Of a DNA stretch of 64,000 bases, positions 1-64,000 are shown in pieces. Position 1 is the stretch's first letter, and every line of letters begins with the position of its first letter. The stretch spans positions 28,667,419 to 28,731,418 of the forward strand of contig OZ020486.1 in assembly GCA_963971405.1 (NCBI GenBank), in the 5' to 3' direction. Below the pieces are notes generated by a model. The model had not been told where the DNA came from, ran no database searches, and saw only the letters and a list, made by a program, of their open reading frames with translations. Made by a program: the position numbers and the translations under genes. Source of the stretch: Psococerastis gibbosa (lineage: Eukaryota > Arthropoda > Insecta > Psocodea > Psocidae).

Positions 1-1974
1 ATTTAAATAGCAGTGACCGCGGGATTTACATGCATGAGTTGGATAACACAACAAGTAGAGAGAAAATTTACAGAACAAACACAGTCCGATCATTAATTGT
101 CCTCCCATCGGAATAATTATCTGCCCACTATCCCCCCAACTACCCTAAATGTTAAAACGAATGAAAGCGGGCTGTCAACAAAGACAAATTAGTCCATGTT
201 AATATTACGAGACCAAGGACTGGACCGCTGAATTCCCTATAGGCACTTCATCTTCCGCTCAATAAACTTCTAGCAGATAAACCACGAATATTTTGATAGC
301 CTTAATTCGCTCCAAGTTTTTGCCCCAATGCTAAAATCAACATCTTGTTCAAACTCTCCTGGACGTAATTAATAGGGTAAATTTATCGTGGCACCTACTG
401 GACTCCCCGCCCCCTCCCCCCTCACTGTTGCTTCAGCTCAAGATGAACCATTAATATTGTTAGAGGGTTCTCAAGGCTTTTCCCCTGTTTTTATACCGTT
501 AGGTAGGGCAATAAATTTAGACGCGAGAGGTCAGCATCGCGTCACCTTTGGTAACTTGTTCTGCCCCCTCCGCAGTGACCTAATATTGTATGTCCCAACG
601 CCTTGGAGATAATGCCCATGAATTTGAAGGAAGGTCCCTTAATTAATTTGGCCAGCGTGCATATACAGTACATTAAAACCAGGTGCTCGATTTCATTCAA
701 TTATGTACCTAATTGGGTAAGAGTACCTACTTATACATATAATAGTCTCTTTATTAACTTTGTAAAACTTAATGTCACTGTCACATACATTTACATATGA
801 CATAAAACCTTACTAAGTTATTTTTTATTCACAATGAGTGACCTACAGACTACTGTAATTATTTTCGTACGTGCATATTAAAGTTTATTATCTCCCATTA
901 ATTTAAATAATTATCATGGAATGGTTGTAGTGGCAAAGAATTAAATCAATATTTATCATTCCTGGTGTTATGATGCGTACAGTATCAATAATCTTTCGTT
1001 GTGACATCAATTTTAACAGCATTATACAGGTAGACGTCGCCTAATAGATGCCCGGCAATAACGTCTTATGCCTTAGTCCAATTGACACAACACGATATTT
1101 AATGTGGATCCTAAACCTATGCTACTGTGTCCAGTGTACTTTACAGGATTTCAAAAAAAATTTAAGTTATTCAAAATGTAGGTTGCGGACTGTGCAGAGT
1201 CTCAATAATTGGAGCAACGAAATTCCTAGATACGGTACATAATTATTGTAATTTAATAAAAACTATTTACGACTCCTGCCTCTTTGAATAGGAGCAAGCA
1301 GATATAAATGGAACACACTTTAACTTGTAAAATATTACTTATGTTATAAATTTATCGAATACTTCATGTAATAATAAATACTTATCGTAACTTAGATTTA
1401 AGGTTCGTCCGAAAAGACCTTTATACGGGCCGGGCGTGCTCATTGAAGAGAAAATCAGCTCACGGTAAATATTTTCACAAATATTAATCTCTTACATAAT
1501 TTCCGTTATTAGATCTGAAACACTTTCCATATAGAATGTTTCTACGCCATTAACGGAGGTCATTTTATTGGAAATCGGGAGTCAATTTTAGTGAGTTATG
1601 CAGCATTAATCTGCTCATGGCCGGCCATGCATGGTAATTACTGAAATACCAATATGCAGCGCTAATGCTTTTCTCTCTAGTTAAAAGCTAAATAGTACGC
1701 ACAATAAATCGTGCAGCATGTAAAAGGAATTACAATCAGAACGCACAAGCTTAGTTTAGGAAAAGTTGTGAATAAACTCAGCCTTCACCTATTATTCGTG
1801 AACACATGTGCTAGGCATAGCATGACATGATGTTACAAAAAAAGTTCCTTATATCTTATGAGTCTACGATAGTTCATAAACGTTTATCAACATCGATGCG
1901 GAGAACTGTCAGTGTATGCCCCAATATGGGTATTTTAAGAGTATCGATTTAACGATTTTCGAGTATCGATATAC
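1..1974. other. Intergenic DNA, no gene seen
   Basis: AT-rich sequence with only short open frames (up to about 75 codons) that lack recognisable motifs, splice context or homology. I see no terminal repeats or tRNA-like boxes. Confidence 0.6.
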
Positions 1975-2321
1975 AGACAAATTCTGCGCATATCATGGAG
2001 AGATCGTGTCCCTAATGCTAAGGTCATGAGGAGAATGGATTCAGCAGCCACGCTGCTGCTGACGGTTAAGAACCGGAAACTAGCATACTTCGGACATGTG
2101 ATGGGGACCGAAAAGTATCTCCTTCTGCAAGTAATAATCCAATGGAAGATAGAAGGACTGAGGGCTCCCGGCAGAAGAAGAACCTCTCTGAGGAGAATGC
2201 TGGGGCAGTGGTTTGGCAAGAGCACGACTTCCCTTTTCAGGGCAGCAGTCTCCAAGGTCCAAAGTGCCACGATGATCGCCAATCTTCGGTAGAAGAGGCA
2301 TTTAAAGAAGATGAAGAAAGA
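1975..2321 (+). mobile_element. 3' end of a non-LTR retrotransposon (LINE), C-terminal fragment
   Basis: The plus frame reads ILRISWRDRVPNAKVMRR and continues through KLAYFGHVM, KIEGLRAPGRRR, LFRAAVSKV and MIANLR, then a stop at 2290-2292 and an A/G-rich tail (gaagatgaagaaag). This order is the familiar C-terminal tail that follows the reverse transcriptase in a widespread insect LINE group. Only about 105 codons remain, with no reverse transcriptase, so the copy is 5'-truncated and dead. The same tail recurs at 60870-61215 and, as about 48 bp, at 14447-14494, all on the plus strand. The exact clade (RTE-like or CR1-like) cannot be fixed by eye. Confidence 0.8.
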
Positions 2322-2409
2322 TATCGAGTCGGGTGGATGGCTCTGTGGACACAGTAGGGGGTCGAAAGCTCTGTCGACCGTCTGTCATGATACCCCGAAC
2401 CTGGAGTGT

Positions 2410-2562
2410 CCTTTTGGCGGCGTTTCCATTGACCTCGTTCGTGAAAGCTACCGTGATATTGACGTGGTAGCAGACATTAAAGACAGTCTAAAAATGTCTG
2501 CTACCACGTCAATATCACGGTAGCTTTCACAAACTAGGTCAATGAAATGCCGCCTTTGGGTT
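2410..2562. repeat. Long inverted repeat (hairpin)
   Basis: Two arms of about 69 bp (2410-2478 and 2493-2562) face each other across a 14-nt loop (2479-2492). The inner 38 bp of each arm (from GTGAAAGCTACCGTGATATT inward) are perfectly complementary, and the outer part has a few mismatches. A transcript of either strand would fold into an extended stem. It lies about 90 bp after a LINE tail. It could be a foldback transposon remnant or a small-RNA precursor; the sequence alone does not decide. Confidence 0.8.
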
Positions 2563-3435
2563 GGCAAGGTTTGGTTTTAACTGCTATGCAGGCGGTGGGA
2601 TTGAAGAGGGCGTGTGGGCCGGAGCGTGCCATTTTTCTTTCTGTAGTGTGTGATAATTCTGTAGCCTGTAAGTCGGTAAATGCATGAGAATCAATCAAGA
2701 ATGTATATACGTTATGTCCTCCTCCCGCCCTGCGTTATAGACACCGGGAGCCCTAACAGTGAGCAACCAGTGACAATGTCCTTCAGTACACCCCAACAGG
2801 GTGATGCTACGTTTGTTCCGCGAGTCATGAATTCGAGAATATGTAGGATTCCATTCCGAACTGCGAATGAGCTGCCATATGCTGAAGAGAAAATTGAAGC
2901 AGTTAGGAACGAGGGCGCGAGACCGTCAACGTGCCAGTGAAGACCTCACTCCACTCACCAGACTTGGAAACTTTGCCCCAAGCTACAAATGGAATTTGTC
3001 AAACACACTAATATACCACAGACCAAAGTTATAATAGCATTTTAATGCGACAACTTTGAAAAAGTTTGCAGATCCAAATCGTGTGAGGAACCCGAAACTG
3101 TTGTTTTGTATTATGGAAAAGTTCCTTCACCCGAGGTTCGTCGTACAGTAACTACAATTAACAACTCAACCTTTTTAGGTGTCTCTGCCAAACTTTTCGG
3201 AGTTTCAGAGTCTTTCTTTGTTTTAAAAAGTGTCGGAATAAAATAACTCTGTTCTTTACAACTAACATATAGCTACAGACTCGAATTTTGTGGACTAAAC
3301 TTTTATAACGCTGCGCTGAGCGTGTAAGTGGTTTTCGTAAAATTTTCCAAATAGTACAACTTTCAACTAATCTTAGATTTACGATACGTATGAAATGCAC
3401 AAGAAATAATCAGAATCTGGTATTTGTACAATAGT
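2563..3435. other. Intergenic DNA, no gene seen
   Basis: Short open frames only. A stretch at 2690-2940 is open but has no recognisable domain. Confidence 0.5.
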
Positions 3436-3950
3436 AGAACCCAGTTTTTCTATATCCTTCAATTTCGGTTATAACGTGGAGGTTACCTCTTCAACCAAAG
3501 TTAATTCAATGTCAGTGTTTATACTCATATAATACTGCAATATAATGTGTAAAGCATTGCCTTTATGGCATTAACTAAGCTCGCAGACTTGTTCGGTTAG
3601 ATCGTTGTGTAGCTGTGCTAACCTGTCTAACATTACGAATCCTATAAGTAGAGGATATACATCAACTGTTCTTGTGCGGGCTTGTGGTCCAGCGGTTAAG
3701 ACGACGCCCCGGTTAGGCGTAGATCGTAGGTTCGAATCCCGCCAAGCCCAGTTTTTTCCATATCCTCTAATTTCGGTTATAACGAGGTGGTTACCTCTTT
3801 AACCAAAGTTAATTTAATGTCAGTGCTACATATACCATATAATACTACAATATATTGTGGTCGAGTGGTTAAGACGACGCCCCGGCTAGGCGTAGATCGT
3901 AGATTCGAGTCCCACCAAGCCCAGTTTTTCTATATCCTCTAATTTCAGTT
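3436..3950 (+). repeat. tRNA-derived SINE array (SINE family 1)
   Basis: In order: a tail plus spacer unit (3436-3677), a complete tRNA-like sequence (3678-3750), its tail (3751-3850), and a second 5'-truncated tRNA-like copy (3855-3923) with a short tail. The shared tail contains TATCCTCTAATTTCGGTTAT and ACCAAAGTTAATTTAATGTC. The tail in the first unit lies about 307 bp before the matching tail of the second. The minus-strand locus at 10942-11330 repeats the tail, spacer, tRNA-like, tail arrangement with a period of about 323 bp, so the tandem arrangement is a property of the family and not of one locus. Confidence 0.85.
3678..3750 (+). repeat. tRNA-like head of SINE family 1
   Basis: 73 nt that fold as a tRNA: acceptor GGGCTTG with CAAGCCC (7 of 7 pairs), D arm GTC with GAC, anticodon stem ACGCC with GGCGT (5 of 5), five-base variable loop AGATC, T loop TTCGAAT and discriminator A. 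The anticodon loop is CCGGTTA, so the anticodon position reads GGT (Thr), but position 33 is C where functional tRNAs have U. A run of six T (3752-3757), a polymerase III terminator, follows at once. Copies at three loci and C33 argue for a SINE head or tRNA-like repeat and against a decoding tRNA gene. Confidence 0.75.
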
Positions 3951-5404
3951 CATCAACACGTTTTTTGTTAAACCGAAAATCACCAAATTATTGGTCTGTT
4001 CCATTATTCATAAATAATCTGTCCTGGGGTTTTGACATATGGCTTTCAATATATGTTGGGCGTGTTTTCAGCATGACACAGTTAGGACGGAGCTTAATAT
4101 ACAATAATAAAGAACAATCGTACCTTACCTTAATAATTAATATACACCACTCCTCAAATAGAGTTTCTTGGCAATGAAGACCAATGATAGTGAAACATGG
4201 TGAAAATTATTTAATTAAAAATTGTATTTCATTCCATTTGAAAAATCACTCATCCCAGTTGTGAGAATGCAACTTAAATTTATTAAATGAAAATGAGAAA
4301 TGAGATGGAATGCTCAATCAGTGTTTTTGCGGTGCAATATTTCTGCTCTAGTTCCTACCTCTAATTTTGTTAAAAATTGATTGCCGCTCTGCGCAAGGCT
4401 CCAGCAAAGTATTGGACAGTTAAACAATTTAAGAATATAAAAATTCTATTCAAAATGCTATTCTTTAAATATCGCAGAATTTTTTGAGAAGACAAAGTCT
4501 TCATGACTGGGTACAGTTATTTTGTTCATGTAACTTTTGAACCATCCATTATAATATGACAAAATTCAAGATGAACGCATTTTATAAAATAACGGACAGT
4601 AATTTAATCAGAATAAATTATATTGATTAATAAAAAGAGAGATCCACTTGGTAACACTTAAAAACAACAAATTAACAAAAATAACAACGGGAAACACCTA
4701 AAATTTGCTAACACAACTAACACTACTAGTTTTTGAGGAGCGACATAAAATTGAAATCAACCCATCAGCTCTCATTTATTACGTAGAAGCGAAAATTACT
4801 GATACACAGATAATGTTTAGAAATATTTGTATTGTTTATGGCATTACACAGTACATAATCAGACTTAAGCTAGAATGCATTAATATCAAAATACAATATA
4901 ATGTTCAGTTACTAATTACACAGAAATTAGCCAGAGCGTATTGTAATTTTTTAATATGTCATTGCGCGTACTTTATTAATTAAAACCAATATGGCTGAAC
5001 AAACAGAATTGATTGAAAAACCGGCAGCACAACAGCTTTTGATTAGGGGCTGTAGCATTGTCATGAAGCAACCTTTGCTGTGCAATTGGGCTGCTGATGG
5101 TTTAATCTACAACAAGCACGAGCCTTTGTGATATCATTTCATAATTAAATTACACTTCATTGTTTTTTTTTTGTCAGCATCTCTTCTAATTATCGGAATC
5201 ATTGTGAAACGGATAATTTGATCAAGTCGTACACACTGGTACCTTTCTCTTTTTTATATAAACTTTGTTTTTTACAGCATTGAGGGAGCAGAGAAAATTA
5301 TAGCATAGGCTATTTGTAAAAACATTGGCCTTTTATAATTAGTCTAGTGATCCATTGAATTTTGCCATATGCCAAAGATAAAATATATACAATATTATCG
5401 ACTT
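3951..5404. other. Intergenic DNA, no gene seen
   Basis: Strongly AT-rich. The longest open frame (4705-4983) has no recognisable feature and no clear initiation context. Confidence 0.5.
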
Positions 5405-5560
5405 CGATGACCAGGTGGTAACGTGCTTGCACTTGTGCGAGTCTTTACACGCCATGCGATCGGAGACGTGTCGTAGCTCACCACGGGTACTAACCTACAG
5501 AGGCGACTGAAGAGGTCAATCGGATACATTCATTAAATTGTTTGTATGCGATTAATCTTT
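5405..5560 (+). repeat. Dispersed repeat (family 3), SINE-like
   Basis: Shares GTGGTAACGTGCTTGCACTT / TGTGCGAGTCTTTACACGCC and CTGAAGAGGTCAATCGGATA / CATTCATTAAATTG with copies at 24591-24700 and 57097-57235, all on the plus strand. The start resembles a polymerase III A box (GGTGGTAACGTG), but a clean B box is not visible. A tRNA-derived SINE is therefore only likely. Confidence 0.6.
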
Positions 5561-5680
5561 ATAAAAAAATACATATAATTATATAAAGTATTACTATATA
5601 TAGTATATATAGATGGATTCCTATATAAATAAGTCTCCTTACACAAATTCTATGACAAGAGCTAATGAGCGGAAATAAAT

Positions 5681-6091
5681 AATTGTCCAGTGTAACGACT
5701 CATTGGCCTTATGTGCTCGTTAAACTACTCGAGATTCACCATGGAATCCTTATCTGATGCGACTTTTGCCAAAAGCTATATGTATTGTATTTTCCGTATT
5801 AGAACCAGCCCCCACTCCACGCTACAAATTAAACTGAAGTATTTACTCAACTCAACCACATCATAATGTAATTTAATTAATCAGAAAATTGTCCAGTGTA
5901 ACGTTTCATTGGCCCTATGTTACCGATAAACTACTCGAGATTCACCATAGAATACCTCATGACTGTGACTTTTGCCAAAAGCTATATGTATTTCCCGTAT
6001 TTGAACCAGCCCCCACTCCACGCTACAATTAAACTGAAGTATTTACTCCATTCAACCACATCATAATGTAATTTAATTAATCAGGAAATTG
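5681..6091. repeat. Tandem duplication, unit about 206 bp, two copies
   Basis: Unit 1 (5681-5886) and unit 2 (5887 to about 6090) both run from AATTGTCCAGTGTAACG through ACTACTCGAGATTCACCAT, GCCCCCACTCCACGCTACAA and CATAATGTAATTTAATTAAT. They differ by scattered substitutions and small indels. AAATTG at the end of unit 2 starts a third unit that is not continued. No coding potential. Confidence 0.85.
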
Positions 6092-6487
6092 TAGATGTCT
6101 GAAGAGAAATGGGCGCAAAGACCTGCTGAATAATTAGTTAGGCCCACACGGCGCGCAGGGGGAGGGGGAGGGGGGATGTTGGGGTGTCTAAGCAAACCAA
6201 ACGACTTGTCACCATCGATCTTCACGTCTCATCACCCCCCACCACCGGGGGGAGTTCGGAACCCACGCCAAATAATATATGGAGCGACATTCTCAGTGGC
6301 AAGTTAATAACCACAAGGGTTTGAAACCAAAACACAACGGTGGAGGTGGTCGATGTTATTTGTTATTTTGAACACAAGCAAAGCTACAGCAATACAACTG
6401 CCGCTGCATACGGGGTGGCCTAGATTCGACGAATTAGACGATTTTCTAGGAAATGGTTGATGAAATAAAAAAATAAACATGCACAGT
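6092..6487. other. Intergenic DNA with G/C homopolymer tracts
   Basis: Contains G-rich (GGGGGAGGGGGAGGGGGG near 6160) and C-rich tracts (6235-6255). No gene seen. Confidence 0.5.
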
Positions 6488-6620
6488 ATAACTAAATAAA
6501 TAAATAAATGTATTGTGTTTCTTCAATATTACATATACAGGGAGAATATAATGAAGTAGAGGTCTTCTCCTGTGCTGGGCCCCCGTTAATACTAATAACT
6601 TATTTAATAATATATATATA
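6488..6620 (-). mobile_element. Possible 3' end of a retroposon
   Basis: Read on the minus strand, this runs GGGGGCCCAGCACAGGAGAA, then TGAAGAAACACAATACATTT and ends in (ATTT)n at about 6488-6510. That is the layout of a retroposon 3' UTR with a simple-repeat tail. No coding part is attached, so this is a weak assignment. Confidence 0.35.
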
Positions 6621-8867
6621 CAGTATATAACTATAGATGTATACCTAATTTAGGCTAAAGATAAAACTAAACTAAAACTATAATATACTAATTAATTTTA
6701 TGTAGACTCCAAATAAAATCACTAAGTAAGTAAGTAAGTTCATATACTAAGATAAAACAAGATAATGTAAGCCTAGTTCAAAAAGTTGCTCCTGCTTGGA
6801 CGTACCTGAGCCGGAAATGAGCCATGCTTACCTACTAAAGAAAAAATCTTATCTAAAAAATAAAAAATTTACTGCTGCTGATAACTAGTATCTTTTAGAA
6901 TTTATTATTTGTAAAAAAAATGAAGGAAATAAATTGATTTTTGCTTTTACTTCCATTATATACCATGTTTATTTGTCTACTTTTCAGTTCTAGGAAGAAC
7001 CTCCCCAGCACTCCGCAGCACATCTTAGCCTACTTTCAAAATAAAGCATAGTATGTAGTAATTATTGTAGTATTGGTTTGTCAATACGGCGGTACTGTTT
7101 CTAAGAAGGTACACCACCGACGCCAGCTTAGGGCAGAACCTAGTTATCTGAGGAGACCATACCAGACCACTCTCAAATTCAACCCCAGGAAAAACCGGCC
7201 AACACAGTGAATACGGTTTTGTGTCTTTGATAATTACCCTATCCAGGTGATTTTACATATAAACTTATAGAGAGGAACACGACATATAAAAAAAATATTT
7301 CCAACCCCGAATACTTCCCGAATTACTAAAAAATTTCAAATAAAACCAGTTGATGGGAGATGAACGCGATGACGCGTCACTATTCATCATGATTTGTGAC
7401 ATTGCTACATCAATTGTTGGCCATTTTATGGAGTATAAATTTCACAAAGCCACTAGGAAGCTTTGAACGTGCTCGCTTTCATTGCGGAACGATTGCGATC
7501 CAACAGCAAAATATGACAAAGCGAAGTTTATATTACTGGTGGAACATATTCATTTGTTAACAATTCATTAGCCTCCAGAAATTAAAGAGTTCCACATAGG
7601 GGATGAGAAAAAGTATTGGAAAAATCGCTTTGATTAGTGCAATTTACATCGAAGGAACCGAAAATTGTTTCTAGACAGTATCGGACAATGACTAGATTCA
7701 TATTAATAATAAGCGCTCGTTTGCCCTAAGATTCGGCCCTAATGGCTTAAGTTCGGAAATATATGTACGAATATAATTGTTTATATTGAAGAAAACAAAA
7801 CAATTACCCCGCTCATACCCATCCAAGATCATGCCGATTTCCAGAGCACTTTTTTGGCACTATCGTCTAGACTACAGGTTAAAACGAAATCAAGGGAGAA
7901 AAGCGGTTTTGGTTTCTATAAATAGGCAAAAATACACAAAATACCAGTTAGCTATACTAACAACGTATCTCAACTCCGATCTCATTTTAAAAATTCAGTG
8001 CATTCACAGTTGACCCGTCATATTGCATGTTGTCATGGAAGAAAATCTGTTTCCTTTGGAAGCTAAAAAATTTGTTGATAACACACATTTCCACACGAAA
8101 ATTACCAGAAAAGGTTTAAAGGTAATTATTTAAAGAAAAGTTTGGTTGTCGTGAACGAAGTGGTGTGATCGTATCGTATATCGTTCGAAAGCTGGTTTGA
8201 ATTCGTGCTCTGTGAGCGACAGGAGGGAAATAAGGGAGCACAAGGAATTCCATGCCAACTCAGGATAAACACGGCAGCAACTCTCTCTCACGGCACCCAA
8301 CAACCTACTTTACTATTCAGTTAAATAAATAATTATTGGATTTTGAGGGCCCAGGGGTATTCGTGGATCTAGCTGAAAATGAGAATACAACTAAAAATGT
8401 ATCTATTTCGTAATTTCTTGTTGATAACAACAATAGTCTGAATTTCACTTATGAAACAGACCGCAGCCCCGCACGCTTTTATTCATCATGTAATGTGTCA
8501 AAATTTATAGTTTGTTGCATATGAGCCGCGAGTTGAGCAATTATTTTAATGTAAAGCAATTCCTTCAATTTTGTGATTATGCAACATGTACATGACGTAT
8601 CACAAACGCGACGAAATGTACACACAACCGTTATTATTATTATTAACCCACTCCCGATCATTTTGCCTCGAGTTACCGGGCTCCAATAATTAAGTAAAAA
8701 CTTTGCCATACACTAACAGATCCTGTTACTGAAGCATAATGAGTTGCCTTGGGCTGTATTCAGCATAATATACTGTGGCACAGTGAAGTACGATGTAATG
8801 TGAATGTATCTTAGTTATTACTACAATATAATTATCCAACAACGGTCACTATATTAAGACAAAGTCT
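6621..8867. other. Intergenic DNA, no gene seen
   Basis: Contains a (GTAA)n microsatellite at 6725-6740 and short (ATT)n at 8631-8645. Open frames at 7777-8013 and 8479-8709 (minus) show no recognisable domain. Confidence 0.5.
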
Positions 8868-9140
8868 GGTTTATACAAGTGCAACATCATGGATGTCTAG
8901 ACTGTATGCCAAACCAAATGCACAAAGCCAGATTGCGCACAGAAGCGCTGAGAAGTCTAGGGTTAGACATAAACTTAATAAAAAATTTCAACAAAAAATC
9001 CGCTCTCCTGGAAAATTCTACAACTTGTCTGCAACAACTGTTTGTAAACAGCCTCTACAATTATTAGAAACGAACCTCGGCGAGTTGAGAGTCCGTAGAT
9101 GGTGGAGCGCCGTTTAAGGGCCAGAAGAAGTCATTATATT
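8868..9140 (+). mobile_element. Degenerate LINE 3' fragment (same family as 27866-28240)
   Basis: Begins TTTATACAAGTGCAACATCA, continues with CAAACCAAATGCACAAAG and ends with GTCCGTAGATGGTGGAGCG and a GCCAGAAGAAG tail. These match, in the same order, segments of the LINE tail at 27866-28240. The protein-level match is LGELRVRRWWSAV. The middle is scrambled or deleted and the copy is old. Confidence 0.6.
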
Positions 9141-10590
9141 GTTATCAGTACCACATTAGTGGGAGACGGCAATGAAAAAATCAAAATCAAAAAGTAAATT
9201 AATACACATAAAATACAATTCAATTTTATTTTACTCATTTACTTTTCCATTCTGAATTCTATTTTCCCAGACTTAACCTAGGCAGAGAGATGTAAATATA
9301 TATTGCCCTTCTCTGCTTCAGAGACAACTTTGTAACTAGCCTACGTGAAATAATAAAAAATAGACCTAAGTGACAAATGGCTCTACAGTTAGCAAGGAGC
9401 GAAACTAAACATTTTCAATGTGACAAGAGCCGCCTAATTTTAAATACTCATCGGAGTATCGAACAATTATCGAACAAGGAAATATTACTAATTAGCCATA
9501 TGAACCACAACATACCTGTATTACCGATAACAAAACTGGTTAAAATAGGAAATTTACAGTACAAAACTCAAAATTTCGAATTTCAAGAAGAAAAGCAAAA
9601 ATGTGCTGACGGGGAATAAATAACAAAAAATCAAAGTCACAAAACCATGAATGCGAATCTCGCACAATTTGATAAATGAGAGGATTATTAATGCAATGGT
9701 TCTTTTTTGAGGTAGTGCAGTCCAGACAGGCCGGGGAATTGTCCCGTGCAGGTGAATGAGCTGTCAGGTGGATGAAATACGATGTAACTAGTTTGTGTCG
9801 GGGTGACGACTCGGAAACGACCAGCTGCAGCCTGCACTTGTCAGCCTATTTCACGACAGCAATTCTGCGGTTTTTATCGTCAGAATGAAAATGTCCAACT
9901 CAACCGCAAGTCCTCCCCAGGACACACTTTCAGATTGCACAATAATAATGTAATTCCCAACCTTGTCAAGTCTTTTGTTTTGCTAGCAGTAGAAGAAAAA
10001 TTTAATTAATGGCATTTAATTAGTAGATATCGTATGAACCAGAGTAAGAGTAACTATTATACGGTTATGCCTCATATTTTAAGCTATTTCCCATTAAGTG
10101 CAGTGTTATGCAGTATTTCATGCAGTGTTTTATTATGTAATAAATGAGTGAAGATGAGGTATTTCGGTCGGGAATCGTTTTACAAAACATTTGTGGTTTA
10201 TCCATAAATTTAAAAATCTTATGATTGATGCATTTAGCCCCATGGTTATCGTTTCAATTAAGTTTTGTAAACTTGTAAATGAAAAACATTTCCATCCAGA
10301 CTTGTTACAGCCAAAAGAACGTCTCATTAAAGTGTTTCTTACCGAAAATGGTTGAATGCTTAAAAATGTTTAATTTTACATACTATTTTCACATTGCTTT
10401 CATTTGCTCCTATATACCTAATTATAAAATTGGTTAACCTGTTCCACCGTGTGTGCCGTGCGGAAGCAGCGCAAAACCAGTCTCCTATGACAAATATTAA
10501 TATTCAACAAAATTGTGATGCCAACTGTCCATACTGCACATAGCATATAGTTTAAATTATCTGCCACACGGACTATTAATTTAACATTTC
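9141..10590. other. Intergenic DNA, no gene seen
   Basis: Short open frames at 9377-9619, 9803-10009 and 10133-10327 (minus) lack recognisable motifs. Confidence 0.5.
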
Positions 10591-10903
10591 AGGTCCGGTA
10601 CACACTGGTGTTAAGAAATGTATTATGGGAACAAATGGACTGGTGATAGGTTGGTGCAAAGAAAAGTTAATATCTGAACGCACTTTCGAAGGTTTTGTGA
10701 CGTTGACGCGTTTTCAGGGCGGGTGGAGGGTAAAACCAAACAAAACCGTACGGCTTCCTCCTAGACACGTCAGATCATAGAATTCTTTTGAATAAAGACT
10801 CTACGGTTTTGCACCGACCATTCCATTCACCAAGCTCTATCCCTAACATGGAAAAGACAACGGCAAATCGCGACTGAAAGAATCGTCCGAGTGTACCGGA
10901 CCT
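10591..10903. mobile_element. MITE, 313 bp
   Basis: Ends are inverted copies of AGGTCCGGTACAC (left from 10591, right ending at 10903). The 8 bp outside them are AACATTTC and AAGTATTC, which agree at 6 of 8 positions and could be a decayed 8-bp target duplication of hAT type. No coding capacity inside. Confidence 0.6.
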
Positions 10904-10941
10904 AAGTATTCTTTTTTACTTACTTCTTCAGTGGCTTAATA

Positions 10942-11330
10942 CAGACCGAAATTAGAGGATATGGAAAAAACTGGGCTTGGCGGGATTCGAACCCACGATC
11001 TACGCCTAACCGGGGCGTCGTCTTAACCGCTGGACCACAAGCCCCGACAAGTCCAGTAAATGTCAAATCCTCTACTTATGCTCTAATTGACATGATTCGT
11101 GTTGCTAGACAGGTTAGCACAACTACACAACTATCTAACCGAACAGGTCTGTGAGCTGACTTAATTGCATAAAGGCAATGCTTTATTCATTACATTGTAG
11201 TATTATATGGTATATATAACACTGACATTAAATTAACTTTGGTTGAAGAGGTAACCTCCTCGTTATAACCGAAATTAGAGGATATGGAAAAAACTGGGCT
11301 TGGCGGGATTCGAACCCACGATCTACGCCT
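10942..11330 (-). repeat. tRNA-derived SINE array (SINE family 1), minus strand
   Basis: On the minus strand: a 5'-truncated tRNA-like 3' half (11295-11329), tail and spacer, then a full tRNA-like head (10972-11044) and its tail (10942-10971). The full head has perfect acceptor, anticodon and T stems (GTGGG with CCCGC, one G-T pair), the same loop CCGGTTA, and is followed by a T run. The offset between the two tRNA-like 3' ends is about 323 bp. Confidence 0.85.
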
Positions 11331-14300
11331 TAATACAGAACTGTAGCAAAACAGAACTAAACAAAAAATGAAAAAAAAATGAAATGAAAAACTTACATAC
11401 CGTACATCCAACCTCCAAATTGAAAAAGTAAGCTACAATTTCCAATTCTCACGAAGCCAAATAACTCGGGAACTGAAAAATGAATGTATTTTCTTGCTTC
11501 GTGAATATTGCAAGCGACGCAACGTAACAAACGAAATTAGTCTCATTACTGGCAGTCCTATCTGGCAGATACAAAACGGGTCATAAAAGATTAGTGTAGT
11601 TGAGTTATTTCTTTAGTACCTCTCCTGTGACAGTTATAATATGGTTGTATGGGTAACGAAAGCCTCACTACTTGGATCTGTTCCTTTCTGAATCTAATAA
11701 CTTGCTTCAATGACCATTTTTATGATGTAAGTTATGTGAAAATATTGATAAGAAGATAGACTAACGCTTTATTGCAATGGCATAATGGCAAAGAAGTAGA
11801 CGCATCACGTCCAGATTTTAGAAGATCTTTCAAATCTGTCTTGTTTCATGAATGCACCGGAATAAATGAGTTCAATACAAACAAAAATTTATTTAATTAC
11901 CAACGGTGCCTTTCAAGAACCACCTACAATTTTCTACATCACCAATTACCATACACTGGATAGTGAGAGAGCAAGTTTGTTAAGAAAAAGATCCAGTATA
12001 TCACTGGAATTGCGTATCCGGTAAAGAATTGACTGTTATAGTATTCTATATCTAGTATAAGATCAAAACACAATAAAAAAACTTAACTAACTTAACAGCT
12101 TAATTAAGGCAAACGTTGGAACAGGTACCGAAGAACTACTTTCTGGTATACTTGTACTGATGGCGAAGTAATAACCTTTTTGTCCAACACATGCACCTTG
12201 GGCGCTAGATCATGTTAACTTGCACCACAACGACTTTTAATTAATTTTTAATTAAAAAGCACGGGGTTTCATGTTGGAAGCTTATAACCGCAATGGGTTG
12301 TTTTCTCTCCTCCTCGGTGGATTGCAGCAGGGATTGACATTGTTTCTGGAATTTTGAATTTTTTACCGCAGAGCATATTTTTTCGGTGCAAATATTTAAC
12401 GGGTTAAGATTCAATTTTATGTATGAGAGGATCCGGTAAAATATTAAATTTCATTCTTCTGTCTTGGACGAAGGAAATATGTGTGCAAAATGTCGTAGGT
12501 GATCGTAATATTTTTTTTAAAATAATAATAATAATAATAATAGTCTCTATAGTCTTTGCCAGGCAACCACATCCATTATATACAAGAAATTGTTTATGCA
12601 TATAATAGGTAATAGGTATGGATACTTTTTTTTCTTACGATGCTGTGATATTCAGTAGGCACTGATTTTTCTCACAATAATCATAACAAAACCAAAATTG
12701 AATACAGTAACCTAGCATAAGCTCCAATATCTTTTAAGCCAATGAATTGTGAAAATCCTAGAAACAGAGAGACATTAAGACAGTGAATCAAAAGTTGCTG
12801 AAATTGTAGACTATTTCGAGAGAGTGCGGAAACCATAAACATGAGATTGCTGCCAGGACGCAAAGTGTTGAGATAAAATAGGCTGCAGAGGTTCTCAGAG
12901 AACAAACCCTGCTAAGTACCTCCGTTCCTACGATACAACTTTTATGCTAATGTGGATACACTTTCCTTTATATGGTAAGTAGCAAGACAGCTATAAAACA
13001 ACATTATTCTCAACTATGTAGGAAATATTCAAAGATGAAAATTGCAATTGAGATATCTACTGTAATTTTGGCAAAGACTATGACGATTGCAAAATTACTT
13101 ATACATAGGAAACCTTTTCACAATAAACGTTCACAATACTACGTAGAGTAAATACAATAGGGTTACTTACTCATTGATTCCATGGAAACGTAAGACTCAG
13201 TGAAGATGAGAAATTTGAAATAAATACGAAAGAAAACAATGGAAACATTGTTTGTTTCTTTACATTAATTTTAAGTATAACTTCACATTTTACTACGTTA
13301 CCATGCGTTCTGTGAATAACCCTATAGTATTGCATATAAAACAAGTTATGCATAATCTAGATATTTTTTAGAATGAGTCAAACAACTTTATTTTGATTGA
13401 AATATTGGGGCTCGTACATATTAATTCCACACAATCATAGTCAACAGGACTTCCTTAGAGAAAATGGCTTTTCATCATCTTCTTTGCAATAGCATAAGGG
13501 TAAGCTCATAAATTCTAATCCCCGGTTTTATAAATTCCGTGAATCACTGTAGAAATGTGTCATGTGGGTCCACACAAGTCTATATGGCTTTTACAGTTAT
13601 GCGTTCATCAATTATATAGTCAAAACGCACGCACGGAGGAATCTGAACTGGTAGCAATACGCACGTACGCGAAGCTTCGCAACCGCCTTTACATACTGAA
13701 GAGGCTGACTGTAACAGCAAACTAGGGTAGGAGTTCTCTAAGAGGTCACAGTGCAAGAGAAAGTTAAGGTGAAGGGGAGAAAGGGGTACTACTGTATATA
13801 TTCCATATGAAATGAAATAACTTCAATGTAACATAATAGGTATATAAAAGTATTATTATTAGTACAAATCCTTTTCCACTGAACCTTTTTTAGAGGAACG
13901 GCGCGTTCGCGATACCTCCGATAGTGATACACGACAGAATAAACAAAAAATAACAAAAACTTAGAGTTTTAGAAAAACTTGTTATAACAACCCGAATTAG
14001 TAAAACCCAAATAATCGTTAAGAAATTAACTTTGTCTAAGAAACCCACTTGTGTTAGTATAAAACCCTGAGCGCTTTCGGCAAGAACTGCCATCTACAGA
14101 GGGAAACCCACTAGCACAGTTACACCTTATCTGCGATTTGAGACTTGCTCAACTCGAGGAGAAGATGCAAATAAGTTTTTGTCATTTTTTGTTTATTAAA
14201 ATGAAATACCACGAAGTCACGAGAAATCTAATTATTTATACACGACAGACGTGGCAAGAAAGTAGGGTCTGATAAAAGTAGTTACAAGCAATATACAAAT

Positions 14301-14340
14301 ATCTGCGAGCCAACTATGCCGTTTGGTAATAACTTAATAT
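11331..14340. other. Intergenic DNA with microsatellites
   Basis: (AAT)n at about 12519-12542 and AT-rich unique sequence. Open frames (11772-11963, 12423-12605, 13890-14093 minus) are short and featureless. Confidence 0.5.
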
Positions 14341-14422
14341 GGAGTTAAAAATGTAAACAAGACAATTTTAGAATGGAAAGTACCTAATGCTCTAAAATTG
14401 TTCAGGTTACATTTTTAACCCC
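14341..14422. repeat. Short inverted repeat (hairpin)
   Basis: Arms of 32 bp (14341-14372 and 14391-14422), with GTTAAAAATGTAA facing TTACATTTTTAAC and ACAATTTTAGA facing TCTAAAATTGT, around an 18-nt loop. A few mismatches. Probably a remnant of a small palindromic element. Confidence 0.65.
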
Positions 14423-14446
14423 AGGTTAACCAGGCCCAAATTATAC

Positions 14447-14494
14447 CATGATGATCGTGAATCTTCGATAGTAAAGGCATTTAAAGAAGACCAT
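14447..14494 (+). mobile_element. Very short LINE 3' tail
   Basis: ATGATGATCGTGAATCTTCG followed by GGCATTTAAAGAAGA matches the last about 48 bp of the LINE tails at 2270-2315 and 61170-61214. It is a 5'-truncated dead-on-arrival insertion. Confidence 0.6.
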
Positions 14495-15827
14495 TAATGA
14501 CTGTACATCATTTTACTAGTACAAATTGCACTACAAGCTCAACAAGTATAATTTATGATTCACCCCCTTGGCCCTTTTAGAACTCGCTGTTAGCAATATT
14601 AGTTAAATCCAATGCGAAATAGAGCCAATCCTACGCCCATGGTACAGATATAGTGTAAGTTTCAGCAGTTTAAAGCTGCCCCTGAGTCAGGGGGGAGTTG
14701 TAACTCACCGGAATTAATGTGAATGATAGCGTAGTTGGATGTAAATTATATTTTGTATGTAAACAACCCGAATGATTCCTCCCAGCTATACAATGCTATA
14801 CCCACATCTGTGTTTACCTTGCCAGACTTGGCGATTATTGACACCCGAGGCTCAGGCTTGATTCATCATCAATCTGATTAGTTTACGTAACGACTGGCCT
14901 TTAGTTGTTAGCTTACGACCGATAATCGTAACATAACAATAAATATAAACGATACGGTATTATTACTTGTTTTTAAAAGTAATGACTACAGCGGAGTGGC
15001 AAAAAGATTCTAACTTTCACACGAAAAGGTGTTCGTTTTGGTACATATTATTATATCTGTTATATTTAGATTTTTGTCTGCACAGCAGGCGGTTATTTTC
15101 TTGAGAGAGGAAGTCTTCCTTCAGAGTCCACTATACAATGTATAAACGACTGTATACGCTTAGAACGAAAGGTCGAACATGCTGAAGCCGGTACATACCT
15201 TAGAGTTTTAGATGACGTAAATAATAGAAATGAAATGGACCCAAAAATTACCTGAAACGAAATAAATATAGTTTAGAATTCTAGGAAACGTATATGACAA
15301 TGGTTCAGGTTTCCCCGAAATCACTCACGAATTTTGATTGTTGAAAATTAAGCCAATAAAGAATGCGAATAATAAATAGGGAATAATCGCACGGAATGAC
15401 AGAATAAATTAAGCTATGGGCTAGTAAATGTTGTGGATGTTGGAATCACCACTGTAATCCAATTACATAAAACAATCTGCTTCTGACTTATCGTACTATG
15501 CTTATAATATGGAAATGGAACTCACTCATTCGGTTTTACGTAAAGAGATTACTTTAAAGCCTTTCAAGCTCTACTGTAAATAAAAACCAAGAAGGACGCG
15601 AGTAATCCCTTGTCCAATCTTTATAGTAACTGCGATTTTTATCTTTATTTTTGTATAGGATTAAAAAAGGTTGACTGCCGTGCACACTGTTTCAAATTAC
15701 ATTACATACATAGATTAGTTTTATTACACAGACACTTTATTTAACTAGAGACTGACGTTAAAGCACAGTATGCTTTGAATATATAAAAAAATCAAGTGAA
15801 GCATACAAAAAAGCGAAACTCTTTATA
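14495..15827. other. Intergenic DNA, no gene seen
   Basis: No gene, terminal repeat or tRNA-like box seen. Confidence 0.5.
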
Positions 15828-15899
15828 CGAGGGTGAAATTTTAAGTAATCTACTTAGGTAAGAAATATCTGCCGTAAGGTCAAAAAACTTTTTATTGCT

Positions 15900-16620
15900 T
15901 TTCAACATGTAGTTCTATGTACATTGTTGGAAGATCATCTATCCCATTGGAAAAAAACCATTCTCTTGCTCTGCAAAATAGTCCGAAACTACACGAACTA
16001 CTAAACTGTCGCCCAAAAATATCATGCCCTTTAAGTTCTTTTTCACAAGACGAAGCAGAAAAAAAAATCGCTGGCTGCCAAATCTGGACTGTAGGGAGAA
16101 TGGTTTAGTTCTTGGATGCCACAATCACGAACTACAGCCGCTGTTTTCGCCGACATGTGGTCTAGCGCGTTGTCATGCAGAAGCAACACTCCCTTGCTCA
16201 TCTTCCCTCGTCATATTTCAAGGATTATTTCAATCATTAGTCTCTTTGATACCCTCTGCTTAATACTCCAGGATATCGTCTTTTTATGCTCAATGTAGTC
16301 AATCAAAATTATTCCTTCTTCATCCTTAAAAAAGTGTGGCCATAGTCTTGCCTGCAGACATAGGATGGGTTTTTGCTTGGTTTCCGGATTTCAGTGGTGA
16401 CCGAAATTGGAGGATATAGATAAACTGGGCTTGGCGGGATTCGAACTCACGATCTACGCCTAACCGGGGCATCGTCTTAACGGCTCGACCACACGCCCGC
16501 ACAGAATGAATCCTTGTTTCATCGAAGGTTACTATACGCGACAAAAATTCTTCCTTGTCTTCGTTGTAGAGCGCCAGATTTTCATCTGAAATCTCTGAGC
16601 CCTCCATTGTTTTTGCAAGC
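15900..16620 (-). pseudogene. Mariner transposase remnant
   Basis: Coding relics lie on the minus strand, from EFLSRIVTFDET (near 16510-16550) down to the LHDNA and SPDLA region (near 16090-16190) and YFAEQE (near 15965). Several frames are needed to follow it, and it is split by the SINE at 16395-16504. A normal mariner transposase is about 345 residues; well under that is left. Confidence 0.8.
16395..16504 (-). repeat. SINE family 1 inserted in the mariner
   Basis: On the minus strand: GCGGGCGTGTGGTCGAGCCG, the anticodon arm, GTGAGTTCGAATCCCGCCAA and a short tail ending TATCCTCCAATTTCGGT. Only the tRNA-like head and about 30 nt of tail are present, which suggests that the mobile unit is about 105-110 bp long. 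Confidence 0.8.
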
Positions 16621-16811
16621 GTGTCACCAAACGATACTCCAGGCTCAAATTTTTCATTTTACACGCACCTTGATCAACACTCAGCATCACGGTGGCAGAA
16701 GCCAACGAGCAAATGAAACAAACTTCCTGACAACTTGCACTAGAAACGTGTCTCAACCTGTTCCAGAAGGTCTACTATTGTAAGCAGATTACTTAAAATT
16801 TCACCCTCGTA

Positions 16812-17906
16812 ATAATTAAATTTTTAAAAGAAAATGACATACTGGCCTTCTTAAACATAACACGCAGCACAGAAATTGGAATTAATAAAAAAAAAAGCAT
16901 TTCCTTCAAAGACTAGAAGCTAGAGAAGAACGATAAAGGTGTTCATAACCCATACCATTCGTTCCATTATTAACGTACAGAACAACGTTTTACTCGTCAA
17001 AATAAAATGTTCTTCTACTTAAGCCTTTGCTCCAAATTTTTGAAGTAAAAGGTTACACTTATTTTTATAAATTCCAATGATTGAAGCTTAATTTCCTACA
17101 TATATAAGTCAAGAAAGTATAGTCCAAGAAGTCTTCACAGCTTAAAGCTTTAAAGCACATAACAAACACTCGGCAGTCACTCGCCGATGAAAAATGACGT
17201 GAATTCATGACCAACACTTTATTATTCATGAAAAGTAGATGCTTTTCGCCATATACCCAATATTATCGGAAATAGAGCTACGATATGTTTGCTTGTATTA
17301 TCTGTACCGCACCTAATATGACTGAGGCCAGCGGGAAAGGCTTTTGTGCTCATGTTTGTTCGTAGACCTATGTATAGATAAAGTTGACTTAAGGAGAAGT
17401 CCCCCGTCAAAAACTTGGCTGACAGGGGGTGACAAAGGAAGTAGGGACCATCAATCATTGCAAACGTCAAATTGATTACGACCATCACGGGATGAAGGGA
17501 CGTCCAGGGGATATTTTGCCTCTGCTGTTGCCAGAGGCTGCCCATATCCCTTCGAAGCATCCCTGCTGACAATCAAATAATCTTGATTGCTTACCCAAAT
17601 GAAATGCATAAACTTATGGGCGTAATTTTGTTTTTGATGTAAAATTGTTATCTTAATAATAAACGAATCTAGAACCACCATCTTAATATTTCAAGATTAA
17701 GCCGAACGTTTGGCAGGATGGGTGAACACTGTACACAACCTACTTTACGGCTGGATTGTTTTTCAAATTACCTTGCAGGTGACCAGTACATTATTAATAA
17801 AAAAATATTTTTTAAAAAAATTAATAAATTTCAAAATTAAATCTAGAATACATGTATTTAAAGTGATCTTAAGATCTAAAATATTTTCAAGCCCACCCTT
17901 GGCCAA
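16812..17906. other. Intergenic DNA, no gene recognised
   Basis: A minus-strand frame of 116 codons (17222-17572) and another at 17451-17681 overlap, with no recognisable domain. Confidence 0.45.
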
Positions 17907-17913
17907 TCTCACC

Positions 17914-18078
17914 CCAGGCAGTAGCCAGGGGGGGGGGGGTTCATACCCCCCGCCCCCCGAAATCAAATGGCTTGATACTAGATAGAATCGGATTTTGAGA
18001 GGAAAAATAAAAACTACTGTCCAATGAAATTTCTGAACCCCCCCCCCCCCCCGAAAAAAATCCTGGCTACGGCCTGGC
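17914..18078. mobile_element. G/C-tract MITE, 165 bp
   Basis: Inverted ends CCAGGCAGTAGCCAGG and CCTGGCTACGGCCTGG (one mismatch) enclose long G and C runs. The direct repeat TCTCACC lies on both sides (17907-17913 and 18079-18085), a 7-bp target duplication, or 8 bp with one mismatch. Non-coding. Similar G-tract sequence occurs near 50020-50070 and 46990-47160. Confidence 0.75.
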
Positions 18079-18461
18079 TCTCACCAACAGCTGTAGCCCC
18101 AATATGTTGATTTGCTGCAAAGACAATTCATGATAATATGGACATGAATAATCATGTACCGGTATGTTTTAATTGCACGAACAGCTAACCTCTTTGCATG
18201 ATGATTATCTTCGCTACTGACCTCTTCCTCGTAAAAAGAAATGAGTTATTTCCTATTGATGATCGAATAGGTTGTATTTATTATTTGATTGAATGGAACA
18301 TATTTCCAAGAAAATTAGTTACTCTACTTAATTCCAAAAAAATTGAATTCCTACAACGCCTTACATTTCATAATTATGTAATTTGCACTTCTGTCACACA
18401 TTGCATAATCGCATTAACGCAGACGTGTCCTGATTTGGAGATGACAATGGACCACACACAT

Positions 18462-18670
18462 GGTGCCGAATCCACTAACAATAGGTCAAACCTTCCGAAT
18501 TTGGAAGTTCTTAACAAACTGATTTTAACGATGCCACCAGGGCTCACACGAAGTAACTTACGGACCAGACACAGGGTGCCGAATCCACTAACAATAGGCC
18601 AAACCTTCCGAATTTGAAAGTTTTTAACAAACTGATTTTAACGATGCCAGGGCTCACACGAAGTAACTTA
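18462..18670. repeat. Tandem duplication, unit 113 bp, two copies
   Basis: Units start at 18462 and 18575 with GGTGCCGAATCCACTAACAA and end with GGGCTCACACGAAGTAACTT. The copies differ at few positions, so the duplication is fairly recent. An open frame of 139 codons runs through it, but it shows no recognisable feature. Confidence 0.85.
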
Positions 18671-19464
18671 CATCATATTAAGAAACTAATAACTTGCATG
18701 ACGCAACGTCAACACAGATGTTAGGACCTACGTCCCTTACTGTATGCCCCATGAAAAAGATCACAATGCTTACAGCAATCCGCAGGACGTGTCATCATTC
18801 GTATAAATTTTAATAGAAAGCGTGCTCAAATGTTTAGCTTCTGATGGTGGCACGAACAAGAAACATTCCTACGTTAGTGCTCAGAATATCCGGTTTTCGC
18901 CATTGCAAACTGGCGACACATTTAACTGTGGCTTAACAGTATATTGCATGATAGCATGAACTTTAAAAGGCGTCATAATCTGGACATGTAATAATAATCT
19001 TGCAAACACAGTGTGGCCACTGGCTGACTGCCCAATGTTCACCGACTGTACACTTATCGAAATGCTCAAAACGCACAGTCATGGATGATGAAAGTCCTTG
19101 AAGGCTCTATAATTTCCCGGACACTTGCGGAAGATGATCGAGTGTCATGAGTGGGACAACCATAAAAACATTGGCACACTTAAATCTTAAGTGTTTATAG
19201 CTGCCCCAAAAGCGTAGGAAGTGATTATAAAATGGGGCAACCCTTTGCCTTGCCACCCTCCATTACAGTCTCAACAACTTACTTCCAGCGTGCGTGATTC
19301 GGACCTATTACTGACCCAACACTCCTCTCCACGAAGAAATACGAGCAGCTTGTTCGTCATGTAGAAATTATTCGTGCGTGTTCTCACTCCCTCCCAACCC
19401 GTTGATGACCCTATTTCGTCTTCCGAACACTTGCTCTATAGTGACGAAAGAAAGTCACATGCGA

Positions 19465-19617
19465 AATTCTCATTTCTAACTGTAAAAATGCAAAGGAATA
19501 CTATAGTAGTAGAATAGGTTGACCTAGGTTGAATAGGGTCACCTTGCATGCATTGTAATTCTCATTTCTAATTGTAAAAATGCAAAGGAATACTATAGTA
19601 GTAGAATAGGTTGACTA
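19465..19617. repeat. Tandem duplication, unit 92 bp
   Basis: AATTCTCATTTCTAAC through ATACTATAGTAGTAGAATAG / GTTGAC occurs at 19465 and again at 19557, nearly identical over about 60 bp, with a divergent linker between. Confidence 0.8.
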
Positions 19618-20557
19618 ACAAAATACCACCATATACCAGTAACTGGAGAGACGCTAGGTACGGGTGGCAGCACTGAGACTTATAGGTCATTGAGTACATG
19701 TTGCATATCCGCTTCCGCCCTCCAGCCATGGCAAACCATGATAAAACAATGGTAAAGCACCGGGAGCATAGATTTTCCTCTATTTTAAATAATAAAATAA
19801 TAAAAAAGGTTCAGAAAGCAACCTGTTTGCTTTTGTTGCTGTATTTGCCACATAAAGAATACGATAAGTTCATTGAGCATCGATGGAAACGTTTATCGAC
19901 CTTTCTGCCCACTCTTACAATTAACCCATACCCACTCTAACAATTAAAACACGTAAGTAACACTCCAATAATTAACGGGTAAGGTGGGCAACCACAGCGC
20001 ATGCAATGAAGCGGCTAAAAGTTTTGACAGATTAAGTTTGGGGCTTCTCGTCATAATAAAACTATTACATTGTCAGGTCAAGTACGCAGAACTTAGTGCG
20101 CCTTTTCCATTGTCAGCCCTGGATTAAACATTTGTTCTCCATTTGCCGCAATTTTTTTTTTATGTTGGACCCGAAAAATGCAGCAACATTTCTTTTTGAT
20201 CACCTTTGCCATTACCTACGTTTCACCACTAACAGCATTACTTAGCTGATGGTTAGGCGCCATCTTACATATTTCATTAGCTTTGGCTAGAATACAGTAA
20301 TTCCAATTTTGTTAAATTCATGTAGGCCTAAGAGAAATGAAGAAGTATATAAACACAGACTGAAACTGAAACATTATGAACCCAGACTGGGTTACCCAAT
20401 CAATTTGGCAGAAAAAAGTTTTGTAGGAGTCACTTCTGATTTCTTTTCCTTTTTTTTATGTTTTGTAACATAGCTAGGTCCGCAATGGTTTCAACTTAAC
20501 GAAAGTAAACAACAGCATAAAGGAGAGATATATGGCAGTGCGTAGAAGAGGAAGTAG
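19618..20557. other. Intergenic DNA, no gene seen
   Basis: No recognisable feature. Confidence 0.45.
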
Positions 20558-20591
20558 TGACGTCATTAGGCTTTTAAATTCCTATATAAAA
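20558..20591 (+). promoter_or_regulatory. Candidate core promoter (CRE plus TATA)
   Basis: TGACGTCA, the perfect palindromic CRE core, lies at 20558-20565. TATATAAAA follows at 20583-20591, so a start near 20613-20620 would be expected. A possible splice donor (AAAGGTAACC) is near 20700. No convincing coding exon follows, so this is only a spacing-based candidate. Confidence 0.3.
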
Positions 20592-20719
20592 CTAGTTCTG
20601 AAAGATATCTGATGCCTGGGGCACATTTCAGCATATTGGGTCAGACCCTTTCAAATTCCAGTGGCATTCTTCACCGTCCCGTAAAGCAGATTTTCTAAAA
20701 GGTAACCTGTACTTTAACT

Positions 20720-23378
20720 ACAATTCATACGATTTCTTATTTATTTCGGGAGCCTACAGGGACGATGTATCTACATGTAAAGTATGATAGGAGCATAAGG
20801 TTAGGATGCTGGTGAAATTGCTATTTTCTAAATTTAACTGCAGTTGATTTTCGTAAATAAGGTATTATTAGTGAAAATTGACTAAATTGTTAGAGGAAAT
20901 TAAAAGTGGGCTCAAATTAAACAATAATAATAATAATTTATTGTGTAATGACCAGAAATCATTTGAAAAATACAAATTCAAATACATTTAAGGCCAAACC
21001 GGAGGGGGTCACGTGACTGGCCTGGAAATGTCTTTGCAGAGGGCTCGTAATATATGTTGTAAACCGCAGTGGTATAGTAAAAATCGATAGAAGGGTATAG
21101 TATACGCGTAGACATGTTTACACTATTGACTAAACCAAAAATTACAATTACATTAGGTCTAAAATTTGTGCATGAAGCAATTAAAAACATACCTTTTAGA
21201 ACATTTTTACGTGGCCCACAGGGAAGAAAAACCTCCAACTTTTGTAATGAAATGCACTTTAGTCAGAAGCTCAGCACTTAGTTTGACAGTAAAGCGCCAG
21301 AAATAGGTAAAACTGCAATTATTTGAAATAATACAAGTCAAATACGGAACAGGTACGAGACGCGGGGCTTTGTTTATAAAATGGATATTCAACGATACCG
21401 TGGCTGGAGACCGTTATCAATATGGCTGCTAGTGTAGCCTGCACAAGATAAGTACGCAATTCGGTGGGGAAATAGCCTGCACAAGCTAACTACTAAACTA
21501 CTGAGTTTTTGACCGGGTCCAGGTATCCGCTTTGCTATGCTGCAATGTGTAAGACTTTGATATTTTTTGCGTTGGTACTTATCTCTGATAGTTGGCTTAT
21601 GGTTAACGGGTGCCTCGTAAGGCATATTGTAACTCCCGCCGCTCCGGTTCTATTATATTTCTATGTATTCAACGGTCAACGCCACAACCCTCCGGTTTGG
21701 CCTTAAGAAAAAAGAAAAAAAATTCCGACAGTACAACACTGACGGCGATGACAATAAGCTCGTATATTGTAGCTCAAGACCTTAGCTTAATTTAGACCTA
21801 CAGTATATCTTAATTCAAATTTTTAATTTTTTGGATCATTAGTTCACCCTCTTCTGATATTAACTATAATTTTAATTTTGCCAAAAATTTTGCCCTACTC
21901 GAAGCTCGATGTAATTCGACAGGGAGCATGTTAAAGTCCCAGAAATACGGTGGTACATTATTTGTAGTGTGCGGTTCGCGGTCGTACTCAGGTGTCCATA
22001 ACTGGGGGGGGGGGGGGTGCCTTAGAGCATTTATAGAGTAGGATACTACCTATAGTGAACTAGTAGAATTAACACAATGTACTGTATTGCGAAAAGAGGA
22101 AGCTTCATTGAGATTGGGAAAGAGACCAAAAGACGCAGTCCATTCAATTCAATTTTTATTTCCTTCAATACGATACATGCAAAACATTATCTTGAAACAG
22201 AAGGTCGAAATTTACCTAGACGAAACCTAATGGCCAACTTACACCTTTACAAAGAGGGCATTTGTTGCTAACCCAACATCCAACACAGAGTAACAGAGAA
22301 TATGTCGAGAAAGAGAATACTCTACTACTGCCAGTCCTCAGGTCTGAAACCTAAATGGGTTATCGCACCACAGCGTTTTTATCGCCCTTAAGAAGCAATA
22401 GGGTCAATATAGCCAATAACTCACATGTAGAATTATACAAAAGATATAAGTAGCCTAATAGGCTATATTTTTATCTTAAAGATTGGAAAAGAAGCATCAA
22501 TGAATTATCTAGATTGATTTTTAGAAATGAGGCTTTAGTTTTATTACACTTAGATAGGTTCCCTAATTGTTATAGGTAGCACGATATTCAGTTTTCATTG
22601 TGTCGTTCAATAGTCAACGAAAACGGAAAGTCGACTCAAACCATCTATAACGACAAAGTTACGAAAATAAATTTGAATAAAACCGTTTGATAGAAAACAA
22701 TGTCAATATCAGGTGGATAAATTGGCAAAAAATCATGTAAGTATTAGTCTGAAAATTCACGTTATCGGGAAACCCTTCAATACCTGGAGACGCTTTCTCT
22801 AATTGAAGCTAACCCTCAAGAAAAACATCACTGGTAGCTTGAAGCAAATTAATTTTTTATCGAAGCTTTACAAGCTGAAATTGGAAATACCCCCTTAAAT
22901 ATTTGATACGAATGGAATTCGCTTCGTAAACAAGTTTAAAAAGTAAATCTACTTATTGGGGCTTGCAAGGATGAAGAGAATCACGTAAGTGCTGCTGGTG
23001 CTCCAGGAAATTCCAGTGAGCGGCAGGCACGTTGGAATTCAAACAAGGTGTATACGAAAATGGCAATGCTACTCGTATAAGCCAAGTACTACTAGTATTT
23101 TCTCGCTTATTTTGCTTTCCCTCCATGTCCGATATTGTGAATATTCTATCTTTTCCAATATTTAAAATAAATTGCCATGTGTGAAATTTTAAACACTTGC
23201 GTACTGTACGGTACATCGCGTTTTAGGTGATTGGCTGACAGAATCTGGGTCAGCCATGCTTGAAAGTGTGAACCGAATGCTCTTGGGAATCCTGGTAAGC
23301 ATTTGTAATACATTTTACCATTGGTAAGGGCTGAGTGGGATTCATGACAGTTAATGTCCCAGCAGTTTCAGCAGTTAA
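20720..23378. other. Intergenic DNA, no gene seen
   Basis: Short ORFs only. A G run lies at about 22005-22017. Confidence 0.5.
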
Positions 23379-23606
23379 GACATGTAGAGTAGTGGTACAG
23401 ACTCTGACTTTCACCCGAAAGGTTATTGGTTCGAGTCCTACACTTATACTACATTTTCTGGCCATGCTTTGGAGGACATGTAAAGCAGCCGGTCCCGGGT
23501 CTTCCTAGTTGAGTGTAAGAGCCCTATAGCCTTAATAGCCATAACTCCGCTAGGGTGGCTTAGTGATAGAACAAAAAGTCCTTATTTATTTATTTATTTT
23601 ATTTAG
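23379..23606 (+). repeat. tRNA-derived SINE (SINE family 2)
   Basis: The head GACATGTAGAGTAGTGGTAC has an A box (TAGAGTAGTGG) and TTGGTTCGAGTCC is a canonical B box. The body includes CTACATTTTCTGGCC, TAGTTGAGTGTAAGAG, AACTCCGCTAGGGTGGCTTA and a (TTTA)n tail. Sister copies lie at 36400-36586 (minus) and 49121-49310, with a decayed one at 40548-40645. This has all the parts of a normal SINE. Confidence 0.85.
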
Positions 23607-23902
23607 TTAGAGGAACATTTAAATTAACCAGCTCGACGGTTATTCGTCGATATGCATCGGCCGCAGGTTCCCAGCATGGTGCGACATTTCGATCATATCA
23701 ATCCAGTATAGTAGGAGTCCTATGTTGTACCTCGGCTGGGAAATAGCCATGCCGTTAGTCTTGATGCCTAAAAGTGGCTCATACTTAGGAGCAAATCTGA
23801 GTACCCCCACTACGAGTTTTTCGTACATTGTCAGCATTTGCAGGAAATATCTATGATAGTGCCGTCAAAAAATGCCGTTAAATTAGAAGTGACGCTCCTC
23901 TA

Positions 23903-24024
23903 CATTTCGATACATGATATGTGGCCTTCACTAACACCAATTGGCTACAGTTCTAGTCCCAGGCCACGGTGATGGCCCACAGGACGCAAAAAAATAGGTA
24001 CATAACATATCATGTATCAAAATG
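23903..24024. repeat. Small inverted-repeat element, 122 bp
   Basis: Ends CATTTCGATACATGATATGT (23903-23922) and ACATATCATGTATCAAAATG (24005-24024) are inverted copies with 19 of 20 matches. Single ends of the same kind occur near 50201-50216, 47427 and 46285. Confidence 0.6.
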
Positions 24025-24590
24025 CCCAGAAACATTTCTTCTGAACATGCCGTATCGCTGACACCTCTTAGGGATAAAAGCGAGGAAAAAGTAAGTCGTG
24101 ATATAATATTTTATACAGCTCTACGATTACTAGCTCATGAGATATTTCATTCTTACCCTTATAAGCCCCCCCCCCCCCATTGTCTCTTTATATGTCTATC
24201 CAGAATTTGGCGACTTCTTCCGTTTATTCAGCACAATACAGTATTTAACTTACATAATTTGTTCAGTTTCACTTCACAGATAAAGTTTCATTAATACTAC
24301 CTAAGTCACGAGAAGACACTAGTCTTACTGCGCTTGCGTCTGCATTTGTCCAGATATGCACCGAGAATCGGCACATCCAACTTAAAATCCCGTTGAGGTG
24401 ATGGTGAAGCAGAATGGAGTCGAAGGCATGCAACACGAACTAATCGTGGCTAGACGTCGTAAAGGAAAAAAAAACCCCTGTTATAAGCCAGGTCACCCAG
24501 GAAAACTTTTACAATTTAAGCATACAAATTCATTGGTTTCTTTTGACCTGCCATCAAGCTTTACTGAGACACCGTTTCCAAAGCATTTGT

Positions 24591-24700
24591 AGCTGCCACG
24601 GCATAGTGGTAGGTTGTTCGTACTTGTGCGAGTCTCTACACACCATGTAATCGGAAACTTGTCGTAACTCAACACAGGTATTACCTACAGAGACAATCCA
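24591..24700 (+). repeat. Dispersed repeat (family 3), SINE-like
   Basis: GTAGGTTGTTCGTACTTGTG / CGAGTCTCTACACACCATG and ACCTACAGAGACAATCC match the copy at 5405-5560. This copy lacks the 3' part with GAAGAGGTCAAT. Confidence 0.55.
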
Positions 24701-26739
24701 AACTAGTGCAGACGAAACAGAAATGTAGACATGTAGGCACTGTATAAGAGCCTATGCACGAGATTTAAAACTGTGCGTTGGTATTTTCTCAAAATTTCAT
24801 GGGGAAGTACATGGCCCGAGGCTTATTACTTATTTGATTCTAGGCTTACGGGCTTAAATGTAATGGGACTCGAGAGGTTTTGGAAAGCCTCCCCTATTAT
24901 GATTCCCTGTGCATTTTTTAAAGCAAGTCAGCCCCCGCATTGTCCCTTTATTTCCCCAGTGAAATTCTCCGTGTATATTTTCATTTGAGTTATGAGATTG
25001 CGTTTTCCCCATCATGTTCCTGCCATAAAGTTTTTGTTTTAAAGCCTTTCTTCAATTTCTTTTTATAGTTCTATAGCCTACACAAATGTATGCACTTTTT
25101 TTCAGACGCTACCTAAGAATTATTATTTGTATATTTCTATAATTGTTAAATGATTTCTTTTTGACAATGTTGAAATACATCAACTACAAGGGAGGTGGGG
25201 GAAAAAGGATGTGGGGCTCTGCCTTGCCGGGTCAACTTGCTAACCTCTTAATCAACCTGTTTCTCTTGAAGAATTGCTCGGCAATCTTTTTTTTTCCATA
25301 TTTTATATTGGCTAGATTGATTATATACGGTTATCTATTGGGTAAATAGTGTATTTTATTATAGGTCTAATATTGAATTTCAAAAAGCGTGGGCTAAGAA
25401 GTTCACAGACATTGCAAATGCATTTTACGAAGTGCTGCAATGCGTGGTGTCACAAGCTATGGGCAGGGAGGAGCACGGTTCCAAAATATAATGATTTTAT
25501 TTGACATCATTGAAAACACATCATTCGGCGACTGATGTTAAAGAAAAATCGAACTACAATATTACGTATAAAGAAAAGGATTTTGATACAATAAACTGGT
25601 GAATAGAATATGAAATTTCGAGATATAACGACAACTTGATGTAAAGTCGCAGAAGCATATGACCCAATTCACTGTTCTTGACATGCATTTACAAGAACTA
25701 ATGTACCGTTATACATTATTACGATGCAACATATAGAACCTAGCAAATACAAATTGTTGACTATAAGCCAATAGGAGAGACTGCAAAATTTACATTCAGT
25801 GACTTTCAACCAGGCAACAACATTGTACTGTATGTGTTCAATTCATTTTATTGTCAGCTGGTATCGCTGAGATAAATGAATGGAACCAGTTTGAACTTTT
25901 TTTTTCTCTCCTTCAATTCCTTCATTCTCCAGTCGTCAAATGCACCCATTGTATACAAAGCTGTGCAGCAGCTAGTACAATATATTGACACATTTCACAT
26001 TATAATATATCCCATACAAAATGTCTATTACACTATTATAAAAATTTCCATACAATTTCTGCATTATGATATAAAATCATTATTAACAAATGCCGAGTCA
26101 TTTTCACAAAATTACTCATTTTAAATTATTGTCACATTAGCGTGGCGAAAAATTGAATACAATTACATTTTTACACTTGAAATAGTATTACTCTACAAAA
26201 CAAGATAAAGGGCATTAAAAATATTTCTATGCGTTTGCAAGTAATAAATCAGTCGCAATATAAATAGTCTTAAGAATGAGAAAGCTTTTATTTTTTTATG
26301 AATTTTCATAAGGCAATTATTATAAATCTATACTACATACAGTAGGTTCACTACATTCATATGGATTGTTTAGTAGTGTGTGTGATTGTAAATGTGGCAA
26401 GCTATAGTAGGTCTATACGATTTGAACAGCCATAACACCTGCTAATGATTTTTAGAAGAAACAGACCCTCATATTGGCTACCCCTGGATCACTCCAACAT
26501 CTGTAGTCGCATATATTGTTATTTCAATTAATACATACAGGAAGTTAAAGAGATTTGACCAGTCCAAGTAGTCTGTAGTAGAGGACTATTTCATGCATCA
26601 TAGACTATTATAGTTAGTGTAAATTTTTGTAGTTTGTGTAAATTGATAATTTAATAGAAACTTGCTATAGCCATTGTATTGCCTAACAAGGACAATAGTC
26701 AGCTTTTGTTACATAGAATTTGTTAATTTTTACTTTATT
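24701..26739. other. Intergenic DNA, no gene seen
   Basis: AT-rich, with featureless short open frames. Confidence 0.5.
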
Positions 26740-26870
26740 ACATATAGTATTAGGTTTGATGTGCCACCCTCCCACGCTCCGGCTTGAGGGGGCACAGCCT
26801 GTAATCTTATGTATATATATATTTTTTAACGAGAAATACACGGTTTTTCTATTCTATTCTAGTTTATTTT
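26740..26870 (+). mobile_element. Possible retroposon 3' end
   Basis: GGCTTGAGGGGGCACAGCCT is followed by an AT stretch and ends GAAATACACGGTTTTTCTAT / TCTATTCT, a (TTCTA)n-like tail as seen at the ends of LINE-type elements. No coding part. Weak. Confidence 0.3.
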
Positions 26871-27446
26871 TTATTTTTGGTGTTTTAATTCTTCCACGAA
26901 ATTGATAATTTAGTAAATTTCAATCCTCTATGAGTTAAAGGATGTGATATTTTATGGTATGACGTCTAGTACTTACATAGCTAAATATTTATAGCTTACA
27001 TATTAACTTAAATAAAAAATATTAACTAATAGATTTTGGGGTAGCCTATATCTACGGTCAGCTTCCTCTTAAACGAAGTTGTTTTGAGGTTATAAAGGGA
27101 TTACGAGTCAGCAGGTGGAACTGTGACTTGCACAAAAGGCATTCCACTATCCCCCTTCAAATTGGCAATTTGCCGCGTTCTATTTTCGAATTGAATCAGC
27201 TTTCATCTGAAACTTAAGAGTATATCTTTACCAGTAGATTTATGAAAAATGGAAAATTATCGCACAAGACATGCTTATAAATTTTGGCTCTGCTGAATCA
27301 CAGTTTGCAGCATCTTATTATAATAATAATAATGTCCTGAACCTATGAACCTAGGTCTATAGCCCATTGGTTTTTATCTAATATATATATAATTGTAAAA
27401 AAAAAACTTGTAAAAATGTACAGCTTTTTGATTTGATTGACTGATT

Positions 27447-27605
27447 GATTTATCCAATGCCAACGATGCCATGGATTTCGGACATTATTTGTATTGTTTC
27501 CGTATGAATTTTTGGCCATTGGCAAACTGGTATACGTCCTCGATGTCAACCTGCACCGGCTACAAGCGATAATGGACAAGCTGAGACAAGCCATTGACGC
27601 AATGA
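27447..27605 (+). repeat. Dispersed repeat (family 4)
   Basis: GGATTTCGGACATTATTTGT / ATTGTTTC, ATGAATTTTTGGCCA, CCTCGATGTCAACC, GACAAGCTGAGA and GCAATGAAACAGGCGAAAGC occur in the same order, diverged, at 62219-62395. Nature unknown; the similarity is nucleotide-level only. Confidence 0.55.
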
Positions 27606-27865
27606 AACAGGCGAAAGCATGACATAACCAAGTACAGATGCGAGTCTAGCAGCAGCATTGAAACAGAATTAAGCAATAATTACACTTGACAAGTAAATTC
27701 ATATTATCGCATGTCATTTTTTACTGGTCATAGCAATGATATGAACGACCCAATCTTTAGGCGTTTAGTCTAATATTCAAAATGTGCCATGTTTTTTCAC
27801 CATGAGAGTTCATGCCTTTGTTGAATAGGTAATATATAGTATCAGATGACTACCAACATCCAAGC

Positions 27866-28240
27866 ACTGCGAGTATTGGAAAGTAAGATAATAAGGAGGA
27901 TCAATGGACCCCTATGCGGAGACGGAGAGTGCCGAAAATTATACTCAACGGAAAAGACATAGTCCGGTTTATAAAAGCGCAACACATAAGATGACTGGGA
28001 CACTTCGTAAGAACGTCAGACGACCGCATGCCGAACAAGATGTACAAAGAAAGCATGTCAGGAAAAGGCTGGCGGGACGTCCTCGAAAATTCTGGAAGGA
28101 TGAGTTTGAAACTGACATTCGAGAGTTGGGGGTCCGTAGATGGTGGAGCGTTGTACAAAACCGTGATGACTGGAGTAGTGTTGTCGAGCAGGCCGAAGCT
28201 CATCAAGGGCTGTAGAGCCAGAAGAAGAAGAAGAAGAAGA
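27866..28240 (+). mobile_element. 3' end of a second LINE family, broken C-terminal fragment
   Basis: Conceptual pieces: ALRVLESKIIRRINGPLCGD at the start, then after frame breaks KRLAGRPRKFWKDEFETDIR, ELGVRRWWSVVQNRDDWSSV and EQAEAHQGL, a stop at 28213-28215 and a (GAA)n tail to about 28240. This is the classic LINE C-terminus (GRPRKRW, LGVRNW, DRDxWRxVVEEAKAH). It is 5'-truncated and frameshifted. A worse copy is at 8868-9140. Confidence 0.8.
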
Positions 28241-29272
28241 CCAACATCCAAGTTCCGATCCGAAAGGGATTAGCAGTTAATAGGAGCACCAGAGCAGAAA
28301 ATTGGTATTGATTAATACGAAAACTAACAAGCAACAGAATAAAAGGGCACCATAGTGGAGGGTGGCCTGCCTCCGACCGTTTGTCGAGCTTTTCGCGTGT
28401 CGACCACTTGCGTGCCACACACAGAAAAAAAATTAATCACAGATAGGACTTTCATTTATATTCATGTACCATTTTAGTGCGATCTTTCTAGAGATAGACA
28501 GAAAAAACATCATCGGTTGCTAATAAATTTATAGTCAACTATAAATTCACGATGATCGATTCGGCAGAAACATGCTCTATTTGCCTTATAACTACCGGCC
28601 TTCGTATACTATCAACTGTACTGTACACTGATGAAGGGGTTTGATTTCACAGCAAGGTCTTAATTTGGGGAGGTAACGGCATGCTACTGTATTGATTAGA
28701 CTACGTGACACTCAGTGACATGACAGCAGCGAGTAGACTGTTATTTGCAATTACGGCTAAGGATATGGGATTGCATTACAAATTTCCATAATTAACGACC
28801 AAGGACACGAGGGGGAGGCGAAGCATCTAGTGCCTGTGGAATTCGAAAGGCTCGTTTTGACTTACAGTATAGGGGCGTTATAAATCTATAGCAGTAACAA
28901 TAGGGTTATTCACAAATACAATATTGAATAAGAGGAGACATTGCGCATCTATTATATTCTTTATGGGAGCTACCGATACTCACAAGTCAACTATGGGACG
29001 TAACGTAAAAATAAAATATAAAAATTACAACAACAGAATTGCAAAACGGATACCTGTAAAAAATTAAAAAATAAATAAATAAATAAGTTTCCGATTGTAT
29101 TTCATGTTTATTTATTTACTTTTTATTTCAATTTCTACTCCTGCTGACTTAACACAGACATGTGAGTATTCCTAATCATTATATTGGACTAAGATTTCAA
29201 TGGTGCCTTAACCCATTATCGGTTTCATGACATTATTGAAATTGGTTGCGATATAAGCCCCTATGAGGAAGG
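28241..29272. other. Intergenic DNA, no gene seen
   Basis: Contains (AAAT)n near 29067-29085. No gene visible. Confidence 0.5.
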
Positions 29273-29277
29273 ATGTA

Positions 29278-29911
29278 TGTCCGTGAATGCCTCGCATTGC
29301 ACAAGCTAAATATAGTTGCGGGTTGTTGTCGCAGGTACCTTACCCTAAATCGGGTAGGTACACAAGTACTCATCCCCGCATTTTACAGTTAGTGAATTCA
29401 GTCTCAATATTGTATCGGCTCCAATAGGTTGTATATTTATTTAATTATATAGCTATTGTTATTTACATTAATTTATTATAGTTGTGGTTGTAGTGTTTTC
29501 TTGTTTGTGTTATTATTCTTTATATTAAACAGTGTTTATTGTGCTCGCCCCTGCCGAGATTCCTGCGGATACTTTGCAAGCCACGGACTCCGGTAGTAGA
29601 TAAGTAGCGTAGCCTATTCACTCAAAACACATACACCCAGACACTTTACAGCACCACACTATACATTACATTTTATAATAGGTCTACCTACTGTACTACA
29701 CCTTCACCACCGAGTAAGCAGAGTACGGTAGGCTTATTCTCTTCCTTTCTTACCAATTCATAATTATTTTCATACAGTCCACTCTATTTTCATAGGTACC
29801 TAAACCTTCAGGAGCGTAATTTGGAGTTCTTAGTTATTAGCTTATTAGGATACGCCCCTGTTGTGAGTTAGGTACTTATTTTATTTTACTGAGTTATCGC
29901 AGAAAACCACA
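29278..29911 (+). repeat. 5' LTR of the BEL/Pao element
   Basis: 634 bp, TGTCCGTGAATGCC to GCAGAAAACCACA. Same length and, by eye, same sequence as the 3' LTR. It holds TCTTTATATTAAACAGTG (near 29517), an AT box that could serve the promoter. Confidence 0.93.
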
Positions 29912-29912
29912 T

Positions 29913-29930
29913 TGGTCCTTCGAGCCGGAT
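29913..29930 (+). other. Primer-binding site, tRNA-Tyr type
   Basis: TGGTCCTTCGAGCCGGAT begins one base after the 5' LTR. Its reverse complement, ATCCGGCTCGAAGGACCA, matches the 3' end of eukaryotic tRNA-Tyr plus CCA as I remember it. The position and CCA complement are seen directly; the tRNA identity is from known tRNA sequence. Confidence 0.8.
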
Positions 29931-30497
29931 CGGTCCTACGATCTGAATAGTTCTTTCTTTTGTCTTTTTACACCTTACTTCTAGCCCCGATTGTTTTATG
30001 CTATTGTCCAGTTCTGCATTTACATACCTGGCGCAACAATTCGCAACTATCAGCTCTTAGATAAGGTTGATATATTATTATTTTCGTAGGCATTACGATA
30101 TAATACAATATTATATTTTATTATAATTTTATATTTAATTATTGGCATTGAGCCTATTAGAATCTGTAGTAGCCTATGTTATAGAGCATGGTATAACGGT
30201 AACCGTTATATTGGTCGTGGGGATATTACTACCCAAGGACTGGTACCTGGATCTGACCTTCTCGTCACCCTCTTTCAATAGATACTTTTAGGGGGATTTT
30301 TTTGGAATTGGCAGGTTTTAGGGTCTTTATTGTTAAGACACCATTACATGGTACCGATACTATACGGTTTCTATTATTGAACTGACATTTGGGTCAATTT
30401 ATGGTGTCATAGTCATTGTGTTGTGCAAATAGGGGATTGAGTATAGCCTGTCCCGTTAGGTTCCCTTTTGTGAATTGTGGGTTCATTTATTGCGGAA

Positions 30498-33400
30498 ATG
30501 GCACCGACAAGAAGGCGAACCGTTAGAAGTGACCCTGATGCGTCTAATTGTAGTAGGCTACAAATTTTGCTTGACAAACGGTCAATGATTATTAATGACG
30601 TTAAGTCAATTTTAGCATATTTAAAATGCACCACATCTCTCACGCCCGGAGCTCTAAAGATCAAATCTCAGCGTGCTGAAGGATTGGTCACTCAATTCGA
30701 ATCTATAGAGTCTGAACTGATGGATATCAATTCCGGAAGTTCCACCTCCAGCCGCATATCGGTTGAAGCGGAGCGTGAGGAATTTTATTGTCTTTGTGAT
30801 GAAGTGCAGATTTTGGCCATTGATGGCATGGATAAGGGAACAGTGTCCAACTGTTCCGGCCCTGTTTGTGGCTTAGGCCCAAACTTGTTAAAGCCAATTG
30901 AAATCCCTACTCTTGAAAGCCACAATTTCGACATGTGGTATGCAGTTTTTGACAGCTTAGTCAACAGTAGTGCGTCTTGGACACCTACCGTTAAATTCCA
31001 TTACCTTATAAGCAGCTTAGGGCATGACGCCAAAGCCTTAATCAGTGAGTTCTTGCCAATATGCGATGCGAATTACGCTTTGGCATTGAATTGTTTAAAA
31101 TCGCATTTTGAAAATAAAAGGCTTAAGGCATCGACCATGGTCAGCAACATGCTCAATTGCTCTCCCCTTGCGTCTGGGCGGAGCAGCGCTGATTTAAGCA
31201 ATTTAATTCAGACTTTTCGGAATTCAATTAGCGCATTAGATAAAATGCAAATTAAAGATTTAACGGAATTTGTCTTCTTTCAAGCGCTCTACGCTAAAAT
31301 TGATGTTCAAACCCGTAGGGCATTTGACCATCAACTTAAAGACATTAAGGCGTTATGCAACGTACATGACCTAATAAAATTTTTACAGGCAAAGGTACAA
31401 GCTTCCGACCTAGATAAGGTTATAGCCAAACCTTTGAAAGCTAGCCTAAGCACTTTCAAGCCTAAATCGGCTCTTTTGGTGGACCCTGCGGACTCTGCCA
31501 ATGCTCGTAAAGCAGTGCGTCCAATCAGCAAGAAATGCCCGGTTTGCAATGGGTCCCACCCTGCATACCGGTGCCAGCAACTTTTGAAGCTGACTGTTCC
31601 CAAACGATGGGAAAAAGCTTTAGAAATAAAATTGTGTGCAAAATGCCTCAACAGCACTCAGCATTCGGCCGCTGAATGCCCTGTTGAATTTTTGTGTCGA
31701 AATTGCTCTGATGGAGATAATCAGCACAATAGTCTATTGTGCCGCAAAGGCGGTTCTTCTACTTTGGACCGAAAGCAAAGGCCTACTAACAATAGTACCT
31801 CTTTAGGGCACCGCCAGACTCCTACAACTTATGAGGAGCCAGCTAGTGCATTGGTGGCATCCGGTCCACAGGCTCTATTGGCTACGGCTGTAGTCACTAT
31901 TCATGGGTTTTCAATGCGTACTGTAATTGACAATGGAAGCCATCTTAGTTTTATAACAGAAAAGGCTGCTTCACAACTTGGTTGCAAGCGGTTTTACGAC
32001 AAAACTCTCATTCGAGGTATTGCCGGAACAACTAAGACCAAAGGAAGGGTTATCTTTACCATTGAATCAACTGTTAATCCCCATTTTAAGCAAAAGATTG
32101 AGGCTTTGGTTCTTCCCCAAATCTGCGGGAATCTTCCTTCTCGACCCGTCACTTCTGATATAAGTGGCCATTTAGGTGATATAGCCTTGGCTGATCCCCT
32201 TTTTTATAAACCTGCTAACGTAGACATTCTACTGGGAGCCAGAGTCTACTCCTCTATTTTAAGCGATTCCAAGCCTCTACTCAGGTTGGGTGGGCTAACG
32301 GCGCAGTGGACTCAGTTGGGTTACGTGCTACTGGGAAGTACGACTGCTGACGAAGCTTCCGTGTCACTTTTAGGTCTAAGTGTAGACCAGGATTTAACTG
32401 AGGATGTTGAGCGGTTATGTGAGATTGGAGAAGGTCCTAAGTCCATACCACTTTCTGCTGATGAACAGCTGGCTGAGGATATTTACTCACAAACTACAGT
32501 ATGTAGAGCTGACGGCAGAAATGAGGTACGACTACCCTTTAAGCCAAATGCTGTCCCATTAGTGAAAAATAACTTTTCACCCCTTAAGAGTCTGCTTTCA
32601 TTAGAAAGTAGGCTATGCAAGGAGCCCGAGAAATTTAAATTGTATCGGAATTTTTTTGCTGACTATCTTGAAAGCGGTATTCTAGAAAAGGCTAGAACCG
32701 TTTCAAAGTATATGTTACCTCATCATTCGGTTATCAAACGGTCCAGTAGTTGTACTCGTTTGCGGCCCGTTATGAATGCCAGTTGCCTCGACAAGAATGG
32801 CAACTCTCTGAATCCTCAATTGCTGACGGGACCAGCATTGCAAACTGATATTTGCGATGAGTTATTGTCTTTCAAAGAAAGAAGTGTTGGTTTGATACCC
32901 GACATTAGAAAAATGTACAATCAGGTTGTGATTGCTCCTGCTGATAGGTGTTATCAGCATATTTTGTGGAGGCCTGCACCTGATGGTGGTTCTGAGGAAC
33001 TTAAGTTCACTCGTGTGCTATTCAGCATGGCACCTAGTGCATTTTTAGCACAGCGAACTATAAAGCAGTTCATTGCTGACGAGAGCGTTAATTTCCGAAG
33101 AGGTACCAACATTTCGCTGACTCAGCTATATGTTGAAGATTTAATTACCAGTTTAGACGGCAGCGATGACGAAATCCGATTTGCTGTCAACGATTTGCTG
33201 CGCAAAGGTGGCTTTGAACTCCAAAAATTTGGAAGTTCACACCACAGCCTTTTGTTCAATCTACCGCGTGATCAATGTGAAGACACTGATCTACATGGCA
33301 AAAAGGCTGTAATTAAGGTATTCGGTCTATTTTGGACTTCAGCGAAAGATATTTTTATGTATCGAGTCACTGAGTTTAATTATGTATATACCAAGCGCGG

Positions 33401-34319
33401 AGTCCTAAGCTTTATTGCATGTCGTTATGACATTATGGGACTACTTGCCACTTTTACTGGAAAAACCAGACACTTTCTCTGCAAATTATGGGAAATTGGC
33501 ATTGATTGGGATGCAGTTTTCGACGAAAACTTGCGGAAAGAATGGCAAATTCTTATGGATGGTCTTCCATTTTTACAGGAATTAGGCCTACGTATTCCAC
33601 GTCTAATAGACTGTTTTGGTTGCCCAAAACTTGAGCTATATTGCTTTTCAGACAGTTCGTCTACTGGCTATGGCGTCGCCATTTATATTTGTTGTGTTTA
33701 TGAGGGTCACGCTACTATGACCCTGATGAGGGCAAAAGGTAGAACCATGCCCGCAAAATTCAAATCGCGCTTGACAGTCTCGAAAACTGAGCTACAGGCA
33801 GCTGATTTGCTCGTTAATATATACAGATGTATGAATTTTCTTAACGAATTACCGATGCAGCGAACCTATTTTTGCACAGATAGCACTATTGTGTTGTCGT
33901 GGTTGCGCTTAGGTGTAACTAAGCTGAAATTATTTTTGGCCAATTGTATTCCAATTATTTTGAGTAAAGCTAAAATTGAAGATTGGCGTTTCATTGGCTC
34001 TCAATTTAACGGTGCTGATCCAGCTTCCCGAGGTCTAGGCCCAGAACAGCCGCTGAACTATGTGCAACGGTGGCCTGATCCTCCCCTTTTGTTGCAAGTA
34101 CCTAGCGTATGGCCCAAGACACCTCCGTTTTGTTATGATATACCAAATTTAAAAGCGGAAAAGACTATGACATTGTTGTCTTCACCGCAAAATGATTTCG
34201 ACAAACGTTTTGTCGTCCGGTTTAGCTTTCCGATGAGACTACATCGTGTATTTTCACGGATTTTACAACTGCATTTGGGCCCTGTAAACAAATTTTTGCC
34301 CCTGCCATTTCAAAAGTAG
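30498..34319 (+). CDS. BEL/Pao Gag-Pol polyprotein without integrase
   Basis: 1273 residues from the first ATG (30498, good context GAAATGG). Order: DUF1759-like Gag about 130-300 (IPTLESHNFDMWY, FENKRLKAS); zinc knuckles C347-C359, C380-C394 and C400-C415; aspartic protease around D478 (VIDNGSHLSF, DNG where DSG or DQG is usual); reverse transcriptase about 700-960 with motif A Asp802 (LIPDIRKMYNQV) and LYVEDLI at 877-883; Pao RNase H with D1052, E1098, D1128 and D1174 (SDSSSTGYG, TELQ, CTDST, GADPASRG). The YxDD box reads YVED, so the first catalytic Asp is Glu. The frame ends soon after the RNase H linker with GPVNKFLPLPFQK, which resembles the extreme C-terminus of BEL/Pao Pol. This suggests an in-frame loss of the whole integrase. 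Confidence 0.93.
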   Translation: MAPTRRRTVRSDPDASNCSRLQILLDKRSMIINDVKSILAYLKCTTSLTPGALKIKSQRAEGLVTQFESIESELMDINSGSSTSSRISVEAEREEFYCLCDEVQILAIDGMDKGTVSNCSGPVCGLGPNLLKPIEIPTLESHNFDMWYAVFDSLVNSSASWTPTVKFHYLISSLGHDAKALISEFLPICDANYALALNCLKSHFENKRLKASTMVSNMLNCSPLASGRSSADLSNLIQTFRNSISALDKMQIKDLTEFVFFQALYAKIDVQTRRAFDHQLKDIKALCNVHDLIKFLQAKVQASDLDKVIAKPLKASLSTFKPKSALLVDPADSANARKAVRPISKKCPVCNGSHPAYRCQQLLKLTVPKRWEKALEIKLCAKCLNSTQHSAAECPVEFLCRNCSDGDNQHNSLLCRKGGSSTLDRKQRPTNNSTSLGHRQTPTTYEEPASALVASGPQALLATAVVTIHGFSMRTVIDNGSHLSFITEKAASQLGCKRFYDKTLIRGIAGTTKTKGRVIFTIESTVNPHFKQKIEALVLPQICGNLPSRPVTSDISGHLGDIALADPLFYKPANVDILLGARVYSSILSDSKPLLRLGGLTAQWTQLGYVLLGSTTADEASVSLLGLSVDQDLTEDVERLCEIGEGPKSIPLSADEQLAEDIYSQTTVCRADGRNEVRLPFKPNAVPLVKNNFSPLKSLLSLESRLCKEPEKFKLYRNFFADYLESGILEKARTVSKYMLPHHSVIKRSSSCTRLRPVMNASCLDKNGNSLNPQLLTGPALQTDICDELLSFKERSVGLIPDIRKMYNQVVIAPADRCYQHILWRPAPDGGSEELKFTRVLFSMAPSAFLAQRTIKQFIADESVNFRRGTNISLTQLYVEDLITSLDGSDDEIRFAVNDLLRKGGFELQKFGSSHHSLLFNLPRDQCEDTDLHGKKAVIKVFGLFWTSAKDIFMYRVTEFNYVYTKRGVLSFIACRYDIMGLLATFTGKTRHFLCKLWEIGIDWDAVFDENLRKEWQILMDGLPFLQELGLRIPRLIDCFGCPKLELYCFSDSSSTGYGVAIYICCVYEGHATMTLMRAKGRTMPAKFKSRLTVSKTELQAADLLVNIYRCMNFLNELPMQRTYFCTDSTIVLSWLRLGVTKLKLFLANCIPIILSKAKIEDWRFIGSQFNGADPASRGLGPEQPLNYVQRWPDPPLLLQVPSVWPKTPPFCYDIPNLKAEKTMTLLSSPQNDFDKRFVVRFSFPMRLHRVFSRILQLHLGPVNKFLPLPFQK

Positions 34320-34558
34320 GGTGCCTTAATTTTATTAGTATTAAAATTTTGTATTTTAATTTTAGCTTTAGTAGTGCATATCGTAACATTACCTACATTA
34401 ATACTTCGCCAAATTGTTTTAATTTTAGTTTGCATAGTGCATTTCATTTCATTCTTTTAAGCTTTAATATGCTTAAGATTGCATATAGTATATATGTATA
34501 TTTTTATATATTTCTTTATTTGTTTACCTTTTGCAAGTGCCTTGCAAGGCTGGCGGTA
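34320..34558 (+). other. 3' non-coding part of the BEL/Pao element
   Basis: 239 nt, very AT-rich, with no trace of the integrase zinc-binding or DDE motifs in any frame. The bases before the 3' LTR (GCAAGGCTGGCGGTA) are only weakly purine-rich. Confidence 0.7.
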
Positions 34559-35192
34559 TGTCCGTGAATGCCTCGCATTGCACAAGCTAAATATAGTTGC
34601 GGGTTGTTGTCGCAGGTACCTTACCCTAAATCGGGTAGGTACACAAGTACTCATCCCCGCATTTTACAGTTAGTGAATTCAGTCTCAATATTGTATCGGC
34701 TCCAATAGGTTGTATATTTATTTAATTATATAGCTATTGTTATTTACATTAATTTATTATAGTTGTGGTTGTAGTGTTTTCTTGTTTGTGTTATTATTCT
34801 TTATATTAAACAGTGTTTATTGTGCTCGCCCCTGCCGAGATTCCTGCGGATACTTTGCAAGCCACGGACTCCGGTAGTAGATAAGTAGCGTAGCCTATTC
34901 ACTCAAAACACATACACCCAGACACTTTACAGCACCACACTATACATTACATTTTATAATAGGTCTACCTACTGTACTACACCTTCACCACCGAGTAAGC
35001 AGAGTACGGTAGGCTTATTCTCTTCCTTTCTTACCAATTCATAATTATTTTCATACAGTCCACTCTATTTTCATAGGTACCTAAACCTTCAGGAGCGTAA
35101 TTTGGAGTTCTTAGTTATTAGCTTATTAGGATACGCCCCTGTTGTGAGTTAGGTACTTATTTTATTTTACTGAGTTATCGCAGAAAACCACA
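34559..35192 (+). repeat. 3' LTR of the BEL/Pao element
   Basis: 634 bp, apparently identical to the 5' LTR, followed by the target duplicate ATGTA at 35193-35197. Confidence 0.93.
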
Positions 35193-35197
35193 ATGTA

Positions 35198-36399
35198 TAA
35201 ATACTAGAAATGAATAACTGCGATATTGTCGATAATACATAAGTATCCAATCACCGACTAATATACAGTAGCTAATAAGATATGGTCTTCAAGGCAGGTT
35301 CTTGTATAAGTAGCAAATATTGCGTAAACAGGAGATCGACTATAAGTTTTTTTTTTTTTTTTAATAAATGCAAAGCACTTGTCGGGATGTCAACAAATTC
35401 GAAAGGATATAGAGATTTAGGCTTATAGATTTATGACATGAAAGTTGGGTACACATCACATTCACAAAGTACCGAAACTCAATCAGGATGGATATACAGA
35501 ATCATTATTTATGTATGGTTTTGGAAAGGGTCGAGAAAAGGAAACCAACAAATTGGCCGGGGAAAGCCGGCCAGGTAACCTTAAGAGAATTGAGCACGTG
35601 ACTTTTCAAACTCGTTAATGTGGAGTAAAAATGTACTTTTCACTACCAAATAAAATAATTGTGTATTTAATTTAATACTGCGTGATATATAATTATACAC
35701 AATCGAGTTAATCAAATATTTTGAACTTTGGACCTACCTAATGTTGTAAAACTACCTAATTACCTGACTTATTGAATAAATCTACTCAATAAGAGTGACC
35801 CGGGCCAGAGACTGTCAGCCTTATTGCTTATTGACTAGATGTTAGTGAGAAGGTTAGATTAAAAGATAATTATATACTGTTGGCTATGTAATGTGTTTTG
35901 GCACATGGAAATATATAAAAACTGTAGAACTCGGTTAGTAGAGACTCGGATAAGAAAGAAACTCAGTTACCCCAATTGAGAAGATTTTTTTGCTTCATAA
36001 GGTATCATTGAGACTTTGACCGACTCGTATAGCAAAGACTCGGTAATTAGAGACATTACTATTATTGCATTGAGAATTTTGAAAATGGGGATAAAAATGT
36101 CTGCTATATTTGTAAGAAGATTCTGATATGCTTCAGCATTTATGGCGAAAGCACTCCAAAGGAAGACGTATAGGCTTCTCCTTTGAGATCTGTCAATATG
36201 TTGTACGTGTACATTTACAATATCTACTCCTCTTCAGTCGCCATCTTGTATACATTATTTACGCCCCATTTCCATCTATTCGACACATAACTTATTGACT
36301 GCTGTAATCTATTTCGAGCAGTGTGAGGTCAAATTATTAAATGCTGTTATTACTACTATATGGGCATTTGTTCAACAATAACTCCCATGTAATAATATT
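35198..36399. other. Intergenic DNA, no gene seen
   Basis: A T run (about 35347-35362) and, near 35930-36060, repeated ACTCGG and AGAGAC words that resemble subterminal repeats of pogo/Tigger-like elements but without clear ends. Confidence 0.4.
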
Positions 36400-36586
36400 T
36401 ATAAATACATAAATAAATAAGGACTTTTTTTATTCTATTACTAAGCCAACCTAGCGGAGTTAGGGCTATAAAGCCCTCTCTTACACTCAACTAGGAAGGC
36501 CGCCTGCTTTACATGCCCTCCGAAGCATGGCCAGAAAATGTAGGAAGTGTAGGACTCGAACCAACAACCACTACCTCTATATGTCT
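36400..36586 (-). repeat. SINE family 2, minus strand
   Basis: Reverse complement carries GTTGGTTCGAGTCCTACACT, CTACATTTTCTGGCCATGC, TAGTTGAGTGTAAGAG, CCTAACTCCGCTAGG and a (TTTA)n tail. About 25 nt between A and B boxes are missing relative to the copy at 23379. Confidence 0.85.
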
Positions 36587-37099
36587 TGAATATTTACCAC
36601 ATTAGTTTTATATTTCATGGAAATAACGATGGCGATAAATCTTTGTTCCTTCATGTAAGTTAAGATAAACAAACGTAGAATCGTATGGTGTAACTATGGG
36701 GCTTTCACTGTAGATTAGGTCTATCTATGTACAGGTATACATTATCGTAACTGTACTTCAATGGAAGGAGGTTCAGGATTTCATGCAGACAGAACACTTT
36801 AAAATATTTTATCTTCGTACACAGGTACACCTAATATACATTGCGTGATCCTATTTGCCAAAGACCCCATGCTCGGAAATTATTCATTTTCACCGTCACT
36901 CACACCATCATTTTAAATTATTTGGTAGGCTTATTAGCTTATTAGCTGCAAACTTTTGCAGGAATTCCTACTAAATCCGAACAACTATTTGCACGCTCTA
37001 GCCAGGCTGGGATGCATAGTGTCATCAAAACCCCTAATCACAGCATTAGGGTGCGCAATGGATCAGCATTGCTCTTTGGCGTGTCGCTTCAAGAGAGTT

Positions 37100-37216
37100 T
37101 CATAATTAAGTATAGCGTTTCCTCAAGCTACTGCCACTTAATTGGGTTAATTGTAAGAGAAAGGCCCTAAATTCGTCCATATGGCAAATAAAGACAATTT
37201 TCTTTCTTTCTTTCCA
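37100..37216 (+). mobile_element. Possible retroposon 3' end
   Basis: TTGTAAGAGAAAGGCCCTAA, then ATATGGCAAATAAAGACAAT and a (TTTC)n tail (37200-37216). AATAAA close to a simple-repeat tail is typical of retroposon 3' ends. No coding part. Confidence 0.35.
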
Positions 37217-37520
37217 TGCCAAACCGTCTCAGACTTGTAACACTAAATCCGATACAAGTTTTTCACAGGCAAGTTTACATTTATATTCAGTAAGGAGTAC
37301 AAGACAAGGGTCATGTGTAGGCATGCAAGTTAATAGGAAGCAAATATACCAATAAAATTAATAAGAACTCAATCAATGTAGGATACAAAGTTACTCTGTT
37401 ATTGACATAAATAATTGATTGAATTAAATTGATTGAACAGAGCATATATTAAATATTTTTTTAATCAAAATCGGAAGTGACTGCTGAGGCTGATTCATGC
37501 CGATGTCACTTTCACCGGGC

Positions 37521-37527
37521 TATATAA
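37521..37527 (+). promoter_or_regulatory. TATA box of the proline-rich protein gene
   Basis: TATATAA lies 47 bp before the start codon at 37574. A start site about 30 bp downstream (near 37550) would leave a 5' UTR of about 25 nt, short but normal for a strongly expressed insect structural gene. Confidence 0.55.
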
Positions 37528-37573
37528 CACATGTCCTATTGATGATAGATAGGCTATAGCCAAGGAGCTGGAT

Positions 37574-37643
37574 ATGGCTCGAAATGTGATTATTATATTC
37601 ACCAGTTTGTTTTTAACATTAGCCGTAGAAGGACAGCAGCAGC

Positions 37644-37674
<31 letters not shown>

Positions 37675-39585
37675 GCCATGTGATATACCAGGGGTGAGTA
37701 AAAAAAGAAATTTAAGCAGCTCTCGTCAGATAGTGAATTATTTATATCCTTCAAACTGGTGTGGTGTTACATTATACCGTACTTGTAACTGATGGCAACC
37801 ATAACACTTATGTCAGAATTCTGCTATTTTAGGGCATATTTATTAGACGAATACGGTATATATATATTACTTTAAACTTTCATTCAAGCTTTGTCACAAT
37901 CATCACATAGACCAAATCTTCTGTTACAGTTTACCATCATTTCTGATCCCATCCCAAATTGGAACCCAAGCAGCACGCCTTTACAGACGCAAGGATGCCC
38001 TCTTCAACAATCACCGTCTTCCCCAACTATTACACCCCAGCAGCAGTGTCCACCTCAGCTATCGGATTTGGAAAACCTAGGCTTCTTCTCACAACCGCCC
38101 CCAAACTCCATGTCTAATCCCTTTGCAGCTCCCACATTACAGCAGTCCTCCAGCGTATGCGCCAATTCTTATCTTCCCCCGCCAAAATGTCCAAGGCTCC
38201 CACCAATGGACTTCAACATACCACCAGCACAACCCGATATCTCTCCTTTTCCCCAATCGGAGTTCAATTCCTTTAATAGAGGCTTAGAACCCCCCGTCAG
38301 CCTGGCATCATCTCCACCTGAGCAAAGTGTATTTCCTTTTTCGCAGCCTATAAATAATGCCCAGACACCTGAACAAATTTTAGCTTCCTTACTAACCTCA
38401 TCGTACCTTCCTAACAATGCACCCCGAAATACTCCCAGTTGTTCTTACTCACCTCCTCCCCCGCCCAATTCTATTCAATGTTCTCAGTTCAAACCGCATT
38501 CCAACGTTAACTTACCCAATTTCCCTTATGATTCGTCTCAAATTCCTTTCCCAGAATTTCCTACTTCATTATCAGCCCTTCCCAAAAATGCACCCAGAAA
38601 TACTGCTAGTTTTTCAAGTTCTCCCTCTTTCCCTGATTCTATTCAAAGCTCTCAGTTCCTACCGCCTTCCAATGACGTCAACTTACCTAATTTCCCTTAT
38701 GATTCGTCAATCTGTTCACAAATTCCTTTCCCAGAATTCCCTACTCCGATATCAGTTCCTTCTGAAAATGCACCCCGAAATACTCAAAGCTTTCCCTATT
38801 CCCCCTCCATCCCTAATTCTATTCAAAGCTCTCAGTTTCTACCGCCTTCCCACGTCAACTTACCAAATTTCCCTCGTGATTCGTCAGTCTGTCCTCAAAT
38901 TCCTTTCCCAGAATTTCCTACTTCATCATCACTTCTTTCTCAAATTCCTTTTCCAGACTTCCCACCTGCACCATCACTGCCACCTGTTTCCTCAGCAACA
39001 CCTTCTCAAATCCCCTTTCCAGACTTTCCCAACGCCCCACCACTTCATCCACAAGCGCAATCAACTCCATTTTTTCCTCCTTGTCCTTTACAACCCTCTC
39101 CACAGAATGTTATTTCCAAAACATCTACTCGAGATGCATGTTTTCAAGGTTTGCCCCCTTATCCTTCATATTTTCAATCACAATCATTTCCGCCACCACC
39201 ACCACCACCACCTCCTCCTCCCCCCTTGTCAACACCATCACAACTTCTGCTACCCAGTCCTGCCAACTTTCCCTCATCTTCCTCTCAATGCCCCTTGAAT
39301 CCATCCTCTGGTTTTCTTACCAAAGAATTAATTGAATTACTAAATTCAAACTACGGCCATAAGCCTTGTCAACAACTGCCTCCTCTAGCAGAGCCACAGT
39401 TCTTTGAAGGGCTAACACCAGCTTCCTCACCCGAGCAATTTCCATTTCCAGCCCCAATGGCACAACAAGCACCTCTCCGAACAACTTCCGACAATTTCTA
39501 TGCCTCACGTATCCCACCGCCTTTTCAATCGTCACCTTCCGCGGGATTATCAGAACCTGAACTAGCTCCATACTCAGATGGATGA
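37574..39585 (+). CDS. Secreted proline-rich repeat protein, two exons
   Basis: Exon 1 is 37574-37693 (40 codons), exon 2 37930-39585, and the intron (37694-37929, 236 bp) is phase 0 with donor GGG|GTGAGT and acceptor CTGTTACAG|TTT. The spliced product is 591 residues. Residues 1-20 are a signal peptide (NVIIIFTSLFLTLAVEG), followed by 14 Gln. The rest is disordered and rich in Pro, Ser, Phe, Gln and Asn, with three tandem units of 57-60 residues starting NAPRNT at 203, 260 and 320. The motif QIPFP(E/D)FP occurs five times, and 12 consecutive Pro lie at 461-472. Cys is spread thinly and Gly is scarce, so it is not silk-like. The role is probably extracellular structure, glue, cuticle, egg or saliva. 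I recognise no named family. The open frame, splice sites, TATA and poly(A) signals agree. Confidence 0.78.
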
Positions 39586-39784
39586 ACTCTTTAACAGTTT
39601 GAAACTAATTCTAGTTGACTCGACATCTTACAAATAATTTAAAAAAAAATATTGTGAACGCAAATTGCGCTTCATACATGAGTCTATTACTTTTGGAAAG
39701 CAACCCTCCCCTTTTTACCAATCATTGGGGATAGGGTCAGAGAATGAAAACAACTGAGATGAGAGAGTGCATTTCTTTTAACGA

Positions 39785-39790
39785 AATAAA
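39785..39790 (+). terminator. Candidate poly(A) signal
   Basis: AATAAA 200 bp after the stop codon of the proline-rich gene, inside AACGAAATAAAAAATTCC. Another AATAAA is near 40405. Which one is used is not known. Confidence 0.45.
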
Positions 39791-40547
39791 AAATTCCAGC
39801 CCACCCTCCCAAAAACGTCCTTGAACTGCCTATACCATCCCCATATCCATTATCTACCTCATATCTACTTCGCCTCTCGTATACCCCTCCTTATTCCATT
39901 AACTCCATATAGAAAGGGAGACTTATGAAATTGGATTCGAAAAATTTGATACATCCTTCGGGAAGAAAATTATATATAAAAACGGAAAAGCACCAAATAG
40001 ATGTAGAAATTAGATTGTAGATAATATTGTCATTGGATACCAAGAATTTTGTGAAGCCACGTGAAGTAATATTTTCATCTTGGTCATTTAACAAAAAAAA
40101 AAATTTCTTTAAGCAATGAAATGACCTCAATGAAGGTCAAACTGCTGTGCATCTCCTTTTGCATTGTAAAGTATGTATGTAAGTAAATATTGTACATTTA
40201 AAAAATAATGTAATATATGTATATATGAATGTGTTTAGTATTATAATTATTTTTTTAACTTGTTATGCAATATGTACTGTAAAATGTAAAATTGTACCAT
40301 TGCACGATTATTTATTTCATCAGTTGCCATACATACACCTCCTTCAAGGCCGTGGTAATTATTAAGTCTAAGGTAGGAAATTTAAGAGACAAGTATTTTA
40401 TGAAATAAATATATTTTGGTGTGCTATGAATATTTTAATAACCACTTCACAGAATCATGAAACCGTCAAGTAGGCTAACTGGTAATTTCCAAGTTGCGGC
40501 ACAAATGCTACAGGAAAGGAGTTATACAAAACACAACCATGCTACCA
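39791..40547. other. 3' flank of the proline-rich gene
   Basis: AT-rich, no further exon visible. Confidence 0.4.
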
Positions 40548-40645
40548 GTCATAGCATAGTGACAGGGACACTGATTTACACTTGCAAGGTTGTTAGTTCT
40601 AATCCCATATTGGCTACATTTTCTGATCGGAGGCTTAGTTAGGCC
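40548..40645 (+). repeat. Decayed SINE family 2 copy
   Basis: CATAGTGACAGGGACACTGA, GGTTGTTAGTTCTAATCCCA and TTGGCTACATTTTCTG align with the head and early body of the copy at 23379. The B box is degenerate (AGTTCTAATCC). Confidence 0.5.
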
Positions 40646-43600
40646 AAGGTGTAACCAGAGTGGCACAATGTGAAACCTCAGTTTACAAAAAGGAGGCTAA
40701 CAGGTTTCCAAAAAGACAAGGCCGGTTTCGAACTAAGAAGAAAAAAACAAAAATGTTAATGAGCTGCATCCCTTCCATCACTGCTAATGTACATCCTCGA
40801 ACAAGAATGGTCGAAGTGTCCAAGCCTTCCGAGGTAGCGAATTGACATTACTACATCTTGCAGCAGGTTTGGCTTAGCTTGGCTTAGCCTGTGTGAAGAG
40901 GCTGTGGCAGCCTGGCCTAATGGGGAGGCTACCACTTCTAAAGAAAATACGACGACTCACGATATAATAACAAATGACAGAAAAACTACAAACTAACAAA
41001 CAGGGTACAGACACAGTATACAAACACAATACACAAAAACAATACCATCTTATAAGCTAAGTATCTCACTCTGGGTGGCTGGTGGCTCACCCTGCTACCC
41101 AGAGTCGTTCCCAGGTTCACTACTATGCAATTTTATGTTCCTATGTTACGCTATTTATGGCCTTAACAGCCTGATAGACTCCCACTCTATCTGGCTATAC
41201 TAAAAAGAAAATTAGGGCCTGGTAGAAGATCCTCAACTCAGGGTAATTTAACAACGGGTTTACATTTTAATGTACAACTTTCGTGTAAGAAAATGCTTGC
41301 GCGCAACCAGTCAGACTATGCCCGTACCCAATCAATCATAACATTGTGATTTTATGGACTTCTATACGAAAGAGGTTCCTTGCATCAAATTAGAAATCCA
41401 GATTCTGCCATTTATGTGGGGATCGAGGGGTCAAATATGCATAATGAACTTCGTTCCTCCGTGGCAGTAATTAGGTTACACATCCATTTTATGAAATATC
41501 AGAGAAACCGCCGCACGGCTGAAACTTTGCTATTGTGCCAAGTTGTGCCCCAGCAACAATTGCAACTCGACATTAGACAGGGACAAAGCAATTCCATTAG
41601 CACAAGTGAAAAGTAAACCTTCTCTTCAGAGAACGTTGGCAACGAGAATTTCCCGAAGAATTCATTGAGATCGTACCTAATCAAGCAACATTGAATTCTC
41701 TTACTTCCGTTGAAGTCACGTTTGTTTGTTTGTTTCAAGTTTTCGTGCTTTGAATATCCATTTTATCTTTTTGTTTTGTTTGCCAGACATTTTAAAGTTT
41801 TTAATGAGCAATAAGTTTTGGCCTCTCCTCGTTTGCTTAGGCCATCAACTTAAAAAATATTATTATTCGAGCTTAGGGTATATAGGTCTGTGAAAATTAA
41901 TTAACAAATATTTATTCACTATAGGCTACTGACTGAGTCACGGGTTGCTTTTATGGAGGCGAATATATTGTAATTTCAGTAAAAAGATGTGTCTTCAAAA
42001 AGCTGTTCTCATTTTCAAACATTTTTGTTGCTATTTATTTTTTAATTAAAAAATAGGTGCTTTGCCTTCCAACCAGCGAGATCTCTCGCTCATGAGTCAT
42101 ACAGTTTGAAACTACGGTCAACAGTAACTCTTCATGTCTTTTTGGGCTCTATTGTTTTGTATCATAAATAATCTGGAAACTGTACAATTCAGAGTCGATA
42201 AAATCAAAAAATAAAACAAGCTGCCACGAGATTCCAATTGATATTTGCAAATTGATACTGAATTATTCAGTTACAAATAATAAAAGATTACTAATCTCTC
42301 AACAACAAAGCAACCGACATCCTATTTAATACAATCCCCTTAAGTTAACGCTCCACTGATGGAGCTGGTCCCTTCATAAATCTACCTTTCCATGTTAGGT
42401 TCGAATGTCACCGAATTTTTAGTTGGCGGAAGAAAGCTTGGGTTGTAGGTGCGTGCCAATAGAGACGTTATCTGTCAGCGTACGGTAGGGGTAGCTGACA
42501 CATTAAGATAACACCTGGGCACATAAACTCTTCATGTTTATGAAAGAGGTCAGGCAATACAAACAAATTTGCATTTTGCTTGGAGAAAAATATTACAGCC
42601 GGCCGCGGCAACAACGCGAGTGGTTCTTCATTGGTTTAAATGCGAGAGTAAATTATTGAGCGATGAAGTTACATACTCAATCAGACGAATTCGAGCTTAA
42701 ACTTCACGGAATCGGAGCAGACGCTAGTGGTTCTATTCATAAAGATTTTGGGCAAGAGCTTCAGGAGAAAAAAGGCTTTCTTCATGAGTAAAAGGCCGGG
42801 CTGCTTCATAATTTCAAGCATTCATTTGCGCTTCTTGAGCGTTTGCTCATTGTCCATAAGAAAATGTAATAAGTAAAAGTAATTGGATATGAATATGAGA
42901 AAGAGCACAAGTTCATACTTTACCTTACTCTTTTGGCCATATACTGATATGTCTACAGCACCTTGGCAACGATGACTTTCCAACGCAATCAAGCAGCTGA
43001 GTAAGCGATGAGAGTTTAGGTTGCACCTTTGTAGGCAATTAGCAAGAAAGGCGCTCGGCTGGTTATACAGGTACATACTGTAAAACTACCTGGTTTTATG
43101 TCCTCCAAGCGTTCCAGACTGCGATGAAATGTAGTGTGGTGGGGGTGCTTTGGGGACGCTCCCGAAGGTTCCAGCTGGACCAAAAAATATATGAATATAT
43201 ATCAATTAATTAAAATTAAAATAGTATCGGCTACACAACTCAAAAAGTAAACAAGCAAACAAGTGTGGAACGGGAAAGTAGGCGATAAGAAGTTAGCCGG
43301 GTCCACTAGAGGTTAATAAATTTAATGGGAAAACTTGATACGCAATAATGCTAAAATTTGACGAAAAATAACTTCACACTGTGTGTAAAACAAACATTAT
43401 ATAGAAACATAAAACTTTTGGGATTTGAGAAACTGAGCCAAAAATCAATTTGCGCAAGAGAAAAGTCGCAAGGAGAACAGTATGGAAATGCAATGCAAAG
43501 TCGGGGGAGACGCTGTTACCTAAGAATAGGTAACAACAAGTGCTTATTGGAGAAAAGGAGTTTCAAAGTTTTATTGATTTCCCACAGGGCTGAAACGAGA

Positions 43601-46312
43601 AGCTTCATTTCTGTTTGCAAATGAAGCTCAATACTGTGCTGCTTATATATTTCCTGACAAATGCGTTAGAAGCCAGCAAGAAACAGGTCTGTTGGGTCAA
43701 AGTAACCCAATAGCAGTCTAATCGAGCGCTTTAAAAAACGCTTATAAAAATTTGTCGACTAACTTACCTTATATTTCCCAGTGATCCTTCTGGCTTAACC
43801 GCGTTTGCAGCATAAAACGATACTAAATCCAAGTCCCTAAAAAAGGCTCACAGTCATTACGCGCTAATATAAACAAACCTAACTTTTTTTTGATAACTCC
43901 ATAGAAGCATGACCCATGAGGTCCAATTGAATTGTATAATTTTTTTTTTTCAAATATGTGCACCCTGCCGACCGGATAGGCAGTAGGGAAAAAAACTTAG
44001 CAAGGAAAATGTGCACTAGTTTAGATGTTTTAAAGTATCTCAGACGATGTGGTAGTTGACATAATAGTTACCGTGTAATCAATGTGCGGAAAAGTATATG
44101 AGAAAATAATAAATAAAAAGAAAAAATAATAATTTAAATAGAAAATACGTGTGGCAATATTAGAATATATACTAGGAGTATTAATAATATTATGTTTATT
44201 AGCTATAGAGGAATGAAGGTGTGGGACAATATCACTCGTTTGAGAAATGCACCAAAACATCATACAGTAGCTTCAGTCGTTCTGTTGTAATTTATCAGTT
44301 GTAATCAGTCAATACAGTATAAAAACACTAACCACATAGGAAATTTTGTTTGCTTCCCCGGTTTATCAATGCATAAGATAACTTCAGTAGCCCACCAGAA
44401 GACGAATAACAGCATTGTGATATGAGCGATGAGCAAGAGCCACTCTGGGGATTTGCATTTTTCACGAATTGAGAAGATCAGTTTTCACAACCTCCAACAG
44501 CGATCTGAATCAAACAGCATTTTTCTGCAACCTGTCAAAAACGAATCCCAGAAGCAAATCCCTCCCCTCCCCTCTCCCACCCCCGAGAGCAATTAGCAGT
44601 GATGTGAAGCGATATCAAATTGAAAACTTGAACGAAAGAAACGCAAAAAAAACTGACAATCTGCAAATTAATGAAATCGACTCTCCTCATTAATTCAGGG
44701 GCAACAAAAAAACAGATCGTGTTGGCGAAGCTTGAAAAAGCAGATCATTTCAGCAATTACAATCCCTTCCACTAAAAATAGCAAAATTAATGAAATTATT
44801 TTTTTGCTCTTTCTTTAGAAGGTGAAGTGAAGAAATGAAAGCTAACTTCTTAATTAACGGCTTGGAACTTTTTCATCTGAGGAACGTTCGCTGGGTCTAA
44901 AGTTTAAGTTTCTTCTAGACACGCCTTGCACAGAGTACAGAGTTTAGCACATTCTGCACGTCTGTAACATTAGGTAGAAATAAATTTATAATTGTAGTCC
45001 ATTCGAGGCATGACCTACAACCAGCATGAAAAAATTATATTTTTGGCGCGTCCTCTTACTGTGGCCTTTTAGGTTTTAGTTACTTAGGCGAAGTGATTTC
45101 TTTTGACTCGAGTCATCAGTCGATTCATCTCTGCTTCGCGGTTCTATTGTATTTGCAATAAACTCTTTCCGGCTCCTGGTTCCCAATTTCGTGTTAGATA
45201 CCTTTGAGGCGAGGGTTGGTTGCCATTCATGGAATAAGCAATGATGGCCACTCATATTTTTTTTTTTTGCTTTGATCATACAACAAACCTTTAGAGCAAG
45301 GTATCATTTTAGTTCATCCAAAGTTATTAAAATTGAGTGCTGACACAGAAGTATCAACGTAAGCTTTAAGCTTAGACAGCCATAAATGAACAAGAAATCC
45401 CAGCTACTTCACAAAATATTCGGCATTCCTCTTCTAAATTTTAGGGTTTGGTTTGGCTTCCTCCACCGCGGCGACGTCAGGGCTCCTAATTTTCTTCTTA
45501 TTTTCTTTAAATCTAAAGGTAGAGCACATCGTCACCCTCAAGCCAGAAGGCCGTCCCATCAAAAACAAAATTTCGACATAATTGCGTTTAAAGTTACTTT
45601 TGCTCATAACAAAGTACAGTCAGATACGCCCTCCTAATTGAAAATTCCGCCTTATTTTTCACATATGACTTTTTTCCGGCACAAGCAACCTACGACAAGG
45701 TCACTAAATCTGATCATAACTCAATTCCCCTAGAAATGTTTGTTCCGCCATTCTGACTTTAGGGTGAGGATATAGCTTATACAAAATGGAAGCTTATCAG
45801 GACGTGAATACATCCCATTCTCCTCAACATCGTACAACGTTGCCAAATCATTCCCCTGTCAGGGCTGGCTCTAAAAAACTTGAGATGACAAATGAAGTCA
45901 GAAGACGAAGCTGCCAACCAGATGTACATTTAAAAAAAACTTACAGCCTCGCTTAGAAAACATCTAGCTTATTTTATTTTATCGATGACGTCCTCTTGAA
46001 TGTAATTCAACATTTCCGAGAATAAGCCACTTGGGAAACGTGTTGCTGGCGATATTAGCATGCCAATAACCTCTAATGCTGAATAGCGTAAACATTATTT
46101 TTTTCCTGTGCAATGCATAAACATAATTAGAGTAGACAGGCTACGTAACGTCGTAATTATACTCAATACTAAGAGCAATTGTACAAAGTCGATTAGTACT
46201 GGAAATGTCGACCGTCAAAAATGTTTTATATTATATAAAATTATATTTAATATCAATTAAATTAGTAGAAATGCTCCTCTACATTTTGATATGGATATGG
46301 ACGGAAAACCCC
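40646..46312. other. Intergenic DNA, no gene recognised
   Basis: About 5.7 kb with only short open frames. A moderately GC-rich stretch at 40870-41200 (GGCTTAGCTTGGCTTAGCC, GGTGGCTGGTGGCTCACC) may be an old retroposon, but I cannot align it to anything in this window. Confidence 0.45.
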
Positions 46313-46316
46313 TTAA

Positions 46317-47308
46317 CACTGTGCCGGCCGCAGTGTCCAATGGACTCTTTTTTGATTTTCAAAACTCTGTTACATGAGCTACCATTCACTATCGGTTTGG
46401 CGTTTCATGACTTTTCCTAACTATGTGCATATTTTAAACCCATGAAAAAAAATTGCATTTAGTCAGCAGTTTCTCCGGAAACCGTATTGACCTACGTTGC
46501 CGGCCGCAGTGTCCATTGGACACTTATGGGAGAATGCATTGCGTCATTGCTATATCAATAGCCAGTTCGGGGGGATTGTTTAGTTTCAGGTAGTATTTCA
46601 CTTTATACAATGTGTAAAGAATGGCGTATCTTTTACTTCTTTAGTGTCATGGACCTCAACACAGCTTACGGATCCACAGTTTTTTGCCAAATCAGCACAA
46701 GTCATTACATGCCTCTTGTCCTCTTAGCAAAGTCAAACTGCAGTGTAATATTCGATGAAACAGAAAATAGGAGGTCTCAAATGGCACAATAGAAAAAATC
46801 GAGGCGAGTGCGTTGTACGAATTTTGGCAGCAGAAATTGAAAATAGTGGAAGAAACGTCACCCGTGACAATTTCTTTATTAGTCTGCCAATAGTATAGTA
46901 TATTACCGTAGCTGATGGTTTCCAAAAACTTGAAATTTTAATTTTTTAATTGGGATGGAAAAGTGGGAAAAGGCGTAAGTTCTTAATCATGGATGGATAC
47001 AGGGGGCGGGGTTACTGCCCCCCCCCCCCAAATTTAGTAAATCTATTGTAAGTTAATTTAAATTACGCTCTGATTTAATCAATACTACATAATATGTTTT
47101 TCCTATCTTGACCCACAACTACCCCCTCCCGCCCACCAAATGGGCTGATCCGTCCCTATTCTCAATACAGCTGGGAAAAGAACCGCTCGGAACAAGATGG
47201 GGCGATCAGGACTGGGTATATTTGTGACTAGATAATGCGAAATCCCATAAGTGTCCAATGGACACTGGCGGCCGTTAACGTATGTCAGATGCTCTGGCCG
47301 GCACAGTG
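46317..47308 (+). mobile_element. piggyBac-like element, internally deleted, 992 bp
   Basis: Flanked by TTAA at 46313-46316 and 47309-47312, the piggyBac target. Terminal inverted repeats CACTGTGCCGGCC (13 of 13) lie at 46317-46329 and 47296-47308. A subterminal motif GGCCGCAGTGTCC with palindromic GTGTCCATTGGACAC occurs near the left end, at 46499-46531 and inverted at 47243-47274. Plus-strand coding relics: KEWRIFYFFSVMDLNTAYG (about 46610-46670), like the first catalytic Asp region, and NSGRNVTRDNFFISLPIV (46845-46898), which matches the conserved GRxVTxDNFFTSxPL block with the second catalytic Asp. The rest of the transposase is missing, and a G/C-tract insertion occupies about 46990-47165. 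Confidence 0.85.
46610..46898 (+). pseudogene. piggyBac transposase remnant
   Basis: Two conserved transposase blocks survive in different frames, with a stop (46896-46898) right after the second and a large deletion between them. A full piggyBac transposase is near 600 residues; under 100 are left. Confidence 0.7.
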
Positions 47309-47312
47309 TTAA

Positions 47313-49120
47313 GACGTGTCCGGCTCTCGTCAGTAACAGAGGTTCACCAGATTATGTCTTGTATTGGGCTGCAAGAAAGCTGATGGCGGAAGCCTAATGC
47401 TATGGTGTAGTTAAAAAAAAACATTTCGATATGCTTGACATGTCACATGTGGCCTTCCAATACCAACCATCCACTATCACTACACCAATAGTTTTTTTTA
47501 TCTAAATTCAATAATTAATTGTGACCAATCTGTTTTATTTTTTATTTTTTAATAAATAAATAACATCTTAATTTTCCAGTATACAGGTGAACAGGTACAG
47601 AAAAATAGCGCTTAAAAAATTCTTTTCCTAAACCAATACCTAACTAAAACCTAAACCGTTGTTAAATTAAATTACATATTAACATTGTTTACGCCATTTA
47701 GTTCTTCGATAGAGGTACATATATGATATATATATATGATATATGATATATTTGTGCCTATAACTAATGAAGAGGGGTGAAACTATACCTACGGGCGCCC
47801 TAGCTGTTGCGGTCCTGAAAACAGGTGAAAAGATTTTTTCAATTTAAGGGTTAATTTTAACAGAATAGATGGCCGAATGACATTGTATTATTTCTTAATG
47901 TCTAGGTCAGTAATGCAAACAATAAATAAAAACAACAAATCAATAACTCAATCACAAAAAAAAATTAATAACTTAAGGCAGGGACTTATTTTGTATTTTG
48001 TAAACAAAGGCTGCCCCAGTTAAAGAAGATTTAGAATGTGCGGTATGAACTTTGTAATGGAATAAAACTGCTAGCGCCAATAGAACCTACACCAATACCA
48101 TAGGGCATACATAGACAACTAGAATAAACTGGGCTAGGCTATACTTGTTTACGTCTAATATGCATACGCATGCTGCATTTATAAGGAACCGGACTATAAA
48201 TATCATATTAACGTGCCCGGTGACCGTCCATCTGTGAGCCGGAAGCCCGCTAAAGGGTTTCATGGAGAGACATCTGGTGGCCGTGGGTGGTACGGAAGGA
48301 AATTGTCACCCTATGATTATTTACAAATTCAATCACTGGCATATCCGTGATTCCCGGAAGTCGTAGGGGAGTTTTAAATTCAAATCTAACTAATAAACGG
48401 ATGTCTGATCAATTTTAGGGAGAACAATGATGGACAAGTTATTAGGGCGACTCTGGTCAAAGACATGGATATCGAAATCCGAAAGACAATTTGTTTATAC
48501 TTATTATAATAACTTAATATTATAAAATTATACTATTTAATTATACATGATATTATATTAAATTATATACATAATTATATTCTAGGTATGTTGTTTACCA
48601 GGTAAAACAATGAATTTTCGAAAAATATTTTGTGCATTGCACATAGTCCACATGTATTCATTTATTATGAATATGTGTATGATACATTCAATTGATGCTA
48701 TGACATCTACTATAAAAGGAAGATCGCACGAGTAGGATGGCATTATACTACAGTGTGTAGATTATGCACTGTCTCAGATGTCTGGAGTAAATGGGGACAA
48801 TTTCCCTAGGGCAAACAATTCAACCTAGACTACTTAATAAAAACTCGCACGGTGCTGCAAGAACTTCTTGGTCCCCAAAGCGACTTATTTTCCCTCGAGG
48901 TGGTAAGGGGGAAAAGTCAAAGAAATATTGAAATAAAAATGAAAAACAGAAAATTTAATGGGAATTTTGAATATTTACTGTTTGACTTCAATATACGATT
49001 GCATTATAATTACATATTCCCGGACTTCGCCCCACTAATGGTATGAACGAGTAACCCATGTGGTTGCTCCGTTTGGGCGCATCAGGTACACGTTGAGAAT
49101 AACAAAGAAAAGAAAATAGG
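47313..49120. other. Intergenic DNA, no gene recognised
   Basis: Very AT-rich, with an (AT)n-like stretch at 47724-47752 and AT-rich low complexity at 48490-48595. Confidence 0.5.
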
Positions 49121-49310
49121 GACATGTAGAGTAGTGGTACAGACTCCGACTTTCCCCCGAAAGGTTGTTGGTTTGAATCCCACACTTGCTACATTTTCTG
49201 GCCAAGCAGGCGGTCCCAGGCCATACTAGTTGAGTGTAAGAGAGGGCTTTATAGTCCTAACTCCGATAGGTTGGCTTAGTAATGGAACAAAACGTCAATA
49301 TTTATTTAAT
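49121..49310 (+). repeat. SINE family 2
   Basis: GACATGTAGAGTAGTGGTAC, TTGTTGGTTTGAATCC (B box with one change), CTACATTTTCTGGCC, CTAGTTGAGTGTAAGAG and TTGGCTTAGTAATGGAAC, then a short TTTA tail. Confidence 0.85.
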
Positions 49311-49880
49311 TGTCACTTTGGGGGATAATATACATTGGATGGCAAACTATTTGAAATCCTATAGAGGGAGGTTGAGGGGATCATAATATACAGGGTGTCG
49401 CGTGTAGTTTTGCGAACCCGTTTGTATGACAAACCGACAGACTTTTTTCCAAGCGCAGACCAAGCAACGCTCTTCAACGCAGATAAATCAAGCGCTGGCT
49501 CACATTCGTCTAGTTTCGACGAGTCACTGGCGCTGTGGCAGTTAACCAATAACTCGCCAATTGCGCGTAAATTAAACCTATTCAACCATAAACAAAATAA
49601 CTCGAAAAAAGTAGTTAACATTCGAAAAAAAGCTGTAGCGGAACGGCGGATACTGGAGAGGAAGACGTATGTTATAAATACTGAAAACAAGCGGACGTTG
49701 AGACGAGCTGACTTCCGGTTCAACTGGCATAATCCTCGCGTTATACAGTCATTGCTGGTGGAGATTACGCACGGCAATGATAGATCGCTAATCCTCGCAG
49801 CATCACGCCCGGCCCATCTCACATCACTTTTCAGCCCTAAAAAATTGTCAATGACTACTAAAACAAGCTGAATAAATTCA
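49311..49880. other. Unassigned sequence open on both strands
   Basis: Frames of 158 codons (plus) and 169 codons (minus) lie over each other; both lack an early ATG and any recognisable domain. TATACAGGGTGTCGCGTG near 49389 resembles the CAGGGTGTC word found at ends of several arthropod repeats, so an unclassified transposon remnant is more likely than a gene. Confidence 0.4.
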
Positions 49881-50900
49881 AGTTGTTGGTAAAGAGTTTT
49901 TTTTTAAAGCGTGAAACATGTCTGCAGGCATAGCATCAACGGAAAAGAATAACTTGAGGCCCAATCTGACCCCCCAACGCCACTCCTTTGTTGTACAAAG
50001 TCGAACTCCACCAATACGGCCCAAGGCCGTGCCCAGGTTATTGTTGGGGGGGGGGAGGTCCAAAACGTTTTTTACGTATTTTATTAATGAAAGTCCATTC
50101 AATACAGTGTTCGAAATCAAATTCAAATAAATTTATTCCAATTCTTTAAAAAAAAAAAAAAAAACAGGTTTACACAAAATGATAAATTGCATCACTAAAT
50201 ATCATGTATCAAAAAGTCGAGAAATATTTCTTCTAATGGCTATGATGTTTTTATAACTCTACAATAAATATTTACAATGAAATTATACTTTTTTCAACAA
50301 CAAAACTTGTGGCGTAGGTATCCGGGGACGTCTGGCGGGTTCAATTGGGCATTAACAGGGGAATTATTTAAACTCTTTAAAAACTGTATTTAAACTAACC
50401 CACTTCAAAGCAGATGACATTCAACTGCTTTGTAATTTTTTGTAATAAGGAGCCCTGAAAAAAATTGCATATACGTACAACAACAAACAGCAATTAATCT
50501 CTGTTGACAAGCAATTTCTAATGTAATTGTTATTCCGCTTTAATTCCCCTAAGTCAACTTACATTTATTGCGGTTAATTTAGGATAGTTTACACTTATTC
50601 CCGGATAAGTTATTCTTTGGTGCTACAGTTGCAGAGCTTAAAAGGGGGGTAGTTATTGAAGTGCAGAGAAATTTTACACCTCCAATCGTTCATACAATAT
50701 GTAGTGTTCTTTATTGTCAAATTAGGTTTTGGGGCCAAATGAGTTAGTTTCAACATTATGAAATTGCAAACCTCTACCGTTTGTTAATTGTTAATAAGAG
50801 AACGCTAAATTCTAATGAGGTTCTACATGCTCACGGGAGTATATTTTAATTGCCAAGGGCAAGGTACCGTAACGGTAAACTCGAGTAGGAATAAGACCTT
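49881..50900. other. Intergenic DNA with homopolymers
   Basis: A G run (50045-50056) in CCGTGCCCAGG context like the MITE at 17914, and an A run (50147-50164). No gene seen. Confidence 0.45.
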
Positions 50901-51582
50901 CATTCAGCATACAGTAATATACATGTGCTATGTATACATTTTTTTTTTTTTTTTTTTTATATAAGTTGGGGTACAGGTGTTACCTGTGTGCACTTAAGCC
51001 TATTGGCCTATTGTGCCCCCTACAACAAAGTATCTAGTTCTAGTTCTAGTATGTATACATACTATAGATATGGAATATCACAGAGACAGGAAAGTGGAAA
51101 CAAATTATTAGAAAACACTTGAAGACGTCAGGGGAAAAACAGGAAAGATACACTTTTGGTCGAAATTGAGATAATGGTGACATTCTGTTCAGTTTTTGGT
51201 GTAGTTTTAGATGACCTAACAAAACCGAAGAAAACCAAGTAAGGTTCTGCACAAATGGCGTGGGGGGGGGGGGGGAACAGAATACATGGGAAGAAAGGGC
51301 TACTTTCAACTTTAAATTCAATTTCTGAAAAATTAACCTTTGATCACCTAACCGGTTTTTCCCCTGTCGTCTTAACTTCTCAACGATCTTTATCATCCCG
51401 GAAAATTCCTATTAATCATTAAGTATTCATTCAGCATACAGCAACATACATGTATTACAAGTACAAATACTGTAAATATGGAAGATGAAGTAAACAACAA
51501 ATAGAGACAGGAAAGTGGAAACAAATGATTGGAAAATACTACTCAACGATCTTTATCATCCCGGAAAATTCCTATTAATCAC
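50901..51582. repeat. Direct duplication with internal deletion
   Basis: CATTCAGCATACAG...ATACATGT occurs at 50901 and 51428. GAGACAGGAAAGTGGAAACA follows in both (about 51081 and 51502). CTCAACGATCTTTATCATCC / CGGAAAATTCCTATTAATCA occurs at 51379 and 51542. Unit 1 is therefore about 527 bp and unit 2 about 155 bp, with the middle missing. Confidence 0.8.
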
Positions 51583-51984
51583 ATAAAAAGTAATAATGGT
51601 GAAACATCACTTTGAAATCAGACGAAGAAGTACATCAAAGCTTTGAATCTCTTGGAACGTTAGCAGAGGACTTGGTAAGTGGGCAAAGTCGTAATTAGGT
51701 GCTTAGAAAAGTATTAAATTTTTATGAAAGGCGCTTCTTGTTTCTCAGAAAAAGCTGCATAATGAGCATAATTATTCATAATGAGATCCACTCAATACAA
51801 CGCTTGTTTAGTAAGTTCGAACCAACTAAACAAGAGCGGGTAGGTCAACAGATCTTATTGCTTTCCTACTTAAATACGTACTAAGCTACGTAGAACAAGG
51901 AAAGTTTTGTGAAGGTTGAAATTTTCGGTTTTGGGATTTCAGTGGATTAACACGTTTTGCGGTCCCAGGAACCAAAAAAAAAAG

Positions 51985-52500
51985 TGTTTTTTGACCAAAT
52001 GTCTGTCTGTTAGTCTGTCTGCCTGGTCGTCAATTTGTGGACAAACTACTCATTAGTTTTGATGAAACTATTTTGCATGCAGGTTCACAACAATCATATC
52101 TCAGGACGATTTTTCTTATTTTGGGTTAACTCGATTTTGGGGGATTTACCCTCCAAATACTCAAATAACCGCTAAAAACATTATTTCTTGAAAACGGCTC
52201 CAATGATTTCTTTTAAATTCACATATATTGTAGCCGTTAATAATGCAAATAAAATCCAATATCATATAGGCCAACTATTGTACTACCCATTGATATAAAA
52301 ATAATTGAGGAATAGTTTTTGAGTAATTTTTTTTTAGAGATTTTTTGAAAATAAAGTTATTTAAAAAATGAACAAATGTCCCTGGAGAATAGTTTTGTGA
52401 ACATATGAGTACATGCCACACAATTTCAATAAAATCCGCTGAGTAGTTGACCGGATAATCCGGGAACAGACGGACCGACACACTGACATTTCATAAAAAG
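51985..52500. mobile_element. Foldback-type element
   Basis: Left: AAATGTCTGTCTG, GGACAAACTACTCATTAGTT and ATGAAAC...GGTTCACAAC (about 51998-52092). Right, reversed: AAATGTCAGTGTGTCGGTCC, GGTCAACTACTCAGCGGATT and GTTCACAAAAC. The two halves align in inverted orientation over about 100 bp with many differences. Non-coding. Confidence 0.6.
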
Positions 52501-54341
52501 TAAATTTTTGGGGCCAATGGAATTTAGAAATCGAAAATTTCGACCATCACAAAATTTTCCTAAAGCGTTCGTATAAGCAATAAACATAGAGTAAAAATGT
52601 ATAAAGTGTGTAATTTGGGACGAAGGCGAAGAATCTGAAATGGAAAAGCAGAAAAGGAAACTCTCGGAAAATTCTCGAGATGACGTAATGATGTTGGCCG
52701 GAAACATTACCGATGTTGTTCGCCACGTCTCCGACCTTATTTTCAGCTCAAGTGTCACGTCTTGGCGCTTATCGCCATTGGTAAGTAACTATAAAATTCA
52801 AGGAAGAATTTAATCTCAATGGCTTTTGAAAAAATTCATAATTACAGCATAAGAATGACGTAAGCAGCGTTCACCATTTCAAATGGACTTAAACGCTTTT
52901 ACGTGTTACGAGTACTTAAAAAGTGAGAGACACTGCAGAGGCAATTGAGAAGTTGGAAGCATTATTTCGGATTCATACGAACAATAATATGAAGTGTCAT
53001 TTAAAAAATTGGTACGAGTGAACCCGTACGCTTACAAAGGTGCTCGTGGTCGCAGACAAGATACGAGCACCACTGAAAATGTTCTTCAAAATAATGAAAC
53101 GTTTCAAAGTTTTTAATCAATAATTTTATTTTTCCTGCTTGGGCTTCCCCATAGAAATGCAATGCTTAAATAAATCATACCCCAAAACTCATGTGCTAGA
53201 TACTCCCCCCATTCAGAATTGGAAAATAGGTTTAATTGAAAATATCAAAGTTTTTATGTACGGCGTGAAAAAGCATGACGCTGAAATTGGGAGCCATGAA
53301 ATGTTTCTCTACAGTAACTTCATTTCCAGCACACAGCTATTTTGCTCGCCTGTTTTGCGTTTATCTCCTTGCCTTTTGATCATGGCTATTGTGAACTCAC
53401 AGGCTGACATTTTGCCAAGGGCCAATTCCGATGCGGAAACACGGAAAACGTTTTGGTCGAACACAAGGTAGTCATTGCAACGCCCTGCTATACGCTTCCG
53501 AAGAACATCTAAATCCGCTAAAAAGCAAAGTTGAGGGAAAATGTGAAATAACAAATTAAGCAGCATACGAAATTAGTTAAAATTGGGCCCAGACGTAGAT
53601 TTTCTGTATGTACTTGCTTGTAATATTATTTTCAGCTCGATCAATGCAACGGAAATAATTTACACACTTTTACCGTTTCCCTTGAAAACATTAGTGCTAC
53701 CTTCTCATTAAGTTTTACCAATCCAGGAGGGCTTGGAATGATAAATGAATATAAAACAAGCTAATAGGATATTGTATTATCATAACTGTCATCTAGCACA
53801 GGTATTCTCGTCACTACAACAGTATCCATAAGCTATTATTATCAATTAGTAATAAATCAAATATTGCACTAAAATATAAAACTGACAAATGCTACCGGAA
53901 TTTATTGGCAATACTGTAGATTTGTGCAAGTCGATTATTAAAAATTTAATTACACCACAAAATACCTGCTGTCGCAGATTAATTTTCTCATATTCAAATA
54001 CGACGACAATAACCAGAGGCTATTAAATGTTGGAATCAGTAGTGGCTTACACAATGGTTAGAGCTGAAAACGGACAGGCAATTTGAATGCTGAGTAAAGC
54101 GTAATGACATGCGTCGCCATTCGACTGCGAATCATCATTTCCTCTTTGGAAAATGATAATCGATGACAATATCCGGTGAGAGAACAATGGCGCCACCCAG
54201 TTCACTAGATCAACCCCTTTGTCTCGGAGATGACATTCAGGTAGCCATGCGATCCTTCACCAAGATCACCGTTACAAACGGATTCTCTTTTTTTTTTTTA
54301 ATAAAACTGCCAGCCAAACTAAAGGGAATGTAGGCATTATT

Positions 54342-54375
<34 letters not shown>

Positions 54376-54576
54376 TGGAGAGAAGGGTACATATGGCCAA
54401 CCAGAGTATATAATTGTCAAACATATTTACTTTTGTTCCCACGATTTTCCCAAACCCAATGGCGTATAGAATAATGGTAGTCGCGAGACAAGAGTTTCAA
54501 AAGGTCTTAAATTTAATATTATTCTTAAGTTAAAAACAATGTGGCACCTCCGGAGCCCTGAACGCCACTGTATAAA
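52501..54576. other. Intergenic DNA, no gene recognised
   Basis: Open frames at 53139-53471 (plus) and 53309-53566 (minus) overlap and are not recognisable. An A run of about 28 nt lies at 54344-54371. Confidence 0.45.
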
Positions 54577-54825
54577 ACATTGGAAACATGGACACATGGT
54601 AAAAGTATTTGCCTAAGACTGCCACTGCCAGCCTACGACATTGGAAACATGGCAAATGGTAAAAGTATTTGCCTGAGACTGCCACTACCACCGTACGACA
54701 TTGGAAACATAGACAATTGTAAAAGTATTTGCCTAAGACTGCTACTGCTACCCTACGACATTGGAAACATGGGCACATGGTAAAAAAAGTATATGTCTAA
54801 GACTGTCACTACCACCCTACGACAG
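54577..54825. repeat. Minisatellite, 60-61 bp unit, four copies
   Basis: Units start ACATTGGAAACATGG at 54577, 54638, 54698 and 54758 and continue GTAAAAGTATTTGCCTAAGA / CTGCCACT and CCTACG. The period is a multiple of three, so both strands stay open and produce spurious repeat ORFs. Confidence 0.9.
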
Positions 54826-55819
54826 CCACGGTCGCAAAGGGCGGGCCCGGGACCCATGAGCAAGGTCGGGGGTCCCCGCATTCTGCAATAAAAAAATTGA
54901 ATGTAGCAATTAGATACGACTGACCGCCCCAGTGAAAAAAGTACCGGTAATGCAATTTTTCCACTCCCACCGCTGCCAAAGAACATTACTAAAACATATT
55001 CTATAGTGTGTACGCATAGGAGAGAGAAGGTGGGACATTGCTCCACGGCCCCAGGGTTACCAACACAGGGGCCCGAAACCCACTTATTCTCGTTATGGCT
55101 ATGAAGACAACCCTCGGCCAATTTTCCATGCATGGGGCCAAAATTAGGCAATTCAAAGGCAGACATTTTTCGCGGCGCTACGCTACCTTATTATAAAAAT
55201 AAGCATCGACATCAGATAGAGATATAATTAGCCTATTTAAGTTTTTGTCGATCCATGGATAATTTATTTTTATTAACATTAGTTATGTTCATTAAATAAT
55301 TCAAACACGAAAAATTAAAAATACCCTATGATATTGTCTAGATGATATAGTCCTATAAAACTTACATAGATAAAATCTCTATAACATACGTAGTGAATCA
55401 AATAAAAATTAACAACCTATTAATCCAGGGGTGACAAATATCTACGTTTCACGCCCTCTTATATAGGGGTCATATTATAAACAATACGATTTACACCCTC
55501 GTATGTCGGAGATGCTAGTTTTTTTTTGCATAACGCCGTCTCTGTGAGACCCGCAAGCTATTTTACAATGCAGCGGCAAATGGAGGTCGCTGAGCACTGG
55601 CTGCGAACGGGAAATAAATACTTATGGCAGCTCATTTAATTCCAGATGTGATTTATGAACGTCTTATACACGTATTCTACAGCTGCTCTTGGCTGCTCCT
55701 CACCAAGCAACGCGCTATATTGCACTGTCGTAAATACTCTGTGCATGCTCTTAATAAGCAGGCACCTATCACATTTACTTTATAGCGTTGTAATTGGTTG
55801 AGCATGTCAAAAATAAATA
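54826..55819. other. Intergenic DNA, no gene recognised
   Basis: A GC-richer segment (54830-55160) with a 137-codon minus frame has no identifiable domain. The rest is AT-rich. Confidence 0.4.
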
Positions 55820-56284
55820 CAGTAGAATCCGTTTACTATGACTATGACCGCCTATTATGACGGCATTACACAAGGAAGTTTGGTTTTCATATAAAATTCG
55901 TAAAAAATTGGGATATAATGACTTCGCTTACAATGACATGTCCCTTATTGTGGCCCAGTTTGAATAAATATAAGGTATAATGACTGACTACGCCCTCGGC
56001 AATGTTATTCTTTTCTTCTCTTCTTCTTCTTCTCTATTACAAAATGAAAAACCAAAAGCAGAAAACCTTACAGATTTTTTAATATAAAAATGAAATCGTA
56101 CTGATTACGTGCAATTTTCATTTTTATTTATTGTAATTGCTATGTTTCTCTATTAAAATACATACAATACATATATTTAATGTTTATATAAATAAATAAA
56201 ATTCACAAGACGCTTTCTATGACATCCGCTTATTATGACGTGTTTGTCAATTCCCTTCCATGTCATAATAAACAGATTCCACTG
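55820..56284. mobile_element. pogo/Tigger-like MITE, 465 bp
   Basis: Ends CAGTAGAATCCG (55820) and, inverted, CAGTGGAATCTG (ending 56284) extend as about 23-bp imperfect inverted repeats into TTTA(C/T)TATGAC. More TATTATGAC and TCATAATA words lie just inside both ends, as in pogo-type elements. TA precedes the left end; the right flank is TG, so the TA duplication is not confirmed. No transposase. Confidence 0.6.
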
Positions 56285-57096
56285 TGTAATGTGGCTTTGT
56301 CAGTCCCATTGTAGGTATAATAATACAAAATTGTTAATTGTGAACGGTACCTTTGTTAGGCTGATTTAAAAGATTCATGATGCATCCGAAACTTGACACT
56401 TACCTAAAAGTAAATAGAGAGATATTGTTAATAGACAAATACGATAGACCATTATGAAGTGGTTAGCGGTTGAACATGGCTTTCATCAAAAGATGGCATT
56501 TTCGAGATGTTGTCAACATAATAAGCGTAGTTGTGTTTGACAAGTGGTGGGTAGGAGCAAATAACGGCAGCGCCTCCCTCCCCCTCCGCAATATGTTCTG
56601 CTGCAGACCTCAATGCGTCGTGTAAGATGAGAGCTCGGAGGGGACAGCTTCAGCTGAGAAAATATCATCTGGCAACATTTTACAACAGTGTTCCAGGGCT
56701 GAAGCCAGCAATGGATCAATAACAATTCAGCAGCCAGCATCAGCATCATTTCCCTGTTTTTTTTTTTTTTTTTTTTTTTTACCTCTTCTGTCAGTTTTGA
56801 ATATTTCTGGAATTCTGGGGTTTACCATTGAATATTCAATAATAATAATAATATATTCAATTGCAAACCGCAGAATTTAAGATTTTATTATATATTCATA
56901 TACGTATATTTAATTATTATAAGAAAAGAAAGTAAATTGTCTTTGATTTCCGTATGGGCCCATTCGCTTACAAACAATTTAATGAATGTATCCGATTAAC
57001 CTCTTCAATCGCCTCACTAAGTAACCTAATACTTATAATAATAACTATAATAACCGTTGCTGGCATTTACAAGAAGGAACCATTACTCATGATGGG
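56285..57096. other. Intergenic DNA, no gene seen
   Basis: A T run (56757-56780) and (AAT)n at 56839-56853. Confidence 0.5.
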
Positions 57097-57235
57097 ACCA
57101 CCCGTGCCAAGGCGGTGTAGCGTGCTCGTACTTGTGCGAGTCTCTACACACCTTGCGATATTAGGTTACTTATTAGTGAGGCGAATGAAGAGGTCAATTG
57201 GATACATTCATTAAACTGATTTTATGGGATTAACA
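57097..57235 (+). repeat. Dispersed repeat (family 3), SINE-like
   Basis: GTGTAGCGTGCTCGTACTTG / TGCGAGTCTCTACACACC, then GAATGAAGAGGTCAATTGGA / TACATTCATTAAACTG and ATGGGATTAA. Closest in layout to 5405-5560. Confidence 0.6.
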
Positions 57236-57605
57236 ATAAGAATAAGACATCTGTTATTTAAGTCTATAGACAAACAATAGGTTAAGCTTGCACGTTGCAT
57301 GTATTAGCTTGCCATTTATACCGTCCATGGAACGAAAACAAACCAGAAAGTCACTTAACCAAACTCATATAAAGTCAAGAAAAATGAGAAGAACAAACGA
57401 GGCAAACAGCCGGAAAGGTAAGTTACCTCTTTCGCATTTTATGAGGATACCTAGGTATGTTCTAGCTAGGGGTGAGGACGTGCCATTAAAATAATTCATT
57501 TTATCACACATAAATTTCCAGTTACCAAGTTATGGGAAGTAAACTATAACTGAGTGCTCATTTGATAGCCTCATGAATGGAATTGAAAGCTCCCTAGCCC
57601 CTCGT

Positions 57606-60440
57606 AATATTATTATTATTATTATTATTATATTTATTCAGTCCCATAAACATTACATAGTGATACATAGGTATTGCCACAGGCCAAGGCCGTGCGTGGC
57701 TAGTTAAAGGGATGTTAGTCAAGCTTAAAAATAAAGTTAGTTAAAAAAAAAAAAAAAATTAAAATTAATTAAAGATTACGTTAGGTTAGGTTAGTTGCTT
57801 ATTTTCTAAAAGTTCACAGTGCACTCAATAAAATTGTCCTTGATGCTGATTAGTTTAATATTGAAAAGAATTGAAATAAGTAAATGAATGAATGGAATCT
57901 TATTGGAAGGGGAGGGGGGGGGGGGAGTTGAAAATTACATATTCTTAAAAGAGATTCAAGTGCTGGGAAGCTTTGGTTATAAATACTCGTAGGCTTTTAC
58001 CATCCTTCAAGTTTCTGGGCAGATCATTATAGATAGAGAGTGCCTTGTATTGCGCTGTATTTTTAGTTTTACTTGTTCTTGGTTTTTCGTGCAGTAGGGG
58101 TTTTCTCTCTTTATATCTTGTGCCATGTTCGTGGGAGACTTCGGGATGCAGGCCTAAAAGCTTATTTTTGTATAACTGTATTAGAGATTGTTTGGTAAAT
58201 ATTTTATTGATGGTTGGGACTTTGGCAATATGAAAAAGCTCTTCAGTGGGGAATAATTTAGGCTTTTTGTACATAATTTTAAGGATTTTCTTTTGAATTT
58301 TAATTAGCCGTTCAAGTTCATTTTTATATGAAGCCCCCCATGCTATAATCCCATATTGTAAGTGTGACTGTATTAAAGCAAAGTATATGGCTCTCAGTAA
58401 GTGTTCATCAACTATATTCCTAACTTGGACGAATTTGTAAATAGATTTTCTAAGTTTCAATATAAGGGTATTAATTTGTTCCTGCCAGTTTAGTTTTTTG
58501 TCTATTATCAAACCAAGATATTTTGCGCTATCTACTCTTTGGATTCCCTCAATTCGGTAGTTGTCAGTTTGTATGTTGGTTTGTGAATTAGTGAACTCTA
58601 TATAATACGTTTTTTTTAAGTTTAGAGTAAGTAAATTGTCATTCATCCATGATTTTACAATTTTCAGATCATTGTTTGCAGACTCATATAGCTCGGCTCT
58701 TGTGGAGCCTCTGCATATTAGTATCGTATCATCCGCAAATGCATTTATTTTGCTACTTAGTTTTAAGGTTAATAAATCATTTAAGATTAAATTGAAGCAA
58801 AATGGTCCAAGTACCGTGCCTTGGGGTATGCCACACGTAACGGTATCTTCATCGCTAAAACAAATGCATTTGTCAGAACTAGGTAACGTTTTTGTTTTTT
58901 GTTTTCGATTAGTCAGGTAACTGGTTAGCAAAGTGTGGACTTGCCCTCTGAGCCCTAGTTTCTCCATTTTTTTAAGTAGTATACTGTGGGAAATAGTGTC
59001 AAAACCTTTTTTTAAGTCATTTAGGATGCAAAGACTGTATTGTTTCTTGTTAGAAATATCACTTAATTCATTTATTAGGTCATATATTGCTTCCGTTGTT
59101 CCCTTGTTTTTTTGGAATCCAAATTGCTGGGAAGAAATAAGCTTATGTTTTTCGGCAAAATCGCTTAGTCTGGTATATAGGACTTTTTCATAGATTTTAC
59201 TGATAGCAGGTAGTACTGATATTGGCCTATAGTTTGCAGGGTCATCTGGGCTATTGTCCTTGAATATTGGAGTGACTATTGCTAGCTTTAGGCTATCGGG
59301 AAACGTACAGGTCGACAAAGATGCATTGATGGCATGAGTTAACGGTTCCGCTATATGGGGTTTGACGGACTTAAGGGTATAGTTTGTAATATTGTCATGA
59401 CCGGGGGCAGAATAATTTTTTAAATTCGATATTATTGTACTTATTTCTTGTGGGGTTGTAGGGGTTAGGAACAGTGTATATGGATTAGATGGGATTGCTG
59501 CTAGGCGAATGTTCAGACTTGCTGGGTCATGGGGTATTTCACGGGCAAGGTTCGCGCCTACTTTTAAAAAGTATTCGTTAAATGCTTTGGAAGAGATGTT
59601 AGTTTCTTTAATGTTTTGTTTCTTCGTACCTCCAGTTATTTCATTTACTATTTCCCATTTTTTTCTCAAATTATGTCCTGCATCGTGTAATTTGTTTTGG
59701 TAATATGTGGACTTTATTATTTTAATTTGCGTTTTAACTTGGGCCGAGAATGATTTAGCATGAGATTTTAATATGAGGTCATGGGGTCGTTTCTTACTAT
59801 TTTTATGCAATTTATCACGATGTCGTATTGCTTCAACGATTTCAGTTGTTATCCATGGTTTCAACTTTTTTGTTTTGTTGTTGGGCTTAACTTCGAACTG
59901 CTTAGTATTATTTTGTATTTGTTTCTTGAAGATATGTAAGAAATTGTTGTATGTTGCATTGCCGTCGTTATTTAAATATACACTATCCCATGTTTCCTGT
60001 TCTAAGGACCGATTTAAGGCATTATAATCAATTTTATTTATTTTTAACTTGCACCCTAACTTATTTTCAATTTTTGAATAGTGGGAAGGCATGGGTAGGG
60101 ATAACAGTTGAGTATAGTGGTCAGTTATTGATGTTTGAATAACAAAGGATTGTATGTCGGTGGTGGAATAGTTTTCAGGGATATAAATATGGTCAATGCA
60201 TGATTGACTTACATCGGTAACTCTGGTGTAGTTTTTTATACACTGGACGTAGCCATGGCCGCTAAGCATATTTTGATATTCATCCCCCTCTTTGTCTAAC
60301 ACGTCGATGTTTATGTCTCCTGCTAAAATAGGGCCTAGTCCTAATTGATTTTTGCGCATATGTAAGCACATGTCAAGATCATAGGTTCTTGGCACGTTTA
60401 TGTCGAAATAAGGAACCTGCTTAGGTACTAGGTTATTTGA
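57606..60440 (-). mobile_element. Non-LTR retrotransposon (CR1/jockey-like group), 5'-truncated
   Basis: On the minus strand it runs from about 60440 inside the endonuclease domain, through an uninterrupted reverse transcriptase frame, to a 3' UTR of about 340 nt that ends GACTGAATAAATAT and (AAT)n at 57606-57630. Upstream of 60440 the frame meets a stop and homology ends, so the 5' part (ORF1 and the first part of the endonuclease) is lost. This is the usual outcome of incomplete target-primed reverse transcription. The unbroken frame suggests a young copy. Confidence 0.88.
57945..60436 (-). CDS. LINE endonuclease (C-terminal part) and reverse transcriptase
   Basis: About 830 codons are open; the first in-frame residues (NNLVPKQVPYFDINVPRTYD) lie upstream of any ATG, so there is no native start. 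Numbering from VPRTYDLD: endonuclease end with AGDINID 25-31, SCIDHIYI 65-72 and ITDHY 90-94; reverse transcriptase about 370-640 with NYRPISVLP 388, motif A NDLKKGFD (Asp460), GIPQG 522-526 and FADD 553-556 (both Asp present); then LGLIIDKKLNW and a C-terminal region with QYGIIAWG and YNDLPRNLK. All catalytic reverse transcriptase residues visible to me are kept. The missing endonuclease N-terminus makes this copy unable to move by itself. The clade is uncertain. Confidence 0.88.
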
Positions 60441-60869
60441 AAACTATGTGTATCCCATTTAGTAAATGAGTCGCCTGGGAATAACGTATGCAATGTCTTG
60501 AACCACTTTCTTGAAAATGGTGTTGTGCTGTGTAATGGTTAATGAAATCTGTAAAAGTTCTGCCGTCTTCCGAAAAAATGACTCCACTTTCTCTCCATTT
60601 TGAAGATCCTTGATTAAATTCAATTTGGAGTAACCCATCCTATTTTGTTTAAAGAAAGATCGGTGGACCTGCCCCTTTTCAAGAAGATGGCTGGAACTAC
60701 ACAATAACATCATGCGGGAGTCCCGATTTTCGGACGCGAAAACGTTTTGTAAGTAAAGCATAGGGCTATTATTACCCATATATAGTTTGTGAGTACCTAA
60801 GGTCCTTGGCCAACACAATACTAACAATACAATGTAGAGGTTTATAAACGAAAGGAGGTATACAGAGGA
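60441..60869. other. Unassigned sequence between two LINE fragments
   Basis: A minus-strand frame of 142 codons (60459-60887) has an ATG, but its start overlaps the LINE tail on the other strand and it shows no recognisable domain. Probably chance or transposon-derived. Confidence 0.35.
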
Positions 60870-61215
60870 CAGACGAATGCCGCGCATATCCTGGAGAGAT
60901 TGTGTCCCTAAAATTTAATGCTAAGGTAATGAGGCGAATAGATACAGAAGTCGAGTTGCTGCTGACGGTTACAAACGGAAACTAATCTACTTCGGACATT
61001 GAGATGAGGAGCGGAAAGTATCACCTTCTTTATGTAGTAATCCAAGAGAAGATAGAAGGACTGAGGGCTCCCGGCAGAAGAAGAACATTTTAATTGAAAA
61101 ACCTGAGGCTGTGGTTTGGCAAAAGCACGATTTCCCTTTTCAGAGCAGCAGTCTCCAGGGTCCGAATTGCCATGATGATCGCCAATCTTCGATAGAAGAG
61201 ACATTTAAAGAAGAA
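60870..61215 (+). mobile_element. LINE 3' fragment (same family as 1975-2321)
   Basis: GCGCATATCCTGGAGAGATT / GTGTCCCTA, AAGATAGAAGGACTGAGGGC / TCCCGGCAGAAGAAGAAC and GATGATCGCCAATCTTCGAT / AGAAGAG match the copy at 1975-2321 in order. Several frameshifts and stops make it older or less constrained. Confidence 0.75.
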
Positions 61216-62218
61216 GTCCTATGTTTGAACAAATCTTATATATACCGTCGTAAAGTTTATTATACAGTCGCACGCCGATAACCCAAATTATCCGCAGGAT
61301 TTACAGTATCCCACATCAATTTGCCTAACGGCTTTGAACTGTTAAAAGGATCATATCACATCATATAAGTTTATAATATTGTAATTATTATGAGTATGAA
61401 TTTTATTATTATTATGATCCGGAAGATAAAATATATATAGGTAGGTGCGATACCCCAACTATAATAGGAAACATTTAGCGACAGTCCATGCAATCCTAAT
61501 GGCTATACCGCGCATGATCGGTAAGGAAAAAATCGAATGATATGCTATGAATCGACATCTTTCATGGGTTGTACCAAAAGGTTTTAAATACAGCAGACTC
61601 CTGACTTGACTACTCATTCAAATTTTACATATATTACAGTTAACCCCATCAAGTCTTTCTCTAGAAGGGCTGACGAGACAATATTGTAGCTAATAGAATG
61701 ACATTGATGTAATTTATTGTATTGATTTTCTATCCATGAAGTATGAAGCATATAATCTTTAGAACAATGTAGTCTATTTACGATCACTTTGCCCAGAACA
61801 TGTCGCCCAAGTAAAATTTCTTCATCAATAAAGTCACTTGAAGCTTTGTTGTTGGCAAGACGTTTTCAAAAACTTGGATAACGACCAGAGATCATCGACT
61901 TACTTCACTGAAGCACTCAGAAATCGGATGAAAAAGCGACATAAAGCACAGGAATAAATTTTCGAGATCAATGAGATCTTAATCGCATCTTACACAATTT
62001 TCGTGATATTGTCAAAAAAAGCTTTTTCTTTGAACCCAATTTAAATTTTCTGTCTGCAAAATAATTATTCTGAGTCAAGTATTGCGCCAATACTTCCTGA
62101 TGCCACATTTTTACTGTTTTGAAATGTCTCATTAATTTTCATACTTTGAATCGTTGCCGTGATGCCGTCCATGATAACTAAGTTTATCATTGTGGATAGT
62201 TAAACATTTCGGCTAGTC
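61216..62218. other. Intergenic DNA, no gene seen
   Basis: ACAGTCGCACGCCGATAACC near 61265 looks like a pogo/Tigger-type terminal word, but no matching right end was found. Confidence 0.4.
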
Positions 62219-62395
62219 GACTTCAGATAGTCATCAATGATTTTCGGATATGATTGGCATTGTTTCTGAATGAATTTTGGCTACTAAGTTAACAACTGGG
62301 ACACGACAGATCCTCGATGTCAACCAACACATAAGGGACAATGGGCAAGCTAAGTACGACATGCTTACCATTTCCACAATGAAGCAGCGTGAGAG
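62219..62395 (+). repeat. Dispersed repeat (family 4)
   Basis: GATTTTCGGATATGATTGGC / ATTGTTTC, TGAATGAATTTTGGC, GATCCTCGATGTCAACC and ACAATGAAGCAGCGTGAGAG align in order with 27447-27605. Confidence 0.55.
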
Positions 62396-63226
62396 CTACT
62401 TATATTTCCTGTTTGTATTGTACAACCTTTATAATTTTTCCTTTTGAATTTTAAGACATTAATTTAGTCAGCTTATATTGATGGCTGGCATGGAGGAACA
62501 TACATTATCTCAAATATTTCCGAAAAAAACAGTGAAAAGCTCAGCGTTCTTCTTATTTTTGCTGTATGTACCCTTAAAACATAAGTTCAGAGTGACACCA
62601 AATTTTGTAAAATTAAAACTGTAAACAAGGTGGCAAATATCTGACCAATGAGGCAAGCCTCACCTCACGTGATTGGTCCAATAACCTCCGGGGCATGGGC
62701 GTTAATTCGGTGACGGCACACGCAGACATTATGAAAAGGAAATGGAGAAAAGATAAATATTGACGGCCTTCGGCCTTTATTGACGGAACGGAGAGGGGGA
62801 GGGGGGGGAGGGGAGGGCTCTCGTGACTAGGGGAGGATAATTAGTTTTGCGTCCATCGATATTTCTTTACTCCCCCTCCCACCCTTATTTTACAATTGTT
62901 AGAAAACTTGAGTTGGCTACAGCTATCAAAATTCTGCCAACTTTTGAATTCCTTTAATTTCACTGCTTGTAAACTTTCGCCCTGTACGAATTCCCCTTCA
63001 CATTTTCATTCAATTTTTTTATGCTCCGAATTGGAAAGATGTTTTTCAAGCACCTAGGCTACAAGATTATGTAATATTTGTGACTTAATGTAAATATTTT
63101 ATATTATATACTGTAAAAATCAATCCAATTTTCCGAATGTTGCCTGAAACCACTGATCCAATTGTATTGAAACTTTGGTAGGGTGTTCTAGGTTTCCGGA
63201 CTATACAAATATATAAATTAAATTAA
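62396..63226. other. Intergenic DNA, no gene seen
   Basis: A G-rich tract at 62790-62815. No gene visible. Confidence 0.5.
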
Positions 63227-63609
63227 GGCTGAGTGTTCAAAATGTTTTGTAAACAAGAAATTTGCTGATTTTTTGGCGAAAATAATTTATTGCTCATTCT
63301 ACAGATACAAAGATAACAAAGTGAACAGATAAAAAACTCATAAAAAACCCAAGTTATCGCAGGAAGTTTATATTTTCTGAACTGAAATATTATTACCTTA
63401 AAAAAATTGGATAAATAGCCTTAAACCCACTTTGTAGCACAGTTGTAAATCTGTAAGGGAAATAGACAGCTTTCACAGAAAGCGCGTATTTTTTAAGATT
63501 TTTCATCTGTTCCCTTTTATATCTTTGTGGCTGTGGAACGAGCAATTAATTAATTTCGTCCAAAAAGTACGATAATTTCTTGTTTACAAAACATTTTGAA
63601 CACTCAGCC
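63227..63609. mobile_element. TTAA-flanked MITE with long inverted repeats, 383 bp
   Basis: Both ends are flanked by TTAA (63223-63226 and 63610-63613). The first about 36 bp of the arms, starting GGCTGAGTGTTCAAAATGTT, are perfect inverted copies. Similarity continues through TTGCTC and CAGATAAAAAA or its inverse to about 110 bp per arm. No coding capacity. TTAA suggests mobilisation by a piggyBac-type transposase, but the ends differ from the piggyBac remnant at 46317. Confidence 0.8.
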
Positions 63610-63613
63610 TTAA

Positions 63614-64000
63614 ATAGTTTCAAAATTGAGCGTTTAGTAAACATAACAAAAAGTAAACAAACAGAACGAAGAACTAGGCGATACGAAGTTTGATGATAAG
63701 TACATATTATAATAATTTTAATTTAAATTAAAGAAATGAAGTGAAACCTTATCTATTCTAATGCATACCATACTGTACCCAGATTCATTAGATCAAAGAA
63801 AAACAGTGTTTCGCGCTTTTCAATTCCTGGTCGCACTTGTGCATAATACTACAGTAGTAATTGCACAGTACGTATAACATAGTAAATTGAATAAAATTTT
63901 CCAAAATTCACTAAGTAAAGGATAATTATATTGTACAGTAGAGCTACTCATAAAACCCATGGTATTAAAGCTTAATAAACAAGCTTAATTTTAACTTTTC
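63614..64000. other. Intergenic DNA, no gene seen
   Basis: AT-rich end of the window. Confidence 0.5.

What the first reader, a model, noticed from the sequence alone, without database searches (positions are those of the whole stretch)
30498..34319. A BEL/Pao element that lost its integrase in frame
Pol runs unbroken through RNase H and then ends in GPVNKFLPLPFQK, which looks like the last residues of normal BEL/Pao Pol (…RPVxKLxPLP). This fits a clean in-frame loss of the integrase and not decay. Together with intact LTRs and a target duplication, it points to a non-autonomous family that supplies Gag and reverse transcriptase and borrows integrase. Large coding-competent but integrase-less BEL elements are unusual.
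Basis: partly seen in the sequence, partly recalled or inferred. Interest (0 to 1): 0.75.

Follow-up and report, generated by a model that had tools for sequence, protein, structure and literature searches.

The report
Retrotransposon family without its own integrase
This genome holds a family of young, near-identical BEL/Pao retrotransposons whose single gene has cleanly lost the integrase part, and they appear to spread by borrowing enzymes from closely related complete elements that share the same ends.

Summary
The window carries a BEL/Pao element (29278-35192) with identical 634-bp LTRs, a 5-bp target duplication (ATGTA) and one 1,273-codon Gag-PR-RT-RNase H frame that ends 14 residues after a clean integrase loss. 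It is not unique: the junction occurs at 27 places, 25 of 26 close copies keep frames of 1,280-1,284 aa, and 13 of 14 examined have 5-bp duplications. Integrase lies at 18 places; the 13 read carry it at this very point, between LTRs 97-100% identical to the window's. Mosaics in both directions suggest that both RNAs shared particles. A diverged copy (L039) has the same junction, so the loss is not recent. One correction: RT is doubtful. Its motif reads YVED in 23 of 26 copies (a 24th from its other locus), against YVDD in 9 of 9 complete C-type copies and in L039. The family most likely brings Gag and borrows integrase, probably RT too. This is a new variant of a known kind, resembling mouse IAP 1-delta-1 elements. 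Mobilisation was not tested.

The parts
29273..29277 (+). target-site duplication, left copy (ATGTA)
29278..29911 (+). 5' LTR, 634 bp, TGTCC...CCACA
   Evidence: identical to the 3' LTR
29912..29930 (+). putative tRNA primer-binding site, directly after the LTR
   Evidence: sequence; two main sequence variants among copies; the tRNA was not identified (one search found no match among the window's tRNAs)
30498..34319 (+). single Gag-PR-RT-RNase H frame, 1,273 codons, no integrase
30927..31349 (+). DUF1759 (BEL/Pao Gag)
   Evidence: E 1e-12
31536..31742 (+). three Cys-His boxes
   Evidence: motif search
31893..32135 (+). aspartyl protease, active-site triplet DNG
   Evidence: (below Pfam cut-off)
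32640..33389 (+). reverse transcriptase region; motif YVED at 33129-33140; limits approximate
   Evidence: homologous to the C-type RT that weakly matches RVT_1
33390..33884 (+). Peptidase_A17 (Pao) match, covering the start of RNase H
   Evidence: E 3.6e-26
33645..34028 (+). RNase H region; acidic motifs FSDSS, KTEL, TDST, ADPAS all present
   Evidence: assignment to RNase H by motif and position, partly recalled
34267..34273 (+). integrase-loss junction (7 bp where relatives carry 1,360 bp)
34275..34316 (+). last 14 codons, corresponding to the end of the relatives' integrase (end of DUF5641)
34559..35192 (+). 3' LTR, 634 bp
35193..35197 (+). target-site duplication, right copy (ATGTA)

Best explanation
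The window copy belongs to an integrase-less BEL/Pao subfamily (type A) that spreads as a parasite of complete sister elements (type C, and type B, a recombinant of A and C). Shown: the precise in-frame loss, many young copies, shared LTRs, short target duplications, sister elements with integrase, and mosaics between them. Inferred: type A RNA is packaged in the same particles as type C RNA, type C integrase (and probably type C RT) completes the cycle, and type A contributes its own Gag. The loss happened in an older ancestor, most simply once, possibly by template switching at a shared TTTG, and the RT drifted later.
For: Junction at 27 places: 14 exact, 12 with one mismatch, 1 (L039) with two; control 0. 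Open frame of 1,280-1,284 aa in 25 of 26 close copies. Integrase at 18 places, 18 of 18 candidates scored; the relatives' extra segment matches DUF5641 (5.9e-26) and, below cut-off, Integrase_H2C2 and rve_3, with D(65)D(51)E spacing and an HxxxxH...CxxC motif. LTRs of the 13 complete copies read (of 18) are 97-100% identical to the window's. Five-base duplications in 13 of 14 type A copies and 10 of 13 complete copies, with a six-base one in an 11th (L040), as one integrase would leave. Aligned LTR pairs differ by 0-1 base in 14 of 14 type A copies (one over 518 bp only, one with 7 gap positions) and in the 12 complete copies with both LTRs, gaps aside (local alignment can trim end bases): recent activity of both. 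Mosaics: type B is A-like up to about 33955 and C-like after it; L010 and L017 are C-like upstream and A-like downstream, without integrase. L039, diverged, with 13 mismatches in 524 aligned columns between its LTRs, has the same junction and groups with type A in the tail.
Against: No expression, particle or mobilisation data. Mosaics could also arise by gene conversion between chromosomal copies. Against RT decay: type B, with the same YVED RT, has 4 copies with intact frames and LTR pairs without a mismatch; along the A branch replacement:silent changes in RT (12:8) do not differ from the C branch (28:17), Fisher p = 1.0; L010 is integrase-less with YVDD. Most C copies read (8 of 9) have a DNG protease triplet, which PMC554778 regards as probably inactivating, so even the presumed helpers may not be fully competent.
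Confidence: 0.8

Rival explanations
1. Type A supplies working Gag and RT and lacks only integrase; YVED is tolerated.
For: The frame is open in 25 of 26 copies; the A branch is no more relaxed than the C branch in RT; type B carries the same RT in 4 young full-length copies; RNase H acidic motifs are present.
Against: YVED in 23 of 26 copies and in a 24th by its upstream locus L005, and a further change at the second aspartate in L025; RVT_1 not detected in A but weakly detected in C; within type A the RT-RNase H part has 12 replacement to 2 silent variants, as expected without selection, while Gag-PR has 13 to 14. PMC554778 (passages read) states that mutating either aspartate of YXDD inactivates retroviral RT.
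Confidence: 0.3
2. Type A inserts without any integrase, by host repair or another element's machinery.
For: It encodes no recognisable integrase.
Against: Complete LTR ends and 5-bp duplications in 13 of 14 copies, like those of the complete elements.
Confidence: 0.04
3. The integrase loss is an assembly collapse or one decayed copy duplicated with its surroundings.
For: None found.
Against: 27 places, different 3' flanks in 26 of 26 close copies and 13 separate target duplications.
Confidence: 0.01

Closest known systems
BEL/Pao LTR retrotransposons (Belpaoviridae)
   Same: DUF1759 Gag, three Cys-His boxes, aspartyl protease, Pao-type Peptidase_A17 region, LTR ends TG...CA, 5-bp duplications
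   Different: no integrase; RT motif YVED, where PMC554778 (passages) gives YVDD for Pao and BEL and YVDN for Cer7-Cer12
Mouse IAP 1-delta-1 elements
   Different: a mouse endogenous retrovirus, not BEL/Pao; its 1.9-kb deletion removes part of gag and pol, whereas here only integrase is removed
Wheat RLG_WHAM and RLG_Sabrina with partner RLG_Wilma
   Same: non-autonomous LTR elements assigned to a partner by shared LTR ends, similar PBS and coincident activity (PMC9744471, passages)
   Different: the wheat elements lack RT and integrase coding sequence and share almost no sequence with the partner; here LTRs (97-100%) and gag (92-100% in 150-column steps) are nearly the same

Membership tests
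BEL/Pao LTR retrotransposon | LTRs with TG...CA ends and short target duplication | tested here: met
BEL/Pao LTR retrotransposon | BEL Gag with triple Cys-His box | tested here: met
BEL/Pao LTR retrotransposon | Pao-type Pol (Peptidase_A17) in the order PR-RT-RNase H | tested here: met
   RT itself only through homology to the C-type RT
BEL/Pao LTR retrotransposon | YVDD active site in RT | tested here: not met
   YVED in the window copy; YVDD in type C relatives. The family is not defined by this alone (YVDN is reported in Cer7-12)
BEL/Pao LTR retrotransposon | integrase downstream of RNase H | tested here: not met
   absent in the window copy; present in sisters B and C at the same point. 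Filed as a non-autonomous derivative of BEL/Pao, not as an autonomous member
Non-autonomous LTR element with a partner in the same genome | LTR ends shared with a complete partner | tested here: met
Non-autonomous LTR element with a partner in the same genome | same primer-binding site | tested here: met
   read in 17 of the 28 sequences examined: two main variants, both found in A, B and C copies, and a third form in L055; in type A only the window copy, of 10 read, has the first variant
Non-autonomous LTR element with a partner in the same genome | both active at the same time | tested here: met
   aligned LTR pairs 0-1 mismatch in both classes
Non-autonomous LTR element with a partner in the same genome | movement depends on the partner's proteins | not testable with these tools
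   needs an experiment or a genome without the partner

The most novel reading that the evidence does not exclude
A BEL/Pao satellite lineage that lost integrase long ago and later its RT active site, keeps a full Gag-Pro-Pol-like frame mainly for Gag and protease, outnumbers its helpers (26 close copies against 18 integrase places), and repeatedly exchanges modules with them, in one case (type B) joining an integrase to a probably dead RT.
Probability: 0.5. Interest if true: 0.6.

Novelty: new variant of a known kind. Interest (0 to 1): 0.5.

Why it matters
It gives a natural case in which helper and dependent forms of one LTR element differ by a single clean domain, both are young, and recombinants record their contact. 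That makes it possible to ask which Pol functions must be supplied in cis and which can be borrowed, and whether an open frame persists because Gag acts on its own RNA.

Tried and rejected
Relatives in viral contigs: none for the RT-to-tail part. RT by sequence in the PDB: only chance-level matches. Structure of the relatives' integrase from a single sequence: mean pLDDT 33, unusable, and no PDB sequence match. Rfam on the window gave four tRNA matches and nothing in the element. No promoter or terminator scan was run. Papers on this question: searches brought no report of a BEL/Pao family that lacks only integrase among the titles and abstract starts listed (one search listed none; searches list only the best of their hits); that is not proof that none exists. 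One search (RT aspartate mutants) found nothing and 51 nothing used; 50 gave the IAP papers. PMC3087523, PMC8556966, PMC9744471, PMC6466679, PMC3442997, PMC3118150 and PMC554778 were read as passages only. Three-taxon polarisation of RT changes did not support relaxed evolution on the A branch. Among the other BEL families I did not look for further integrase-less ones beyond the frame lengths (131 scored of 394).

Full report
What is there. The window holds one BEL/Pao LTR element on the + strand at 29278-35192. Its LTRs are 634 bp with no difference, flanked by the duplication ATGTA. One frame of 1,273 codons, from the ATG at 30498 to the stop ending at 34319, encodes DUF1759 Gag, three Cys-His boxes, an aspartyl protease with triplet DNG, a reverse transcriptase region, and an RNase H region with its acidic motifs. 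No integrase or DUF5641 match was found. The last 14 residues correspond to the last residues of the relatives' integrase.

Copies in the genome. A 1-kb gag query gave 40 scored of 54 candidates, all 40 at 99-100%. A 950-bp query across the junction gave 40 scored of 68 candidates: 26 full-length matches at 100% (the window copy included; type A), one at 86% (L039), 4 at 92% (type B) and 9 at 85% (type C) that stop at window position 34266. These last 14 were fetched. In 13 of the 14 (L040-L052) 1,360 bp stand where the window has 7 bp, net 1,353 bp; L039 has no such segment. In L042 that segment matches DUF5641 (5.9e-26) and, below the curated cut-off, Integrase_H2C2 and rve_3; the spacing is D(65)D(51)E, with a CxxC after an HxxxxH. 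PMC554778 gives DD(49)E for Sinbad and Saci-1 (passages). Integrase DNA occurs at 18 places, all 18 candidates scored: 17 over the full query and one partial. The junction occurs at 27 places with up to 3 mismatches allowed (at most 2 seen), 0 in the control. A DUF5641 search of the genome listed the best 150 of 402 candidates, none of them in a type A copy (capped list).

State of the copies. Frames of 1,280-1,284 aa are open in 25 of 26 type A copies; the other (L028) carries an inserted stretch of about 3.8 kb, inferred from the distance between its matches. Among the 17 integrase-bearing places that match the same query, 13 have frames of 1,734-1,735 aa. LTR pairs were compared in 14 of 26 type A copies, and the 12 other 5' ends could not be fetched. 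They differ by 0-1 aligned base; L011 was compared over 518 bp only and L019 has 7 gap positions. The 12 complete copies with both LTRs also differ by 0-1, L051 with 19 gap positions and L052 over 601 bp; L046 lacks a 5' LTR. L039 has 13 mismatches and 31 gap positions over 524 columns (all; local alignment can trim bases at the very ends). Five-base duplications: 13 of 14 type A copies, 10 of 13 complete copies, and L039; one further complete copy, L040, has a six-base one. The failures lack an LTR end: L011, L046, L052.

Three types and their exchange. In 150-column steps, A and B are 98-100% identical up to about 33915; then B switches to be 99-100% identical with C through the integrase and 3' end, while A is 82-90% identical to both around the junction and 96-100% in the 3' UTR and LTR. 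C differs from A by about 5-14% in RT and RNase H, but only 0-8% in LTR and gag. Among the 26 type A loci, L010 is C-like up to about 33300, L017 up to about 32937, and L011 and L034 carry a third RT type between about 32647 and 33085 (which examined 7 of the 26). L039 is integrase-less with the same junction; in the tail it is 91-96% identical to A and 81-86% to C. So the loss predates the L039 insertion, and modules have been exchanged in both directions. The simplest cause is template switching in particles holding both RNAs; gene conversion is not excluded. At the junction both sides of the relatives' segment share TTTG (by eye), which suggests, without proving, a template-switch or slippage origin.

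Is the RT alive? The motif is YVED in 23 of 26 type A loci and 4 of 4 type B copies, and YVDD in L010, in 9 of 9 type C copies and in L039. It was not found in L028 and L025. The L028 copy is interrupted, and its upstream locus L005 reads YVED; L025 carries a further change at the second aspartate (frame). Pfam RVT_1 finds the type C RT (E 7.3e-05, below the curated cut-off) and weakly L039 (E 0.082), but not type A. Peptidase_A17 scores 125.9 bits in C and 94.3 in A and B. Among 21 type A copies (5 mosaic or rearranged ones left out of 26) the RT-RNase H part has 12 replacement and 2 silent variants, near the neutral expectation (p = 0.75). Gag-PR in 8 copies has 13 and 14 (p = 0.001). The contrast is p = 0.04 by Fisher, but 17 of the 27 Gag-PR sites separate the window copy from the other seven as a block, so this is a hint only. 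Between A and C, dN/dS is 0.23 in gag, 0.10 in PR, 0.47 in RT, 0.29 in RNase H and 0.42 in the following tail. Against decay, the A and C branches do not differ in RT (replacement:silent 12:8 and 28:17, p = 1.0) and look alike in RNase H (11:12 and 13:12); only the short tail leans to replacements on A (10:2 against 21:17). L039, itself decayed, is the only third sequence. PMC554778 states that mutation of either aspartate of YXDD inactivates retroviral RT (passage). I conclude that RT is probably borrowed, with moderate confidence.

How it most likely works. Type A RNA is made from LTRs nearly identical to those of the complete elements, its frame gives Gag and protease, it enters particles that also hold type C Gag-Pol, is copied there, and is inserted by type C (or B) integrase, which leaves the same short duplication. 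The shared ends, PBS variants, ages and mosaics are shown; the co-packaging and the enzyme supply are inferred. A caution on the helpers: 8 of 9 type C copies have the protease triplet DNG, which PMC554778 regards as probably inactivating though it also occurs in Moose. Of the tests used for wheat partners (PMC9744471, passages), shared LTR ends, PBS and timing are met here. [quoted passage not shown]

Judgement. The finding is real and its main reading is right, with a correction on RT. Dependent LTR elements are well known; one that has lost only integrase in an otherwise full BEL/Pao frame, is older than its present burst, and recombines with its helpers is, as far as my searches show, an uncommon variant.

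Noticed in passing
window 57945-60395, - strand: 816-codon frame that looks by eye like a non-LTR (LINE-type) reverse transcriptase; no family search was run on it.
   Followed up: no
window 37891-39585, + strand: 564-codon proline-rich frame with a 180-bp tandem repeat at 38406-38944.
   Followed up: no
window 3678-3750, 10972-11044, 16426-16498: Three tRNA-Thr (GGT) genes within 13 kb; a fourth weaker tRNA match at 3855-3918.
   Followed up: no
window 29912-29930 and the same place in relatives: Two main primer-binding-site variants, not following the A, B, C types, which suggests use of two primer tRNAs (17 of 28 sequences read).
   Followed up: partly
window 31923-31940 and relatives: Protease triplet DNG in A, B and 8 of 9 C copies and DSG in one; PMC554778 lists DNG for Moose.
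   Followed up: partly
G000:C2:4701165-4737027: Five BEL matches of another family spaced about 8.76 kb apart, apparently a tandem array.
   Followed up: no
window 54577-54824 and 18449-18671: Tandem arrays with 60-bp and 113-bp units.
   Followed up: no
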